Assembly (NCBI GenBank): GCA_023150935.1
Contig: JAKLJW010000003.1
Location: 124,001-188,000 of the forward strand
Origin: Candidatus Binatia bacterium
GTDB lineage: Bacteria > Desulfobacterota > Binatia > HRBIN30
Direction of reading: 5' to 3'
Length of the DNA: 64,000 bases
Shown: positions 1 to 64,000 of the stretch, one piece after another
Layout: each line of letters begins with the position of its first letter
How positions within the stretch are numbered: position 1 is the first letter of the stretch
Notes under the pieces: model-generated
Seen by the model: only the letters and a program-made list of their open reading frames with translations
What the model was told of the DNA's origin: nothing
The model's database searches: none
Translations under genes and position numbers: made by a program

Positions 1-2922
1 CTCCACCACCGCCCGCACCTCGAACACCTGTCCGGCCCGCACCTTGGCCGGGGAGGTCAGACGCACGCGTACCGTTTCTCCCGAGGTGGCCCTGGCGCTC
101 GGCCTCACGGCTCCATCGCCCGTAACTCCCGTGGGCGTCTGCCCGCACTGGCTGAAGTTGGTCACCAGCAGCGAAAAGTCGATCAGCGTCACGCACCCGT
201 CACCGTTGAAGTCGGCCCGAGAGTCGTAGCCGACGTCCCCGTTGCACTTGCCAAACGTCGTCACCAGCACCGAGAAGTCCACCAACGTGACGCAGTTGTC
301 GTCGTTGGCGTCACCTTCCGGCAGCGTACCGAAGCTCACGGTGTTCGTTCCTGCGACCAGCGATACCGTCTGGCAGGTCCGCAGCGTGTGGCTGTGCTTC
401 GCGCAAGCCAGGTACGTCCCTGGCACAATGCCCCCGCAGACGAACGCCCCGTTTTGATCCGTCGTCGTCGCGCATCCCGTATCCACCCCGCTTCCGCCCT
501 GGGACGTCAGGGTCACCGTCAGAGGCACGGCCCATCGCGGGTCTGGCGGGGACGGCCGTCCCTGCAACTGCACCGTAGCGGCGAGCGTCGCCGTGTCGAC
601 TACCGTGACCGTGCCGTGCAGCAGGATCCCCAGTAACGACACTCCGCCAAACGTGACGTCACTCCGCCGCGGGGGCGTGGAGTTGAACATCACCAGCGCA
701 GCCGAGCCCACCCCCACGGCACTGAAGCGTACCGTTGCCAGAGTGAACGTCCCGGAGGGAAACCCCGAGAAGGTTCCGGCGGAATAGTCCAGACTGCCCG
801 TGGTGTTGTCGAACTGGTTCATGATCGGTACCGGCAATGCGCCGCCCGCCGTTACGCTCACGACCTGAAGCACGGCGGGATCGAAGTTCAAGAACGCGGC
901 GGCACCGTCCACCGTCGACGTACCGGCGCGCACCTCCAGAGTCAGGTCAAACGTCTGTCCCACGGCCACGGTCGTGTTCGCCGGCATAACGGCTAGCACG
1001 ACACCGACCTGGGGCGTCGAGGTCGGCGTCATGGTCGGCAAGGGCGGCGCCCCGGTAGGCGTGAACGTCGGCGTGAACGTACGTGTGGGAGTCCGGGTCG
1101 CGCCGGTCGGGGTGGACGTCGAGGTGAACGTGAACGTCACCGCGGGAGTGAACGTCCGCGTCGGTGTTCCCGTCGACGTCGACGTCCGCGTCGATGTCGG
1201 TGTTCCACCGGTCGGCGTATTCGTCGGGGTCCGCGTACGGGTCATCGTCGGCGTCCCGCCGGGCGGCATCGACGTCGGCGTCGCTGTGAACGTGATGGTT
1301 GGCGTGTACGTATACGTTGCTGTTGGCGTCGGCGTCCGCGTTGCTAACGATGTCGCAGTCGGGGTTGCGGTTGGCGACGAGGTGACCATGAGGGTCTCAT
1401 CGGCAATTACGACGGCGTTGTTCGAAACAGTGTACTCGGCTACCGAGCCGTTCACGATCCAACCCACGAAGTAGGTGCCATGCGGTTGATTCGCGGGCAC
1501 GGTCAGGGCGGTGGTGGACACAATGTACGTGTATGCTGCCATGTCGGCCAGCGCGACCGATCCGATCCACCGGTCGGACCCACTGATGGTCAAGTCGGTC
1601 GACAGGTAGAAGTCTACCGTCACTGCGCCCGACGCCGCGAAGCCCACGTTAGCGAGGTTGTACTCCAGCGTGAAAGAGCCCCCGGCCGCGACGGCATTTG
1701 CGAGCAGATCCTTTGCGTCGGGGTCGAAGAGGTATTCGGTGAGATCGGGCCGGGCCACCGGGGGCCGGTTGGCTTCATCGTCGGAGATGTAGGCGTCGAT
1801 GTCGGATGACTTGCCGCCGGTCAGCAGGGTATCCTCGGCATTACAGGCCCGATCCGAGGTCGAATGAATACCCTGGATGTACCGGTTGATCCCGTCGTAC
1901 CTCCACGACGGGCCTCCGCTGTGTCCGCCGTAGACCCCCGCGTCGAGCCCAATGCGACCCCCGCTATAGCCGAGCACCGGCGCCAGAGCGGTATATTGAA
2001 CCAACGAGTTGCTGGGGACGTACGGGGTCTCTACCGGATAGCCACTGAAGTTAAGCGCGCTCGCGTACACGTCCGTCTCGCGGCCCATCCACCCGGTGTG
2101 GTCGCCGTCGCGCCGATCGATGGTGATGACGCCCCAATCGTGGTCGAAGTTCTGGAATACCGTCCAGCCGGAGTAGCTTCGCAATAAGACCGCCTTCGCC
2201 TCGCCGTAAGGGTGATCCGGATCCCCGAAGGGATCCACCTGGTCGGTCTGCGCGGCCCATGCCCACACCTCGCTGGCCCACGCCGCGTCGGATACGTTGC
2301 CGTCGCGGTTCGGGTCCCAGTTGTAAATGCAATGTCCGGCCGTAAGTAACTGGAACGATCCGACCACCGAGGCGCTGCACACGTAGTAGTAGTCGGTGCC
2401 CCCGGAGTTGAAGCGCATGAGGAGCTTGACCACCGTGTTGAACGGAAAGGCGAGCGAGTCGTACAGCGACGACGGCGGGGAACACGGGTTCTGGGGACTC
2501 GCCGGACCGCGGCCGCGATCATCCGAAGCCGCATCGTCGGTCGAGCTCCGAGGGGGCAAGTTTGCCTCTCCACTCTGCAGATCGATCGGGAGCATTCCCG
2601 GCTGGGACGGAACTACAAGTCCTGTCGGGCCCGGAGACGACACCTCGCTTTCTGGTACCTCGATGGTGTCGCCTGAAGTCAGATCGCGGCCCACCATCGA
2701 ACGCTGGAGGCTGGACGCAGAGTCGAGTGGCGCATACTGCCGGGTCGCCGGAGGATTCGGCGCAGGCCCGGCGTTCTTCAGGATCTCGATCAGTTGAGAC
2801 CGGCTCAGGCTCTCTCGCTGCTGGCCCGATCCGTCATCCTCGTTCCCCCGCGCAGTTCTCGGATACACCCAGAGTACCGCAGCCAGCGCTACCAGCAGTC
2901 CGACACTCGACTTGTTCGTCAT
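1..2922 (-). CDS. Secreted trypsin-like serine protease with cohesin-like and dockerin-like modules (partial, runs off left edge)
   Basis: The reading frame is open for 974 codons from an ATG at 2922 to the window edge; the C-terminus lies outside. A GA-rich ribosome-binding stretch precedes the ATG, and the first ~25 residues form a signal peptide with a hydrophobic core ([13 protein letters not shown]). Catalytic triad candidates of an S1 (trypsin/V8-like) protease are visible: His ~197 in LTAGHCIY, Asp ~262 in HDWGVITI and Ser ~335 in GGHSGGPSW. Then come a CARDB-like beta domain (~400-490), a Thr/Pro linker of TPTxTPT repeats (~500-630), a cohesin-like domain (~640-780), a carboxypeptidase-regulatory-like beta domain, and two dockerin-like calcium loops (DANDDN ~868, DFNGDG ~902), each followed by a VTLxDFS-type helix. 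A further cohesin-like strand begins at the edge. The protein is presumably exported and acts on the surface or outside the cell. The domain names are by eye; the triad and the dockerin repeats are the firmest. Confidence 0.85.
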
Positions 2923-3149
2923 GACCGTACCCCCCCTCTACCGTCTCGACCGACCTCGCGCCGATCCTCTTCGCAACTATCGGCAGGTCGAACGACACTG
3001 CACCAATACGCCTCGCTAAGTCAACCGCGCGCAGCGCGCGCGTGCCACCTCGGCACCGAACGCACTCCACCGCGGTTCCCGAAGCCCGGCCACGTCTCCC
3101 TGACCTCCGCCGCCAGTGGCGTCCAGGGCACAGGGCCGCTCGCAGGCCT

Positions 3150-3392
3150 TCAATCGAGGAAAGCCTTCACGCTAATATCTTCGTCAATTTCCGGCCAGTG
3201 AATGCCGTATCCCCCCGGCGAAATCTCAAAATTTCCCAATTGCTCGGGCGTCGCATCCAGCAAGCGGGAGAACCATGCCAGCGGCACCGACACTTCGCGG
3301 CCGTCGCTCAGCTTCGCCGTGAGCTGGTCCGGACTAACGCGGACATCGACGATTGCCGGGTAATTCCTAGCTCTTCGTGCGGCTAAACTCAT
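3150..3392 (-). CDS. DUF2442 domain protein
   Basis: A protein of 80 residues from the ATG at 3392. The core (VRVSPDQLTAKLSDGREVSV, then PLAWFSRL and GIHWPEIDEDIS) matches the DUF2442 pattern, in which a short beta sheet is followed by the WPxIDEDIS motif. It overlaps the end of the DUF4160 gene by 26 bases, so the two are co-transcribed and probably translationally coupled. DUF4160/DUF2442 pairs are common in bacterial genomes and have been proposed to behave as toxin-antitoxin-like modules, but no function is firmly established. The frame continues upstream of the chosen ATG inside the DUF4160 gene; residues before MSLAARRARNY look like out-of-frame shadow and were left out. Confidence 0.75.
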   Translation of the reverse strand: MSLAARRARNYPAIVDVRVSPDQLTAKLSDGREVSVPLAWFSRLLDATPEQLGNFEISPGGYGIHWPEIDEDISVKAFLD

Positions 3393-3609
3393 TCCAGCAC
3401 CCCATAAGCAGAGGGACGTTCGCTTTGACGATTTGCATTGCCCGCCGCTGTTCCGGCGGTGACAGTCCAAAGGAAGACTCGACGGCGAGGGACGGCAGCC
3501 AAACTTTCATTTCACCACCTTTGCCGGTTATGTGAATGTGCGGTGGCTCGTTGCGCTCGTTGCTGTAGAAGTGAAAGCGAAAGCCCTCCTTTGTGAATAC
3601 CGTGGGCAC
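3367..3609 (-). CDS. DUF4160 domain protein
   Basis: A protein of 80 residues. The GTG at 3609 was chosen because it gives the family-typical start (PTVFTKEGFRFHFYSNE) and has AGAGGGG about seven bases upstream. The diagnostic NEPPHIHI motif follows, then GEMKVWLPSLAVE and a C-terminal helical segment (EQRRAMQIVKAN). Family length is normally 75-90 residues, so it looks complete. It is the first gene of a two-gene unit with the DUF2442 protein. A toxin-antitoxin-like role is suggested for such pairs, but which partner is toxic is unknown. Confidence 0.8.
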   Translation of the reverse strand: MPTVFTKEGFRFHFYSNERNEPPHIHITGKGGEMKVWLPSLAVESSFGLSPPEQRRAMQIVKANVPLLMGCWNEFSRTKS

Positions 3610-3799
3610 TGGAACCCCTCTTATCACATCGGGCGACGAGGTTGGAGGAGGTCGTACCCGTGGAGGTGCCGGGCCACGCGCTGACTTCTCGCAACTCCCG
3701 GTCGGCGCGCCTCCGCGCAAAGCCACTGGAACACCTGAATCAGGGATCTCTTATTGACGCCTCAGCCTGCGTTTCTCACCACAGAGGCCCGCGGACCGT

Positions 3800-3903
3800 G
3801 GGGACGATGGTACCTTTGGTACGTTTCGCTGCCGATTCGTGGCCGTAGTACCGTCGTTTCTGGATCCCCCATCGCGTACCGCACCGGGAGTACCATCGTC
3901 CCC
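3800..3903. repeat. 104-bp inverted-repeat element upstream of the helicase gene
   Basis: A perfect 14-bp inverted repeat (GGGGACGATGGTAC at 3800-3813, its complement at 3890-3903) encloses 76 bases. Further short GGTACC/GTAC palindromes lie inside each arm. It sits 80 bases before the SNF2 helicase start and within the otherwise empty 3610-3983 interval. It could be a miniature mobile element or a structured leader; no second copy was seen in the window. Confidence 0.55.
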
Positions 3904-3983
3904 TATCCCCCCCTACGGGCTTGCGGCGTCGGGACAGGCAAATTATGAGCGGGCCTTCGCGGACGGCAACGCGGGGAGGATCG

Positions 3984-6605
3984 ATGGACGAAAAGAACGC
4001 TAGAGAAAGGACGGAGGCCGAGGCCCGCAACGAGCTCCTCGACATGGCACGCGGCAAGACCGGCGCAGTTCCGGAGCACGTACTGGTCGACCACGTGCTG
4101 GCGGTAACGGCCGGATCGAACTGGCCCGTGCGCGCCGAAGCCATGCGGGCGGTGTTGCGGCGCTGCGCGTTCGGCAAGCGCGATCGCCTGCACGTCGCGA
4201 TGCGCCCGCCGGAAGACCAGCCGCTCGGCATCTATCGAACCGGCCGCGACGGGTCGTCCACACGGCCGTACCGCACCCTGATCGCCGGGGTTCAGCCGCT
4301 CGGCACCAGTTGCGACTGCGCCGATTTCCTGCGCAACTCGCTCGGTCTGTGCAAGCACGCCATGGCCGCCCTCGACGACGTCTACGGGCGGCCGCGGGCG
4401 CTGCGCCGGGCGCAGGCGATGCAGTCGACCGATGGCCTCCCGGTCCGCCCGACGATGCTCTGGGATCCAATCCGGCCGTTGCGTGGACCGGGCGATTGGC
4501 TCGAACGGATCGCCCTGCACTTCGGTACCTCCACCGAGGGCGCACGCCGGTTGGCCACCGTCGACCGCCTGTTCGCCGCCGGCTCCGGCCCGATCCGCCG
4601 ACTTCGCGAGGCCCATGCAGACGACGCCGGGGCCCGACTGCGGACGATCGAGGCGCTCCTGCGCCTGGTCGGCGCAGGTCGACACTCCGCATCGCCGATC
4701 GTCGCCACGGAGCCGGCGGTCCCCGCGTTGCTCAGGGCCGAACGCGAGCGCCTGCATCACCTGACGGTCCATGCCCTCGCTCCGCGGGAGATCGCGCGCG
4801 CCATCGCCACCATGCGGCAGAAGCCCTACCCTTACCAGCTCGAAGGCGTGCAGCGGTTTCTCCGCGAGGGACGCCTGTTGCTGGCCGACGACATGGGACT
4901 CGGCAAGACCGCGCAAGCGATCGCCGCCTGCCACGTGCTGTGGGAGGGCGAACGCATCCGGCGCGGGCTGCTCGTAGTCCCTGCCAGCCTGAAGCCGCAG
5001 TGGCTGCGCGAATGGGCGGCGTTCACCAACGTGCCGATCGCCGCCGTCGACGGTTCGCCCGGCGAGCGACTCGCTGCCTATCGCCGCACCAGAAGCGGCT
5101 ACCTCCTGATCAACTACGAATTGCTGTTGCGCGACTTCGACGCCGTGAGCGCCTGGGCACCGGAGGTGGTCGTCCTGGACGAGGCCCAGCGGATCAAGAA
5201 CTGGGCGACCAAGAGCGCGGCCTACGTCAAGCGCCTGGCACCGCGATACCGCCTCGTCCTGACGGGAACGCCGATGGAGAACCGCATCGACGAGTTGGCG
5301 TCGATCTACGACTGGGTCGACAGCTACGCCCTCGAACCCAAGTGGCGACTCGTGCCGTGGCACACGACACCGGTGGACGGCGAGCGGGCAATCGGCGGGG
5401 CTCGCAACCTCGATACCCTGCGCACCCGTCTCGCCCCCACCATGCTCCGCCGCACCCGGCAGGAGGTGCTCGACCAGCTCCCGCCGCGCACCGACACGAT
5501 CGTTCCCGTCGACCTGACCGCGGCGCAGGCCGAGGAGCACGACGCACTGATCAGGCCGATCGCGTCGCTCCTCCAGCGCGCGCGGCGCCGCCCGCTCATG
5601 CAAGCCGAGTTTCTCAAGCTGATGCAACTGCTCACCACGCAGCGCATCATCGCCAACGGGCTTGCCCAGTTCCGCTTCGGCGAACTCTGGCCCGCGCTCG
5701 CCGATCGCGCGCCCGAGCCCGCCCTAATCGACAGTCTCTCCAGCCCCAAGCTGCTCGAGCTACACGAGCTGCTCGACCACATTGTGCTCGGGCAGCGCCG
5801 CAAGGCGGTCGTATTCAGTCAGTGGCGCCGCATGCTCGATCTCGCCTGTTGGGCGACCCGCGATCTGCTGGCCCGCGCCGGGCAGCGCGCCGTGTTCTTC
5901 ACCGGTCGCGAGGGGCCCGCTCGCCGCACGCAGAACCTCGTCGACCTGCACGACGATCCGTCGGTGAGTGTGCTCTTCGCCAGCGATGCGGGTGGGGTTG
6001 GCCTGAACCTGCAAAAGGCCGCGAGCTGCTGCATCAACATCGACCTGCCCTGGAACCCGGCCGTCCTGGAGCAGCGCATCGGCCGCATTTACCGCCTCGG
6101 TCAGAAGCGCCCCATCGACGTCTACAACCTCGTCACCCAGAACAGCATCGAGGCCCGCATCGCCACCCTCGTGGCGGACAAGAAGGCGCTGTTTTCGAGC
6201 CTGTTCGACGGCTCCACCGACGAGGTTTGCTTCGACCGCTCCGGGTCGTTCCTGACGCAACTGGAACGCATCGTCGAGCCGGTCGCCGTTCCCGAACCGG
6301 AAGATGCGGATCTCCAGCCAGAGGAGACACCGCTCGCCCGCGAACTCGAGGCGATTATGGCGGCAGCCGACGAGAGCGCCGACCTGCCGGCTGCCGCGGC
6401 AGCGCCCGCGCCCGCGAAGCGTCACGGCATGGAAGGCGTCGCCAGCGGTACCCCCGTCGACGTCGGGCAGTTGTTCGCCAGCTTGAAGGTCCGCACGACC
6501 GCCGACGGCGGCATGGCGATCGAAGCGCCGCCCGAGGCGGCCGGCACTCTGGCCAGCGTCTTCGAGGGTCTGGCGCGACTGCTCCGCATGCAGAACCCCC
6601 AGTGA
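3984..6605 (+). CDS. SWIM zinc-finger SNF2-family DEAD/H helicase
   Basis: A protein of 873 residues. The ATG at 3984 (MDEKNARERTE) is preceded by GAGGA at good spacing and preferred over upstream in-frame starts. A SWIM-type zinc-binding motif (SCDCADFL then CKH) lies at ~109-125. SNF2 ATPase motifs follow: motif I LADDMGLGKTAQAI (~300), DEAQ box (~398), LTGTPMEN (motif III) and QRIGRIYRLGQKRPIDVYNL (motif VI, ~698). The architecture of SWIM plus two RecA-like lobes matches bacterial RapA/HepA-type SNF2 translocases that act on DNA or DNA-protein complexes. The C-terminal ~120 residues are acidic and Ala/Pro-rich without a recognised domain. It stands alone, with no restriction or DISARM-type neighbours, so a housekeeping chromatin or repair role is as likely as defence. 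Confidence 0.92.
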   Translation: MDEKNARERTEAEARNELLDMARGKTGAVPEHVLVDHVLAVTAGSNWPVRAEAMRAVLRRCAFGKRDRLHVAMRPPEDQPLGIYRTGRDGSSTRPYRTLIAGVQPLGTSCDCADFLRNSLGLCKHAMAALDDVYGRPRALRRAQAMQSTDGLPVRPTMLWDPIRPLRGPGDWLERIALHFGTSTEGARRLATVDRLFAAGSGPIRRLREAHADDAGARLRTIEALLRLVGAGRHSASPIVATEPAVPALLRAERERLHHLTVHALAPREIARAIATMRQKPYPYQLEGVQRFLREGRLLLADDMGLGKTAQAIAACHVLWEGERIRRGLLVVPASLKPQWLREWAAFTNVPIAAVDGSPGERLAAYRRTRSGYLLINYELLLRDFDAVSAWAPEVVVLDEAQRIKNWATKSAAYVKRLAPRYRLVLTGTPMENRIDELASIYDWVDSYALEPKWRLVPWHTTPVDGERAIGGARNLDTLRTRLAPTMLRRTRQEVLDQLPPRTDTIVPVDLTAAQAEEHDALIRPIASLLQRARRRPLMQAEFLKLMQLLTTQRIIANGLAQFRFGELWPALADRAPEPALIDSLSSPKLLELHELLDHIVLGQRRKAVVFSQWRRMLDLACWATRDLLARAGQRAVFFTGREGPARRTQNLVDLHDDPSVSVLFASDAGGVGLNLQKAASCCINIDLPWNPAVLEQRIGRIYRLGQKRPIDVYNLVTQNSIEARIATLVADKKALFSSLFDGSTDEVCFDRSGSFLTQLERIVEPVAVPEPEDADLQPEETPLARELEAIMAAADESADLPAAAAAPAPAKRHGMEGVASGTPVDVGQLFASLKVRTTADGGMAIEAPPEAAGTLASVFEGLARLLRMQNPQ

Positions 6606-7058
6606 TCCCCCGTCCAGCGCGAGATCCGCCGAGGACTTTGGGTCAGTAAACGGCGCATCTCCGAACGCATCGCGTCGACCCGGCCATGCACCTGCACTGC
6701 ATCGAGGCGGATCCCAGAACACGTAGGGCGCGCGCGCAGCGGGAACCAGGAAAACCCGTTGTGCTCGTTCACATCGGCACGCTGCTCCCGGCCCGCTCCC
6801 GCATCCGTGCGCCGAAGCTGGTGATCGAAGCGGCCTGACCCAGCCCGTCCGCTCCCTTCGCTGGGGCGTGAGTCGCCCCCACCCAGTTTCGCCGTCGGAA
6901 TCGGCACCATAGCCCGGAAATCGGGTCGTCCTCGGGGGTAAAACCGAAACTTTACAGCAAGTTGCAGAGGTGCCACCCTGCAAGAACAGGGTTCAGGGTG
7001 CAGGGTGCGGGGTGCGTCTGCAACCCGGAACCCTGCACCCCGTACCCCGTACCCGCGA
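6606..7058. other. Intergenic stretch with a GGGTGCAGGGT-type inverted repeat
   Basis: No convincing gene is seen between the helicase stop and the tRNA. Frames here lack domain signal or ribosome-binding sites. At about 6986-7050 the sequence is built of repeated GGGTGCAGGGT-like units that recur as their complement (ACCCTGCACCCC), giving an imperfect hairpin. Confidence 0.5.
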
Positions 7059-7079
7059 GCCGCGCCCCACAGGCGCGGC
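7059..7079 (-). terminator. Possible hairpin terminator downstream of tRNA-Lys
   Basis: A perfect 8-bp GC stem (GCCGCGCC and GGCGCGGC) with a five-base loop begins seven bases past the tRNA 3' end on the minus strand. There is no T-run, so it may stabilise or process the 3' end rather than act as a classical intrinsic terminator. Confidence 0.35.
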
Positions 7080-7085
7080 GAGCAC

Positions 7086-7158
7086 TGAGCCGTGTTGGAT
7101 TCGAACCAACGACCCTCTGCTTAAAAGGCAGATGCTCTACCTCCTGAGCTAACGGCTC
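7086..7158 (-). tRNA. tRNA-Lys (anticodon TTT)
   Basis: The minus strand folds into a 73-base cloverleaf. The acceptor stem is GAGCCGT paired with ACGGCTC, the D-arm contains TAGCTCAGGAGGTAGAGC, the anticodon loop is CTTTTAA, the T-loop is GGTTCGAATCC, and the discriminator base is A. Loop geometry gives anticodon TTT, reading AAA/AAG lysine codons. CCA is not encoded; the next bases are GTG. Confidence 0.96.
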
Positions 7159-7260
7159 GCGCGGGCGGACGCCTCTCTTATCGCCAGTGGCGGCGCCCTG
7201 GTCAACGGGCGAGGAGGGCTAGTAGGGTCGTGGGGGTCGTGGGGTCCCGAATGGGAAAGC

Positions 7261-7348
7261 TCAGGACCTCAAGACCTCAGGACCTCAAGACCTCAGGACC
7301 TCAAGACCTCAAGACCTCAAGACCTCAGGACCTCAGGACCTCAGGACC
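7261..7348. repeat. 8-bp tandem repeat array, 11 units
   Basis: Eleven uninterrupted copies of TCARGACC (R is A or G) run without a single length change. The array lies in the gene-free interval 7159-7461 between tRNA-Lys and the acetyl-CoA hydrolase gene, ending 113 bases before the start codon. The same unit, in another phase, forms the array at 47311-47406. A unit length of 8 is not a codon multiple, so copy-number changes would shift any reading frame. Confidence 0.95.
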
Positions 7349-7461
7349 CCCGGGGGGTGTCGACGCGGGCCGGGGTCGTGGTAATGGACGGTTCGGTAGC
7401 CCCGCCGGGCGCGCCGGCCGCGCAGCGGGACCCCGCATTACGATAGACGGAGACGGCAGCC

Positions 7462-9630
7462 ATGTCAGACCTTCCCCGGGAACTTGCAACAGTCGAAGAA
7501 TGCGTCGAGTGGGCGATCGCTACCGTGGGCAACCGCATCGTCCTCGGTGCGCCGCTCGGGCTCGGCAAACCCAACCAGCTCATGAACGCATTCTACCGGC
7601 GCGCCTGTGCCGACCCGTCCCTGCACCTGACGATCTTTACCGCCCTGTCGCTGGAAAAACCGACGCCCGAAAGCGACATCGAGGCGAGGCTTCTCGAACC
7701 CTACCTCAGCCGCCATTTCGGCGACTACTGCGATCTCGAATACCTCCAGGCCGTGCGCTCCGATTCGCTGCCGCCCAACGTCCGCGTCCACGAATTCTAC
7801 TTCCGCGCCGGCTCGATGACCCGCGTCGCCGCCGCCCAGCGCCATTACGTCTCCACCAACTACACCTTCGTCGCCCGTGACCTCCTCGAACGCGGCGTCA
7901 ACGTCCTGGTGCAACTCGTGGCGGAACAGGACGTCGACGGCCGCCGCATGCTGAGCCTCTCCGGCAATACCGACGTAACCCTCGACCTCGTACCGATGCT
8001 CGAGGAACTGCGGCGCCAGGGACGCACCTTCGTCACGATCGCGCAGGTCCACCGCGACCTCCCCTTCATGTACAACCGTGCCATGGTCGAGCCGCGGTAC
8101 TTCGACTTCATCGTCCGCAACCCGGCCTACAACACCACGCTCTTCGCCACGCCGAACCTCTCGGTCGGCACGACCGACTACGCCATCGGCTTCCACGCCA
8201 GCACGCTCGTCAAGGACGGCGGCACTTTGCAGATCGGCATCGGCGCGTTGGGCGACGCGCTCGTCTACGGCTGCCTGCTGCGCCACCGACACAACGCCGC
8301 TTACCGCGAGGTTGCCGCCGGGCTCGGCGCCGACCCCGCTCTCGTCGACCGCGTCGGCGGCCTCGCGCCGTTCGAAAAGGGCCTTTACGGCTGCAGCGAG
8401 ATGTTCGTGAACGGCTTCGTACAACTGTTGCGCGCCGGCATCCTGACCCGGGCCGTGTTCGACGAGCCGCGCCTGCAGCGCCTGTTGAACGAGGGACGGA
8501 TAGCAACCACGGTCGATAACCGCACGCTCGCCACACTCGCGGCGGAACGCGTCATCTCTCCGCAACTGACCCGCGCCGACGTCGACTTCCTCCGCTACTG
8601 GGGCATCCTCCGCCCCGAAGTCGGCTTCGACGACGGGCACCTGATCGTCAATGGCACGAGAATTCGGGCCGACCTCGACGATCCCGAAGCCTACGAGACG
8701 GTCTGCGAGTGGGCCCTTGGCGATGCTCTCGCCCACGGCGTCGTCATGCACGGGGGCTTCTTTCTCGGCCCCGCCGACTTCTATCAGGCGCTGCGGGACA
8801 TGCCGCGTGCCGAGGCGGAACGCATTGCCATGGACAGCGTGCGCCGCATCAACCGCATCGACCAGCCCGACCTCCAGGCCCTGCAGCGCACCGCCGCACG
8901 GTTCGTCAATACCGCCATGATGGTGACTCTCAGCGGCGCGGTCGTCTCCGACGGACTCGAAGACGGTCAGGTGATCAGCGGGGTCGGCGGCCAGTACAAC
9001 TTCGTCGCGCAGGCGCACGAGCTGCCCGACGCCCGCTCGATCATCTGCCTGCGCGCGGTCCGCGGCACCGGCCGGCACGCCGCCTCGAATATCGTCCCCA
9101 GCTACGGCCACTGCACCGTGCCCCGGCACCTGCGCGATATCGTGGTGACCGAATACGGAGTCGCCGACCTCCGCGCCCGCAGCGACGAGGAGATCGTTCA
9201 AGCGCTCCTGAACATCGCCGACTCGCGCTTTCAGGACGACCTGCTCGACGCCGCCCGCAACGCCGGCAAGATCGACCCCGACTACCGCGTCCCCGAACGC
9301 TATCGCAACAACCTTCCCGAACGGGTCCAGGGCGAGATCCAGCGCTGGCGCAAAGCGGGACACTTCCCGCCCTTTCCGTTCGGCACCGATTTCACCGCCG
9401 ACGAGATCGTCCTCGGCGCGACCCTGAAGAACGTCAAGGCGATGATGGACGAACCCCGCACGCTCATTCGCCAGCTCATCCGCTCGTTCACCCACGAGGT
9501 GCACGAAGAGGAAGCCGGCCGCTACCTGCAACGTATCGCCCTGGAACACCCCCAGACCGCCAAGGAAGTTATCCTGCAACACCTGCTGCTCCTGGAGCTC
9601 GAAGAGCGCGGACACCTGCGGCCGCTGTAG
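7462..9630 (+). CDS. Acetyl-CoA hydrolase/transferase family protein
   Basis: A protein of 722 residues. The C-terminal half carries the hallmark segment of the acetyl-CoA hydrolase/CoA-transferase family: ISGVGGQYNFVAQAHEL, then ASNIVPSYG, VVTEYGVADLRARS and a helix rich in alanine. The N-terminal half has the paired fold's first domain (VLGAPLGLGKPNQLMNAFYR, then LSVGTTDYAIGF). Members move CoA between acyl groups or hydrolyse acyl-CoA in the cytosol. It is longer than the usual 430-550 residues, with an extra ~120-residue C-terminal segment (NNLPERVQGEIQRWRK onwards). The start ATG has GGAG ten bases upstream. The neighbouring penicillin-acylase gene is co-oriented but separated by a MITE-like element. 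The true acyl substrate cannot be read from sequence. Confidence 0.88.
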   Translation: MSDLPRELATVEECVEWAIATVGNRIVLGAPLGLGKPNQLMNAFYRRACADPSLHLTIFTALSLEKPTPESDIEARLLEPYLSRHFGDYCDLEYLQAVRSDSLPPNVRVHEFYFRAGSMTRVAAAQRHYVSTNYTFVARDLLERGVNVLVQLVAEQDVDGRRMLSLSGNTDVTLDLVPMLEELRRQGRTFVTIAQVHRDLPFMYNRAMVEPRYFDFIVRNPAYNTTLFATPNLSVGTTDYAIGFHASTLVKDGGTLQIGIGALGDALVYGCLLRHRHNAAYREVAAGLGADPALVDRVGGLAPFEKGLYGCSEMFVNGFVQLLRAGILTRAVFDEPRLQRLLNEGRIATTVDNRTLATLAAERVISPQLTRADVDFLRYWGILRPEVGFDDGHLIVNGTRIRADLDDPEAYETVCEWALGDALAHGVVMHGGFFLGPADFYQALRDMPRAEAERIAMDSVRRINRIDQPDLQALQRTAARFVNTAMMVTLSGAVVSDGLEDGQVISGVGGQYNFVAQAHELPDARSIICLRAVRGTGRHAASNIVPSYGHCTVPRHLRDIVVTEYGVADLRARSDEEIVQALLNIADSRFQDDLLDAARNAGKIDPDYRVPERYRNNLPERVQGEIQRWRKAGHFPPFPFGTDFTADEIVLGATLKNVKAMMDEPRTLIRQLIRSFTHEVHEEEAGRYLQRIALEHPQTAKEVILQHLLLLELEERGHLRPL

Positions 9631-9648
9631 CCGGCACGCGCGGCTAAG

Positions 9649-9842
9649 TAGTGATGGGCACAATTACGGCGACGTATTCCGTACGACGCTTTCCGTTCGC
9701 CCCGAGTAGCCCCGTTTTCTCAGGGGCGTATCGAGGGGCAGCCTGGCGGGCGGCTTTGCGGCCCCGCCCCTCGATACGCCGCCGGAAAGATGGTGCTACT
9801 CGGGGCGAACGGAATACGCTGCCGAATTAATGAACCGGAGTA
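9649..9842. mobile_element. MITE-like element, copy A (194 bp)
   Basis: The 194-bp non-coding element matches 46754-46947 base for base apart from about eleven substitutions. Its outer ~35 bases form an imperfect terminal inverted repeat (GTATTCCGT is shared by both ends), and inside is a long hairpin built from CGTTCGCCCCGAGTAG and CGTATCGAGGGGC with their complements. Flanks are CTAAG (9644-9648) and CTACG (9843-9847), a possible degenerate 5-bp target duplication. It has no transposase, so it would need one in trans. Confidence 0.8.
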
Positions 9843-9920
9843 CTACGGCCGGTGTAACCGGCGTCGTCTCGACCGAATCCGATCGCAACCCAACCGAGCA
9901 CTTACGAGGCCAGAACGCGC

Positions 9921-12116
9921 ATGGAACTTGGCGAACACGAACTGCGTATCCGGTGCGACGGCGGCGACCTTCGCTTGCATCGGATAGAACACGGACTTCC
10001 CGTCGTCACCGCGGGCGACTTCCGCAACGGCCTTTACGGCATCGGCCGCGTCCAGGCCCACGACCGCGGCATGCAAATGGAACTCACCCGACTCGCCGTG
10101 AAAGGCCGCCTGGCGGAACACCTGCCCGCCGGCGAGGCCCTGCTGGCCATGGACACCGGCATGCGCCGTTACAACCTGTGGCACTTCGCCCAGCAGGCGG
10201 TCGCCGCCGTCGATCCGGAAACCTACGCCGAGGCGCTGGCCTTCTGCCAGGGCGTCAACGACCAGTTCCGCGATCGCCCGCCCGCGGAGTTCGCGCTCAT
10301 CGACTATCGGCCGGAACCGTGGACTCCCGCCGACTGTCTGGCCGTCGCCAAGGTGGTCGCGCTGATCGACATGGACGAGACCCAGGGCTGGATCAAGAAA
10401 CTGATCGTGCAGATGATCCAGGCGGGGGTCTCCGTCGCCATGTTGAAGGAGATCTTTCCTTACATGACCGAGGAGCCCTCGGCGGCGTACCTCGACGTCC
10501 TCAGGCAGGTAAAGCTCCCGCACCCCTACGTCCCCGCCACTGTCCCGTGGGCCGCCGTCCCCCGCCTGCGCACCAGCAGCCACTGGATGCTCTCGGGCAC
10601 GCGCACCGTCACCGGCAAGCCCCTGCTCGCCGGCAGCCCGGAACTCGACACGGCACGGCTGCCCGCGATCTGGCAGGAGATCTTACTGCGCGTCGGCGAC
10701 TTCTACTGCATGGGCGTCTACATCCCGGGCACACCCATGCCCGCCCTCGGCCGCACCAACACGCTGGCGTGGAGCGCCACTTACGCCGGCATGGACGCCA
10801 TGGACTACTTCGTCGAGGAGGTGCGCGACGGCGCCTACCGGCGCGAAGACCGCTGGGTGCCGTTCGCCGTCCGCCAGGAAACCATCGCCGTCAAAGGCGC
10901 AGCACCCCGAATCGTACGCTTCTACGAGAACGAACACGGCGTCCTCGATGGCGAACCTGCCGCCGGGGGCTACTACCTCTGCCTCGCCATGTCGATGCGC
11001 GACGCCGGGGCGCAGACCCTCGGGCGCTTCACGCGCGCGTACCGTAGTCGGACCGTGTCCGAAGCCATGGAGCACTTCGCGCACGTCGACGCGCTGGCCT
11101 TCAACTGGGGTCTGGCCGACAGCGCCGGCAACATCGGTTATCGGATGAGCGGCCGTTGCCCAATCAGGCCGGCCGGCTGGCGCGGCTTCCTGCCGCTGCC
11201 GGGGTGGGACCCCCAATGCGATTGGCGCGGTCTCCACGACCCGGCGAAGCACCCTCGCCTCCTCAACCCCGAGTCGGGCTACTTCGGCACTTCCAATCAG
11301 GACCTCAATCACCTCACCGACGTACACATACAGAGCATGCCGATGAGCGACGACCGTGCCGCCCGAGTCGCCGAACGGCTGGCGGCCCGCACCGATCATT
11401 CCGCCGAGAGCACGCAACGCATGCAGTACGAGGTGTACGGCAAACACGCCGAACGCTTCATGCCCCTCCTCCGCACGCTACTCCCCGACACACCCAACGG
11501 CCGACTCCTGCGCCACTGGGACCTGCATTACGCATCGGATTCGCTGGCCGCCGACCTGTTCGAACGCGTCTACCGCGAGATCCTCCTGACCGTCTTCGGC
11601 GATGGCGGCGTGGGCCGCGAGGTCATCGCCTATCTGCTCGACAACAGCGAGATCTTCAACATGTACTACGGTCAATTCGACAACGTGCTGCATCGCGAGA
11701 CGTCGCTCTGGTTCGGCGGCAGGACCCGCGAGGCGGTGTTCGGCGAAGCGATCGGACGCGCCCTGCTCGCCGACCCGGTCCATTACGGCAGCACCCGGAT
11801 GGTAACGATGAAGAATATCGTCTACGGCAACGTCACCGCCGACTTCGATTACGGACCGATCGAGATCATCGGCGCGCGCGGCACCATTTCCCAGGGAGCG
11901 ATCTTCAAGGCCCCGGGCGGACGCATCGGCACCTTCTCTCCCGCGATCCGTTTCGTCGCCGACATGGCCAACGACGACTACCACTCGTGTCTTGCCGGTG
12001 GCGCCTGCGAGCAGCCGGCGTCACCGTGGTACACCACGGGCGTCGCCGACTGGCTGGCCGGACGGTACAAAGTGGTGACGAGAGAGAAGCGGAGAGGAGC
12101 GAGTGGAGAGGAGTGA
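9921..12116 (+). CDS. Penicillin acylase (penicillin amidase) family Ntn-hydrolase
   Basis: A protein of 731 residues. The family pattern is clear: an N-terminal region with YGIGRVQAHDRGMQMELTRL (the QDR-type segment), then the expected autoprocessing junction RTSSHWMLSGTRT at ~214-226, where a Ser aligned with the usual SNNW nucleophile would become the new N-terminus of the beta chain. SGTRTVTGKPLLAGSPEL, a GRTNTLAWSAT segment and a long C-terminal beta-chain follow. Family members cleave amide bonds of penicillins, acyl-homoserine lactones or related acyl amides. No signal peptide is visible (MELGEHELRIRC), unlike many periplasmic members, so it may act in the cytosol. The substrate is unknown. 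Confidence 0.88.
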   Translation: MELGEHELRIRCDGGDLRLHRIEHGLPVVTAGDFRNGLYGIGRVQAHDRGMQMELTRLAVKGRLAEHLPAGEALLAMDTGMRRYNLWHFAQQAVAAVDPETYAEALAFCQGVNDQFRDRPPAEFALIDYRPEPWTPADCLAVAKVVALIDMDETQGWIKKLIVQMIQAGVSVAMLKEIFPYMTEEPSAAYLDVLRQVKLPHPYVPATVPWAAVPRLRTSSHWMLSGTRTVTGKPLLAGSPELDTARLPAIWQEILLRVGDFYCMGVYIPGTPMPALGRTNTLAWSATYAGMDAMDYFVEEVRDGAYRREDRWVPFAVRQETIAVKGAAPRIVRFYENEHGVLDGEPAAGGYYLCLAMSMRDAGAQTLGRFTRAYRSRTVSEAMEHFAHVDALAFNWGLADSAGNIGYRMSGRCPIRPAGWRGFLPLPGWDPQCDWRGLHDPAKHPRLLNPESGYFGTSNQDLNHLTDVHIQSMPMSDDRAARVAERLAARTDHSAESTQRMQYEVYGKHAERFMPLLRTLLPDTPNGRLLRHWDLHYASDSLAADLFERVYREILLTVFGDGGVGREVIAYLLDNSEIFNMYYGQFDNVLHRETSLWFGGRTREAVFGEAIGRALLADPVHYGSTRMVTMKNIVYGNVTADFDYGPIEIIGARGTISQGAIFKAPGGRIGTFSPAIRFVADMANDDYHSCLAGGACEQPASPWYTTGVADWLAGRYKVVTREKRRGASGEE

Positions 12117-12172
12117 GGGGGGGGGAGAGTCGGTCGATGGGCCGGAGCGATAGGGGTGGGAGTAAGTTGGAC

Positions 12173-14125
12173 TTACCCGGCGCGCCCCTGCCCCATCGCC
12201 GTGTTCGTTCGTAGCAGTGCCGCCGCCGAATCCGTGGCCGCGGTCGCAGCGTCGCCACCGACTTCCTCGAAACTGAATCGGAACCGGCGCAGCGTGAGAC
12301 CGAGGTCCATGCAGGCCGAGGCCACCGCGTCGACCTGCTCGGGCTGCGGCGCGTGGTGGGCGAGAATTACTTCCTCCACACCGTGTCGCCGGACCAGCTC
12401 CGGCAGATGCTGCAGTCCGCCAAGTACCGGTACGCCATTCACCTGCGACCGCCATGTCGCCGGCGGGTCGTCCAGAAAACCCACGACCCGGAAACCGAGG
12501 TGCGGATTCTGCGTCGTCTCGCGCAACAGGGCCGCTCCACCGGCGTTGGCCCCATAGACCAACACGGGCCGCGCGTCGGTGATCGGCGCCGCCTTCAGAG
12601 CCTCCAAGAGCCGGAAAGAAAGCCGGCCACCCAAGACCAGGGTTGCCCCGAAGTAGAAGTCCAGCAGAAGCGTTACGACCGGACGCGGCGGTAAGCCATA
12701 GACCAACACCACCGCAGCCGCGGCAATACCCTCCGCCAAGACCAGCGCCTTGACGACCGCCAGAACGTCACCGGCGTTGGTGTATCTGTAGGTCCGGTAG
12801 TAGATGCCCTTGAACATGAATAGCCCGACCTTGATGGCGACCACCGGCAAGACGGTCCACAACAGATACTGGCGCACGCCCGGCAGCTCCAGTCCGCCGC
12901 TTGCCGCCAGCACGGCGGCGCCGTAGGCGAGCGCAAGGAAACCCGCGTCGACGGTGGCGTGAAAGCTGCGACGGTTGAACACCCGCGAGTCGAACAGGGG
13001 CAGCAACGTACCGCGGCGCAACACGTCGACCTCCCGATACCCGAGCCGGCGGAGGCCGAAGAACATCGCCAGGGCAGTGAGACCAACCAGCACGGCAAGC
13101 TGCGCGCCGCGCAGCGTTACCGCGAGAAAGGCCAACGCACCCAGCGCCACGCAGACCCCATAAAGAACGACCACGGCGCGATGGTACGTCAGGCCCATCT
13201 TCAGAAGCCGATGATGGATATGGTCGCGGTCCGCCCGCACGACGGACGCCGAACCCACGACCAGGAACCGGTACTCGTTCCGATTCGGATCGACGCGGAC
13301 GACACTCAGGGCTCCCAGCACGCGGCGAACCATGGCCAGCAGGGTGTCGGCGATCGGCAAACCAAGCGCCAGGATAGGCGCCGCCACGATCACCGCCGTC
13401 GCCCCCTTGTGGGCACCCTGTATGGACAGCACCGCGAGCACGAAGCCGATGAACAGGGCGCCGGAGTCGCCAAGGAAAACCGTCGCCGGATGGAAGTTGT
13501 GGTACAGGAACCCGGCCAGCGCCCCCGCCAGCGCGACCGCAACCACGGCCGCCTCCACCCGGTCCGCCGTCAGCGAAATTGCAAAGATCGTCGCGCAGGC
13601 GATCAGACCGACCCCGGCCGCCAGCCCGTCGAGGCCATCGATGAGATTGAACGCGTTGGTGATGCCGATCACCCACAGCAGGGTCACCGGCACGCCGAGC
13701 CAACCGAGCGCGATGGGCTCGCCACCGAACGGGTTGCTAACCACCCAGATCCCGTAGCCCCCCGCCAGCACCAGCACACCCGCGACGACTTGCAGGGCGA
13801 GTTTCGCAAACGGCCCGAGCCCCCGAAGATCGTCGACGACCCCGCAGAGAGCCACCACCGCCGCCGCCAACAGGAACCACCCCCAGGCACCGTGCGCCGC
13901 GAATAGTGCCTGCAGGTAACGATCGGCCGCCACACCGACCGCAAGCGCGATCAACACCGCCGGGATCACCGCCAACCCCCCGAGACGGGGAATCGCGCCG
14001 GCGTGTTGCCGGCGGCCGCCGGGCCGGTCCACGGCTTCCAGCCAGCGCGCCAGTGCTGCCACCCGCGGCGTCAGGAGAAACGCCACGAGAAGCCCGACGA
14101 GGCTAACAAGAGCGTACTTCAGCAT
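12173..14125 (-). CDS. WecA/MraY-type polyprenyl-phosphate sugar-1-phosphate transferase fused to a CapD/WbpM-type N-terminal half
   Basis: A protein of 650 residues from the ATG at 14125. Residues 1-~350 are a glycosyltransferase family 4 membrane enzyme: multiple transmembrane helices, RPGGRRQHAGAIPRLGGLAV, VVDDLRGLGPF, NAFNLIDGLDGLAAG and the cytoplasmic HIHHRLLKMG motif. It would start lipid-linked polysaccharide synthesis by adding a sugar-1-phosphate to undecaprenyl phosphate. Residues ~375-620 are different: four more helices and a Rossmann/CoA-binding-like segment (LVYGANAGGAALLRET, then GFRVVGFLDDPP). That is the N-terminal half of CapD/WbpM/PglF-type nucleotide-sugar dehydratases without their catalytic SDR domain. 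It is the last gene of the polysaccharide locus. Confidence 0.88.
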   Translation of the reverse strand: MLKYALVSLVGLLVAFLLTPRVAALARWLEAVDRPGGRRQHAGAIPRLGGLAVIPAVLIALAVGVAADRYLQALFAAHGAWGWFLLAAAVVALCGVVDDLRGLGPFAKLALQVVAGVLVLAGGYGIWVVSNPFGGEPIALGWLGVPVTLLWVIGITNAFNLIDGLDGLAAGVGLIACATIFAISLTADRVEAAVVAVALAGALAGFLYHNFHPATVFLGDSGALFIGFVLAVLSIQGAHKGATAVIVAAPILALGLPIADTLLAMVRRVLGALSVVRVDPNRNEYRFLVVGSASVVRADRDHIHHRLLKMGLTYHRAVVVLYGVCVALGALAFLAVTLRGAQLAVLVGLTALAMFFGLRRLGYREVDVLRRGTLLPLFDSRVFNRRSFHATVDAGFLALAYGAAVLAASGGLELPGVRQYLLWTVLPVVAIKVGLFMFKGIYYRTYRYTNAGDVLAVVKALVLAEGIAAAAVVLVYGLPPRPVVTLLLDFYFGATLVLGGRLSFRLLEALKAAPITDARPVLVYGANAGGAALLRETTQNPHLGFRVVGFLDDPPATWRSQVNGVPVLGGLQHLPELVRRHGVEEVILAHHAPQPEQVDAVASACMDLGLTLRRFRFSFEEVGGDAATAATDSAAALLRTNTAMGQGRAG

Positions 14126-14460
14126 GATCGACCGGAGGCCACAGACCGGAAGCGGAAGGCAGACCTGCACCGTCGCGACACGGACCGGCGCGGGGCGCTC
14201 GATGGACCGGAACGGCGGTGCGGTGTGGGGCGTGCCATGACCTGCCCCCGAACGGGCGGCATGGTTCTACACCAACCCGGACAACGCCGAAACCGGATTT
14301 TGCGTTTACCCCGGCCCCAGTGGGAGCGCGAGGGTCCCGCTGGACACGACAGCGCTTAACGGACCGGCACCGCGTTTATCGGGGCAAGCCCGCCGGCGGG
14401 AACCAGCAGACCAGCCGCACCCCCGCAAGAATCCCCCCAAGACCTCAAGACCACACGCCC

Positions 14461-15456
14461 TCACTCCCTCAAGCCCTCGCCCCCGCCCCGCAGACGCTCG
14501 ATATCCGCCCGCACCATCTCCGCAACCAGGGCGGCAAACGTGTACGACGGTTCCCAGCCGAGAACCCGGCGCGCCTTGCCGGCGTCGCCGACGAGCGTAT
14601 CCACTTCGGCGGGCCGGAAGTGTCGCTCGTCGACCGCAACGTGCCGGCGCCAATCGAGTCCGACCTCGGCGAACGCGGCCTCGCAGAACTCGCCGACGCT
14701 GTGGTTGGTTCCCATGGCCACCACGTAGTCGTCGGCCTCCGGCTGCTGCAGCATCAGGTGCATCGCCCGCACGTAGTCGGCCGCATGCCCCCAATCGCGC
14801 CGCGCCTCGAGGTTTCCCAGGCGGAGGTCCTGCGCCAGCCCGAGTTTGATGCGCGCCACCCCCATGCTGATCTTGCGCGTGACGAACTGCGAGCCCCGCC
14901 GCGGCCCCTCGTGGTTGAAGAGAATCCCACTGCACGCAAAGGTCCCGTACGCTTCACGGAAGTTGCGTGTCAGCTCGAACCCAGCGCACTTGCTGATCCC
15001 GTACGGGCTGCGCGGATGGAACGGCGTCGTTTCCCGCTGCGGGGTCTCGCGCACCTTCCCGAACATCTCGCTGGAGCCCGCGAAGTAAAAGCGGCATTGC
15101 GGCTGCACCGCCCGCAGCGCGGAAAGGACGTGCAGGGTGCCGTTGATGTTCGTGTTGAGGGTAGAAAAGGCGTCGTCGAAGCTGTCGCCCACGAAGCTCT
15201 GCGCCGCCAGGTGGTAGCACTCGTCGAACTGCGCGCGGCCGAATACCTGCAGAATGCTGGCGTAGTTTTCGACCGTCGCCGAGTGCAGCGTCAGCCGCTC
15301 CCTGATATGCGCGAGGCGCGCGAAACGAGCCGTCGAGTCCTCGATCGCCACGGGCCGCACCAGACCGTACACCTCGTACCCTTTCGACAGCAGAAGCTCG
15401 GCCAGGTAACTGCCGTCCTGGCCGCTAATGCCGGTGATTAGTGCACGCCGAGTCAT
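14461..15456 (-). CDS. gmd: GDP-mannose 4,6-dehydratase
   Basis: A protein of 331 residues of the extended short-chain dehydrogenase fold. The NAD(P) site is ITGISGQDGSYLAELLL at the N-terminus. Catalytic residues lie in AGSSEMFGK (Ser/Glu) and SPYGISK (Tyr-x-x-x-Lys), and LFNHEGPRRGSQFVTRKI is a Gmd signature. It converts GDP-mannose to GDP-4-keto-6-deoxymannose, the precursor of GDP-fucose, GDP-rhamnose and related sugars. A strong GGAGGA ribosome-binding site precedes the ATG. No GDP-fucose synthase-like reductase is certain in the window; one of the two SDR genes in the locus could serve. It lies 31 bases after the GT2-methyltransferase fusion gene. Confidence 0.93.
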   Translation of the reverse strand: MTRRALITGISGQDGSYLAELLLSKGYEVYGLVRPVAIEDSTARFARLAHIRERLTLHSATVENYASILQVFGRAQFDECYHLAAQSFVGDSFDDAFSTLNTNINGTLHVLSALRAVQPQCRFYFAGSSEMFGKVRETPQRETTPFHPRSPYGISKCAGFELTRNFREAYGTFACSGILFNHEGPRRGSQFVTRKISMGVARIKLGLAQDLRLGNLEARRDWGHAADYVRAMHLMLQQPEADDYVVAMGTNHSVGEFCEAAFAEVGLDWRRHVAVDERHFRPAEVDTLVGDAGKARRVLGWEPSYTFAALVAEMVRADIERLRGGGEGLRE

Positions 15457-15487
15457 CGGATAATCCTCCCTGCCGAGCGGCTCGGCT

Positions 15488-16987
15488 CTATGCGCCTATC
15501 TTCTCTCCGACCGCCACCAGACCCATGCCCCTGCGAAGTTCGAAGTGACGTTCGAGCCGCAGCCACGGCACGAGAAGATTGGCGAAGCGCACCTGGACAC
15601 CGGGTACGGTCTTGCGCCGCAGTACGCGGGCGTTCAGCCACCAGGCCAATATCCCCGGAAGGTTGAAGTAGAAAGCCTGACGAACCCTGAATCCCGCCCG
15701 TTCGAGCCTGGCAACCAGCTCCTCGCGGTCGTACCGGCGATAATGCCCGACGGCCCGGTCGATCTCGCCATAGAGCGATCGCATTGCCGGCACCTGCAAG
15801 ACGAGTCGCCCACCCGCCGGCAGGAGGCCGGCGAAGGTCGCCAGCGCTTCCTCGTCGCGTTCGATGTGCTCGAGCACGTTGAGGCACAGGATCGTATCGA
15901 AGCGTTCGTCGTGCAGGTGCGCGATTTCCGCCGGGTTTTCCCAGTCGGTGGCGCGAACATCGATATTCGGGAAGCGGTCGAGGGTACGGTGCAGCACTTC
16001 GAGATGGTGCGGATCGCTGTCCGTAGCCACGACCCGTTCGCGGTTGCGCATGAAGCTGGTAATCGTGCCGATGCCGCTGCCAACCTCGAGCACGCGATCG
16101 CCCACCCACTCCGCGCACAGGCTCCACACCCATTCGTTGTAGCGCCGCGCCGCCCGTAGGCGCTTGAGCGTCTTGTAGCCCGAGTGCTCGTCTTCGAGTT
16201 CGTCGACGAACATGTACTTCAGGATGGTCCAGACGGCCGCGAAGCCGTCCTTCCAGCCGATCTTCTTGCCCTCCCAGTACTCGCGGCCGCGGTAGCTGAT
16301 CGGCACCTCGTACACGCGGCAACCGAGCTTGGCGATCTTCGCCGTGATTTCCGGCTCGATGCCGAAGCGGTTGGAGGTCAGGTGCAGGCGGCGGATGACG
16401 TCGGTGCGGAAGACCTTGTAGCAGGTCTCCATGTCGGTGAGGTTGAGGTCGGTGGCCAGATTCGAAAGCAGCGTCAGCAGCTTGTTGCCGAGCGTGTGAC
16501 GGAAGAACAGCACACGCCGCGGCGAGCCCGTGAAGCGGGAGCCATAAACCACGTCGGCGTCGCTGTTGACGATAGGATCGATGAGGCGCGGGTACTCCGA
16601 TGGATCGTACTCCAGGTCGGCGTCCTGGACGATGGTCACACTGCCGGCAACCTGGGCGATCCCGGTGCGCACGGCAGCACCCTTGCCGGCATTCTGTCGA
16701 TGAAAGAACACGCGGATCCGATTCATCGGATCGGGCGCCGCTTCCGCCGCCGCGCCGATCGCGCGGACGACTTCCGTGGTGCCGTCCGTGGAGCAGTCGT
16801 CGACCAGAACGATCTCCTTGCGTATCGGCACGGCCCGGACCCGGTCGAGCAACTGGCGCACGGTGATGCGTTCGTTGAAGACGGGAATGATGACAGACAG
16901 CAGGAAGTCTGGCGGAGACTGGAGGCCGGGGTGTTGGGGCATGGGGACGGATTCGGGTCCGGATTTCCTATCGGGGGTTCCTGCCAT
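15488..16987 (-). CDS. Bifunctional GT2 glycosyltransferase and SAM-dependent methyltransferase
   Basis: A protein of 499 residues from the ATG at 16987 (MAGTPDRK); a TTG four codons upstream is also possible. Residues ~30-260 are a GT2 domain of the polyprenyl-phosphate mannosyltransferase type: LSVIIPVFNERITVRQLL, EIVLVDDCSTDGT, GKGAAVRTGI, VQDADLEYDP and a GSRF segment. Residues ~280-490 are a class I methyltransferase with motif I VLEVGSGIGTITSF and an acidic post-motif region (TILCLNVLEHIERDEEAL). It would transfer a sugar from an NDP-sugar to a lipid or glycan and methylate a product in the same pathway. Its start follows the stop of the upstream epimerase gene closely, so the genes are coupled. 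Confidence 0.88.
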   Translation of the reverse strand: MAGTPDRKSGPESVPMPQHPGLQSPPDFLLSVIIPVFNERITVRQLLDRVRAVPIRKEIVLVDDCSTDGTTEVVRAIGAAAEAAPDPMNRIRVFFHRQNAGKGAAVRTGIAQVAGSVTIVQDADLEYDPSEYPRLIDPIVNSDADVVYGSRFTGSPRRVLFFRHTLGNKLLTLLSNLATDLNLTDMETCYKVFRTDVIRRLHLTSNRFGIEPEITAKIAKLGCRVYEVPISYRGREYWEGKKIGWKDGFAAVWTILKYMFVDELEDEHSGYKTLKRLRAARRYNEWVWSLCAEWVGDRVLEVGSGIGTITSFMRNRERVVATDSDPHHLEVLHRTLDRFPNIDVRATDWENPAEIAHLHDERFDTILCLNVLEHIERDEEALATFAGLLPAGGRLVLQVPAMRSLYGEIDRAVGHYRRYDREELVARLERAGFRVRQAFYFNLPGILAWWLNARVLRRKTVPGVQVRFANLLVPWLRLERHFELRRGMGLVAVGEKIGA

Positions 16988-16995
16988 CTGCAATC

Positions 16996-17964
16996 TCAAC
17001 TCGCCCCTTCCTTCATCCCCTTGATGACCGCATCGAGGATGTCACGCAACGCCGTGCGGGGTCGGTCGCCGACGAGGCGCTCGAGTTTCTCCAGCGAGGG
17101 GACGCGGCGCTGCATGTCCTCAAAGCCGCGCGCGTACGCAACGTCGTACGGGACGTAGACGATCGGCGAGGCCGAGCCGGTCTGCGACTTGATGCGTTCG
17201 GCGAGGCCGGTCATGGTGACCTCTTCGTCGTTGCCGATGTTGACGATCTCGCCGACACCCGCTCCGCTGTCGGCGAGTTTGGCGAGAATGCGAACGACGT
17301 CGCCGACGTAGCCGAAACAGCGCGACTGCGTGCCGTCTCCGTACACGGTAATCGCCTCGCCGGCCAGCGCCTGCTGCACGAAGCGCGGTATGACCATGCC
17401 GTAGCGGCCGGTCTGGCGCGGGCCGACGGTGTTGAACAGGCGCACTATGCTCACCGGGACGCGGTACTCTTCCCAGTAGGCCATAGCGAGGAACTCGTCG
17501 ATCGCCTTCGAGCAGGCGTAGCTCCAGCGGCGTTTGCTGGGCGGACCCATGAGCAGGTCGTCGTCTTCGCGAAAGGGAACGGCATCGCGCTTACCGTAGA
17601 CCTCGCTCGTCGACGTGATCACCACGGGCCGTTTCTTCTTGGCGGCCATCTTCAGGACCACCTCGGTGCCGCCGATGTTGGTGGTGATGGTGCGAACCGG
17701 GTCCTCGACTATCAGTTGCACGCCGACCGCCGCCGCCAGATGAAACACCACATCGGCGAGGTCGACGAGTTCCGCGACCAGCGGGTGGTGCATGATCGAA
17801 TCGATGTGGTACTCGAACCCCGGTTGCCCTTTGAGGTGGGCGATGTTGCTCATGGCGCCGGTGGACAGGTCGTCGACGACGATTACCCGGTCGCCGCGAG
17901 CGAGCAGGTACTCGGCCAGGTGGGAACCGACGAACCCGGCACCGCCGGTAATCAAGGCACGCAT
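16996..17964 (-). CDS. NAD-dependent sugar epimerase/dehydratase (extended SDR)
   Basis: A protein of 322 residues. The NAD site is ITGGAGFVGSHLAEYLL, with catalytic residues in ITSTSEVYGKRD and YACSKAIDE (Tyr-x-x-x-Lys), and LFNTVGPRQTGRYG further on. It resembles UDP-glucose 4-epimerase and UDP-glucuronate decarboxylase relatives that reshape NDP-sugars; the exact reaction is not readable. GGAGATGAG sits just before the ATG, the best ribosome-binding site of this part of the locus. It lies between a GT4 gene and the GT2-methyltransferase fusion. Confidence 0.88.
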   Translation of the reverse strand: MRALITGGAGFVGSHLAEYLLARGDRVIVVDDLSTGAMSNIAHLKGQPGFEYHIDSIMHHPLVAELVDLADVVFHLAAAVGVQLIVEDPVRTITTNIGGTEVVLKMAAKKKRPVVITSTSEVYGKRDAVPFREDDDLLMGPPSKRRWSYACSKAIDEFLAMAYWEEYRVPVSIVRLFNTVGPRQTGRYGMVIPRFVQQALAGEAITVYGDGTQSRCFGYVGDVVRILAKLADSGAGVGEIVNIGNDEEVTMTGLAERIKSQTGSASPIVYVPYDVAYARGFEDMQRRVPSLEKLERLVGDRPRTALRDILDAVIKGMKEGAS

Positions 17965-18042
17965 CTCATCTCCTTCGCTGGCAGACGCTCCGCAACGATA
18001 GTTCCGGAACCCGACCCTCAGACCCCCAAGCCCCCCGGGCCC

Positions 18043-19131
18043 TCAGGCCCCCGAATACACTCCCTCGTACCGCTCGACCATACGTTCCACCGTGAACTCC
18101 GTTTCTACGCGGCGGCGGCCGGCGGCGCCCATGCGAGCGCGCAGGTCGGGGTCGCCGAGCAACGTTCTTAGCGCGTCGGCAAGAGCCGAGGAACTACCGG
18201 GCGGCACGACGAGGCCGGTTTCGCCGTGTCGATTTACCCATGGGACGCCGGTGGGCAGATCGGTGCAGACCACCGGTCTGGCGTGGGCCATGGCTTCGAG
18301 CTGAACGACGCCGAATGCTTCGGCGGGCGTTACCGACGGCAGCACGAAAACGGCACAGCTCCGATACAGATCGGCGAGGCTGGCGTCGTCGACATCGCCG
18401 GTCAGGGTCAGTCGGTCGGCAACACCGATTTGGCGCGCCTGTGCAATCAGTTCGTCGCGCAGCGGTCCGGTGCCGACGATGGTCAATCGTGCCTCGGGTA
18501 TGCGCGGCAACGCCGCAATCAGGTGATCGAAGCCTTTGTACGACACCAGCCGTCCCACAGCGAGCAGGTGCGGTGGGCCGTGTGGCGCTGGGCGACCGTT
18601 AGCGGAGATGGCGGTAAGGTCGATCCCGTAAGGAACGACGGCGGGCACGACGCCCGCGGCGCGGTGTTCGTCGACGAGGGCGGCGAGGGCGGGCGAGGCC
18701 ATGACGACGCGAGCGGCGCGGGACCATACGCGTCGGAGCACGGGGCGCCACAGATTGCGTCCGATGCGCTGGCGGACGATAGCGCTGTGGCAACTGACGA
18801 CGACCGGCGCGCGGGGCGGGGTCAGGAGCAGGGCGAGATCGGCGAGCGGGTTTTGCTGGTGCACGTGGACCACGTCGGCACCGCGGGCGAGGCGACGGAA
18901 CGCGCTCAGAAATGCGGGTGACACCGACACCGAGCGCAGCATGCCGGCGCTGGCCGCGCGCACGACGTTGACGCCGCCGATACACTCGCGAACGGTCCGC
19001 GGCGCGGTGTTGGCAACGACACAGGTCACCGTATGTCCACGGCTCCGCAAGCCCTCGCACAGATTGCGCAGCACCGTTTCGATGCCACCCTTGTAAGGGT
19101 GGTAGAACTTCCCGACTTGAAGGACGCGCAT
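18043..19131 (-). CDS. GT4-family glycosyltransferase
   Basis: A protein of 362 residues from the ATG at 19131 (MRVLQVGKFYHPYKGG), chosen because it gives the normal GT-B first strand. The N-terminal domain shows KGGIETVLRNLCEGLRSRGH; the C-terminal nucleotide-sugar domain shows LLAVGRLVSYKGFDHLI and the E-x7-E element PAEAFGVVQLEAMAHARPVV. This is a retaining, cytosolic enzyme adding one sugar to the lipid-linked repeat; donor and acceptor are unknown. The upstream gene overlaps only its discarded N-terminal extension. Degenerate CCCTCAGGCCC-type sequence lies just past its stop codon. Confidence 0.87.
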   Translation of the reverse strand: MRVLQVGKFYHPYKGGIETVLRNLCEGLRSRGHTVTCVVANTAPRTVRECIGGVNVVRAASAGMLRSVSVSPAFLSAFRRLARGADVVHVHQQNPLADLALLLTPPRAPVVVSCHSAIVRQRIGRNLWRPVLRRVWSRAARVVMASPALAALVDEHRAAGVVPAVVPYGIDLTAISANGRPAPHGPPHLLAVGRLVSYKGFDHLIAALPRIPEARLTIVGTGPLRDELIAQARQIGVADRLTLTGDVDDASLADLYRSCAVFVLPSVTPAEAFGVVQLEAMAHARPVVCTDLPTGVPWVNRHGETGLVVPPGSSSALADALRTLLGDPDLRARMGAAGRRRVETEFTVERMVERYEGVYSGA

Positions 19132-19171
19132 GGGAACAGGACTGTCGATAGGCACCGAGGAGGGCGCCGCT

Positions 19172-20368
19172 TTACCGGGGCACGCACCCTTGCGCAGACA
19201 CTTTACCGGCCACGTCGGCAATGACCTCGCGAAACCGGGGCACGATGGTGCCGGCCACCACGTGCTTCGTTAGCCAGGCGCGACCGTTGGTTCCCAGCCG
19301 ATGTCGGAGTGGCGCGTCTTTGCCCAGCGCAATCATTGATTTGGCCAAGGCCGCGACATCCATCCACGGCGCCAACAATCCGGTCTCTCTGTGGCGCACC
19401 AATTCTGCCGGTCCCCAGCGGTCGACCGCCACCACCGGCACCCCGCACGCCATCGCCTCGAGGATAGCGCGCCCGAGCCCCTCCGGACCCCGATTCGGCT
19501 GCACCAGCACGTCAAGCGACGACATCACGGCGGGCATGTCGGCTCTCTGCCCAAGGAACCGCACACGATCGCCCAGGCCACGTGCGGCAACCATCGAACG
19601 CAACTCGTCGGCGAACTTCAAGCGCTTCTCGGTGCGATAGAAATTGCCCCCGACGACGAAGAAGCGCGCCTCCGGAACGGCCGCAAGTACACTGGGCGCC
19701 GCCGCGAGGAAGAGATCCTGACCTTTGAGCGGTGTGACCGCCCCGACGACGCCGAACCGCACCTCGGCGGGAGCGCGCGGCAGATCGACCGGGGGTGCGA
19801 TTCCCGGCTGGAACCGGTCGAGATCGACGAGATTGTAGAGCACTTCGATGCGCGTGTCCGGAGGCAGCACCTGCCGCGCCTCACCGGCGACGTAGCGCGA
19901 GATCGCGATGCCGGCCGCACACCTCCCACCGCAGATCCGCAAGAGCGGGGTGGAAAGCCGCCGACCGGCCAGGCCGTCGCGCAAGTACCACACCATAGGC
20001 GTGTGCAGGCCCTTGGTAACCGCCGCACCGATCACATGACTCTTGATGCCGTTGGTCACCAGGCAATCCGCGTCGAGCCCGGCCAAAGTGCGCCGCAGAC
20101 GGTGCAGCAACAAGGGCAGAGCCGAAACGGCCGACAGCGCCCCCGCGAGCCCCGACAGGCCGGCGCGTTCGCCGAATCCCATGAGTCGTGCCGGCCACGG
20201 GACGATTCGGCTCTGCACTCCGATCTCCGCGAGGCGCTGACGCAGCGGCCCGTCTTCCGGCAATAGAACCGTCGTCCGCGGGTTGCCGTCGAGGCGGCGC
20301 AACAGCTCGAGCAGACTGATCTCTGCGCCCCCGATATCGGCCACCGGATTCAAGAACGCGACGTGCAT
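19172..20368 (-). CDS. GT4-family glycosyltransferase
   Basis: A protein of 398 residues from the ATG at 20368 (MHVAFLNPVADIGGAEISL); an ATG two codons upstream is equally possible. The N-terminal DIGGAEISLLELL segment and the C-terminal FGVVGAVTPLKGQDLFL and GPEGLGRAILEAMACGVPVV (E-x7-E) motifs define a GT-B retaining transferase. It starts 31 bases after the GT9 gene and ends 40 bases before the next GT4 gene, within a tight transferase series. Its sugar donor is unknown. Confidence 0.87.
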   Translation of the reverse strand: MHVAFLNPVADIGGAEISLLELLRRLDGNPRTTVLLPEDGPLRQRLAEIGVQSRIVPWPARLMGFGERAGLSGLAGALSAVSALPLLLHRLRRTLAGLDADCLVTNGIKSHVIGAAVTKGLHTPMVWYLRDGLAGRRLSTPLLRICGGRCAAGIAISRYVAGEARQVLPPDTRIEVLYNLVDLDRFQPGIAPPVDLPRAPAEVRFGVVGAVTPLKGQDLFLAAAPSVLAAVPEARFFVVGGNFYRTEKRLKFADELRSMVAARGLGDRVRFLGQRADMPAVMSSLDVLVQPNRGPEGLGRAILEAMACGVPVVAVDRWGPAELVRHRETGLLAPWMDVAALAKSMIALGKDAPLRHRLGTNGRAWLTKHVVAGTIVPRFREVIADVAGKVSAQGCVPR

Positions 20369-20399
20369 CACCATGGAACAGCGACAACCGTACCCTTCG

Positions 20400-21470
20400 T
20401 CACTGACGCGACAGCATCCGGGAGCACGCGTCCCAGACATCGTCCACGCCGATTTCGGTCAGACAGCGCGTACGCTCCCGGATGCAGACGTCAAGGTAGC
20501 AGTGCCGGCAGGGGACATCACGACGCAGCACGATGTGCTGGGAACCCCAGGGGAACCAGCTATACGCCGGCTCACGCGCCGAGAAGACGGCGACGCACGC
20601 GCCTCCGACAGCCGCCATCAGATGCATGGCGCCGGTATCGTTGCCGACGTAGAACGCGCAACGGCGGAGCAGCGCCGCCGACTCCAGTACGCTCAAGCAA
20701 CCGGCAGCGTTCAGCCAGCGACCGCGCGGCCAGCGCGCGCCCACGACACATCCCGCCGCGGCTTCGTCGGCCCCGCCCACCACCACCAGATTGACCCCGG
20801 CGTCACTGATCAGACGTTCTCCTACGGTACCGTAACGCTCCACCGGCCAACACTTGATCGCCTGCTTCGACCCCGGACAAACCGCAACCAGAGGCCGCTC
20901 ACCCTCGAGGCCGCCAGCCGCCATGACTTCGTCCACGCGCTGCTCGTGCCGCTCTCGGATCGGCACGTCGAACCGTACTTGCCCCTCCCCGACGCCTGCC
21001 GCACGCACGGAATCGAGCAACCGCACCACCTCCTGCGGATAGACCCGGGCCGTACGCTTAAGTCCACCGAAGTGGCCGACTTTGTCGGACGGGCACGATA
21101 CAAAGCGGCCCACTCCCGCAAGCAGAAAGAACAAACGGTCGCGATAGGCGCGCAACACGGAGTTCTTGTCGCTGCCGAGATGCACCACAAGGTCGGGCCG
21201 CTGCGCTCTCACCCGCGCCGCAACGGCAACGATCTCCCGCGGATCGGCAAGGTCCGCGGGTCGGTATGTCACGAACGCATCGAACCACCCGAACTCCCTT
21301 AAGACCTCGTCGGCCCAGAGCTTGCCGCTCGCGTCGCTTGCGGTCATGTGTATGTAGCGCGCATCGGAGAACCGTTGCCGTACCGCATTGATAGCCGGCA
21401 AGGCCACCAGCGTGTCGCCAAGAGTGCCGCACCGGTATATGAGCACTCGCCGAGGCACCGCGCCTCTCAC
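20400..21470 (-). CDS. GT9 (heptosyltransferase-type) glycosyltransferase
   Basis: A protein of 356 residues. The GTG start at 21470 overlaps the TGA of the CgeB-like gene in a GTGA junction, showing translational coupling and settling the start. Family motifs are LIYRCGTLGDTLVALPAI (N-terminal strand and Asp), VAVCPGSKQAIKCWPVERY (donor site), and YVGNDTGAMHLMAAVGGACV. GT9 enzymes are best known as ADP-heptose:LPS heptosyltransferases, but in exopolysaccharide loci they transfer other sugars. The frame continues far upstream, but that part is antiparallel shadow of the neighbouring gene. Confidence 0.88.
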   Translation of the reverse strand: MRGAVPRRVLIYRCGTLGDTLVALPAINAVRQRFSDARYIHMTASDASGKLWADEVLREFGWFDAFVTYRPADLADPREIVAVAARVRAQRPDLVVHLGSDKNSVLRAYRDRLFFLLAGVGRFVSCPSDKVGHFGGLKRTARVYPQEVVRLLDSVRAAGVGEGQVRFDVPIRERHEQRVDEVMAAGGLEGERPLVAVCPGSKQAIKCWPVERYGTVGERLISDAGVNLVVVGGADEAAAGCVVGARWPRGRWLNAAGCLSVLESAALLRRCAFYVGNDTGAMHLMAAVGGACVAVFSAREPAYSWFPWGSQHIVLRRDVPCRHCYLDVCIRERTRCLTEIGVDDVWDACSRMLSRQ

Positions 21471-22507
21471 GATCCGAACTCCCGCAGCATCGTCCGGGCC
21501 CGGTCGGTGTAGGAATTCCCGGCGGCTATCGCCAGTGCGCGCTGCCGCAGCGATTGGGCCCAATGAGGATCGGCTATCACGCGGTCCAGGCAATCGTCGA
21601 TCTCCGCGGGATCGCGATAGTAGAGCGCCGCTTCGCCCTCGGGAAACAACTCCGCCTGCTCCTCCGTATAGGCGGAGACCATCAGACCGCCGCTGGCTGG
21701 GATCTCGAACGTACGCATGTTGTGTCCAGGCATGTTCAGGTCGTCGACAACGTTGAGCGACGCGCCTGCCGCGGCGTACTGCCGCGCACAATCGGCCCCG
21801 AACGCCGGCCGGCGGTGGATTACGTGCCTGTCCGAAAATGCCATCCGAGCCCGCTCCCATCTCGCACCCCACAGGGCGACGGCGTGCCTCCGCACGGCCC
21901 CCACGTGCACCTCGCGCTTGTCGCTGTGCTGCCCGACAAAAGCCACCGCGTGCTGTACGCCGCACTCCTCGCACGCCGTCGCCCTGCCCGGTCGAAAGAC
22001 CTCCGGGTCGGCCGCGAACGGCAAGAAAGAAGCCGTTACGCCATCGGCACGAAGCCGGTGCGCCAATCCTCGCTCCCAGATCCACACGTGGTCGTATGCC
22101 CGGAGAGCGTCGAGGAGGTTGCGGCGCTGGGCGGACGTCTTGCGCGGGTTCCACGGGATCCCGCAATAGGGATTGTCCGGATAGTAATTCGCGAAAGGCA
22201 CGCCAAGCTCGCGACGCACCAGCGCGATCGTTGCCGGCTCCAGGTACGCCCCCTTGAAGGCGACCACGAGCCGCGGCCGCACCTCGCGCGCCGCCTCCAC
22301 CGTCGCAGCGTTGATCCGCCGCCAGTAAACGCTTCGCAACGCGCGCCGTATCCACCGGTTCCCGGCGCCGACACCCGCCTGAAAGTAAGCCCGGTCCGAG
22401 TCGAAGCGATGCACGTCACACGACAACCGCTCGAACGCCCGGGCGTAACTCTCCGGCAATTGACCCGGGCCGCAGGGCCCAATCACAAGGACGCGGTCGG
22501 TCGTCAT
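21467..22507 (-). CDS. CgeB-like glycosyltransferase
   Basis: A protein of 346 residues from the ATG at 22507, with GGGAG four bases upstream. The N-terminal strand is DRVLVIGPCGPGQ. NYYPDNPYCGIPW and FLPFAADPEVFRPG, plus the C-terminal MRTFEIPASGGLMVS segment, match the CgeB/DUF3880 group of GT-B transferases found in spore-coat and polysaccharide loci. It overlaps the GT9 gene by four bases. The substrate is unknown. CgeB assignment rests on these motifs rather than full-length comparison. Confidence 0.75.
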   Translation of the reverse strand: MTTDRVLVIGPCGPGQLPESYARAFERLSCDVHRFDSDRAYFQAGVGAGNRWIRRALRSVYWRRINAATVEAAREVRPRLVVAFKGAYLEPATIALVRRELGVPFANYYPDNPYCGIPWNPRKTSAQRRNLLDALRAYDHVWIWERGLAHRLRADGVTASFLPFAADPEVFRPGRATACEECGVQHAVAFVGQHSDKREVHVGAVRRHAVALWGARWERARMAFSDRHVIHRRPAFGADCARQYAAAGASLNVVDDLNMPGHNMRTFEIPASGGLMVSAYTEEQAELFPEGEAALYYRDPAEIDDCLDRVIADPHWAQSLRQRALAIAAGNSYTDRARTMLREFGS

Positions 22508-22529
22508 CGACTCCCGCAAGCGAGGCCAA

Positions 22530-23969
22530 TCACCCCACCGGCCGCTCAGGGCGACCGGCGGACGACCCCGAGCGCACCGCGACGCCTCGATCTCGGCGAC
22601 GCGACGCCGGCACCCCGCGCGTTACCGCACCCGGAACACGCCACATCATACCCACGCTCCAACCGAGAGCGGTCATGACGATCAGCGTCTGAACGAGAGT
22701 TCCAACCACCAGCACGAAGTCGCGCTCGACGCTGGCAAAACTCAGCGCGCCGAACAGAAGAACCGACACCGCCCCTACCCCGGGAGAGGCGCGTTGGGCC
22801 CAGCCGTCACACAAGCCCAGAATCATGCCCCAGACGAGGCCACCGAGCAGGACATACATCGGTCCGTTGGCACGGTACAGGTCGCCGGCCATCGAAGGCG
22901 CAATGGCGGCCGGGTTCTCCCGGTCGTACCGATCCGTCCAGATCGTCGTCGAGAAATCGAATCCGCGCTGGACCAGCTCTTTGTTCTCGTAGAACAACCG
23001 CGGTACGAACGCGCGCAAGGCCGCATCGAAGAACACCTGTCGGTCTTCGAATGGATAATCGCTCGGCACCCGGTCCACCGTAAGAAGCAGCGAGTCGAAG
23101 CCGTGGAATCGCCGCAGCGCCTGCAACCACGCCACCTCAGTCGGGTCGCTTCCGCCCCATAGATCCTCGGCAAGGACCTCGTCGACCGAGTACCCACTCC
23201 ACTGCACCATTCGCGCCGCGTTCACGAGCACCGTGCTGCCCAGGACCAATGTCACGGCGCCCGCCGCCACTACGGAAAGGCGATAACGCCTGCCCGCAAA
23301 AAGGCCCGCAACAAAGGGAAGCAACACGACCAGGAGCAGATGTTCGCGGTAAGGGCTGAGCGCCACCTGCAACACGCCGGGAAATAGACTCGCCATCCGC
23401 GCGGGCGTACCTCCAAGCGGTTCGCGCCCGCGGTAATGGTCCCACCAGGCCAGACCCGCCGGGAGGACCCAGAGACGCCCGACCACGCCGAGCGGGGTAA
23501 TGAAGGCGAGCGGAATGTCGAACGGACCGTTACCCAGAGCGATACATGCCGTACAGATCGCGGTAAGCAGAAACCGCGGCACCTGCGCCGACGGATCGGC
23601 CAAGGGCTCGATCGCCACGAAGAGCCCGCGCCCGGGCACACGCACCAATGCGGCGTAGCCCACGACCAGGAAGAGCCAGTATCCGCCCGCCAGAAGGAGG
23701 GTTTCGTTTACGATCGCTGCAGGCCGATCGGCAAGTCGATAGGTCAGATTGCCGAACAATACGCTATCGTAGGAAAGCAGGGCGTATCTGACGACGAAGT
23801 TCAAACCAAATCCCAGCCACACGAAGCCAAACAGCGACATCGGCACCGCCCACAGCCGCCGCTGCCACCATCGCGGGCAAACCATCGCGCTGGCCGCCCA
23901 CACCAGTATCACCACCACGGAGATCGGCCAGGTATAGGAGTCGGCAGCCAGACCGATCGCATTACCCAT
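22530..23969 (-). CDS. Polytopic membrane protein, probable Wzy-like polysaccharide polymerase
   Basis: A protein of 479 residues with about ten to twelve hydrophobic segments (for example ISVVVILVWAASAMV, LLLVVLLPFVAGLFAG, YVLLGGLVWGMILGL) and one large periplasmic-size loop around 260-360. Size, topology and position among glycosyltransferases and a flippase match O-antigen/exopolysaccharide polymerases, which are poorly conserved in sequence. No decisive motif is visible; LSPYREHLLL resembles the Arg-containing segment of that group. It would polymerise repeat units at the periplasmic face of the inner membrane. Confidence 0.62.
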   Translation of the reverse strand: MGNAIGLAADSYTWPISVVVILVWAASAMVCPRWWQRRLWAVPMSLFGFVWLGFGLNFVVRYALLSYDSVLFGNLTYRLADRPAAIVNETLLLAGGYWLFLVVGYAALVRVPGRGLFVAIEPLADPSAQVPRFLLTAICTACIALGNGPFDIPLAFITPLGVVGRLWVLPAGLAWWDHYRGREPLGGTPARMASLFPGVLQVALSPYREHLLLVVLLPFVAGLFAGRRYRLSVVAAGAVTLVLGSTVLVNAARMVQWSGYSVDEVLAEDLWGGSDPTEVAWLQALRRFHGFDSLLLTVDRVPSDYPFEDRQVFFDAALRAFVPRLFYENKELVQRGFDFSTTIWTDRYDRENPAAIAPSMAGDLYRANGPMYVLLGGLVWGMILGLCDGWAQRASPGVGAVSVLLFGALSFASVERDFVLVVGTLVQTLIVMTALGWSVGMMWRVPGAVTRGVPASRRRDRGVAVRSGSSAGRPERPVG

Positions 23970-23986
23970 CTAGATCCACTTTCTAG

Positions 23987-25132
23987 TCAGGCGCCGACCA
24001 GCGCGGCCAACACCGGTGCGAACTGACGCTCGTAGTTCCATTCGTCGAGTACCCGTTGCCGACCTCGCTCGCCCATGGCGCGCACCTCTTCCCGGTTGCT
24101 GGCGAACCAGCTCAATGCGGCACCAATGCTCGCCGGGTCGTCCGGGTTGCAGGGTCTGGCCAGGCCCGCCTCCACGAAAGCCGCTCGCCAGTCGGACAAA
24201 TCCGATACCAGCAATGCCATACCCTGCGCCAGATAATCGAAGACCTTGTTGGATGCCCCAACCATGTGGCGATGGTTAACGTCGGTGGTCGTCATCGGCA
24301 TGCAAGCGAATCCCACGTCAGCCGAACGACTGGCCGCCCACAATCCCGAGCGGGTGGTCGCCGGACGTAGCTCGACGCGGTCGCCAACTCCGATCTTGCG
24401 CGCCAACGTTCTCAGCCGATCCAGATACCCGCGAGCCCCGATGGTTTCGTAACCGACGATCCGCAGGCGCACGCGCTCTCCCAGATCGCCCAGAGCTACC
24501 AGCAAACTCTCCGGTACCAGCAGACGATTAACGCTGCCGTGATAGTAGGCGGTCAAAGGGCCGCCGTCGCTCGGAGCGCGCACCCCGCCCACCTCGGAAC
24601 GCCGGGGACAATTCCAGACCACCACCACGGCGCGGCTCCCGGTCTCGGCCGCCAGCAACGCGGCGCGCTCGCTGTTCGGAACGATGCAGAACCTGGCCGC
24701 GCGCGCCACCCGCCGGCGCGCGCGCATACACAACCTGGTCAGCGCACCCATCCCATCCGTCCGCGGCGCGTCGTGTTCATGGTACGCGACCGGCATAACG
24801 CGGCTCCCACTCAACAGCAGCACCGGCGGCGTCGAAAGGAGGTCCGAGGCGTATACCCAGTCCGGACGCCAGCGTATCCCGGTGGCAATCGCGTGCTGAC
24901 AGAAACGCAGATACCCGGTTCGCTGCCTCCAACCGCTACCGGCGTTGGGCAACTGGCTGACACTGATGCCCGCAGTAGGTTCGATATCCAGGCCTTCCGT
25001 GCCGTAAGAACCCGCACAGACGAATTTCACTTCCCAGCCACGCTCGGCCAGCATGCGCGAGCTGTGCATCAGCGGCGGAAACCCACCGGAAGGCGCGTAC
25101 TGTATGTAGAGGATGCGACGACGAGCGGACAT
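23987..25132 (-). CDS. GT4-type glycosyltransferase (GT-B fold)
   Basis: A protein of 381 residues starting MSARRRILYIQYAPSGGFPP. The first strand with SGGFPPLMHSSRMLAERGWEV and the C-terminal ASNKVFDYLAQGMALLVSDL segment mark a GT-B transferase. The usual E-x7-E pair is replaced by a K-x-FDYLAQG type, seen in some GT4 relatives. It follows the divergent repeat region at 25.2-25.5 kb, so it may begin its own transcription unit running down to the WecA-like gene. Confidence 0.8.
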   Translation of the reverse strand: MSARRRILYIQYAPSGGFPPLMHSSRMLAERGWEVKFVCAGSYGTEGLDIEPTAGISVSQLPNAGSGWRQRTGYLRFCQHAIATGIRWRPDWVYASDLLSTPPVLLLSGSRVMPVAYHEHDAPRTDGMGALTRLCMRARRRVARAARFCIVPNSERAALLAAETGSRAVVVVWNCPRRSEVGGVRAPSDGGPLTAYYHGSVNRLLVPESLLVALGDLGERVRLRIVGYETIGARGYLDRLRTLARKIGVGDRVELRPATTRSGLWAASRSADVGFACMPMTTTDVNHRHMVGASNKVFDYLAQGMALLVSDLSDWRAAFVEAGLARPCNPDDPASIGAALSWFASNREEVRAMGERGRQRVLDEWNYERQFAPVLAALVGA

Positions 25133-25223
25133 GACAGGTTGTCTGGCTGAAAGGTATCGACCTTACTGTAGCGCTCGGCACCGGACGCCGGCTTTCGCCG
25201 AGATGACGGGGGGCGCCATCTCT

Positions 25224-25420
25224 CAGCGCGGGCTGGCGCCCGCAACCCAAAGCGAACAACTAGCCCGTTCGCCCCGAGTAGGAGCCCTTCCCCTGGGCTC
25301 CGTATCGAGGGGCGCGCCCCTGCCGAGCCGGTCCCTCGATACGCAGCCTGAGAAGACGGCTGCTACTCGGGACGAACGGCGAGGCGCAGCCGCTCCATGG
25401 CCTGAAGATTTCGTCGCGCC
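25224..25420. repeat. Inverted-repeat element, copy C (~197 bp)
   Basis: A hairpin core (25265-25379, 115 bp) with arms beginning CGTTCGCCCCGAGTAG and ending CTACTCGGGACGAACGG is flanked by ~40 bp on each side. The whole stretch recurs in opposite orientation at 53401-53595 with few substitutions. The core arms are shared with the MITE copies A and B. It lies in the 25133-25512 interval between the GT4 and epimerase genes, which holds no gene. Confidence 0.85.
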
Positions 25421-25480
25421 CCACGCAGAAATCGGGCGATAGTAGAATAGTGGATCAGGGTGAGCGGGGTCGCATCATAT

Positions 25481-25512
25481 AGAATACGTTGGCGAATTAA
25501 TGAACCAGAGTA
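25481..25512. mobile_element. Solo right end of the MITE-like element
   Basis: These 32 bases (AGAATACGTTGGCG, then AATTAATGAACCAGAGTA) match the right terminus of MITE copies A and B and abut CTAAG at 25513-25517, the same kind of junction. No left end was found upstream. The junction supplies the stop codon of the epimerase gene: CTA here reads TAG on the minus strand. Confidence 0.65.
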
Positions 25513-26442
25513 CTAAGCGACGGGCAGCCCGGCCACAAACGTCTCGCGCAGGCCTTCGATCAACGACGTCGCCGGCCGGCCCACACACCCGGTCAGCCGG
25601 GTCACATCGGGACGCAACACGTCACGCTCCACCGTGCGACACTTCTCCGGCACGCTGGTCGCCTCGAGCGGCAGGCCAGTGGCCTCCCTCAGTGCCGCCA
25701 CCAGCTCCTCAACCGTCCACCCGCCGCCGGTGCCGACGTTGACTACGTCCGGCGGGTCGTCCACTTCGAGCAGACGGCGGAAAGCCGCCGCGACGTCGCG
25801 CACGAAGACGTAGTCGCGGACCGGCCACAGGTTACCCAGCTCCAACCGCCGCACCCCCGCCTGCACCTGCTTGACGATCTCCGGAATCAGGTGCGGATTC
25901 GTCTCGCCCGGGCCATAGACATTGAACAGCCGCACGACGACGCGCCGCGGCACGCCCGGCATACGGTCGAGATGCACCGCTTGCTCGGCCATCCACTTCG
26001 AGAGCCCGTAGGCATTGAACGGCGCCACCGCATCGGTTTCCCGGTGCGGCTCCCGCGCCGGCCTGTAAACGTCGCCGGTAGACACCAGCAGGAATCGGCG
26101 CACCCCGGATGCCTTCGCCGCCTCCCACACTCTTTGCGTGCCGACGAGATTGATCTCGTACGTTCCCGCCGGATCGGCGACGCATTCCGGAATGAAGTGC
26201 CGCGCCGCCAGGTGAAAAACCAACTCGGGCCGGCCGGCGGCAAACGCCGCCGCCACGTCATCGGCACGGCGCACGTCGCCGCGAACGAACCAAAACGACG
26301 GGCGACCGAAAAAGTCCGCCATGTGTCGCTCCGTCCCCCGCGAGGTGTTGTCGAGGCCGGTAACGTCATACCCGGCAGCCAACAACTGCCGCGTCAACTC
26401 GGAACCGACAAAACCGGCACAACCTGAAACGAATGCGTGCAT
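25513..26442 (-). CDS. NAD-dependent epimerase/dehydratase (extended SDR)
   Basis: A protein of 309 residues. NAD site: VSGCAGFVGSELTRQLL. Catalytic region: LVSTGDVYRP and YGLSKWMAE (Tyr-x-x-x-Lys). LFNVYGPGETNPHLIPEI follows, typical of GalE/RmlB/GDP-sugar reductase-like SDRs. The ATG at 26442 lies three bases after the stop of the DNA methyltransferase gene, so the two are probably translated from one message. The stop codon lies in the CTTAG junction of the inserted repeat end. Product sugar unknown; a GDP-4-keto-6-deoxymannose reductase or epimerase would fit with Gmd. Confidence 0.87.
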   Translation of the reverse strand: MHAFVSGCAGFVGSELTRQLLAAGYDVTGLDNTSRGTERHMADFFGRPSFWFVRGDVRRADDVAAAFAAGRPELVFHLAARHFIPECVADPAGTYEINLVGTQRVWEAAKASGVRRFLLVSTGDVYRPAREPHRETDAVAPFNAYGLSKWMAEQAVHLDRMPGVPRRVVVRLFNVYGPGETNPHLIPEIVKQVQAGVRRLELGNLWPVRDYVFVRDVAAAFRRLLEVDDPPDVVNVGTGGGWTVEELVAALREATGLPLEATSVPEKCRTVERDVLRPDVTRLTGCVGRPATSLIEGLRETFVAGLPVA

Positions 26443-26445
26443 GTG

Positions 26446-28107
26446 TCAGCCGCGGGCCGTCCGCTGCAACCGGTCGCTAGCGGTCCGGCGGCGGGCCTCG
26501 TCACTCATATGGTCCCAGAAAGCGCTCGCCGTTGAAGTGGATGATGTGCGACGGAAGAGGATCTCGTCAACGAGGCGATCAAGCTCTTCCTGCCCAGGAA
26601 AACACTTCCCAATCCGGCGCCCGAGATCGACGAGAGCAGAACGTGTGGGATAGGGCAGTGACCGCAAATCGGAGGCGTTGACCTGCGTGTGACCGCTGAA
26701 CTGCCTGAAATATGCGTCTACGAGCGACGAGTTCAGGTACGCTGCGAGCCCCTTAGCGAGGGTTGCCGGGAGACCGGCGCCGCGCGCATGGAAGTAGTTC
26801 AAGTGGTTCTCGAAAGCGACCTGTGGTGCGTTGACACGCATCGGGTCGTAGACGGCCGCAACAATGCGCCTCCGTTCCTCCTTCGCCGAGAATCGCCTCG
26901 TCAATACGTAATGGCCTTCCGGGACCACCAGTTCGTGCGCCCTTGGCCCGAGAGCGAGCGCGTTCGGCTTGCGTGTATTGCCATTCGGCCATTCGACGAA
27001 ACCCTGCTTGAAGTGACAGGGGTGGATGAGCGGCACCGTGTTCTTTCCCGGTTGGGAGCGAAGTAGGTCGCGGGCTCGGAAATCGACAACCCGCCCCGTG
27101 GACACCGTGAATCCGAGGTTGGCAATTGCCCCTTCCAGCCTGCTGATCTGATCACGGGTCGACTCGCCGTCTTTGTCCGCGACGACGTGCATGACAGCGT
27201 GGCGATCGCTCGGCCGAATAAGCTCGTCGTGCTTGATCCGTCGCATGCGCAGGTCGGCGCCACCCGGCTCAGCGCTCGCGGAGACCACGACGGCGGCGCC
27301 GTCTTCGGTGTTCTTCACGGCGTGAAAGACCACGTTTTCTTGTAGGACCTTGTCGTCCGCGAAGGCTGTATCGCGCGCGTCGAATACGTGTACGCGACGG
27401 AAACGCATGTCTCGCAAGAAGTAGCGGCGAAACGGCTCGAAGTACGGACCGTTGCAGAAGCTCCTCGGGGTGATGGCGACCATCTCTCCGCCCGGAACCA
27501 GCAGTCGCGCCGCAACCGCCACGAAGCCCGTGTACAGGTTTGTCGTCTCCAGCCCTACGGAACGAAGGAGCGAGCGCTCCCGGGACTCCGTGCGGATCTT
27601 GCGGTAGGGCGGGTTGAGGATGGCGAAGTCGAATCGCTCCTGTTCTCCCTTTGCAAAAAGATCACCGGCGAGAGCCTTCGTACCTGCCTCAAGAAAGTCG
27701 TTGTCTACAAGCCGGGCCTGAAAGACAACGCCAGATTCCTCGCATCCGACCCGGCAGAGATCCAGTGTCTCGCGTAAATAGCCGGCAAGCAGCGGATCGA
27801 TCTCGTAAGCCGTGAGAGCGATCTTAACTGGGCGCCTGGGCAGTTGGCACAGCGCGACGACCAGGGCTGCGCCCAGCGCGCCGACCCCGGCACCGGGGTC
27901 TACGATGCGAACTTCGGACTTGCTGCAGCCGAACATGGCCGCCATGAAGGTTGCGATCGGTGTGGGCGTGAGGAATTGTCCCATCTGAGCACGGTGTCCT
28001 GGGTCCAAGCGCTCGGAGGCCTCCTTGCGGTACGCGTCGACTACCGACAGCAGCCCACCGGCGCCTACCTCCCGAAGCTCGTGCTCTCGTGCGCTGATCA
28101 TGCTCAT
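26446..28107 (-). CDS. N6-adenine DNA methyltransferase, Eco57I/BsuBI-PstI-type
   Basis: A protein of 553 residues from an ATG at 28107; an ATG two codons later and a GTG one codon earlier are alternatives. It has an RAQMGQFLTPTPIATFMAAM entry helix, SAM motif I IVDPGAGVGALGAAL, YEIDP, and the catalytic motif IV FDFAILNPPYRKI (NPPY), typical of N6-adenine methylases. The C-terminal half (~300-540), with YLNSSLVDAYFRQFSGH, is the target-recognition type region of the Eco57I-like group. Such enzymes usually pair with a restriction endonuclease; none is next to it here. It lies within the polysaccharide locus, which suggests an orphan or recently acquired methylase. Confidence 0.85.
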   Translation of the reverse strand: MSMISAREHELREVGAGGLLSVVDAYRKEASERLDPGHRAQMGQFLTPTPIATFMAAMFGCSKSEVRIVDPGAGVGALGAALVVALCQLPRRPVKIALTAYEIDPLLAGYLRETLDLCRVGCEESGVVFQARLVDNDFLEAGTKALAGDLFAKGEQERFDFAILNPPYRKIRTESRERSLLRSVGLETTNLYTGFVAVAARLLVPGGEMVAITPRSFCNGPYFEPFRRYFLRDMRFRRVHVFDARDTAFADDKVLQENVVFHAVKNTEDGAAVVVSASAEPGGADLRMRRIKHDELIRPSDRHAVMHVVADKDGESTRDQISRLEGAIANLGFTVSTGRVVDFRARDLLRSQPGKNTVPLIHPCHFKQGFVEWPNGNTRKPNALALGPRAHELVVPEGHYVLTRRFSAKEERRRIVAAVYDPMRVNAPQVAFENHLNYFHARGAGLPATLAKGLAAYLNSSLVDAYFRQFSGHTQVNASDLRSLPYPTRSALVDLGRRIGKCFPGQEELDRLVDEILFRRTSSTSTASAFWDHMSDEARRRTASDRLQRTARG

Positions 28108-28169
28108 CACCAGATCGCCATCCGTGTTACGCTAACAACACAACAACCGCCCACCAGGCCCCCAGGCCC

Positions 28170-29345
28170 TCAGCCCCCCAATCCCACCTTACCAAGCACC
28201 TCCACCATCTTCCCCGCTACCACGCCGGGCGAGAAGCTCCGCTCGATGCACGCCCTGCCAGCCTCCGCAGTTCGGCGGTGCATCGCAGGGTCGCGGAGCA
28301 GCTCGACGGTGTGGGCGACCAGATCGTCGTCCGTATCGCCCAGCCGCACCGCCGGGTCCGGATCGGCGTCGAGTCCTTCGAAGCCTTCGCTGTTGACCAC
28401 GCACGGCACGCCGAAGGCCATGGCCTCCAGCACCTTCACCTTCATCCCGGTGCCGACCGGCGGCGCGTAGAGGAGCACGCTGAGGCGCGCGAATGCGGCT
28501 CTCGGATCGGGGAAGCTGTCGAGGATCTCGACGTCGGCGTCACGCACGAACGGGCCAACGAACCGCTGCGCCTGCCAGCCGCCAACCACGAAGCGCACCC
28601 CGGGCACGGCTGCACGAATGCGCGGCGCCAGCCGCTCGACGAAGTGCCGGGCGGCGTTGCGGCTCGGGGCCCAGAACATCGACCCGAGGACCCCCACCGT
28701 CGGCACCGCCGGTGGCGAGACCGGCTCGTACAGTGCCGGGTCGACGCAGATCGGCACCACGTCGATCGGCGCCCGCACCCCGTGCTCGCGACAGAACCTT
28801 TCGAGTCGGCTGCTCGTGGCCCGAATGCGGCCGACCCGGCGGGCGGTCGACAGCTCCGCGCGGCGCGCCTGCACGCGCTCGCGTCGGCGGTCGTCGCGGT
28901 TGTCGTCGCCGGCACGTGCCAGGTCCATGAATCGAAAATGATGCAGTGAGAGCAGAGTGCGACTGTCATCCTCGACTGCACGCGCCGTCTCCGGCATCTC
29001 GGCGAGGATTGCGTCGTAGTTGCGTCCCACCTCCGCGCGCGCCGCCCGGCCGAAATCCGACTGCGCCAGTTCCCAACCGCTCCGCCAGAGGCTGCGAAGC
29101 TTCCGTTCGAGCAGCGGCCGCGGCGCCGGAGGACCGAAGAAACGGAAGTCGATCGGCGCGCCCTCGAAGTATGCCATGCCGGCGCCGTTGGCCGCCGGCA
29201 ACCGCACCGCAAGCACGGTCAGACGGCATCCTAGTCCGGCCATGCCTCGCAGCACGGGCCCGAAATACCGACCCACCGTGTTGCTCCAGGGGTCAGGCGC
29301 GTCGGGGAGAAGAACGAGGAGATTTCGGTTCGAGCCTAACGCCAT
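28170..29345 (-). CDS. GT4-family glycosyltransferase
   Basis: A protein of 391 residues from the ATG at 29345; a GTG four codons upstream is possible. It shows NLLVLLPDAPDPWSNTVG at the N-terminus, VGVLGSMFWAPSRNAARHF at the domain junction, and GTGMKVKVLEAMAFGVPCVV as the donor-binding segment, which matches wcaA/WcaL-like GT4 proteins. The gene begins within the final bases of the methyltransferase gene, overlapping it by 10 bases. Substrate unknown. Confidence 0.85.
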   Translation of the reverse strand: MALGSNRNLLVLLPDAPDPWSNTVGRYFGPVLRGMAGLGCRLTVLAVRLPAANGAGMAYFEGAPIDFRFFGPPAPRPLLERKLRSLWRSGWELAQSDFGRAARAEVGRNYDAILAEMPETARAVEDDSRTLLSLHHFRFMDLARAGDDNRDDRRRERVQARRAELSTARRVGRIRATSSRLERFCREHGVRAPIDVVPICVDPALYEPVSPPAVPTVGVLGSMFWAPSRNAARHFVERLAPRIRAAVPGVRFVVGGWQAQRFVGPFVRDADVEILDSFPDPRAAFARLSVLLYAPPVGTGMKVKVLEAMAFGVPCVVNSEGFEGLDADPDPAVRLGDTDDDLVAHTVELLRDPAMHRRTAEAGRACIERSFSPGVVAGKMVEVLGKVGLGG

Positions 29346-30142
29346 AACGACCCGCACTGCTCATCCCGCGTGTGCCCGATCAGCGTCAGCGCATGACCCC
29401 AATATGGATCGAACGGGGTGCGGCGCTCGAAATGGAATCCGGTGTACCGCTCTATGCGCGCGGTGACCGGGTTGAGGAGGAACTGGTCCCAATCGCGCAG
29501 GAACGAACTGCCGTGAATGAACCATTGCGCCAGGCCGATCCTGCTCGCCATCCGATCCAGCTCGCGCCGCGTGTACGGGATCTCCAGCCCCCAGATCCAC
29601 GTGCCGCGGGTTTCCTGCCACCACTTGCGGGCGCGATAGGGAAAGCAATGCGCGTTGGGAACGCTGATGGCAACCATGCCGCCGGGGCGCACGGCTGCCA
29701 CATGGCCACGGCATGCCAGTTCGCGATCGTAACCTGCGAAGTGCTCGACGGTCCCGTACGATACCGCCACGTCGAACCGCCCGCGCAATTCGGGATCGAG
29801 CGCCAGCAAGTCTCCGGTGACACAGACCGGCTGCAGTCCGGCGACGCCGAACTTGAACCGCGCCAGATCCAGGGCGCGATCGTTAGCGTCGAGCAGGGTC
29901 GTGACCGCTCCCTCGATGGCGAGCAGCAACGAGATGTCCCCGGTTCCCGCGCCCAGCTCGATCGTCCGCAACCCGCGCACACCACCGAAGTGGCGCACCA
30001 AGGCATCGCGAATCGCGCGCCACCGCAGCGTACGCTGCTCGCGCCGGATCGTCTTACGCACGCCCTCTTCCGTCAGGTGTGTGTCCTGCCAGACCGCCCG
30101 CCACACCCCCGGCTGCGACCGGCTGGTCGAGGTCCCGTTCAT
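29336..30142 (-). CDS. Class I SAM-dependent methyltransferase
   Basis: A protein of 268 residues. Motif I is TIELGAGTGDISLLLA, followed by TLLDANDRAL (acidic ribose-binding residue) and VAVSYGTVEHFAGYD. The remaining half contains an aromatic-rich acceptor region. It probably methylates a sugar or intermediate of the polysaccharide. Its ATG overlaps the flippase TGA (ATGA), and its end overlaps the next GT4 start, so it is embedded in a coupled operon. Confidence 0.87.
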   Translation of the reverse strand: MNGTSTSRSQPGVWRAVWQDTHLTEEGVRKTIRREQRTLRWRAIRDALVRHFGGVRGLRTIELGAGTGDISLLLAIEGAVTTLLDANDRALDLARFKFGVAGLQPVCVTGDLLALDPELRGRFDVAVSYGTVEHFAGYDRELACRGHVAAVRPGGMVAISVPNAHCFPYRARKWWQETRGTWIWGLEIPYTRRELDRMASRIGLAQWFIHGSSFLRDWDQFLLNPVTARIERYTGFHFERRTPFDPYWGHALTLIGHTRDEQCGSLWR

Positions 30143-31656
30143 GCAGCCACCCGCAGCGGTGCAACCATCCTGCTGACGAGTGCCCGGACTTCGTCCCGCG
30201 AAAACGCTCGTAAGACCCCATACAACGCGAGAACGCCGGCCAGTACGGCGAGGACGGCGAACGCCGCCAGACGCGACTTCACGAGCGCATCGAGTACGAA
30301 CGCAAACGCACTACCGATGACGACCATCTCGAGAACCGGGAGAGCGACTCGCCACAGCATGAACGAAATCGGGTACCTCGCCATGCGCTGCCAGACGACC
30401 ATTTGTCCGATACCGGCACCACCCAGGTAAATGCTCACCGCGATTCCGATCGCGTGCGCCGAACCCACCCAGGGTCCGAGAACCATCGCCGTCAACAGAC
30501 CCGTTGCCGTAGCGATCGCCGACACCAGGCAGTTCACCCGCGGCTGATTCCAACCCTCGACACAACTCCCATCGAACGAACCGACCGACACGAGCCAGAA
30601 TCCGACCGTGAGGATGCGCAGAAAGAACGTCCCGTTCGCCGCCATCTCGGCTCCAACCCACGCATCGAGGAATCGGTCGCCCCATAACAACAGGGCGATC
30701 GCGACGGCCGCCGTGAGCACGTGCACCATGCGCGCCCCGGCGAGGTACTGGCGGATGAACGGATCGCGATCGAACCGACCGACCGCGGCTATCGGATAAA
30801 TCGCGTTCACCGCGGGCGCCCCGGCGATTACGTTTACCCGTTGCGAGAAGTTGAACGGCACGCTGTAGAACGGCAGCGCTGCCGCACCCGCCCAGCGCGC
30901 CATGAGGATCTTGTCACCCTGGAACATCAACATCTGGAAGAGCCGGGTCATATAGCTCCACAGCGAGAACCCCAACATACTGGAGAACTGCCGCCGGAAC
31001 GCCGGCCAACCCGCCTGCTTACGCAACAACGCCGCACAGGCCAGGAACCCGGCGGCGAGCCCGACAGCGACACCGCCGCACTGCGCCGCCGCTGCACCGA
31101 CAGCGCCGTGCCCGAGCCATGCCATGGCGGCGGCACCGCCGACCGAGAGCGTCAGCGTGCCGGACCCGAGCGCCGTCGCAATCGAGAACCGTCGCAGGCC
31201 CCGCAGGGTGTTCACAAACACCCCCGACACGCTCGAGCAGAGAAACGAAAGCGCCGAAAACCGGAGGACCACCGTCGCGGTGGCCGCATTCATCTCGTCG
31301 AACCGGAGCACCACGCGGCTTATCCATCCCGCCGCCACAATCACGACCGCCGCGAAGACGAGGCCGACAATAAGATGATACACGCTGGCCGCGGCTATCG
31401 TCGTACCAACGAGCGGTCGGTCCCGCTGTGCGTCGGCCTCGGCAACAAACTTCGCCGTCGTCCACCCGAGGCCGAGATCCAGATACGACCCGAGCGCGGC
31501 AACCGAAAAGGCAACTCCGTAGATCCCGTACTCCGTCAGACCCAACCCGCGCACCATGATCGGCACGCTCAACAGACCGAGGAGGATGCTCCATATGGCC
31601 GCCGCGAACGACAGGACTCCTGCGCTCAGGAGCGACTGGCGGGTGGAGTCGGGCAT
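30139..31656 (-). CDS. Wzx-like polysaccharide flippase (MOP superfamily)
   Basis: A protein of 505 residues with about twelve to fourteen hydrophobic helices in paired array (AAIWSILLGLLSVPIMV, LIVGLVFAAVVIVAAGWI, AIATATGLLTAMVLGPWVG). The N-terminal LLSVPIMVRGLGLTEYGIYG segment is typical of polysaccharide-biosynthesis C/oligosaccharide flippase families. It would move lipid-linked repeat units across the inner membrane. The start overlaps the preceding GT4 gene by 31 bases and the end overlaps the methyltransferase by four. Confidence 0.85.
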   Translation of the reverse strand: MPDSTRQSLLSAGVLSFAAAIWSILLGLLSVPIMVRGLGLTEYGIYGVAFSVAALGSYLDLGLGWTTAKFVAEADAQRDRPLVGTTIAAASVYHLIVGLVFAAVVIVAAGWISRVVLRFDEMNAATATVVLRFSALSFLCSSVSGVFVNTLRGLRRFSIATALGSGTLTLSVGGAAAMAWLGHGAVGAAAAQCGGVAVGLAAGFLACAALLRKQAGWPAFRRQFSSMLGFSLWSYMTRLFQMLMFQGDKILMARWAGAAALPFYSVPFNFSQRVNVIAGAPAVNAIYPIAAVGRFDRDPFIRQYLAGARMVHVLTAAVAIALLLWGDRFLDAWVGAEMAANGTFFLRILTVGFWLVSVGSFDGSCVEGWNQPRVNCLVSAIATATGLLTAMVLGPWVGSAHAIGIAVSIYLGGAGIGQMVVWQRMARYPISFMLWRVALPVLEMVVIGSAFAFVLDALVKSRLAAFAVLAVLAGVLALYGVLRAFSRDEVRALVSRMVAPLRVAA

Positions 31657-32834
31657 CTGCGAACCGCAGCGGTCGTGGCGGCGGAGCGTGCCGCGGCCGA
31701 CCGCGCGCGCCAGGTCCGTCGTGAACGCGCCAGCACCTGTTCATAAACTTGCAACGTCTCTTCCGCAGTTCGCCGCCACGAGAACTGCCGGACCCGCGCA
31801 AAGCCCCGCGATCGCAGGTCGGCGCGCAGGCCAGCGTCCGCTGCCGCCCGCTCCATCAAACGCGCCAGCGCAACCGGATCGTCGGGATCGAAGTACATCG
31901 CCGCGTCGCCGGCAATCTCGGGAATTGCCGTTCGTCGCGCGGCGAGAATGGGCGTACCGCACGCCATCGCCTCGACCAACGGCAGACTGAACGACTCCCA
32001 CACGGAAGGGTTCACGAACAACTCGGCGCCACGGTAGAGCGCCGGCAGGTCTGCCGTTTGCGCCTCGATCAACCGTAGCTTCGGAAAGCAGGGGTGGTCT
32101 CGCCAGCGGCGAACCAGATCGGCGTATCCGTAGCGGTGCAAGCCCACGACCACCAACTGGCGATCGGGAAGCTCGGCGCGCGAAAACGCCTCGATCAGTC
32201 CGACGACGTTCTTGCGCGGATCGTACCCGCCAACGAACAGAAGGTAGGGGGCATTCACCTCGTACCGCTGCCGCGTCGCAACATCCCCGGCGGCGGGCTC
32301 GGCCGAGAACTCCTCGGATGGAGCCAGATGTACCCGATGCACACGTCTTGCCGGCGCCACCCCTAACCGCACCAGCGTCTCCCGCGTCGTATCCGACACC
32401 GTCAGCACCGCGTCCGCACACCAGCGATTGATCAATTCGTTCTTCCAGTACCACGCCACGCGTTTTCGTCCCGGAAACAACGTCCGCCAGTGCGTACGCT
32501 CGTAGGAGTCATGGACCGTGACCACGAGCGGACACGGCGACCAGACCGGCAGACCACGATCAGCGGGGGCGTGGAAGACATCGATCCTCTCGCGGCTCAG
32601 CCGCCGGGGCAGGGCCCAGTCGTACCACATGAGTTCCCGCGACGCGTCGAAGACGACGACACGGGCTCGCACCCCCGCGAGGTGCTCCGGAAGGACCGGT
32701 TTCCGGGCGAACAACACCAGGTCGAGGTCGGGCAACCCGGACAACGCACGCAGCAAATTGGCTGTGTAGCGAACCAGCCCGCGGGTCTCGTTCGACTGAA
32801 GTACGTTCGCGTCGAAGCCAATTCTCATTGACAT
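31626..32834 (-). CDS. GT4-family glycosyltransferase
   Basis: A protein of 402 residues from the ATG at 32834; an ATG two codons later is possible. Motifs: MRIGFDANVLQSNETRGLVRY at the acceptor-domain start, FVGGYDPRKNVVGLIEAF, and VWESFSLPLVEAMACGTPIL (E-x7-E). This pattern is close to mannosyltransferases of exopolysaccharide loci, but that is inference. The last ~30 residues are Arg/Ala-rich and overlap the start of the flippase gene. Confidence 0.87.
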   Translation of the reverse strand: MSMRIGFDANVLQSNETRGLVRYTANLLRALSGLPDLDLVLFARKPVLPEHLAGVRARVVVFDASRELMWYDWALPRRLSRERIDVFHAPADRGLPVWSPCPLVVTVHDSYERTHWRTLFPGRKRVAWYWKNELINRWCADAVLTVSDTTRETLVRLGVAPARRVHRVHLAPSEEFSAEPAAGDVATRQRYEVNAPYLLFVGGYDPRKNVVGLIEAFSRAELPDRQLVVVGLHRYGYADLVRRWRDHPCFPKLRLIEAQTADLPALYRGAELFVNPSVWESFSLPLVEAMACGTPILAARRTAIPEIAGDAAMYFDPDDPVALARLMERAAADAGLRADLRSRGFARVRQFSWRRTAEETLQVYEQVLARSRRTWRARSAAARSAATTAAVRRCPTPPASRS

Positions 32835-32841
32835 GCACCGA

Positions 32842-33651
32842 TCACGGCCTGGCCACGACCAGCAACAGGTTCCCGGCGTTGGCGACAAGGCTTTCCAACC
32901 CGTGCAGCATGCGGGTCGCAACGAAACCGCGCCACGACAGGCCTCTGCCGTCGCTCAACGGCGGGGACGCCGTGGTCACCTCGATCCGGCCGAAGCCGGC
33001 GTCCCCGAGCAACTGTGTCAGCTCGGCCGCGGTAAACTCCCGCACGTGCCGCATCGGGTTGCGGACCCCGGCGCCGGCGTAGAACGGATAGTCGGGGTCG
33101 TCGAGGCGAGGATACACGGAGCGGCCCCGCAGCAGCGCCCAACGGTTTGCCATCGAAGCGTGGTTCGGCGTGGTCAACATCAACAAGCCGTCGCCGCGCA
33201 CCACCCGCCTCGCCTCGCGCAACATGTGCGACACGTCCCCGTCGAGGTGTTCGATCAGCTCGCAGCAGACAACAACGTCGGCGGCACCGTCGCCCGCCGG
33301 GAACGGTTGCCGTTCGACGTCGCATGTGGCCACCGTCACGCCGAGCCGCTGCATATGCGTCTCGAACTCGGCACTGGTAACGAGTGTCAGGGCGACGACG
33401 CGGGCCCGGTCGTGTTGGCTGAGGAGAGCCGCGAGATGCCCGGGATACGCACCGACGTCGATCACGTTTGCCCCCCCCAGTGATCGACCGCATGCGTGCC
33501 TTAGCCGGTCGAGGGTCACCGCATACCGCCAGGCGCTCGCCGCGAGGTAATCGGCGTGCCGCCGTGAATCCTCCGCGGACAGACCAGGCGCAGCCGCGAG
33601 CAACTCCCGAACCTGCCCGTCCACGACCGCGATTTGTCCCACGGTGAGCAT
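32842..33651 (-). CDS. Class I SAM-dependent methyltransferase
   Basis: A protein of 269 residues from the ATG at 33651, which shares a base with the upstream gene's TGA (TGATG coupling). Motif I is NVIDVGAYPGHLAALL, with VVVCCELIEHLDGDVSHML as the post-motif acidic segment and DGLLMLTTPNHASMANR as motif VI. Probable sugar methyltransferase of the polysaccharide pathway. The GAYPG version of motif I is the FkbM/Methyltransf_11 kind. Confidence 0.85.
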   Translation of the reverse strand: MLTVGQIAVVDGQVRELLAAAPGLSAEDSRRHADYLAASAWRYAVTLDRLRHACGRSLGGANVIDVGAYPGHLAALLSQHDRARVVALTLVTSAEFETHMQRLGVTVATCDVERQPFPAGDGAADVVVCCELIEHLDGDVSHMLREARRVVRGDGLLMLTTPNHASMANRWALLRGRSVYPRLDDPDYPFYAGAGVRNPMRHVREFTAAELTQLLGDAGFGRIEVTTASPPLSDGRGLSWRGFVATRMLHGLESLVANAGNLLLVVARP

Positions 33652-34352
33652 CACGAACTCGGCGGTCGCCGCGCCATGATCAACAAACCGTCGGCCCGAT
33701 CGGCCCCGATGAGATAACAGAGAACCCGTTGCGTAAAGAGCTTAACGTGTCGGAGCGGCGTTAACCGCTCCGGAAGCAGCTTGTAGCGCCGGGCCTCCGG
33801 CTCCAATCCCGAAACGAGCGCCCACGTGAGGAGGTCGTGCAGGGGGTACAGGTGCACGTGCGTCTCGTCGCCGCTGAACGGAGAAAGGATGCACGCTGGA
33901 TTTGGAGTGCTCAAGAACAGCCACCCGCCGGGAGCGACCCAGGAAAGCAGTCGTTCCCGCAGCAGCAACCCGGCCTCCAACGGCATGTGCTCGATGACTT
34001 CGAAACAGAAGACAGCGCCGAATTGCCCGGCGATCTCGTCGGGATGCTTCCAGGTCGTCTCGAACTCCGGCGACGCATCGAACGTTTCGTAACTGCCGCT
34101 GTACCCCGCGGCGAGAAACTTCTTGCGCAGCGACTGGTCGCCGGCGCCGAAGTCGAGGATGCGGTCCACGGTCCGCGCGCGGCGCCACACCAGTTCCTCG
34201 ACCTGATTGAAATCCGGCCGCCGCTGCCAGTACACGCAGGGCGCCGGTATGGCCATCGCACGCTCGCGCAACTGCATGCGCTGCCAGTAGGTCGCGAAGT
34301 GCGGCGTCGGGGACGACGCCGGTGCGGCTCGTTGGGAGGTTGTAGGATTCAT
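33651..34352 (-). CDS. Class I SAM-dependent methyltransferase
   Basis: A protein of 233 residues from the ATG at 34352 (MNPTTSQRA). An in-frame ATG at 34373 lies within a dispersed repeat, so the later start was taken. Motif I is ILDFGAGDQSLRKKFL, then VFCFEVIEHMPLEAGLLL and WLFLSTPNPACILSPF, a UbiE/Methyltransf_11-like layout. It is the first gene of the run that continues with tight overlaps to the flippase and beyond; the 640-base gap upstream may hold the promoter. Confidence 0.85.
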   Translation of the reverse strand: MNPTTSQRAAPASSPTPHFATYWQRMQLRERAMAIPAPCVYWQRRPDFNQVEELVWRRARTVDRILDFGAGDQSLRKKFLAAGYSGSYETFDASPEFETTWKHPDEIAGQFGAVFCFEVIEHMPLEAGLLLRERLLSWVAPGGWLFLSTPNPACILSPFSGDETHVHLYPLHDLLTWALVSGLEPEARRYKLLPERLTPLRHVKLFTQRVLCYLIGADRADGLLIMARRPPSS

Positions 34353-34361
34353 CGCCGGGCA

Positions 34362-34469
34362 GGCTACCGCCATTCGGGTGAACCGGGGTTCCCCGCCGCG
34401 TTGCGATCGATCGTTCGCTCCCGTTTCACAGCGCTCACCGCCGGCGGCGGAGCCGGCCGCCGGCGAAAC
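34362..34469. repeat. Dispersed repeat, copy P
   Basis: It contains the shared core GGTGAACCGGGGTTCCC, preceded by CTACCGCCAT and followed at similar spacing by TTCACAGCGCTCACCGCCGG. Copy Q at 35684-35796 has the same order of blocks (CTACCGCCAT, GGTGAACCGGGGTTCCC, CTCACAGCACTCGTCACCGG). Both lie in non-coding DNA, and the blocks end with a CGGCGGCGGAGC string. Confidence 0.75.
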
Positions 34470-34516
34470 TTATTTCGGATTGTAGACTTCAGATCCGACA
34501 TCCCAGATCCACGATC

Positions 34517-34612
34517 TCACACGCCTCGCACCGTCTGCCGCGCCAGAGTCCCCTTCGACAGCTCGTCCGTAACGGTTACCCGCTCCTCGCCGAAACTGAC
34601 CAGGCCGAGCAG
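34517..34612 (-). pseudogene. Fragment of a NusG/RfaH-like gene
   Basis: This piece reads VSFGEERVTVTDELSKGTLA, close to VSFGEEPVTVPDELLRCILA in the intact NusG-like gene 1.6 kb away. Neither the N-terminal NGN core nor the KOW end of the fragment is present. A stop follows TVRGV. It is therefore a remnant of a second copy, next to repeat P just as the intact gene is next to repeat Q. The surrounding 34613-35017 holds no gene. Confidence 0.6.
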
Positions 34613-34768
34613 CGCCGCGGTGACCAGGGTCGCCAGCACTCCCACCTCGGCAAGCAATTGCACATCATCACGGTGATGAGTGCATTCCTGAGCGACAGCA
34701 TGGGATTTCAGACCACGGCCCTGAGCCACGAGGTCTGGGTTTCTTTGTGTGGCGCGAGGATTTCGTCC

Positions 34769-34796
34769 GTCATGCCGGCGAAAGCCGGCATCCAGC
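34769..34796. repeat. Short palindromic repeat (CGTCATGCCGGCGAAAGCCGGC type)
   Basis: The 28 bases are CGTCATGCCGGCGA followed by AAGCCGGCATCCAG, an extended GCCGGC hairpin. Related versions occur at 53641-53680 and, in complement, near 25190. This is a common type of dispersed REP-like sequence in GC-rich genomes; its function here is unknown. Confidence 0.65.
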
Positions 34797-35017
34797 CCTT
34801 CATCTGACGCTGGGCCACGTTTTCCCCGGGGTGACGGATTCCGTCGTGCCCCCATTGGGTTGCGGACGAAGCCCGGGCTGGGATTGCGGATCGAGGAAAG
34901 CCAGAAGGCGGAATGCGGAAAGGCGAAATGAACGGGGCTCGCGGCTCGGGGCGGTTGCGAACAGCCTGACCGCGTCCACCCTGACAGCCCGCCCTCGGAA
35001 ACCAGAACTGCGCCCCG

Positions 35018-35353
35018 TCAGCCTCCCACCACCAGAAACGAGGACTCCTCGTCACTGGCGAACGCCTCCAGATCGCTGGAACGGTTCCTCAACGCTTCTT
35101 CCACCATGCTGGTCGTGCAGTTACCCAGCCGAATCCACACCACTTTCGGCGGATGGCCGAACAGAAAGCTGCGTTGGTGAAAGTCCGAGTCCTTGGAGAC
35201 GATGACGAAGCCGTGCTCCGCCGCGTACGCCCACACCATCGCGTCGTCTGCATCCTGCAGGCCGACGTGCCGCACGTGCTTCGAGCCGGCATACAGGTCC
35301 GCAAGCGCAGACACAAGACGCGGCGACAGGTTCTGGTCGAACAGCAACCTCAC
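35018..35353 (-). CDS. DUF5615 PIN-like toxin
   Basis: A protein of 111 residues. The N-terminus MRLLFDQNLSPRL, the motif HVGLQDADDAMVWAYAAEHG and the catalytic-like VIVSKDSDFHQRSFLFG are the DUF5615 signature. This is a PIN-like nuclease fold whose acidic residues (D6, the DADD pair, KDSDF) would bind metal. The gene starts in the last bases of the DUF433 gene (4-base overlap). DUF433/DUF5615 pairs are widely predicted type II toxin-antitoxin systems. The reading frame is complete. Confidence 0.85.
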   Translation of the reverse strand: MRLLFDQNLSPRLVSALADLYAGSKHVRHVGLQDADDAMVWAYAAEHGFVIVSKDSDFHQRSFLFGHPPKVVWIRLGNCTTSMVEEALRNRSSDLEAFASDEESSFLVVGG

Positions 35354-35577
35354 AGCGGCGGCACGGCCGCGAGGCGCCGCTCACGATCGGCCGCGAACGC
35401 CAAGCACGCTCGAATGTCATCGCGGGTGAGATCCGGAAAGTCGGCCAGCACTTCGTCCACCGACATCCCCGCCGCAAGATAGTCCAGGACGTCGTACACC
35501 GTGATCCGGAGACCGCGAATGCACGGCTTGCCGCCGCGCTTGCCCGGCTCGATCGTAATCCGATCACGATAGTCCAT
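35350..35577 (-). CDS. DUF433 antitoxin
   Basis: A protein of 75 residues from the ATG at 35577. The family pattern is clear: ITIEPGKRGGKPCIRGLRIT then VYDVLDYLAAGMSVDEVLADF and LTRDDIRACLAFAADRER. DUF433 proteins are small helix-turn-helix-like antitoxins. It precedes and overlaps the DUF5615 gene, the usual antitoxin-first order. The module sits between two polysaccharide operon segments and interrupts their continuity, so it may have been inserted. Confidence 0.88.
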   Translation of the reverse strand: MDYRDRITIEPGKRGGKPCIRGLRITVYDVLDYLAAGMSVDEVLADFPDLTRDDIRACLAFAADRERRLAAVPPL

Positions 35578-35928
35578 CTGCCCCACGATTGCGCGCGCAA
35601 GAGTGCAAAGTCAAATCCGGGCACGCGTTCCGGGGTGCCAGGGCATTACCCCCTACAACCTGGCGACGTTGCCCTTCAGACGGGCTACCGCCATCCAGGT
35701 GAACCGGGGTTCCCTGCCGGGGGTAAACCATCGCCTGTGCGCTCCCGCGCTCACAGCACTCGTCACCGGCGGCGGAGCGGCCCGCCGGGAAACCGAACGG
35801 AAACCCGACGAAGTCAGAATAAGGAACGACGAATGGAAACCGAACGAGGACGACCGACGGACGAACCGTCCTTTCGGCCATCCCGCACTCTGCATCGTCT
35901 ATTCGTCATTCTTCATCCCCACTTCCCC
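35578..35928. other. Intergenic stretch with repeat copy Q
   Basis: No gene seen. It contains repeat Q (35684-35796), homologous to 34362-34469. The rest is AG-rich remnant-like sequence with no ribosome-binding site or domain signal. Confidence 0.5.
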
Positions 35929-36444
35929 CTAAACCTCCCGCACCATCTCCCGCTCCAGCACGACGCGCGCCTGGAGCCGCAGCCCTTCCAACAGGATCGC
36001 GACGCGGTCGGCGCCGCTGAACTGCGACCGAAACAGGCCCGTGTATCCCTTGAACGGCCCCGCGACGATTTCCACCCGCTGACCGTCGCGCAACGACGGC
36101 GGGTCGAGATGCACGTAGCCGTCCCGCTGCCGCGCCAGGATGCACCGTAACAGCTCGTCCGGAACCGTGACCGGCTCTTCCCCGAAACTGACGACGCCGC
36201 GCACCCCGCGCGCATAGTGCACCGCCCGATACGCTTCCCGCCGATCGAACGCCGCAAACAAATAACCCGGAAACAACGGCCGCACGACTTCGCGCCGGTA
36301 ACCGTTCAGGATCACCCGCCGCCTGTACCGCGGGCAGAAAGCCGCAACGCCCAGCGCACCAAGCCGCGCCTCCGCTACCTCTTCCCGCCGCGGCTGCGTC
36401 TGCACCGCGTACCATGGATGATCTACACTCACGCCGCGCCCCAT
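35929..36444 (-). CDS. NusG/RfaH-like transcription antitermination factor
   Basis: A protein of 171 residues. The N-terminal NGN domain begins HPWYAVQTQPRREEVAEARL and includes VVRPLFPGYLFAAFD and VRGVVSFGEEPVTVPDEL. A C-terminal KOW domain follows (GQRVEIVAGPFKGYTGLFRS). This is the layout of NusG paralogues such as RfaH, UpxY and LoaP, which act on RNA polymerase to read through long polysaccharide operons. It lies 18 bases after the O-antigen-ligase gene, at the end of one segment and upstream of the next, matching a locus-specific regulator. Which operon it acts on is inference. Confidence 0.87.
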   Translation of the reverse strand: MGRGVSVDHPWYAVQTQPRREEVAEARLGALGVAAFCPRYRRRVILNGYRREVVRPLFPGYLFAAFDRREAYRAVHYARGVRGVVSFGEEPVTVPDELLRCILARQRDGYVHLDPPSLRDGQRVEIVAGPFKGYTGLFRSQFSGADRVAILLEGLRLQARVVLEREMVREV

Positions 36445-36462
36445 GATTCCGATCTCACCGGT

Positions 36463-39162
36463 TCAACCGTTCTCGCGCCGGCGCTGAAAAGCGGATTGCG
36501 CCACGCCGACGTCCTTCTGCAGCTCCGGGGATTGCGCCGCCGCCACGAGAGCCTTCTCTATCCGCACTGCGGCATCGGGGCGCACCTGCTCGGGGAGCTG
36601 CTCCCACTTGTCCACGTACCATCGCGCGGCGGCAAGCTGCAGGCGCGGGTCGTATGGCGCCAGCGCCGTCGCTCGCCCAACCAGGTCGTAAAGCACTCCC
36701 GGCTCGGTGCCCGGGTCTGGCTCGTACACCGGGTCGGCAACCTGAACGAGCCCGAGCAGCACCTCCGGCTGCAGCGGCTTGGCCCAGAGCGCGCGAAACG
36801 ACGCCTGCATGGCCTCGTCGAATGCCGGCGTGCCGAACGCGGGGCCCACCTCCTCGTCCACGGCAACCGCCCGCAATTGCTCCGCAAGCCCCGCCTGATA
36901 CTCCGGCGCCGCCGGCGCCAACTCCACCGCCCTGCGCACCAGATCGATCCGTTCGGCATCCGGCAGCACGGGCGGGGTCTCGGCTAGATTGGTGAGCCAG
37001 GTGTCCGGATACACGGCGTGATACGCCGCCGCCGCACTCCAGTTGGTCCACGTCCAGGAAGCCCAGAACGCGCAGCAGACGCCGGCCGCCACGGGCACCA
37101 GAAGCCTAAGAGCCACCGGCGATGCACTGGTCACTGAAGACCGAGGACTGTGGCCGCGAGACTTCTTTTCACGCGTGATTCTGACGAGTCCGCCAACCAG
37201 GACCGCAAACACCAACGCGTTCGCGGCGCGGTGGAGGTTAAAGTCGGTAAACGAGTGCACGAGCATGGCGAGCACGCCCGCGGCCAGACCCCAGCGCAAT
37301 AGCGCGTCGGGCGTACGGCTGGTGGCCCCGCGCAAGACGCGAAAGACCCGCACACCGAACAGGCCGAACAACGCGGCGGCCGTCAGAGCGGCCGGTATTC
37401 CCGTCTCGGCAAGGAACTGCGCGTAATCGTTGTGCGCCGCCGGAATCCCGAATTCGTAAGCCGCGAACGTGTAGGGCTTATATAGCGGGAACACCGCCGC
37501 AAAGGTTCCGAGCCCGGTACCGAACAGCGGGTACTGCACCGCGAGGTTCAACGTATCGAGCGTCAGCCAGTGCCGCGCCAGCTCGCCTTCCCACAAACGC
37601 GGAAAGATCTGCGGAAAGGTCAGATAGAAGATGGCCAGAAAAGCCAGCACCGCCGGCAGCAACGCGACGTGGGAACGCAACCGCCCGGTCGCCTCGGGCT
37701 CCGGCACTGGCGGCGCGATTCGCAGGTCCTCGGCCAACTCACTCTCTAACACGGGACCCTCCGCCTCGGCGCTCTCCGTCTCCGGGCCCTCGTTCGCCGA
37801 CGCCGGCGAGGCGGCTATTGTTCGCTGCGGTTCGACGCTCGCCCCGAAGCCGTTACGCAACGGGTACTCGTAAACGATGTCCTCGGCAGGAGCGCTCCAC
37901 ACGTCGGCGCCCGGGGCCGGCGGGGCCGCCTTCACGGAAGCGTGGCGAGATGCGTTCCCTCCGCCGGAACGCCGGCGCCGCGAACGGCGAAGCCGGTTCG
38001 CCTTCTCGCCCCACGCCCCGAACCAACGATCGCGCCAGCGCTCCGGGGCGGAGCGCTCCTCGCGCGCCCCCGGCGGCAGAAGCGGCACCATGATCGCCAG
38101 GGTCGCAAAGGTTGCCAGAAACGCCGAGCGCGAACCCGATACCGCCAGCGCCACGAAGAGCAGAAACGCCACCGTCCCCGCAATCGCCGCGCGTGCAACC
38201 GTCGGATGCGACAACAGCCGGCTGTAATCCGAAACGTGCCAGACAAGCCCCCGCCGGCGGGCCCGCACAACCGGGTCGCGCCGGGCCTGCTCCCACCAAC
38301 CGATCGCCCACGCCAGCGCTAGCGGAAAGATCATCTCGAGAAAACCGGCGAAGTGGTCCTTGTTGGGATACGTACCCATGCAAACCGGGCGGTAACACTC
38401 GAACCACAGAATCCGTCCGTACCCGCTCGACGCCTGCAAATACCCGTAGATCGCCAGCATCAGCGCCAGGCCGATCAGCAACCCGATCAGCCGGCGCAGC
38501 GTGCCGATCGCGTCTCGCCATGGGTAGAACGCCACGACGCACCCGATCAGGAGGTAGGCGGCACCGATCGACAACGCCGACAAAGTATCCCACGGCACCA
38601 GAGACAGCGGTCGCCAGGCTCCCGCTCCCGGCAACGGCGAGGTCATCTCCACAGCCGCAGCCACGTCTCCCAGAGGAGCCTGCTCGGGCCAACCCGGAAG
38701 CGCGGTCCTTGTCGCCTCGAAACCGGACGGGGACAGGAGGCCGATCAGCATCGGAGGCAGGGGCAAGAGGGGAAAGACCAGCAGCGCGATCAACGCTGCA
38801 AACGCCAGCGCCGCCGTCGACCCGGCACTCTCAGGTGACGTTAGCCTTTCTACCCACCGAGACAGCGCATGGCGCACAGAGCCCGACGTACTCAGAGCCG
38901 ACACCTCTCCGCCTCGTTCACGTCCCGGCCCATCATCCGGATTGGCCGTTACGTCGTCGGCCCCCTCTTTGGACCGACCGCGTCCGGAAAGGCGAGATCG
39001 GAACAACCGGCGGGCGCACCACACGACGCCGATCAGCGCCGCCCCGAACTGAATCGCGTACCGTCCCGTGTAGCTCACCGACGCCAGCAGGAGCACCGCG
39101 ACAACGACCAGCGACGCCGTGCCCCACAGGGCTACGACGTCCAGCAGGCGGCGAGGGTTCAC
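36463..39162 (-). CDS. O-antigen ligase/polymerase family protein with large C-terminal soluble domain
   Basis: A protein of 899 residues from a GTG at 39162, with GGAGG seven bases upstream. Twelve or more hydrophobic helices occupy the first ~650 residues. The Wzy_C-type motif lies at PLFGTGLGTFAAVFPLYKPY and AHNDYAQFLAETGIPAALTA (~535-580), where His and the acidic residues sit in the large periplasmic loop. The last ~230 residues are helical and TPR-like (VYPDTWLTNLAETPPVLPDA and later ELAPAAPEYQAGLAEQLR). Such proteins either ligate O-antigen to lipid A core or polymerise an exopolysaccharide. Because a separate Wzy-like protein is present, ligase or a second polymerase both remain possible. 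Confidence 0.85.
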   Translation of the reverse strand: MNPRRLLDVVALWGTASLVVVAVLLLASVSYTGRYAIQFGAALIGVVWCARRLFRSRLSGRGRSKEGADDVTANPDDGPGRERGGEVSALSTSGSVRHALSRWVERLTSPESAGSTAALAFAALIALLVFPLLPLPPMLIGLLSPSGFEATRTALPGWPEQAPLGDVAAAVEMTSPLPGAGAWRPLSLVPWDTLSALSIGAAYLLIGCVVAFYPWRDAIGTLRRLIGLLIGLALMLAIYGYLQASSGYGRILWFECYRPVCMGTYPNKDHFAGFLEMIFPLALAWAIGWWEQARRDPVVRARRRGLVWHVSDYSRLLSHPTVARAAIAGTVAFLLFVALAVSGSRSAFLATFATLAIMVPLLPPGAREERSAPERWRDRWFGAWGEKANRLRRSRRRRSGGGNASRHASVKAAPPAPGADVWSAPAEDIVYEYPLRNGFGASVEPQRTIAASPASANEGPETESAEAEGPVLESELAEDLRIAPPVPEPEATGRLRSHVALLPAVLAFLAIFYLTFPQIFPRLWEGELARHWLTLDTLNLAVQYPLFGTGLGTFAAVFPLYKPYTFAAYEFGIPAAHNDYAQFLAETGIPAALTAAALFGLFGVRVFRVLRGATSRTPDALLRWGLAAGVLAMLVHSFTDFNLHRAANALVFAVLVGGLVRITREKKSRGHSPRSSVTSASPVALRLLVPVAAGVCCAFWASWTWTNWSAAAAYHAVYPDTWLTNLAETPPVLPDAERIDLVRRAVELAPAAPEYQAGLAEQLRAVAVDEEVGPAFGTPAFDEAMQASFRALWAKPLQPEVLLGLVQVADPVYEPDPGTEPGVLYDLVGRATALAPYDPRLQLAAARWYVDKWEQLPEQVRPDAAVRIEKALVAAAQSPELQKDVGVAQSAFQRRRENG

Positions 39163-39403
39163 AAAACTGCCTCCGGAAGATGCTTTTCGGCGTTTCCTCG
39201 GCCGGCCTCGAAATGCTTTGCCTCAGGCCAGGCCGGCGGCACCGAACTCATGGTGACGGTCCCGGTTGAAGGGGTACGAGGTGCGGCGGGAGCAGGACTG
39301 GTACGACTGGCCGGCGGCTGGAACATTCGCTGCGATACGACCTTTGCCCCGGGGCGTGGCGCCGGACCACGCCCCGGGGTCTCTTGCTTAACTCGATGAC
39401 GCC

Positions 39404-40657
39404 CTACGACGTGACCGACGGCGTCGGCGGCGGCGTCGGGCGGCGCGTCGGATTCCGCGTCGGTCGACGCGGCGTGCGGCGACGACGCGCTTCCTGGATC
39501 AGGCCGGGGTCTTCCTCGCCGGCGGCGAATGCGGGATCGTCGCTCCCCGTACTGGGCACCGCCCCGGTCGCCGGCTGGACCAGTAACAACGAACCCGCCA
39601 GCAATACCCCGGCGATCACCGTACACAGATGCTGCATCGCCCGGCGCTTCCGGCCGCGTGCAACGGCTACGGCCCCAACCGCGAGGAGGAGCAGCGCCGC
39701 CGCGAGAATCATGCGATCGGACATCGCCGGCACCGCCGCACCCTGACTGACCCGCACGTCATCGATGATCGCGCCCGAATCCATGCAAGCGTCGCCACCG
39801 TCGTCGCCCACGTAGAACGTCACCCGCCACACACCCGGGCTCGGGATGGGCACGACGGTCGTCTGGAACGGCGTCCGGCCCTGATCGCCGTAAAAACAAT
39901 CCGCCGGACCGCCGGGCGGGTCGGTTATCACTTCGTACGTCGACGTGTCGAAGTTGGCGAACGGAATGTACTCGAACGTCCCCGTGTAGGACTGGTTGAA
40001 CGGATTACCGTTGGGGTTGCCGGCGGTCAGGCCCAACACCTGGATGTCCGGACCCGGCGGGTTGACGGGCGTCAGTACGACGTGAAGGTCGTCGTGGAAC
40101 TCGTCGGGGCGTTCGCTGTTCAAATAGCTCCACACAAACGAGAGCCTCGCCGGCACCTGTGTGACGACGAACTCCTGCGAGATGCTCGTGGTATCGAACT
40201 CGATGTACGGGCAGGACATGCACGGTCCGGGGCAGATGAAGTCGGGGTCCGTGCTGTCGTTGCAGTCGCTATCGACGTTGGTCGGCGGGTTGCGCTGCAC
40301 CATCCGCGTAATGGGACAGACCTGCGGGTCGATGATGTCCATGCAGGGCAGCTCGGTACCCCCGGGGGTCGACGAGATGAATCCCATAAAGACCCCGCTG
40401 GGCGGAAGGACGCCCGGCTGGATAGCGCCGTCGCGGAAGAAGTCGTCGCCGGTGAGCACCTGGGCGCCCACCATCTTGTCGCCTCCACCCTCATCGAGCG
40501 GCGCCGTGGCCTGGTGCAACAGCACCGTCCACCCCGTAAAGTCGCCGGTCTCGAAATCGCCGTTGACGATTCCCTGAGCGGCAACCAGAACGGGTGCCGC
40601 CAGTATCGCCGCCAACCCGAGCGCCGCCGCCCTCAACATCGTCCGAATTCCCTTCAT
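39404..40657 (-). CDS. Secreted protein with IPTL/PEP-CTERM-like sorting tail and extra C-terminal tail
   Basis: A protein of 417 residues; GGGAGGAAGG lies just before the ATG. A signal peptide (LRAAALGLAAILAAPVLVAA) is followed by GIVNGDFETGDFTGWTV, the usual start of PEP-CTERM surface proteins with a galactose-binding-like fold, and then a Cys-containing mid region. A CTERM-like segment appears at ~308-338: VPAMSDRMILAAALLLLAVG followed by ARGRKRR, the pattern of a sorting tail removed by an exosortase or archaeosortase-like enzyme. Unusually, another ~78 residues follow, with a second hydrophobic helix and an Arg/Thr/Pro tail (RRRTPRRPTRNPTRRPTPPP). It sits between the Wzc-like and ligase genes; no exosortase gene is in the window. 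Confidence 0.72.
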   Translation of the reverse strand: MKGIRTMLRAAALGLAAILAAPVLVAAQGIVNGDFETGDFTGWTVLLHQATAPLDEGGGDKMVGAQVLTGDDFFRDGAIQPGVLPPSGVFMGFISSTPGGTELPCMDIIDPQVCPITRMVQRNPPTNVDSDCNDSTDPDFICPGPCMSCPYIEFDTTSISQEFVVTQVPARLSFVWSYLNSERPDEFHDDLHVVLTPVNPPGPDIQVLGLTAGNPNGNPFNQSYTGTFEYIPFANFDTSTYEVITDPPGGPADCFYGDQGRTPFQTTVVPIPSPGVWRVTFYVGDDGGDACMDSGAIIDDVRVSQGAAVPAMSDRMILAAALLLLAVGAVAVARGRKRRAMQHLCTVIAGVLLAGSLLLVQPATGAVPSTGSDDPAFAAGEEDPGLIQEARRRRTPRRPTRNPTRRPTPPPTPSVTS

Positions 40658-40720
40658 AGCCTTCCTCCCCGGAACGTCCTGTCGACATCCCTCTTAACGT
40701 ACCGTGCCAGCTTCACCTGC

Positions 40721-43132
40721 TCACGCCTGCTGCTGCGAGTTACCGTAATATCCGTAGTATCCACCGTGGTAGTGCCGGTAATAGTAGTACGACGACCCGC
40801 CACGCTTCACGTCTACCGAATTGAGGACGACACCGAGCACACGCGCCCGCACTGCATCGAGGTGCGACAGGGCTTTACCCACAACGTCGCGGCCCCATTC
40901 GCTGGCCTTGACCACGACCACGACCCCGTCGGTCTTGGTTGCCATTACCACACTATCGGTCACAGGCAAAATGGGCGGCGAGTCCACAAGTACAAAATCG
41001 AAGTTCTCCGAAAGCGTCGCCAAAACCTCGTTCATGACCGCAGAACCCACCAGTTCGGCCGGATTCGGCGGCGGCGGTCCGGCGGGGAGCACGTAGAGAC
41101 CAAAGCGGCTCCGATCGCCGTTCTTGCCGCTGAGCATCGGGGAGCGCACGACGGCGTCCGCCAACTCGCACTGTCCCGTGAGCACGTTACTGAGACCAGG
41201 CTCGCTGGGAACCTTGAGCGGTTGATGGCACGACGGATGACGCATATCCGCGTCGATGACGCACACATTGGACCCGCTCATGGCGAGACTGACGGCGAGA
41301 TTGATCGTCGTTACCGTCTTCCCCTCCGACGCCTGACTGCTGGTCACGAGCACGGTCTTCGGGGGATTGCCCGGGCTGGAGAACAGGATATTGGTCCGGA
41401 TGCTGCGATACGCCTCACTGATCACCGATCCCGGGTTGGTTACCGTAACCACCTGCCGCCCGCCGCCGCTGCCGTTACCGTGACCGCCTTCATTGCCGTT
41501 GCCGTCACCCACCGCCGGCGCTTCCAGGGCGGGCTTACCGTAGGCCGGAATCTGCAACACCCGCTGAAAATCGGGAATGACCCCGAGCGAAGGCAGGTGC
41601 AGCCACTCGGCAATGTCCTCCGGCGTGTGAATGCGGGTATCGAGGCGGTCCAGCAGAATGGCGCCGAAAGCGCCGGCCATCAACCCCAGAAACAGCCCCA
41701 TCGCGAGGTTGCGCTTCGTCTTGGGAAACGTCGGCACCCGCGGCACCACGGCCCGGTCCACCAGATTGACTCCGGTCCACCGGAACCCGTTGGTCAGCAG
41801 GTCCTGTTCCTTGGCCTGGCTGAGGAGCGTGTTGTAGAGTTCCTGGTTGCTCTCGACGTCGCGCTGCAAGATCAGCATCTGAACCAGCAACTTGTCCTCG
41901 TTGCTCGCCGCGGCACTGACCTTTTCGAAGTTCTGCCGCAGCTCGGCTTCCTTGGCGAGCGCCGCATCGAGGGTCGTGCGCATTTGTTCGCGGGCCTGGG
42001 ATCCCGCTTCGCGCAGGCGCTGATCGAGAGCTGCGATCCGGGAACGCAGCGCCGCCATGTCGGGGTGGTTGGCCCCGTACTCGCGTTGATTTGCCTGGTG
42101 CTTGGCTTTGAGACCCGACAGCTCGTCGCGCATCGTCTGCAAGCCGGGGTCGGGCAACGTCCCGGCGAGGGCCTCGGGGCTCATTGCCTGCGCGTTGCGG
42201 TAGTTGGCCTCGGCGACGATCCGCTCGCCCTGCGCCTTGGTCAGCAGTTCGTTGAGCTGCTGCAACGAGGCGCGCGTGATCGTGGTGTTGTCTTTGGGCA
42301 GGTGCAGGATGCCGTTCTCGCGCTGGAAATCGTTGAGGGTCTGGCGCGAGGTTTCCAGCTTGGTCCGCACGTCTTCCAGTTGCTGGCGGACGTAGCTGTT
42401 GGCGTCGCTCATCGACAGGGCGCGGGTTTGTTCGTCCATGTCCATGAACGCCTTCGCGTGCGCATTGGCGATACGTGCCGCGGTGGTGGGATCGGGATGG
42501 ACGGCGACGATATCGGCCAGCGAGGTGGCCCGCACGGGGCTGATCCCCACGTGATCGTAGTAGGCGTTGATGACGTCGAGACCGACGCCCTCCCATTCGG
42601 AGGGCGCATTGACGTCGTCGGGTTCCTCTCGTTCTTCGTCGCCGCCGACGGTCGCCCGCATCCGCGACACCACTGCCGCCCAGGCGGTACCGCTCAGGCT
42701 CGGGGTGCCGGGGTCCACCGCGGCATGATCGAAGTAGGCCACGCCCTGGGCGCGCAGGCTGTTGACGGCGCGCGCCGCGAGCACCTTTGTCGTGAGCAAC
42801 CGAGTTGCCAGGGTCGGAGGTATCGACTCCACCCGCGGAAACCTGACGACCTCCTTGCCGGGTGGCGTCGATTGCTTGAACTCGATGGTCGACTGCGCCG
42901 TGTACAGCTTCACCTGACGCAGCGTATACGCCGCCGACAGACCCAGCCCGAGGAGTGCCGCCGCCAGCAGCAGAAAGCGGCGGCCGTACAGAAGTCTCCA
43001 GTAATAGTGCAATGCATCCTGACTCGACGACACGCCGCGACGAGGCAGGGCCGACAGATCCGGCCCGTCGTCCGGCGGCAACACCTCGACGTGCGCTGGT
43101 CCGCCCCGATATTCGACCCGTCGCATCTGCAT
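40721..43132 (-). CDS. Wzc-like polysaccharide co-polymerase and BY-family tyrosine kinase
   Basis: A protein of 803 residues from the ATG at 43132 with AGGAAGAAGG upstream. Residues ~40-80 hold a Wzz-type N-terminal helix; a long coiled coil and periplasmic region (~190-480) ends with a second membrane segment (LAMGLFLGLMAGAFGAILLD). The cytoplasmic domain has Walker A SSQASEGKTVTTINLAVSL, Walker A' VCVIDADMRHPSC and Walker B FVLVDSPPILPVTDSV. The C-terminus is a Tyr cluster (YYYYRHYHGGYYGYYGN), typical of autophosphorylation tails. It controls polymer length and export together with Wza. It lies 24 bases after the Wza-like gene. Confidence 0.9.
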   Translation of the reverse strand: MQMRRVEYRGGPAHVEVLPPDDGPDLSALPRRGVSSSQDALHYYWRLLYGRRFLLLAAALLGLGLSAAYTLRQVKLYTAQSTIEFKQSTPPGKEVVRFPRVESIPPTLATRLLTTKVLAARAVNSLRAQGVAYFDHAAVDPGTPSLSGTAWAAVVSRMRATVGGDEEREEPDDVNAPSEWEGVGLDVINAYYDHVGISPVRATSLADIVAVHPDPTTAARIANAHAKAFMDMDEQTRALSMSDANSYVRQQLEDVRTKLETSRQTLNDFQRENGILHLPKDNTTITRASLQQLNELLTKAQGERIVAEANYRNAQAMSPEALAGTLPDPGLQTMRDELSGLKAKHQANQREYGANHPDMAALRSRIAALDQRLREAGSQAREQMRTTLDAALAKEAELRQNFEKVSAAASNEDKLLVQMLILQRDVESNQELYNTLLSQAKEQDLLTNGFRWTGVNLVDRAVVPRVPTFPKTKRNLAMGLFLGLMAGAFGAILLDRLDTRIHTPEDIAEWLHLPSLGVIPDFQRVLQIPAYGKPALEAPAVGDGNGNEGGHGNGSGGGRQVVTVTNPGSVISEAYRSIRTNILFSSPGNPPKTVLVTSSQASEGKTVTTINLAVSLAMSGSNVCVIDADMRHPSCHQPLKVPSEPGLSNVLTGQCELADAVVRSPMLSGKNGDRSRFGLYVLPAGPPPPNPAELVGSAVMNEVLATLSENFDFVLVDSPPILPVTDSVVMATKTDGVVVVVKASEWGRDVVGKALSHLDAVRARVLGVVLNSVDVKRGGSSYYYYRHYHGGYYGYYGNSQQQA

Positions 43133-43156
43133 CCTTCTTCCTCTACCCAACCCTCG

Positions 43157-44392
43157 TTAGATCACCGACACCGCCCCGCCGATGGTGAAACGCACGATCG
43201 TCGTCACCGTGTAGTAGATCCCGTACAGCGCCTTCTTGGTCATCGTATACGGCACGTCGACCCGGTCGTTACGTTCCAGCAAGACGTCGGGCTCCTCGTG
43301 ACTCTCGATGCGGTCAATGTCGATCGTCCACGCCAGGCTTTCACCATTCGGGGTCGTGCGCACCAGGCGCACAGCGTTGCGGTTGGCCGGGTAAATGAAC
43401 CCTCCCGCGCTGGCAATGAGCTGGGTCAGCGTCGTGCCGCGCGCCAGAGGATAAGAACCGACCTTCTCCACCTCGCCCTGAACGAGCGCGTTGCCGGCAT
43501 CCGGCACAACGATCAGATCGCCACCGCGCACGTACAACTCGGCAAGCTCGGTATTGGCCTCGCCGTGCGGCCCCTCCATACAAATGGGGACCATGCCTTT
43601 CTGGTTGGTCACGGATAAGTCCACTCCGCCGCCGCGGGTGATCTGCAGACTGTCGCCAAGGACGGCTACGTCGGTGCCGGCGCCCTGCTCGACCGGACGG
43701 AAAAGGATGTAATTGCCGGCGCCCTGCGCCCCGGTCCCCTGGGACAGACCACCGGCCATCGACAGCACGTCGACGATGGAGTGCCGACCCTTGGACAACG
43801 AATGCAGGCCGGGCCTGTTCACCGCACCCAAAACGGCCACCTGCTGGCCTTGATAGTCCTTCAAGAAAACGCCGACGAGCGGGTCGTTGAGCACCTGCTC
43901 CCGCCGCAACTGCTCGGCGATCTTGCGGCGCGTCGCCGCCAGGCTGAGCCCCTTGACTTCAACCGGGTCGATCATCGGCACGGCGATGACCCCGCGGTCG
44001 TCGACGCGCGCCTCGGTCGAGAAATCCCCGCCGCCGTCTGGCCGGTAATTATAAATGGTGATGGTCAGCAGGTCCCCGACGCCGACCGTGTAATCGGTGG
44101 TCTTCTGTTCGAGCGTCTGCCGAGCCGCGACGATCTGATCGATACGGGTCAGTGCGTCGGGCTGGCTGCAAGGATTATCCGGCCGCACCACTCCCGCAGT
44201 GGCGGCGACGGGGGTCTCCCCTTTCCCGGCACTGCACCCCCCCAACACAACCGCAACCGCCAGGGCCCCGATGAAGTACCTGCCGACGGTACAATACGAC
44301 CTGCGACCGCCTCGGTTTCGCGCCGCGACCGTCTCCGTCAACACGTACCCAACAGGTGGGCGCCCTATCGCGAGCATAGCTTGCACTACCAT
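43157..44392 (-). CDS. Wza-like polysaccharide export outer-membrane lipoprotein
   Basis: A protein of 411 residues as called. The start is uncertain: ATGs at 44392 and 44377 and a GTG further in are possible. A lipoprotein signal ends in LAVAVVLGGCS, where Cys would be lipidated. The polysaccharide-export domain begins TDYTVGVGDLLTITIYN. Two SLBB-like repeats follow (QVAVLGAVNRPGLHSLSKG and ALVQGEVEKVGSYPLARGTT). The family forms an outer-membrane channel for polysaccharide. A C-terminal hydrophobic amphipathic segment (YYTVTTIVRFTIGGAVSV) is present. It heads the locus, divergent from glgP; the 177-base gap between probably holds both promoters, though no clear consensus was identified. Confidence 0.87.
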   Translation of the reverse strand: MVVQAMLAIGRPPVGYVLTETVAARNRGGRRSYCTVGRYFIGALAVAVVLGGCSAGKGETPVAATAGVVRPDNPCSQPDALTRIDQIVAARQTLEQKTTDYTVGVGDLLTITIYNYRPDGGGDFSTEARVDDRGVIAVPMIDPVEVKGLSLAATRRKIAEQLRREQVLNDPLVGVFLKDYQGQQVAVLGAVNRPGLHSLSKGRHSIVDVLSMAGGLSQGTGAQGAGNYILFRPVEQGAGTDVAVLGDSLQITRGGGVDLSVTNQKGMVPICMEGPHGEANTELAELYVRGGDLIVVPDAGNALVQGEVEKVGSYPLARGTTLTQLIASAGGFIYPANRNAVRLVRTTPNGESLAWTIDIDRIESHEEPDVLLERNDRVDVPYTMTKKALYGIYYTVTTIVRFTIGGAVSVI

Positions 44393-44569
44393 CGCGACAT
44401 GCTTCGCTCCCCGCACCACACCGCGTCGCATGCCAAAAAAAAACCGCGGCCGGAGTCTACGAGAGGTAGACAGGGCTGTCAACGGGCAACACGGCAACCG
44501 GCCGGGGTGGAAATCGGCTCCCCCCGCCCCCTTGAACCCGCGATCCACGCAACGTAAGCACGGCGCACA

Positions 44570-46753
44570 ATGGCCAACGTCCATGGCGACCCCCCGGTTG
44601 GCGTCTCGCTACCGCACCGCGACGGTCGGGGAGACCTCCTGCGCGCCACCCGCACCCTTGCCGAACGCCTGCCCGAACCGCTCGTGCCCCTGGCGCGCCT
44701 CGCTTACAACTACCGCTGGTCCTGGCGCCTGAACGGGGCTTCCGTCTTCCGCGAGATCCACCCCTCGATCTGGCGCCGCAGCGAACACAACCCGCGCTAC
44801 GTCATCGAAGCCGTCGCCCCACATCGCCTCGATGCGCTGGCCGGCGACGGCGCCTATGTCGCCCGCGTCGAGGCACTCGCGGCCGCGATCGACGCCGAAC
44901 TGGCGGCACCCGCGGCCAATCTCGGCATCCAGGCGGAAAACCCGGTCGCCTATTTCTGCTCGGAGTTCGCCATCCACTGCTCCCTGCCGATCTACAGCGG
45001 CGGCCTCGGCGTTCTCGCCGGCGATCTCCTGAAAGCCGCCTCCGACATGGCCCTACCGATGGTCGGCATCGGCTTGCTGTACCGCCAGGGCTACTTCCAT
45101 CAGCGTATGGACCGCTGGGGCTGGCAGCACGAGTACTGGGTGAACACCAACTTCGAGCGCCTGCCGATGGTCCGCGTCACCGACGTCGACGGGACGCCCC
45201 TGAACGTCGACGTCGTCCTGCGCAAGCGCACCGTCAAAGTGAAGGTCTGGCGCGTCGATGTCGGCCGCGTACCGCTGTATCTCCTCGACACCGACCGCGA
45301 GGAAAATCACGTCATCGACCGCTGGATCACCTCGCGGCTTTACGTCGGCGACCGCCACACTCGCCTGGCCCAGTACGCCATTCTCGGCATCGCCGGAAAC
45401 CGCGCCCTGCGCGCCATGGGAATTCAGCCGAGCATCGTCCACATGAACGAAGGCCACGCCGCCCTCGGGCGCTTCGAACGTCTGCGCGAACAGATCGCCG
45501 CCGGCCATTCGGTCGAGGCGGCGCTGGCGATCGTGCGCCAGCCCAGCATCTTCACCACTCACACCCCCGTGGCCGCCGGCAACGAAGGCTACCGCGAGGA
45601 CGAAATCGAAGCCGTGCTGGGCGATTTTCTCGACCGTCTCGGGGCGCCGCGGACGATGGTCTTCGACCTCGGCCGTCTTCAGCCCGGCAACCGCGAGGAA
45701 CCGGCCAGCATCACCCCGCTGGCCCTGCGGACCAGCCGCGCCTGCAACGCCGTATCCCGCCGGCACGGCGAAGTCGCACGCACCATGTGGCAGCCACTGT
45801 GGCCGGAACGCCCCGTCGATCGGGTCCCGATCGATCACGTCACCAACGGCGTCCATACGCTGACGTGGATGGGCGGGCGCATGCAGGACCTCCTCGATCG
45901 CCACCTCGGCGCCAACTGGCGGCAACGCGAAGCCGACCCCAATCTGTGGGCCCGCATCGATGCCATTCCCGACGCGGAGTTGTGGTCGGTGCGCTGCGCG
46001 ATGCGCGCCGACCTAGTCGAGTACGCGCGCGAGCAGTCGATGCGCGACCGCCTTTCCCGCGGGGAACCGCCCGATTACGTCGAAGCCGCCGCCATGACCC
46101 TCGATGCCGGCACACTGACCGTCGGTTTCGCCCGCCGCATGGCCACGTACAAGCGATTTTATCTGCTCAGCCGCAGCCCCGAGCGCGGCCTGCGCCTGCT
46201 CGCCAACACGGCACACCCCATGCAGCTCCTGGTGGCCGGGAAGGCCCACCCCGAGGACCAGGACGCCAAGGACACCCTGCACAATTTCTTTCAGCTCAAG
46301 CATTCGCCACTGGTCGCCGGCCGCGTCGCCTTTATTGAAGACTACGATCTCCACAGCGCCCCGCGGATCATCGCGGGTGTCGACCTGTGGCTGAACCTTC
46401 CCCGCCCGCCGATGGAAGCCAGCGGTACCAGCGGCATGAAGGTTACCCTGAACGGCGGCATCAACCTGAGCGTTCTCGACGGCTGGTGGATCGAGGGCTA
46501 CGACGGCGACAACGGATGGGCGATTCAGTCGCCGGTCGCCGATCCCCAGGTTCAGGACGAACACGACGTCAACGCCCTTTTCGACCTCATGGAGCAGGAG
46601 GTCCTGCCGCTGTTCTACGACCGCGACGCCGACGGCATCCCGCGCGGCTGGGTGCGCCGCATCAAACGCGCCATGCGCACCCTGATCCCGCAGTTCACGG
46701 CCAACCGTATGCTGCAGGACTACGTGAGGAAAATGTACGGACCGGGGGCTTAG
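44570..46753 (+). CDS. glgP: Alpha-glucan phosphorylase (GT35)
   Basis: A protein of 727 residues, the shorter GT35 form of ~700-730 residues. The PLP-lysine motif EASGTSGMKVTLNGG is present; AYFCSEFAIHCSLPIYSGGL and HMNEGHAALGRFERLREQI mark the N-terminal half. It phosphorolyses glycogen or maltodextrin to glucose-1-phosphate in the cytosol. That could feed NDP-sugar synthesis for the adjacent polysaccharide locus, but this is inference from position. Its stop codon TAG lies in the 5-bp CTTAG duplication next to MITE copy B. Confidence 0.93.
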   Translation: MANVHGDPPVGVSLPHRDGRGDLLRATRTLAERLPEPLVPLARLAYNYRWSWRLNGASVFREIHPSIWRRSEHNPRYVIEAVAPHRLDALAGDGAYVARVEALAAAIDAELAAPAANLGIQAENPVAYFCSEFAIHCSLPIYSGGLGVLAGDLLKAASDMALPMVGIGLLYRQGYFHQRMDRWGWQHEYWVNTNFERLPMVRVTDVDGTPLNVDVVLRKRTVKVKVWRVDVGRVPLYLLDTDREENHVIDRWITSRLYVGDRHTRLAQYAILGIAGNRALRAMGIQPSIVHMNEGHAALGRFERLREQIAAGHSVEAALAIVRQPSIFTTHTPVAAGNEGYREDEIEAVLGDFLDRLGAPRTMVFDLGRLQPGNREEPASITPLALRTSRACNAVSRRHGEVARTMWQPLWPERPVDRVPIDHVTNGVHTLTWMGGRMQDLLDRHLGANWRQREADPNLWARIDAIPDAELWSVRCAMRADLVEYAREQSMRDRLSRGEPPDYVEAAAMTLDAGTLTVGFARRMATYKRFYLLSRSPERGLRLLANTAHPMQLLVAGKAHPEDQDAKDTLHNFFQLKHSPLVAGRVAFIEDYDLHSAPRIIAGVDLWLNLPRPPMEASGTSGMKVTLNGGINLSVLDGWWIEGYDGDNGWAIQSPVADPQVQDEHDVNALFDLMEQEVLPLFYDRDADGIPRGWVRRIKRAMRTLIPQFTANRMLQDYVRKMYGPGA

Positions 46754-46947
46754 TATTGATGGGCACAATTACGGCGACGTATTCCGTACGACGCTTCCCG
46801 TTCGCCCCGAGTAGCCCCGTTTTCTCAGGGGCGTATCGAGGGGCAGCCTGGCGAGCGGCTTTGCGGCCCCGCCCCTCGATACGCCGCCGAAAAGATGGCG
46901 CTACTCGGGACGAACGGAATACGTCGCCGGACTAATGAACCGGAGTA
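46754..46947. mobile_element. MITE-like element, copy B (194 bp)
   Basis: Element of the same length and sequence family as copy A. CTTAG occurs on both sides (46749-46753 and 46948-46952), an exact 5-bp direct duplication. The left CTTAG carries the glgP stop. Ends are imperfect terminal inverted repeats; the interior is a long GC-rich hairpin. No coding capacity. Confidence 0.88.
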
Positions 46948-47091
46948 CTTAGCCCCAATCCCGGTCAGTCGAGCGTCGCGAACCGAAAGCGATTCCGATT
47001 CCGATACCGACCCCGACTCCGATCGGTCGCGGCCGAACACCGCGCGGGGGTATATTCAAGAGATCGGCCTCAGGCCGTTGCAAGCGCGGGC

Positions 47092-47180
47092 GGACGTCCG
47101 CAACCCATTGCGGATTGCGGAATGCGGATTGCGGAACTCATGAATCCGTCGTCCGCAATCCGAAATCCGCGTTCCGAAAT
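47092..47180. repeat. GCGGATTGCGGA-type inverted repeat
   Basis: Short units (GCGGATTGCGGAATGCGGAT) are followed by their complements (ATCCGCG, TCCGCAATCCG), giving a hairpin-like region of mixed direct and inverted GCGGATT units. It lies in the gene-free interval 46948-47412, where no coding signal was seen. Confidence 0.65.
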
Positions 47181-47310
47181 TCTTCGCACCATGCGACGAA
47201 CTCGCGAACTGGTAGCTCGGGGCGACCGGTATCGATCGAGTTGCGCGACTGTCGTCCGCATCAAAGCGGGCCCCCTCGGATTCACAAATAATCCAAGCGA
47301 GCCCCGTCGA

Positions 47311-47406
47311 CCTCAAGACCTCAAGACCCCAAGACCCCAAGACCCCAAGACCTCAAGACCCCAAGACCCCAAGACCTCAAGACCCCAAGACCTCAAGACC
47401 CCAAGA
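47311..47406. repeat. 8-bp tandem repeat array, 12 units
   Basis: Twelve perfect-length copies of CCYCAAGA (Y is T or C) begin at 47311. The array ends six bases past the SbcC-like stop codon (47413) on the minus strand. The unit is the same as in the 7261-7348 array, differing only in phase and in which base varies. On the minus strand it reads as repeated TCTTGGGG. Confidence 0.95.
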
Positions 47407-47412
47407 CCCCCC

Positions 47413-50400
47413 TCATCCCCCCGCCTCGGGCAGCGCGACCAGGTGCAGACCGGTGGGGCCCAGCGTGGCGCGGGCGAGGTCGACGAGATGCGCGTGATGG
47501 GTGAGGAACACGACCTGAACATGCTCGGCGAGCTGGCGCAGGGTTTCCAGCGTGCGGGCGGCGCGCGGATCGTCGAAGTGAACCAGCAGATCGTCGGCGA
47601 CGAACGGCAGCGGCTCCGCCCTGGCGGCGTAATCCTCGATCGCAGCGAGACGCAGCGCCAGGTACAGCTGGTCGCGCTCCCCGTCGCTGAGCGCCGGAAC
47701 GCTCTTGACGCGTCCCGAGCGATGCCGTGTCCGCAACAGCGTCACGCCGGCGTCGTCCTGGTCGGTGAACAGACGCTCGTAGGCGCCGCCGGTGATGTGC
47801 GCGAACAGGTCCGAAGCGCGTGCCAGTTGCGGTCCGGCCGATTCCTGGCGAAAGCGATCGATCGCCTGCCGCAGTAACGTCTCCGCCGTCTTGATCACCG
47901 CGTAGCGGCTCGCGGCGTCGGCGCAGGCGCGCCGCAATTCTTCCTGCTGCACGGCCAGCGCCGCGGTGTCCGCCGCTTCCAGTCGCTGCCGGCGTTGCGC
48001 TTCGAGGTCGCGCACGGCGGCCACCGCCGCCTCCATTGCCGCCCCCGCCTCGGCATGCGCCTCGGCCATGCCTTCCAGCTCCGCGCGCACTTCATCGATG
48101 GAGCGGGTGGCCGCCGCTTGTTCGAGCGCCGCCAGCGACTCGCCGTCGCCGGCCGCCTGCAAGGTTCCGAGCAATTCGGTCTCACGGGCCCGCAGGCTTT
48201 GCCAGGTGGAGATGCGGACCAGCTCGGCGCGCGCACTCTCGTCGTCGGCAACGCCGAGCCGCTCCAGCAGGTCGCTCCGCACCGCTTCGGCGTCGCGGAG
48301 CTTACGTTCGATCCGATCGAGAGCGCGCCGCGCCTCCGTCAGGGCGCGATCGAGAGCGTCGCGGGCCGCGCAAGCGCTGCGGGCCGCGTCGAGACGGCTC
48401 CGCATTTCCCCGGCAGCGAAGAAGACGTCGCGCCCAACGAGATCCGGTGCGGCGGCGGCGACCAGCCGCTCGCTCGCCGCCGCAAGGTCCGCGGCGTCAT
48501 GGCGCATGCGGTCGATGCGGTGGCGGGTCTCGCGCCAGATCGGCACCTGCTGCTCGATCGCATCGTAGACGCCGACGACGGCCTCGGCTTCATCCACGCT
48601 GGCCGTCGACGGCCAGCCGATCCCCTGCATGGCGCGCTCCCACCGTACCGTCAGCTCCCGGCGCTGCGCGTCCAGTCGTTCGTGGTCGCGCGCGGCCCGT
48701 CCCGCTTCCTGGCGCAGCGACTCGACCCGCTCCTCTACCTCGGTGCGCTGGGCCGCGCCTGCCGCGCAGCGTTCGACCCAGGCACGGGCCGCCGCGACCG
48801 CGCTCTGAAACGCCCGCACGACGTCGCCCCCGGGCGCCGGTGTCTCGCCGCCGGCGGCCCCGAGTTGCTCCGTCAGCGCGGCGGTTTCGCCGGCCAGCCG
48901 CTCGCGCAAACGCCGGGCGGTGACCGCGGCGCCGCTGCCTTCCTCGTAGCGCTTGCGGACCTCTTCGCAGCGCACCAGCCACTCCAGCATTTCCGCGGGT
49001 TCGCCCGGCGCGATGGCCGTTGGTGTCCAGAGATCGTCCCACGCCTTGCGCCGCGCCGCGTCGCGCTCGCGCAAGGCCTCCCATTCAGCCGCCAGTGCCG
49101 CGCGGCGTTCGGTGCAAGCCTGCTGCTGGCGGCGATACTCGCGGTAACGCTCGACGCGTTCGGCCTGTTCGGCGCGCTCGTCGGCGAGCCGATCCGCCTC
49201 GCGCACACGGCCGGTAAACACCGCCGCGGGCGCCTCGTCCCCGAGGAGGTCGTTCCATTTCGCCGCCAGGTCGCCGGCCAGCGGGAAACCGTGCACGTGG
49301 CGCCGTTCGATTGCCGCCCACGTGGCGTCGCGCAGCTCGCGGGCGGCGGCGATGCGTTCCGGGGTGGGCAACGGCGTCTCCGCCAGCGCCGCGACGGCCG
49401 CACCAATCCTCCGCTCCTCCTCCTCCACGGCCTTGAGTCGTTGGGCGGCGTCCTTGAGCGCCATCGCCGTTTCATCGAAGGTCTGCCGGTATCTTTCAAC
49501 CACGACTCGCTCGGGGAGCGGCAAAGCGGCCAGCTCTTCGGCGCTGCCGCGCCAATGGCGCGAGCCCGCCGCGTGCTGGTCGGCGCGCCGGAGCGCGGAC
49601 TGCATGCGCCCTTCGACGTCGGTCAGCAGAGCCACCAGTCCTTCCTTGTCGAGGGCATCGAGGCGGGCGCGCAGGGGCGCAACGTCAACCGGAGCGCCGA
49701 GGCCGGCGAGTCGTTCGGTCTGCGTGGCGAGATCCACTTGCGTTTCCGCGCGGCGGCGTTCCGCATGCGGCAGGCGGGCGGCCAGGTCGCGCAGCTCGCG
49801 CGCCGCGGCTCGTACTTCGTCGCGCGCCGGACGCGGCGGCACGCGCCCCAAAGCCTCGTCGGGTGCGCACGCGAGCCCGACCTGGCGGCAGAGCGTCTCG
49901 ATGGCCGCGCTCTGCTGGCGCTGCTCGCCCTCGCGTTTCGGCAGGTCGGTTCTGGCCTTGCGCGCCGCACCGAGTTCCTCCTGCAGGCGGACGATGTCCG
50001 CCGCCGCCGCAATCGGCCCCTCGTCGATCTGCAGCGCCGCCCGTTCGGCCTCGTGGGCGGCGATACGGTCGAGGAGTTCCTGGCGGGCGGCGGCGGCATC
50101 CACGCGCCGGCGTTCGGCCGCCTCCCACTGGCGCTGCAGGTCGGGGTCGGTAGTGCGCATGGCGCCCAGCGCGGCCAGGGCCGAGCGGGTCTCGTGCAGC
50201 CGGGCGAGCAGGGGAATCGTGCGCTGGAGCCGGTCGAGGGCCGACTTCCGCCGCACCTCTTCGGCAAGCCGCTCGCGCTGCGCGGCCAGATTGCGCTGCG
50301 CCTCGGCGAGTGCGCGCTCGAGGCGCTGGAAGCCGTCGGCACTCACCGTGCGCAACGTCGATCGCAGCGCCGCCTCGCCATCGCGCAGCTCCCGCAGCCT

Positions 50401-50949
50401 GTGGGCCAGAGCGCCGGCACGGCCGCTCGGGCTGAGGATTTCCTCGGCTTCTTTCGCGAGCCGGGTACCGAAGTCGCGCAGGCCGCGCAGGCCGCTGGCG
50501 GCGACCAGCAGAGCTTCCGCGAGGCGGCCCTCGCCGCGGGCGAGCTCTTCGCCGGCACTGCGGAGCCGGGCGTGGTCGAGCCCGAACAGCTTCTCGAACA
50601 ACTCGCGGTCGACCGGGCCGAGGCAGCGCTGCAGGACGCCGGCATCGAGCGGGCGGCCGTGTTCGTCGAGCAGGCTGCGTTTGTCGCCCTTCTTGCGCTC
50701 GAAGCGCACGACGGCGCCGGCGGCGGTAACCACCTCGCCGCCGACGCGGGGGTCGTCGTCGTGCAGGAATCGGTACGGCGAGTGGCGCGGTATGCCGAAC
50801 AGGAGATCGCGCAGGGCATTAAGGGCGGTCGTCTTCCCGGCGGCGTTGTTGGCGAGCACAACCGTGATCACGCCGGGATCGGCGGCGAATGCGACGACGC
50901 CGCCGGTGAAGTGACCGTAACGAACGAGATCGAGGCGGGTGACTTTCAC
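47413..50949 (-). CDS. YhaN/SbcC-like AAA ATPase
   Basis: A protein of 1178 residues. The GTG start at 50949 overlaps the TGA of the nuclease gene (GTGA), fixing the start and indicating coupling. The N-terminus is KVTRLDLVRYGHFTGGVVAF with Walker A VVLANNAAGKTTALNALRDL. A long Glu/Arg/Ala-rich coiled-coil region occupies ~200-1000. The C-terminal ABC-type signature is ALSDGERDQLYLALRLAAIE, then Walker B LPFVADDLLVHFDDP. This is the layout of SMC-like DNA-repair ATPases (RecF/SbcC/YhaN group), which act on DNA ends with their MRE11-like partner. P-loop residues are intact except ANNAAGKT in place of GxNxxGKS/T, as in YhaN proteins. Confidence 0.88.
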   Translation of the reverse strand: MKVTRLDLVRYGHFTGGVVAFAADPGVITVVLANNAAGKTTALNALRDLLFGIPRHSPYRFLHDDDPRVGGEVVTAAGAVVRFERKKGDKRSLLDEHGRPLDAGVLQRCLGPVDRELFEKLFGLDHARLRSAGEELARGEGRLAEALLVAASGLRGLRDFGTRLAKEAEEILSPSGRAGALAHRLRELRDGEAALRSTLRTVSADGFQRLERALAEAQRNLAAQRERLAEEVRRKSALDRLQRTIPLLARLHETRSALAALGAMRTTDPDLQRQWEAAERRRVDAAAARQELLDRIAAHEAERAALQIDEGPIAAAADIVRLQEELGAARKARTDLPKREGEQRQQSAAIETLCRQVGLACAPDEALGRVPPRPARDEVRAAARELRDLAARLPHAERRRAETQVDLATQTERLAGLGAPVDVAPLRARLDALDKEGLVALLTDVEGRMQSALRRADQHAAGSRHWRGSAEELAALPLPERVVVERYRQTFDETAMALKDAAQRLKAVEEEERRIGAAVAALAETPLPTPERIAAARELRDATWAAIERRHVHGFPLAGDLAAKWNDLLGDEAPAAVFTGRVREADRLADERAEQAERVERYREYRRQQQACTERRAALAAEWEALRERDAARRKAWDDLWTPTAIAPGEPAEMLEWLVRCEEVRKRYEEGSGAAVTARRLRERLAGETAALTEQLGAAGGETPAPGGDVVRAFQSAVAAARAWVERCAAGAAQRTEVEERVESLRQEAGRAARDHERLDAQRRELTVRWERAMQGIGWPSTASVDEAEAVVGVYDAIEQQVPIWRETRHRIDRMRHDAADLAAASERLVAAAAPDLVGRDVFFAAGEMRSRLDAARSACAARDALDRALTEARRALDRIERKLRDAEAVRSDLLERLGVADDESARAELVRISTWQSLRARETELLGTLQAAGDGESLAALEQAAATRSIDEVRAELEGMAEAHAEAGAAMEAAVAAVRDLEAQRRQRLEAADTAALAVQQEELRRACADAASRYAVIKTAETLLRQAIDRFRQESAGPQLARASDLFAHITGGAYERLFTDQDDAGVTLLRTRHRSGRVKSVPALSDGERDQLYLALRLAAIEDYAARAEPLPFVADDLLVHFDDPRAARTLETLRQLAEHVQVVFLTHHAHLVDLARATLGPTGLHLVALPEAGG

Positions 50950-52211
50950 TCTCCGCACTCCAGGTCGAGCAGCGCGGCTTCGAGGTAACGACGCGCGGCT
51001 TCGAGGATCGGATCGAGCGCCTCGTCGCGCACGGCTTCGAGCACGGGACCGTCGATGACGCTGTCGGTCAGCAGCGGACGCAGGCGGGCCAGCTCGCGGC
51101 GCAGCGCCTCGCGGTCGTCGTCGCCGGCCGGCAGGGCGTCGATGTCGCGCAGCAGGGCGCCGAGCGCATCCGGCCGGATGCGCAGGGCGGCGAGGTCCTG
51201 CCACGGCGAGGTGCACACCGCCACCTGCTCGAGCCAGACACGGTCGCGTCCCACGTCGAGCGCGACGGCGCGCAGGGCCGCCGCGAGCGCGTCGGGACGC
51301 TGCACAAGTGCAGGATGGGCCCGGCTGCGGCCCTCGACGACGACGCGGCAACAGAGGAGCCGGCCGTCGGCCGCGCCCAGGCTACGTTCCACCTCCGCCC
51401 CGAAACGGCGAGCAACGTCCTCGATGGTCGCGGCCGCGCCGGCGGGCACGGCGACCGTCGCCCAGCGCGCGACGTCGGCGGCAACGTGCTCGAGCGCCGT
51501 CACGCTCCGGCGGTCGCCGTCGACCGTAACGACGGTGAAGCCCTTGTCCCCTCCTTCGTTGACGTGCCGGCCCTGCAGGGTGCCGGGGAAGACGATGTGG
51601 GGATCCGTGTGCACGACGTCGCGGCGGTGGACATGGCCGAGGGCCCAGTAGTCGTAGCCGTGGCCGGCGAGCTGGCGCGCGGAGCACGGAGCGTAGGGGG
51701 CATGCCCGTCGCGGCCGTCGAGGGCGGTGTGCAGAACGCCGATGTTGAACAGGCCGCGGCGCGGCGGCGGATAGGCGAGTGCGAGGTTGTCGGTCGTCGT
51801 GGCGGTCTTGAAGCTCTGCCCGTGCAGGGCGACGCCGAGGTCGTCGTTGACGAAGGTTCGAGGGCGGGTGTTGCCGAAGACGTGCACGTTTTCCGGCAGG
51901 GGCACGCCCCTGGTGAGGCGGCTATCGGCGTCGTGGTTGCCGTAAAGAAGGTAGACGGCAACGTCGGCCTCGCGCAGCCGGCTCATGGCGCGGGCGAAGC
52001 GCAGGCCGATGCGGTAGTCGCTCCAATCGCCATCGTAGAGATCCCCGGCGATCACGACGAAGGCGACGGCCTCGGCGAGCGCGTAATCGACGAGGTTGTC
52101 GAGGGCCCGTTCCGGCGCCGCACGGATTTCGTCGACCGGAGCGTCTTCCGCCCGGGCGAGGCCGCGCAGGGGACTGCCGAGGTGGAGGTCGGCGCAGTGG
52201 ATGAACTTCAT
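50946..52211 (-). CDS. YhaO/SbcD-like metallophosphoesterase (DNA repair nuclease)
   Basis: A protein of 421 residues from the ATG at 52211, with AGGAG nine bases upstream. Metal-binding motifs are in order: CADLHLGSPLRGL (DxH), VIAGDLYDGDWSD (GDxxD), LLYGNHDADS (GNHD), GVLHTALDG and ALGHVHRRDVV (GHxH). This is the MRE11/SbcD catalytic core, with a C-terminal region of ~170 residues. The partner ATPase starts in the last four bases. Together they would form a nuclease-ATPase complex on damaged or blocked DNA ends. Confidence 0.92.
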   Translation of the reverse strand: MKFIHCADLHLGSPLRGLARAEDAPVDEIRAAPERALDNLVDYALAEAVAFVVIAGDLYDGDWSDYRIGLRFARAMSRLREADVAVYLLYGNHDADSRLTRGVPLPENVHVFGNTRPRTFVNDDLGVALHGQSFKTATTTDNLALAYPPPRRGLFNIGVLHTALDGRDGHAPYAPCSARQLAGHGYDYWALGHVHRRDVVHTDPHIVFPGTLQGRHVNEGGDKGFTVVTVDGDRRSVTALEHVAADVARWATVAVPAGAAATIEDVARRFGAEVERSLGAADGRLLCCRVVVEGRSRAHPALVQRPDALAAALRAVALDVGRDRVWLEQVAVCTSPWQDLAALRIRPDALGALLRDIDALPAGDDDREALRRELARLRPLLTDSVIDGPVLEAVRDEALDPILEAARRYLEAALLDLECGE

Positions 52212-52524
52212 CGACGGAACTCCTCGGTGTCGGATACGACCCGTAGCGCGCAGCACGGTAACCCCGAGTGCGCAGCGCCGCAAGCCGCGTCAGAGAGAAC
52301 GCCGCCGCCCCGGCCAACGGCTGGCGCGGCGGTAAATTCGGCAGCGATGCCGAGGCCGCTTCCGGCGCCCCTGCCGAACCCGTCCCCCGTGCCCTCACGC
52401 CCCCACGCCCTCAAGCCCCCCCATGGCCCCCCGACGCACCGGCGTCCCGCACTCTCTTTTTCACAATCCAATTGACCTTCGCCTTTTCTTTGCCTATGGT
52501 CGCCGGCGGGATGAGGAGGAGTGG

Positions 52525-53373
52525 ATGCGGGATGAGTCGCGTTTGCGGTGCGGCGCGGTGTTCGCCGCGGCGGATGAGCTGATGGAACTGGTGGACGTCA
52601 TGGACATTCCCCTGCTGGGCGCGGTGGCGGCGGGGCGGCCGTATCGGGCGTTTCCGGTGGCGGACACGCTGGCGGTACCGACGACGCTGTGGGGCGGGAA
52701 GCAGGTATTCGCGTTGCGGGTGCGCGGCGATTCGATGATCGACGAGGGGATTCACGACGGCGACTTCCTGATCGTCGAGCCGCGTCCGACGGCGGACAAC
52801 GGGCAGACGGTGGTGGCCGAGGTCGACGGCTGCGTAACGGTGAAGAAGTACTTCCGCGAAGCCGACGGATCGGTGCGTTTGCAGCCGGCGAATCCGGAGA
52901 TGCTGCCGTTGATCATTCGGGGCGAGGAGGTGCGGATCGTCGGCGTGGTGAGCGGGGTGCTGCGCAAGTTCGGGTTCCAGGGCGCGAAGCAGGGATCGGC
53001 GCCACGACCGCCGGCTCCGGTGCCGCGGCGCTCGCGGAGGGCGGCAGCGGGCGTTGCTGCACGCGGGCCGCTACCGGCGTTGACGAAGCGGGACGACGCG
53101 GTGCTGGAGCTGGGCATCAACGTCATCGACAGCCAGCTCGTGCGCTGGAACGCGGCGATCGAGCGGGCGCGCAAGGAGCGGCGGCTGCGGCAGTACGTGG
53201 TAAAGATGGCCGAGCTCGGGCGCGACCTGCAGGCCTTGCGCGACTGGTGTGCGCGGACGACGCGGCCGGGTTTGCGCCGGGCGTTGCTCGGCGAGGCGAG
53301 TCAGGTAATGCGGCGGATGCAGAAGTTCGCCAGCGTCACCCCCGTGGAGTTGCCCGACCTGGTGCTGCACTGA
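52525..53373 (+). CDS. LexA-like S24 peptidase without an N-terminal DNA-binding domain
   Basis: A protein of 282 residues from the ATG at 52525, preceded by GAGGAGGAG. After ~20 residues it enters a LexA C-terminal domain: IPLLGAVAAGRPYRAF with the Ala-Gly cleavage site in VAAGRP, catalytic Ser in GDSMIDEGIHDGDFLIVE, Lys in VVAEVDGCVTVKKYF, and VRLQPANPEMLPLIIRGEEV. LexA normally has a ~70-residue winged helix before the cleavage site; here nothing is upstream, and the chosen start leaves no room. Instead ~120 residues follow, largely helical and basic (LGINVIDSQLVRWNAAIERA). It lies 313 bases from, and divergent to, the SbcD/SbcC-like genes. Confidence 0.82.
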   Translation: MRDESRLRCGAVFAAADELMELVDVMDIPLLGAVAAGRPYRAFPVADTLAVPTTLWGGKQVFALRVRGDSMIDEGIHDGDFLIVEPRPTADNGQTVVAEVDGCVTVKKYFREADGSVRLQPANPEMLPLIIRGEEVRIVGVVSGVLRKFGFQGAKQGSAPRPPAPVPRRSRRAAAGVAARGPLPALTKRDDAVLELGINVIDSQLVRWNAAIERARKERRLRQYVVKMAELGRDLQALRDWCARTTRPGLRRALLGEASQVMRRMQKFASVTPVELPDLVLH

Positions 53374-53400
53374 TTTTACGATTTCCGAGTTTGCGCCCAC

Positions 53401-53595
53401 GGCGCGAATAAATTCGGGCCATGGAGCGGCTGTGCCCCGCCGTTCGTCCCGAGTAGCAGCCGTCTTCTCAGGCGGCGTATCGAGGGACAGACTCGGCGGG
53501 GGCGCGCCCCTCGATACGGAGCCCAGGGGAAGGGCTCCTACTCGGGGCGAACGGGCTGGTTGTTCGCTTTGGGTTGCGGGCGCCAGCCCGCGCTG
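53401..53595. repeat. Inverted-repeat element, copy D (~195 bp)
   Basis: The element runs in opposite orientation to copy C and matches it over ~195 bp with few changes. The 115-bp core is at 53440-53554. It begins 28 bases after the stop of the LexA-like gene and abuts the HepT-like remnant. A CGTCATGCCGGCGAA repeat of the REP type lies immediately beyond. Confidence 0.85.
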
Positions 53596-53597
53596 TT

Positions 53598-53954
53598 TTA
53601 CGGTTCTCGGATTTCCTCGCATGGCGCGACGATTCCGTCCGTCATGCCGGCGAAGCTTGTCCCGGCGAAAGCCGGCCTCCAGCCCCGCATCCGACACTCG
53701 GCCCCGTCTTTCGCGGGATCGCCTTCCAGGTTGCGAACCGCCTCCGTGTAATCCTCGAAAGCCTCTCCCCTGCGCGCCGACAGCTCGCCGGCAATGTCGA
53801 TCACCAACTGACACACGGTAAGCAGCGAGTAGAGAACGTCGTTGTGCAGCGACAGATCGTCGAGCAGAGCCTGCCACGTGACCCGCGGGCGTAATTCGCC
53901 GAGATGATCGAGGTGGCGCCGGAGCGTGGGTGGCCGTCCTGCAACTCTGAATCG
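53598..53954 (-). pseudogene. HepT-like (DUF86) remnant
   Basis: In one frame the minus strand reads TLRRHLDHLGELRPRVTWQA, SLHNDVLYSLLTVCQLVIDI and EDYTEAVRNLEGDPA. Those are the helices, including the ID-A core, of DUF86/HepT toxin-partner proteins. No start codon exists between the upstream TGA and the homology, and at the 3' end the expected C-terminal helix is replaced by REP-like CCGGCGAAAGCCGGC sequence. It therefore looks inactivated at both ends. No MNT nucleotidyltransferase partner gene was found beside it; 53955-54117 holds nothing recognisable. Confidence 0.55.
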
Positions 53955-54117
53955 TCACCTCCACGGAAGGTTCGGAATTGCGAAAAGTTCTCCCGTGCCG
54001 AGGACCTCATCTAAGCGGCAGGGGCAGCCGGGCCGAGGACCTCCCGCGCTCGACCGGCCGCTCAGGATGCGGCAGGGCGGCCTTGGTGTTCTGCGGAAGA
54101 GGCGGTAGCTGTGGGTC

Positions 54118-54369
54118 ATGCAACGGGTGATCCGAGTAGTGTATGAGGATGGGGTCTTGAGGCCACTGCAGCCCGTGCGGCTGGGGAATCGGAAGATCTG
54201 CTTCGTTTCCGTGTACCCCGAAGAGGAGTGGCAAAAGGACCTCGACCTACTCCTCCGCAACGTGCGGCGGCACACGCGGCGGTTTTCGCCTGCTACGATC
54301 GAAGCGGACATTACAAAGGCTCGTGCCGAGGTGAAAGCGAAACGGCATGAAGCCCGTCGTCCTGCTTGA
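54118..54369 (+). CDS. DUF104-type antitoxin
   Basis: A protein of 83 residues. The N-terminus IRVVYEDGVLRPLQPVRLGN is the family signature (a short beta-barrel seen in AF2212/DUF104 antitoxins), followed by a basic helical tail. It overlaps the PIN gene by 23 bases, the standard antitoxin-first arrangement. It should neutralise the PIN nuclease. Confidence 0.75.
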   Translation: MQRVIRVVYEDGVLRPLQPVRLGNRKICFVSVYPEEEWQKDLDLLLRNVRRHTRRFSPATIEADITKARAEVKAKRHEARRPA

Positions 54370-54788
54370 CACGAATGTCTGGGTTTCGGCTCTCCTCAAC
54401 CCGGCGGGGGCACCCGCCAGGGTGGTGAACCTGTGGCGAGACGGTGCGATCGACGTGGTGGCAGCACTGCCGATTCTCGAGGAAATCCGCGACGTCCTCT
54501 GCCGACCGAGAATCCGCCAGAAGTACAAGATCGGCGCTGCCAGGGTTGACGCCTATCTGCAATTGATCGCTGCGCGAACGAGCATCGTCCCGGTTACTGG
54601 TGCGCTGACGCTCTGCCGCGACCCGGACGACGACCCCATTCTCGAAACGGCCAGTGTGGGCAACGCCGAGTATCTCGTCACGCGCGACGACGATGTGAAG
54701 CGAGACCTCGATCTGATCCGGCACATGAAGGCCCCGGGGCGTCCAGGTTGCGAGCGTTTCCCAGTTCCTCGTCAAATTCGACCGGTGA
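54347..54788 (+). pseudogene. PIN-domain toxin with C-terminal frameshift
   Basis: The uninterrupted frame begins MKPVVLLDTNVWVSALLN, a COG1569-type PIN nuclease with D8, and reaches DPDDDPILETASVGNAEYLV, which has the further acidic residues. After DLIRHMKA the frame leaves the family pattern and gives APGRPGCERFPVP up to 54814. Removing one C from the CCCCGGGG run at ~54732-54739 restores ARGVQVASVSQFLVKFDR and a stop at 54786-54788, the expected family ending. The insertion is either a real inactivating mutation or an assembly error. The catalytic core lies upstream of it, so some activity could survive. Confidence 0.7.
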
Positions 54789-54842
54789 TGCGTACGACAC
54801 CCTGCGCGTCGTGACGGTAGGCACACGCCCCGAAGTGATGCA

Positions 54843-55085
54843 ATGAGCATTGACTGCGCGGCCGAGAAGGTACGCTCATTGCCGCCGCCGGGGCGGATCC
54901 GGCTCCTCGCCGGTCCGCGGCAGGTAGCGAAGACCACCCTCCTGCTGGAGTTCGTGCGACGGTTCCCGGCGTACCGCCCGCTGCTGCTCTGCGATCCGGA
55001 AAAGACCGCCGCCGCCGCCCGTATCGGCATCGACGCCATGCCGCGGGCGGAATTCCTGCGGGGCGGTCCACCGGCGCCGGGTTGA
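54843..55085 (+). pseudogene. Internally deleted ATPase remnant (P-loop and C-terminal end only)
   Basis: A frame of 80 residues. RLLAGPRQVAKTTLLLEFVR is the P-loop of DUF4143-type ATPases. It runs directly into FPAYRPLLLCDPEKTAAAAR and IDAMPRAEFLRGG, typical of the extreme C-terminus of the same family, so about 300 residues are missing. It lies ~50 bases after the damaged PIN gene. It could be a remnant or a small translated protein. Confidence 0.55.
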
Positions 55086-55162
55086 GCGGGATCGCGTCGA
55101 GGGTCGGGAGAGGAGATGCCGTTGACACAGGAAATCGCTGCGGCCGGCACGGCCTTTCAACG

Positions 55163-55594
55163 TCACTCGATCGCAACGGCCGTCAATCCCAGTGCGCCAG
55201 CCCCGTTTCTCTGGTGTGCGTCGTGCGTGTGAATCTCGCTGAAACCATGGCGCAAGGCCGTGACGAGGTGCAGGCAGTCGGCCGTGCGCAAAAAGACGTC
55301 CTCCGGTAAGGAGCCGTAGGTCCGCACCACCTGCTCGACGATCGCGCCATCGAGGGGGACCCACGTCCAGTATCCCCCCGCCTCGTCCGTCGAGAATTGC
55401 CGGACCACGGTAAGAAACACCTCCCGGCTCCACTTGCGCTCGCGCAGGCGCCGGTGAAAGACACCCATCAGTTCGGCGCGCGCCAACTCGGAAAGCACCA
55501 CCTGATCCTCGGCGTCGAGGCGCACGCGGACGGCCGCGGATTCCGTCTCGGGAACGTAGTACTTGGCGAGTGTGGACGTGTCACAGAACAGCAT
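55163..55594 (-). CDS. PIN-domain toxin
   Basis: A protein of 143 residues from the ATG at 55594 (MLFCDTSTLAKYYVPETES). Conserved acidic residues are D6 in CDTSTLAK, E in LSELARAELMGV, and D in DVFLRTADCLHLVTALRHG, the usual VapC set. It starts two bases after the stop of the antitoxin, so they are coupled. It would be a metal-dependent RNase arresting translation when released. Confidence 0.88.
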   Translation of the reverse strand: MLFCDTSTLAKYYVPETESAAVRVRLDAEDQVVLSELARAELMGVFHRRLRERKWSREVFLTVVRQFSTDEAGGYWTWVPLDGAIVEQVVRTYGSLPEDVFLRTADCLHLVTALRHGFSEIHTHDAHQRNGAGALGLTAVAIE

Positions 55595-55596
55595 CG

Positions 55597-55851
55597 TCAG
55601 CGGTCGCCACGCACGGCATCGAGATCGCACAGGATATCGTTCGACTGCCGTCGAGTGAGGAAGGCGGCATACTCCGGCAACACCGTCCGCCGCCGACGTC
55701 CCGGCGGCACCATCCGCGGCGCAACCAGCGCCGCGACCACCTTGCCGCGGTCGGTCACCGTCAACGGCGTCCGTCCGCGTCCCGCCCGCCGCACGTATTC
55801 TCCGGTCCGGGCGTGCAGTTGCTTGATCGTGATCGATCCCTTCTTCGCCAT
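55597..55851 (-). CDS. Phd/YefM-type antitoxin
   Basis: A protein of 84 residues. ITIKQLHARTGEYVRRAGRG followed by TPLTVTDRGKVVAALVAPRM is the Phd/YefM N-terminal DNA-binding pattern, and a basic, flexible tail (PPGRRRRTVLPEYAAFLTRR) should bind the toxin. It is placed directly upstream of the PIN gene. Autoregulation by the pair is typical of the family. Confidence 0.85.
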   Translation of the reverse strand: MAKKGSITIKQLHARTGEYVRRAGRGRTPLTVTDRGKVVAALVAPRMVPPGRRRRTVLPEYAAFLTRRQSNDILCDLDAVRGDR

Positions 55852-57053
55852 AGTGTCACTGTGTCACTTGCTGATCCGGGACGCAAGTGTCTCACCACGC
55901 GTCCCTGCGAAGGACGTGTCGCCGTGCCGTGATATCAGGAATTACCACGCCACCCTCGCTGCCGGTGCCGGCCCGCCGCGCTGAACCCTCAGCCTTCGCC
56001 GGGCTGCCGCCGCCCGGCTCAAGAAGATTGCCTTACGCACCGCTGCCGAAAGGACACCGACATTGATGCGCCGCTCCGAGACGGCGCCATCGTCACGATC
56101 GAAAAAGTCGCAGTACGGATTCGCTTGCTGCCGATCGCGCGGAGCGGTGAGGCGCGACGGGAGAAGCACCCCTCAGCTCGCCGCGTTCTGCACCGTCGCA
56201 ATCCGCGCCGGGTCGAACCCGTCCGGCGGCACGAGCTCGACCGGAAAGCGGATGGCCCGCGGCACCGGAATGGTGGCCTGGTAGCGCTCAGCGATGGGCA
56301 CGTTCTGGCCCTGCCAGCAACGTGGCGGATTGACCACCGGGCGCGAAGCGGTCGTGTCGCCCCACAGAGCACCGCCACCCTCATATTCCGCGCGACCAGG
56401 TCCTGTCCGCCGGCCGATCACTCCGTCGACACGACCTCCACGTCAGAAGGACGCCCCCCGTGGCGCAGGCCTTGTGTCTGCCCCCGTGGGGGCTGACGGG
56501 GCAACCACGAGGGTTGCCCCTACCGTCCCATATGTCCGAGCGGCCGACATGTATCCGGATCACAGAAATCGTCGCACCGTGCGCGCAAACGCGGAAATCG
56601 TGAAACGGAGGACGCGAGACACACACAGGTGCCCGCCCGACGCATGCCGGACGGAGCACCACGAAATCAACGAGATCGCGGTCCGACCGACCACTGACTC
56701 CCCCGCCCACGAACGGATGGCGCGGGCTATCGCGTCCTCGCCCTGAGCGCGAACCCGGCAAGCACAGGCCGCGCCGGGGGAACCACCCCGCGTCGCGCTG
56801 TCGCGGGCGCCCGCGTTGTGGAGCATCCTGGGTACTGAGCGACAATTACATCTCCCCATGGGGAAGAGTAATTGACGTCGGCCACCCGGGTTTGTCTCCG
56901 TCTCGAAGGGCCTGCCCCGAGCCCTGGCGAAAGGCGCGCGCCACCACGTATCGACGGTCTCCACGAGGGCTGGCCAGTCTACTCGGGTACCCGCCGGCGG
57001 TCCTGCCGCACGAACGGGACCCTGACCTTCACGGGCGCGGCGTGGGGCGGCTT
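55852..57053. other. Gene-poor stretch with possible Uma2 remnant and hairpins
   Basis: No complete gene seen. On the minus strand around 56173-56268 a frame reads AIRFPVELVPPDGFDPARIA, like the beginning of a Uma2-family (DUF820) protein, then stops; this is weak. At 56498-56520 GGGGCAACC and GGTTGCCCC form a perfect stem, a common dispersed hairpin type. The remainder shows neither domains nor ribosome-binding sites. Confidence 0.4.
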
Positions 57054-57284
57054 CTAGAGCTGGTCCCACGGGATCGCGCGGACGCGATCCGTCAGTTGCT
57101 CGGGGCGCGGACAGCGGCAGACGATCAGGCCGCGGCGGGCACGGTCGGAATACCGATCGAGGAAGATCTCCACATTACGCAAAAGCGCCGTCTTCCCGGT
57201 CTGGCGGGCGCCAAACAGCAGCCGAATCTTGTGGCGCGAGATCGGCGTAGAAAACGCCGTCTCCAGGTAGCGGCCGAAAAACAT
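57054..57284 (-). pseudogene. Internally deleted ATPase remnant, second example
   Basis: A frame of 76 residues starting MFFGRYLETAFS. RLLFGARQTGKTALLRNVEI is the P-loop; it passes at once into RGLIVCRCPRPEQLTDRVRA and IPWDQL, which resembles the C-terminal end of DUF4143 ATPases. It is again P-loop plus C-terminus with the middle missing, from a different family member than the 54843-55085 remnant. The intact relative lies at 58835-59989. The upstream side toward 57476 holds no gene. Confidence 0.55.
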
Positions 57285-57476
57285 CGACTTGCGGATACTA
57301 CAGGAAAATCCACAAGTCTATGTGGTTCTTCCCGCCCGACAGTTCCACTCCGAACACCCGCCCCCGACGCCGCTCACGCCGCCCCGGACCGACGAGCCGA
57401 TCGAGCGCTTGCGCTTCCGCCGCGCACGCGCGATAGAGGCACCCCAAAACTTCTTGGACGGAGGGGGTAGCGCCTC

Positions 57477-58727
57477 ATGGACACTCAGACTCTCAATTCC
57501 GGCGACACCGCGTGGATGCTCGTATCGACGGCCCTCGTGCTCTTCATGATGGTCCCCGGCCTGGCGCTTTTCTACGGCGGACTCGTGCGCACCAAGAACG
57601 TGCTGTCGGTGCTCATGCAGTGCTTCGCCCTGACGGCACTCGTCACGGTGCTGTGGGTGCTGTACGGGTACAGCCTCGCCTTCGATGCCACCGGCATGAA
57701 CCCCGATGGCGGCGGCCGGGCGGCGGTGATTGGCGGACTGGCCAAGGTTTTCCTCCGCGGCATCGACGTCAATTCCATGCAGGGAACGATCCCCGAAACC
57801 GTATTTGTCGCGTATCAGGCGATGTTCGCCCTCATCACCCCGGGCTTGATCGTCGGGGCATTCGCCGAGCGCATGCGGTTCTCGGCAATGCTGGTGTTCT
57901 CGGCAATCTGGTTCACGTTCGCCTATACGCCCGTTTGCCACATGGTGTGGGGCGGGTCGGGCGCCCTGATGGCGCACTTTGGTGTTATCGACTTCGCCGG
58001 CGGAATTGTGGTTCACATCACCGCGGGCGTAGCGGCGCTGGTCGCGGCGCTGGTCATCGGGGCGCGGCAGGGATATCCGCACACCCAGATGATGCCCCAT
58101 AATCTCACCATGACGGCCGCCGGCACCGGCATGCTCTGGGTGGGTTGGTTCGGCTTCAACGCCGGCAGCGCGCTGGCGGCCAACGGCACGGCGGGCATGG
58201 CGGCGCTGGTGACCCACATCTCGCCCTGCGTCGCCGCGCTCACCTGGATGGCGATCGAACTGATCAAGTTCCGCACCGCCAGCATGCTCGGCTTCGCCAC
58301 GGGCGCAATCGCCGGCCTCGCGGCGATCACGCCGGCCGCCGGTACCGCGGGGCCCGCCGGTGCCGTGTGTATCGGCCTCGCCTCCGGCGCCGCGTGCTTC
58401 CTGGGTGCAACGTCAATCAAGCGCTGGGGAGGGTACGACGATTCGCTCGACGCCTTCGGCGTGCACGGCGTCGGCGGATTCGTCGGCACCGTGCTGGCGG
58501 GTATCTTTGCCGCGAGCGAACTCGGCGGATCGGTCGCCGACCTGCACGTCGGCAGGCAGTTCGTCGTCCAGATCGGGTGCGCGCTGGCCGCCGCCGCCTG
58601 GTCGGCGGTGGTGGCCTTCGCGGCGCTCAAGGTCGCCGGCGCGCTGGTGGGCCTCCGGGTCGACGACGCCGCGGAACGCTCCGGACTGGACCTCTCGTTG
58701 CACAACGAGTCCGGGTACAACTATTGA
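57477..58727 (+). CDS. amt: Ammonium transporter
   Basis: A protein of 416 residues with eleven predicted membrane helices, matching Amt/MEP family length. GLALFYGGLVRTKNVLSVLM marks the N-terminus. The pore His pair is in GIVVHITAGVAALVAAL and DAFGVHGVGGFVGT. It brings ammonium across the inner membrane. GGAGGGGG lies a few bases before the ATG. No glnB/glnK gene, the usual partner, is next to it; the next gene is convergent. Confidence 0.94.
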   Translation: MDTQTLNSGDTAWMLVSTALVLFMMVPGLALFYGGLVRTKNVLSVLMQCFALTALVTVLWVLYGYSLAFDATGMNPDGGGRAAVIGGLAKVFLRGIDVNSMQGTIPETVFVAYQAMFALITPGLIVGAFAERMRFSAMLVFSAIWFTFAYTPVCHMVWGGSGALMAHFGVIDFAGGIVVHITAGVAALVAALVIGARQGYPHTQMMPHNLTMTAAGTGMLWVGWFGFNAGSALAANGTAGMAALVTHISPCVAALTWMAIELIKFRTASMLGFATGAIAGLAAITPAAGTAGPAGAVCIGLASGAACFLGATSIKRWGGYDDSLDAFGVHGVGGFVGTVLAGIFAASELGGSVADLHVGRQFVVQIGCALAAAAWSAVVAFAALKVAGALVGLRVDDAAERSGLDLSLHNESGYNY

Positions 58728-58834
58728 CCGCGGGCCGCCAACGGCCGAGCCCAAATCGACAACGCACCGCGGTAAGTGGCGGAAAGGGAGGAAACGGGAG
58801 GATACGCGATGCGCCGGCGGATCCGGCGTCACGG

Positions 58835-59989
58835 TCATCGCCGCGGCAGTTGGCTCGGGAGCGCGGTCACTTCGCGCAGGGGCCAGGCGGTGACGCGAGC
58901 GTCGATGGTATGCCGGCTGGTCCCGGGGTACACGACCCACAGGTGTTCGAGCCGCAGGTCGTGTAACGCTATCCGCATCGATGCGGTCAGCACCGGCGCC
59001 TCGCTGAACTTTACTTCGACGCCGTAACGGCACCCCCTGTGGACGAAGAGCAGATCGAGCTCGGCACCGCCGTGGGTCGCCCAGAAGTACGCTTCTGGCG
59101 GCTCGATCGCTCGCACCACCTGCTCCACCGCGAATCCCTCCCACGACGCACCGACCCGCGGGTGCGCGAGCAGGGCATCTCGGTCGCCCAGCCCGAGCAA
59201 AGCATGCAACAGGCCACTGTCGCGCAGGTAGACCTTCGGGGCTTTGACCTGCCGCTTGCCGACGTTCTCGAACCAGGGTTGGAGCTGGCGTACCATGAAC
59301 GTCCCGGTGAGGATGTCGAGATACGCGCGGATTGTCTTGTCCGAGAGGCTCATCGACCGGGCTAACTCGGAGGCGTTCAACGTCTGTCCGTGATAGTGCG
59401 CGAGCATCGTCCAAAACCGCCGCATCGCGGCCGCCGCGATGGTGATGCCCAGTTGCGGGATGTCGCGTTCCAGGAAGGTGCGAATGAACCCGTCCCTCCA
59501 GGCGAGGCTATCGTCGTCGCTGGAGGCGAGAAAGGCACGCGGAAATCCGCCGCGCAGCCAGAGCGTGTCGAGCGCGGCCGCGCCCGTCTCACCCAGATCG
59601 AACCCACCGAGCTCGACGAGCTCGACGCGACCCGCCAGCGACTCCGATGCGCGCCGCACGATGGTCGGCGCGGCGCTACCGAGGATGAGGAATCGGCTGC
59701 GGCTCTTCGGCCGATCGACGAGCACTCGCAAGACGCCGAACAGTTCCGGACGAACCTGGATCTCGTCGAGCACGACGAGGCCTTCGAGGGCGCCCAGAAC
59801 CATCTCGGGGTTCTGCAGCCGCCGCAGGTCCGGCTCCGATTCGAGATCGAACCGCGTCGCCGTCCGACCCTCGCAGAAGGCGCTTGCGAGGGTCGTCTTT
59901 CCGCACTGGCGCGGACCTAGCAGCGCGGTGACCGGTGCCCGCCGAACCGCCGCGGCGAGCCGGTCCAGAAACCCGCGACGTTCCACCAT
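58835..59989 (-). CDS. AAA-type ATP-binding protein with DUF4143
   Basis: A protein of 384 residues. P-loop VTALLGPRQCGKTTLASAF, Walker B LEGLVVLDEIQVRPELF, sensor region FLILGSAAPTIVRRASESLA, and the C-terminal DUF4143 domain with VKAPKVYLRDSGLLHALLGL and ELDLLFVHRGCRYGVEVKFS (nuclease-like EVK). Such ATPases are abundant, mobile-element-like accessory genes of unknown role. It is intact, unlike the two fragments upstream. Confidence 0.87.
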   Translation of the reverse strand: MVERRGFLDRLAAAVRRAPVTALLGPRQCGKTTLASAFCEGRTATRFDLESEPDLRRLQNPEMVLGALEGLVVLDEIQVRPELFGVLRVLVDRPKSRSRFLILGSAAPTIVRRASESLAGRVELVELGGFDLGETGAAALDTLWLRGGFPRAFLASSDDDSLAWRDGFIRTFLERDIPQLGITIAAAAMRRFWTMLAHYHGQTLNASELARSMSLSDKTIRAYLDILTGTFMVRQLQPWFENVGKRQVKAPKVYLRDSGLLHALLGLGDRDALLAHPRVGASWEGFAVEQVVRAIEPPEAYFWATHGGAELDLLFVHRGCRYGVEVKFSEAPVLTASMRIALHDLRLEHLWVVYPGTSRHTIDARVTAWPLREVTALPSQLPRR

Positions 59990-60126
59990 GCCCGCATTGT
60001 GACGTGAAAATCCGGAGTATCAATCCGAATTTTCACACAGGTCGGTCGGGCGCCAGGGGCATGTCGATTGGCGGCGAGATCGAACGGGTTTCTCGCAGCC
60101 GTCGGGCACACGGCCCGCCATCCGCC

Positions 60127-60798
60127 TCACTCCGCCGCGCCCATCGGCGCCGCGCCCTTACGCCGATTGCGCAGATACTCGATGACCGGAGGCATGACGG
60201 AAATGACGATGATCGCCACGATCACGACGTGGAAGTTGCGCTTCACTACCGGCATGTTGCCGAAGTAGTAACCGGCGAGCAGGAACGACATCACCCACAC
60301 GATGCCGCCGGTCACGTTGTAAGCCGCGAAGTGGGTGTAGCCCATCTTGCCGATGCCGGCGATAAACGGGGCAAAGGTGCGGATGATCGGGATGAATCGC
60401 GCCAGAATGATCGTCTTTCCCCCGTGACGCTCGTAGAACTCGTGGGTCTGCCGCAGATGGTCCTTGTTCAGCAGCCACGAGGTCTCGCTGGTGAACACTC
60501 TGGGACCAACCCGGGCGCCGATCGAGTAGTTCACGGCATCCCCAAGCACCGCCGCAATACACAGCAGCACCCCCATGATCGGCAGGTCGATCGGCGAGCC
60601 CTCGATCGACGCCAGCGCTCCGACCGCGAACAACAGCGAATCGCCGGGCAGAAACGGCGTGACGACCAATCCCGTCTCGCAGAAGATGATCGCGAACAGC
60701 AGCACGTAGAGCCACGGTCCGATAAGCGCCGCCCACTCGTTGAGGTGCGCGTCGAGGTGCAGGAAAATATCGATTGCCTGTTTGAGCAATTCCATCAT
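60127..60798 (-). CDS. DedA-family membrane protein
   Basis: A protein of 223 residues with about five hydrophobic helices. The signature [20 protein letters not shown] and the later [20 protein letters not shown] then [14 protein letters not shown] match DedA/SNARE-associated proteins. These are inner-membrane proteins, some of which flip undecaprenyl phosphate or phospholipids. It lies 86 bases after the dihydrolipoamide acyltransferase stop. Confidence 0.9.
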
Positions 60799-60884
60799 CG
60801 CAGGGGATCTCCGAGGAAGTCAGCCGCCGAACACCGAGGACTCCGACGCCTCTAACACGGCCGCTCCAGCACTGGCAACGGCGT

Positions 60885-62039
60885 CTACTCTTCGCCCATC
60901 ACGAGCAAGACGGGATTTTCGATCACTCGCTTGAGGTCCTCGAGGAAACGCCCGGCTTCCACGCCGTTCAACACGCGATGGTCGACCGACAGCGTCACGC
61001 GCACGGTGCGCCCGACGGCAAGCCGCCCATCACATATCACCGGCCGTGGCTTCACCGCACCCACAGCCAGCACGGCGGCCTGCGGCGGCGTAATCACCGC
61101 GCTGAACTCCTCGACGTCGAGCATACCCATGTTGGAGAGCGAGAAGGTCGCGCCCGACAATTCATCGCCTGCAAACCGCCCGGCGGGAGCTTTGGCGACG
61201 AGGTCTTGCACGGCGCGGGCAATCGCCCTCAGCGAGAGTCTCTCGCAGCCGCGAACCACCGGCGCCACCAGACCGTCTTCCACCGCGACCGCGATGCCGA
61301 TGTTCACATGGTCGTGATAGACGATGCGATCCTCCACCCACGAGGCGTTGACGCGCGGGTGCTTCGGCAGCGTGAGAGCGAGCGCTCTCACCAGCAGGTG
61401 GGTGTACGTGATCCGTTCCGGCACCCGGCCGGAGTCGGCGAGCGCGGCCCGCAGTTGCGCCGCGGCCTCCATGTCGATCTCCGCGGTGACGTAGAAATGC
61501 GGGATCTCCCGTTTCGCCGCGCTCATCTGTCTGGCCACCGTCGCACGCAGTCTCGAGACGTCATGGCGCCGGGCCGCCGGGCTCGCCGGAGCCGCCCCGA
61601 CCGCAACCGGCGGGGCGGGAGCCCGAGGCGCCTCCGCCCGCGGCGGAGCAACCGGTGCCCGCGGAGGCGGGGGCGGCGCCGACGCCGCACCGGTCGGCCT
61701 GGCTCCCGATTCTGTTGCCGCCGCGACCGGAGCGGCGGGTCCGCTCCGGTCGCTCTGCTCGCCTTCGGGCTCCGTCACGGTTTCCGTGCGGGATACGGCA
61801 GCGCCGCTATCGACCAGCGCCAGCACGGCGCCGACCGGCGCCGCCTCGCCTTCCTTGACCCGGATCTCCGTCAACACACCGGAGACTTCCGCCTCGATCT
61901 CCATGTCCGCCTTGTCGGTCTCGACCTCGGCGATCGCCTCTCCGGCCTCGAGGCGGTCGCCGGCGCGCTTGAACCAGCGCAGGACCGTACCCTGCTCCAT
62001 GGTGTCGCTGAGCTTCGGCATGGTTATTTCGGTTGCCAT
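60885..62039 (-). CDS. Dihydrolipoamide acyltransferase (E2) of a 2-oxoacid dehydrogenase complex, short form
   Basis: A protein of 384 residues. The N-terminal lipoyl domain (MPKLSDTMEQGTVLRWFKRA) carries the lipoyl lysine in ETDKADMEIEAEVSG. A Pro/Ala linker of ~60 residues leads directly to the catalytic domain (VSRLRATVARQMSAAKREIP, then HFYVTAEID, and TFSLSNMGMLDVEEFSAVIT). The catalytic His is in LSVDHRVLNG, where Asn replaces the usual Asp. The small E1/E3-binding domain normally found in the linker is not recognised. It transfers an acetyl or acyl group to CoA. No E1 or E3 gene is in the window. Confidence 0.87.
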   Translation of the reverse strand: MATEITMPKLSDTMEQGTVLRWFKRAGDRLEAGEAIAEVETDKADMEIEAEVSGVLTEIRVKEGEAAPVGAVLALVDSGAAVSRTETVTEPEGEQSDRSGPAAPVAAATESGARPTGAASAPPPPPRAPVAPPRAEAPRAPAPPVAVGAAPASPAARRHDVSRLRATVARQMSAAKREIPHFYVTAEIDMEAAAQLRAALADSGRVPERITYTHLLVRALALTLPKHPRVNASWVEDRIVYHDHVNIGIAVAVEDGLVAPVVRGCERLSLRAIARAVQDLVAKAPAGRFAGDELSGATFSLSNMGMLDVEEFSAVITPPQAAVLAVGAVKPRPVICDGRLAVGRTVRVTLSVDHRVLNGVEAGRFLEDLKRVIENPVLLVMGEE

Positions 62040-62149
62040 CGTCGCCCGTCACTCCCCGATCGAAGCCGTCTCCCTGACCGCGTCACCGCCTATCATCTCA
62101 ACCGCCTACCCTCTAATTCCACCCCACCCTAACACCCAACGACCCGCCC

Positions 62150-62806
62150 TCACATACCGGGCAGCCGCATCGTGCGGACCGGCGCAAACGAGCGGCGATG
62201 GACGGGCGAGGGCCCGTGGCGCTCGATGGCAGCGAGGTGTTCCGGCGTGCCGTATCCCATGTTGCGGCCAAGGCCGTAGCCGGGATAGGCGGTCTCGAGT
62301 GTCTGCATGAGACGGTCGCGGGCAACCTTGGCGACGATCGATGCCGCGGCAACGGCGTAGCAGCGGGCATCGCCGCCAATCAGCGCGGTCTGCGGAACCG
62401 AGATGCCCGGTACGCGGCGCGCGTCGACAACGACGTGGTCGGGCGGTTCCGGCAGCGCCAGCAAGGCGCGCCGCATCGCCTCGAGGGCGGCGTGGTAGAT
62501 ATTGAGCCGGTCGATGTCGGCAACCTCGACGATGCCCACTCCCACCCCGAGCGCGCAGGCACGGATCGCCGCCTCGGCCGTTGCGCGCGCGGCCGCCGTG
62601 AGGCGCTTCGAATCGTCGACCCCGTGGGGCCGGCCGTCCGGCGGCAACACGACCGCCGCGGCGACCACCGGACCGGCCAGCGGTCCGACGCCGACCTCGT
62701 CGACCCCGGCGACACGACTCAACCCCCGAGCCCAGAGTTCCCGTTCCACCTGAAGCAGCGCGCCAAAACGCGCCGCCTGTCGCCTCGCGCGTGTGCTGGT
62801 CGCCAT
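62150..62806 (-). CDS. rnhB: Ribonuclease HII
   Basis: A protein of 218 residues from the ATG at 62806, with GGAAGGGA upstream. Motif VAGVDEVGVGPLAGPVVAAA has the catalytic Asp-Glu; VDDSKRLTAAARATAEAAI, HVVVDARRVPGI and ASIVAKVARDRLMQTLE carry the remaining conserved residues. It cleaves RNA-DNA junctions such as misincorporated ribonucleotides. Oddly, the usual GRG motif reads GVG, the Arg being replaced by Val. The Lys/Arg-rich C-terminal loop is otherwise normal. Confidence 0.93.
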   Translation of the reverse strand: MATSTRARRQAARFGALLQVERELWARGLSRVAGVDEVGVGPLAGPVVAAAVVLPPDGRPHGVDDSKRLTAAARATAEAAIRACALGVGVGIVEVADIDRLNIYHAALEAMRRALLALPEPPDHVVVDARRVPGISVPQTALIGGDARCYAVAAASIVAKVARDRLMQTLETAYPGYGLGRNMGYGTPEHLAAIERHGPSPVHRRSFAPVRTMRLPGM

Positions 62807-62898
62807 CGTCCCTTCCTTCCCGGCCGCGGGCATGATGCCCGAGCGGGGCCGGGACGTTCAACCGCGCGTTGTATTGTGCGCCTTCCGGTCGCTGTGCT

Positions 62899-63372
62899 CT
62901 ACTCGGCGGCAACGTGGCGACCGAGCCGGTGACGCAGATAGATCACCATCTGACTGACGGCGGCGCCAAGGGTGTCGGTGCCACTGTCGAGGAGCGACGA
63001 TGTCCGGCTCGGAACGAAAGCCTGACGCGCCTCGTCGGCCAGCGCGTAAAGTGCGGCCATGAACAGCGCCAACAGCGCCGTACGCGTCCGCCAGGCGGGC
63101 GGCCGCCCGCGCCGCAGCGCCCAGTAGAGTAGGCTGCCGAGAATGAAGAACTCGACGAAGTGGGCGGCTTTGCGCACGACAGTGTGCGCCAGAACGAACC
63201 CGGCCGGGGTGATGTCGGGGAACAGGAAGCGCAGAACCGGGTCAAGGTACCGGTGCGTATTGCTGGCCGAGAACGGGTCGCCCGAGAGCGTCGAGATGAC
63301 GAGCAGCCAGAGCACAACCGGCGCCCAGTACCGCAACAACTCTCCAGCCGGAGCGCGGCCCGCAGAGGTCAT
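62899..63372 (-). CDS. VanZ-like membrane protein
   Basis: A protein of 157 residues from the ATG at 63372. Four hydrophobic segments are seen (LRYWAPVVLWLLVISTLSGD, then HTVVRKAAHFVEFFILGSLL, ALLALFMAALYALADEARQA). The HFVEFFILG and YALADEARQAFVPSR motifs define the VanZ/PhoX family of small membrane proteins. Its role outside glycopeptide resistance is unknown. It is separated by 92 bases from RNase HII. Confidence 0.82.
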   Translation of the reverse strand: MTSAGRAPAGELLRYWAPVVLWLLVISTLSGDPFSASNTHRYLDPVLRFLFPDITPAGFVLAHTVVRKAAHFVEFFILGSLLYWALRRGRPPAWRTRTALLALFMAALYALADEARQAFVPSRTSSLLDSGTDTLGAAVSQMVIYLRHRLGRHVAAE

Positions 63373-63456
63373 CGCTTCACCCCAATCCGACAACGATCCC
63401 GGCCGGCGGTACGCCGCGAACGGCGGCACGCGCGGCGCCGCTCTGAACCGAGTCGC

Positions 63457-63924
63457 ATGATTGCCCGTCTTGGGTCGTCGATCCTCCTCTTCCTTGCCGC
63501 GGCAAGCGTCGCCTTCGTGCTCTGGCGCATCGCCGGTGTCGGCCCGGCGGCGCCGGCGGCGACCCCGACACCGAGCCCGCCGGCGGGCACCCCGACGCCG
63601 ACCGTAACCCCGTTGCAGGCCCCGAAAGGGTACCGACTGGCCGGCGTCGCCGTGGGCGACGCCGAGTCATACGCCGTCATCGAAGCCCCCACCGGGAGCA
63701 GCGTGCTGTACCGATTGAACGCCACGGTTCCCGGTTTGGGCCGCCTCGTGAGGATCGAGCCGGAGCGCGTCGTGCTGGCGGCCACCGATACGGACCAGTT
63801 CGAACTCTGGATCGCCCCGGCGCCATCGCCGACGCCGGGCCGCATCCCGGCGAGCCGTGCGCTCACGCCGGAGCGCGGCGGGCGGCCGCGACTCGATCGC
63901 AGGACTCCCGGATCAACGCCTTGA
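63457..63924 (+). CDS. GspC-like type II secretion protein N homologue
   Basis: A protein of 155 residues from the ATG at 63457. One membrane helix (IARLGSSILLFLAAASVAFV) is followed by a Pro/Thr linker (TPTPSPPAGTPTPTVTP) and an HR-type beta domain (RLAGVAVGDAESYAVIEAPT, SSVLYRLNATVPG, RIEPERVVLAATDTDQFELW). This repeats the layout of GspC/PilP-type inner-membrane secretion components, without the PDZ domain. It overlaps the convergent response-regulator gene by 62 bases. Confidence 0.62.
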   Translation: MIARLGSSILLFLAAASVAFVLWRIAGVGPAAPAATPTPSPPAGTPTPTVTPLQAPKGYRLAGVAVGDAESYAVIEAPTGSSVLYRLNATVPGLGRLVRIEPERVVLAATDTDQFELWIAPAPSPTPGRIPASRALTPERGGRPRLDRRTPGSTP

Positions 63925-64000
63925 GGCGTACCGGGTCGACCGGCTTCTTGAAGAGCACACCCTCCAATCCCTCGAGCCGGCTGCGCTTGATGACGTGATC
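63863..64000 (-). CDS. Response regulator receiver domain (C-terminal end, runs off right edge)
   Basis: The last 45 codons of a minus-strand frame (DHVIKRSRLEGLEGVLFKKP, VDPVRLKALIRE). FKKPVDPVRL carries the conserved receiver Lys with its cis-Pro neighbour, placing this at the end of a CheY-like domain with no output domain after it. The stop is TGA at 63863-63865. It overlaps the tail of the GspC-like gene on the other strand. Confidence 0.7.
   Translation of the reverse strand, partial: DHVIKRSRLEGLEGVLFKKPVDPVRLKALIRESCDRVAAARRAPA

Follow-up and report, generated by a model that had tools for sequence, protein, structure and literature searches.

A glycogen phosphorylase gene in a member of the Candidatus Binatia ends within a 5-bp word, CTTAG, that recurs unchanged on the far side of a 194-bp sequence, and this locus raises the question of what the 194-bp sequence is, which enzyme moved it and why it lies on a stop codon. 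The stretch of DNA analysed (64,000 nucleotides; referred to here as the window) belongs to an assembly of 198 contigs, the source genome G000.

Copies of the element in the window

Copy B of the MITE (46754-46947, plus strand) is 194 bp long and contains no transposase gene. Direct reading of the plus strand places CTTAG to its left (46749-46753) and again to its right (46948-46952), in agreement with the exact duplication described in the original prediction, and the TAG at 46751-46753 is indeed the stop codon of glgP (44570-46753, plus strand), a glycogen phosphorylase-type ORF of 727 amino acids whose Pfam domains, Phosphorylase and DUF3417, fit this name. Copy A (9649-9842, plus strand) was confirmed in position and length (194 bp); the two copies differ as had been stated, at exactly 10 positions instead of about eleven. 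Its flanks, CTAAG (9644-9648) and CTACG (9843-9847), have one mismatch. The terminal inverted repeats of copy B, i.e. TATTGATGGGCACAATTACGGCGACGTATTCCG at the left end (46754-46786, plus strand) and TACTCCGGTTCATTAGTCCGGCGACGTATTCCG at the right end (46915-46947, minus strand), agree at 23 of 33 positions, and the inner hairpin core (46798-46918, with limits taken from partial matches) belongs to a separate repeat family. RNA folding of 46749-46952 gave -114.6 kcal/mol (z -8.98), and an Rfam search of the window at the gathering thresholds identified one tRNA and nothing else.

A solo right end on the minus strand (25484-25512) matches the end pattern without a mismatch and abuts a CTAAG (25513-25517, minus strand) containing the TAG stop of an epimerase gene (25513-26442, minus strand). 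It is thus present where the original prediction had placed it, but its family is a different and longer one whose terminal repeats are of the same kind (family 2, the family of copies A and B being family 1), and no partner for it was found among the nearby end-pattern matches. A 183-bp hairpin module (25224-25406) has an inverted repeat copy at 53413-53595 (96% identity), beside which neither inspection nor the end-pattern search found terminal repeats. Two runs of 8-bp repeats, CTCAAGAC-like and CCCAAGAC-like, are located at 7260-7351 and 47312-47411, respectively.

Family 1 in the source genome

A search of G000 with a 204-bp query (copy B and its flanks) yielded 81 matches, 24 of which are at least 183 bp long. 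Nine of these 24, including the query itself, score 364-369 bits: the query is one of three full-length matches at 369 bits, and six others reach 364 bits. Several other matches break off where a contig ends, which is expected because assemblies break in repeats. The near-identical copies suggest a recent spread of family 1.

When the 24 long matches were scanned automatically in element orientation, both ends were assigned in 23 (L020 has no left motif), and 16 of the 23 had identical 5-bp flanks. The original prediction had made its idea depend on most copies possessing flanking duplications, and it survives this count. The seven remaining copies include scan artefacts, in that the right end of L018 was misplaced (its flank is CTTAG by alignment) and that of L024 is degenerate; among the 21 copies used for the gene context below, 17 have identical 5-mers, including L010 and L021, where both flanks read CTAAG in element orientation. 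The two flanks share their middle base in 19 of 23 copies, an agreement attained in 33 of 200,000 trials in which the right flanks were shuffled. Among these 19, T/T (15 copies) outnumbers A/A (4 copies), so that a target which is otherwise palindromic shows a bias of orientation.

At L005 (1501-1704), a family-1 copy lies exactly at a CTAAG beside another end of the same type, so that the duplicated word itself appears to have been re-used as a target. L010 was considered as a second case: the sequence beside it agrees with a family-2 left end at 21 of 28 positions but was missed by the weight-matrix scan, and L010 was therefore not counted.

Mobile ends, inner hairpin and family 2

In G000, a degenerate pattern of the end has 76 matches and the same pattern read backwards has none. 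A weight-matrix scan blind to the flank, trained on ends of the type found in the window and thus liable to miss distant ones, detected 95 distinct ends, which are preceded by C in 87, T in 86, a middle A in 43, T in 42, C in 6 or G in 4, A in 85 and G in 88 cases. The end matches and the pairing of the flanks are not due to chance. CTNAG joined to the end pattern was found in 7 of 148 genomes of the class, with no control hits among the matches listed, and G001 (L165) and G002 (L187) also contain short elements flanked by CTTAG at either end.

The mobile ends comprise the outer ~30 bp on each side, and the interior of ~121 bp (46798-46918) is the hairpin. The hairpin also occurs in G000 and in other genomes without these ends, in matches confined to about positions 46-170 of the query; family 1 therefore appears to be a composite in which transposon ends surround a captured hairpin. 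Family 2 in G000 has the same ends and longer, variable interiors. Its flanks are often non-identical (L056, L057, L061, and L064), with different middle bases in some elements (C/T in L057 and G/A in L064), and are identical in L066 and L144.

The locus L144 (G000 C18:15500-27500) contains a 9-kb stretch bounded by such ends, with CTAAG on both sides. A part of about 7.2 kb (about 1741-9046), located between two ~46-bp direct repeat copies at the 5' portion of an IS701-like transposase gene, contains genes for HipA_C, QatC-like, and HTH plus Peptidase_M78 (IrrE-like) proteins, together with what we read as the start of an integrase-like ORF, for which there was no Pfam match. It has the appearance of an integrative element that carries defence-type cargo and is nested within an element flanked by CTNAG. 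The IS701-like transposase was itself considered as the partner of family 1 and rejected: on Paraburkholderia plasmids, its relatives lie between different ends (CTCGAGAGTGCCG), next to flanking repeats of 8-10 bp (by eye). An end similar to CTCGAGAGTGCCG is also visible by eye inside L144. Since the ends of the relatives differ, the gene is regarded as a nested IS. A scan of viral contigs with the IS701-like protein confirmed no relative.

Insertion sequences with the same type of ends

One of the matches to CTNAG joined to the end pattern, L184 in genome G474, marks a complete IS of 1,270 bp, in the order CTAAG, end, IS630-type DDE_3 transposase gene in two frames, other end, CTAAG; by eye, its left CTAAG contains the stop codon of the neighbouring ORF. 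The transposase of L184, on which the profiles were tested, matches PF13358 (DDE_3) with 47.4 bits (cut-off, 28.6), and its two pieces score 92 and 39.8 bits against the NCBIfam IS630 model, below the cut-off of 100, each piece having been scored alone because the ORF is split over two frames. Most plasmid relatives, among the matches listed, are annotated as 'IS630 family transposase'. Related transposases were collected at 23 loci (15 plasmid stretches and 8 genome loci; L219 and L220 appear to be the same insertion), and both ends could be placed in 10 distinct elements. Eight of these, L184 included, show at least 54% identity to L184 over the matched part; the seven relatives of L184 range from 54% to 68% identity, and the IS lengths are 1.27-1.7 kb.

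Identical CTNAG words lie on both sides of seven of the eight, namely CTAAG in L184 and in L217 from the plasmid of Polaromonas JS666, and CTTAG in L213 and in L218, L219, L225, and L226 from actinobacterial plasmids. The exception is L221 (54% identity), which is flanked by ATCAG and CTAAG. A CTNAG adjoins the one end found in L214, L215, L223, L224, and L227, whereas end pairing and the matrix scan gave no convincing ends in L222 (52% identity), L229, L230, L231, L237, and L238 and an ambiguous result in L236. The more distant elements (about 33-34% identity) have CTAG on both sides (L239, 34%) or CTTAT on both sides (L216), and a FastTree phylogeny separates this distant group (the CTAG, CTTAT, haloarchaeal and other members) from the CTNAG elements plus L222 with a branch support of 0.973. 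The TA target duplication of the IS630 family is not what flanks the eight elements, and these IS elements are therefore classed as IS630-related, not as typical members. The ends of L184 are similar but not identical to those of family 1, and those of the actinobacterial IS elements are more distant.

An IS630-related IS is likely to represent the partner type of the MITE. The search for a transposase with matching terminal repeats, which the original prediction had proposed, led to IS elements with ends of this kind in other genomes, but no match to the L184 transposase was found at E <= 0.001 in G000, G001, G002, G004, or G008; among the eight genomes searched, only G010, G474, and G226 contained matches. 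Family 1 is short, lacks a transposase gene, is present in many copies (24 matches of at least 183 bp), and possesses terminal inverted repeats and a target-site duplication, as MITEs do; no autonomous partner matching the L184 transposase was found in G000, an assembly of 198 contigs in which a missing match does not prove absence. Because no L184-type transposase was found there, family 1 looks orphaned in this genome. Given the apparently recent spread of the copies, the partner may have been lost recently, may lie in an unassembled region, or may have come and gone on another replicon.

Length of the duplication and empty sites

A target C|TNA|G receiving an element that starts with G and ends with C reads the same as a 5-bp CTNAG copy, so that the duplication may be TNA (3 bp) or CTNAG (5 bp). 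The variation of the outer and inner flank bases is symmetric (C in 87 and G in 88 of 95 ends). The flanks of L194 (ATAAG and CTAAG) lean to 3 bp, whereas CTTAT on both sides of L216 favours 5 bp, because both the outer and inner letters agree. On these flanks, the 5-bp duplication appears to be ahead. The insertion site of L219 is the CTTAG at the close of an IS5-type element, other copies of which contain CTTAG once in three cases and CTTAA in the fourth; only the left side is comparable, and the comparison is paralogous. Joined-flank searches of plasmids returned no orthologous empty site (no record in which one place covered 80% of the query).

Gene context of the insertions

The gene context was determined for 21 of the 24 long matches, excluding L020, L022, and L024 (broken end), using genes called by an in-house codon score and not taken from curated annotation, and with the joined site of L017, L019, and L023 a few bases off in the script. 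In nine of the 21 insertions the 5-mer contains a stop codon, 11 are intergenic, and one lies within a gene, 10 nt before its stop. Of 25 CTWAG background sites (seven in the window outside both copies and 18 in 123 kb of other loci), four lie on a stop codon, 12 are intergenic, and nine are genic. The insertions avoid genes relative to this background (p=0.011), and the excess of stop codons (9/21 versus 4/25) has a Fisher p value of 0.046, or 0.19 with the genic sites left out. Outside genes or already on a stop are 16 of the 25 background sites, and CTWAG is itself rare in the window (10 occurrences versus about 64 expected from mononucleotide shuffles).

Because the word is rare, the background sites are mostly non-genic or on stops and the excess is marginal, the stop-codon pattern mainly reflects which sites exist and survive, and a stop-codon niche for the element is weakly supported. 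As regards the earlier interpretation, insertion at CTNAG with re-creation of the stop holds, while the idea of a useful niche is weakened by these numbers. The MITE-like nature of the element, the CTNAG duplication, and the re-created stop are in turn backed by the copies across the genome and by the transposase-bearing relatives.

Alternative explanations

An element selected for or aimed at gene ends, acting as a terminator or 3' mRNA stabilizer, would account for the nine insertions on stops, the further one 10 nt before a stop, and the strong hairpin. This reading is unlikely in view of the background sites, of which 16 of 25 also lie outside genes or on a stop, of the p value of 0.19 against non-genic sites, and of the lack of a visible U-run 3' of the hairpin. 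Considerably less likely is movement by a GIY-YIG nuclease whose gene lies between ends of this kind and which would cut CTNAG. The I-TevI domain cuts CNNNG. GIY-YIG genes do lie between such ends in G000 (L064 with an intact frame and the internally deleted L061), G004 (L186), and G008 (L183), and the layout of family 1 is that of L183 minus the GIY-YIG gene. None of these four elements has identical flanks (CTGAG/CTAAG in L064, CTAAA/CGTAA in L061, CTTGG/CTTCG in L183, and CGAAG/CTTAG in L186), a point that is weak alone because the flanks are also non-identical in L056 and L057, two of the four family-2 elements that lack the gene (the others being L066 and L144). In addition, a weight-matrix scan detected ends of this kind at none of 27 GIY-YIG loci of other genomes, many of which have hairpin arms; the YIG motif of the G004 copy is altered to YSAH (by eye); and the IS630-related IS elements carry such ends without GIY-YIG. 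The GIY-YIG genes between the ends are read as passengers.

That CTNAG belongs to the element or to a recombination motif, with no duplication at all, might be argued from the near constancy of the four outer letters and from the unequal middle bases of L057 and L064, but this becomes highly improbable when set against the concordant middle bases of family 1, the identical pairs at seven IS insertions in unrelated places, the single occurrence of the word at the left side of the L219 target in other copies, and the CTTAT on both sides of the distant relative L216. It is equally hard to credit an IS5/PIF-Harbinger-type partner producing a TNA duplication in a C_G context in the manner of NuwaII, which has the same target word and the same 3- or 5-bp ambiguity (PMC4482050): IS630-type transposases occur within such ends in G474, G226, Polaromonas, and four actinobacterial plasmids, neither of the DDE_Tnp_1 sites of G000 (two in number) is bordered by them in the stretch examined around it, and no IS5-type IS with these ends and flanks was seen.

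GIY-YIG genes with hairpin arms

Small GIY-YIG genes (UPF0213-like, with PDB matches to 1zg2 and 1ywl) were observed in several phyla (L087-L100, L082, L064, L183, and L186), flanked by inverted hairpin arms. Most of these arms belong to the CCGYTCRYCCTGAG...CTTCGA type; those of L100 and L113 differ from it in sequence. In a test of 26 loci (27 less L099, which was skipped), an exact inverted arm of at least 11 bp spans the gene in 11 loci, unmatched by control windows in those 11, and 15 have none, although arms are uncountable where the match enters the hairpin (e.g. L091, L093, and L097). These arms suggest a REP-like system in which GIY-YIG takes the place of RAYT. As in REP/RAYT (PMC2817692), palindromic extragenic repeats are tied to one enzyme gene, here a hairpin with GIY-YIG; the enzyme differs, and the link is one of association only. 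Searches of open-access literature listed no hairpin-armed GIY-YIG system by title or opening lines of the abstract.

Discussion

The 194-bp element is very probably a non-autonomous MITE with IS630-related ends that was moved in trans to CTNAG by a DDE transposase, with duplication of this word. The copies, the ends, and the flanks are directly visible in the sequences, as are the IS elements that resemble them in ends and flanks; the steps that connect them would be as follows. Two ends of the kind carried by an IS630-related IS would have come to enclose a hairpin captured from another repeat family; an IS630-related DDE transposase, supplied in trans, would bind the ~30-bp ends and excise the element; insertion would occur at CTNAG, mostly CTTAG or CTAAG; and repair of the staggered cut would leave CTNAG on both sides. 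Where the target lies on a stop codon, the duplication would restore the stop, and many insertions (9 of 21) lie on stops because CTWAG can accommodate TAG or TAA and seldom occurs within genes here. We infer that an enzyme of the IS630-related group moved family 1 by cut-and-paste, acting in trans, and that this partner was lost from G000 or is unassembled.

Members of the Tc1/mariner/IS630 family, such as IS630 and ISY100, duplicate TA (PMC2170065), and IS630 prefers a TA within CTAG, according to the title of a paper cited there. The present group resembles them in its IS630-type DDE transposase and in its target, with CTAG being one base short of CTNAG and found on both sides of L239, but differs from those family members in having TNA or CTNAG on both sides (PMC2170065). 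There are already known MITEs for which mobilization by an IS630-type enzyme is assumed: the 107-bp RUP of Streptococcus pneumoniae is thought to be moved in trans by IS630-Spn1 via matching ends (PMC2229807). Both RUP and the present element are small, intergenic, and non-coding, and mobilization in trans by an IS630-type enzyme via matching ends, which is inferred here, would be common to both (PMC2229807); RUP inserts at TA in that account, whereas the present element duplicates CTNAG, has no partner found in its genome, and has a captured hairpin as its interior (PMC2229807). The eukaryotic PHIS transposon NuwaII has the target C|TNA|G, and its authors could not distinguish 3- from 5-bp duplications (PMC4482050). 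It shares the target and this ambiguity with the present elements, but is eukaryotic and has a PIF/Harbinger/IS5-type transposase (PMC4482050). Searches of open-access literature listed no paper describing CTNAG duplication by a bacterial IS630 relative in its title or the opening of its abstract.

It seems reasonably probable that a widespread set of transposases related to IS630 no longer follows the TA rule of the Tc1/mariner/IS630 superfamily, targets the palindrome CTNAG, i.e. the CTAG target of IS630 with one additional central base, and generates a 5-bp (or 3-bp TNA) duplication. If the target spacing did change within the IS630 group, comparison of the CTAG/TA and CTNAG sets would allow us to ask which residues set the stagger of the DDE cut. 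The locus also offers a simple account of how a mobile element may insert harmlessly into a stop codon, and a preference for stop codons need not be adaptive.
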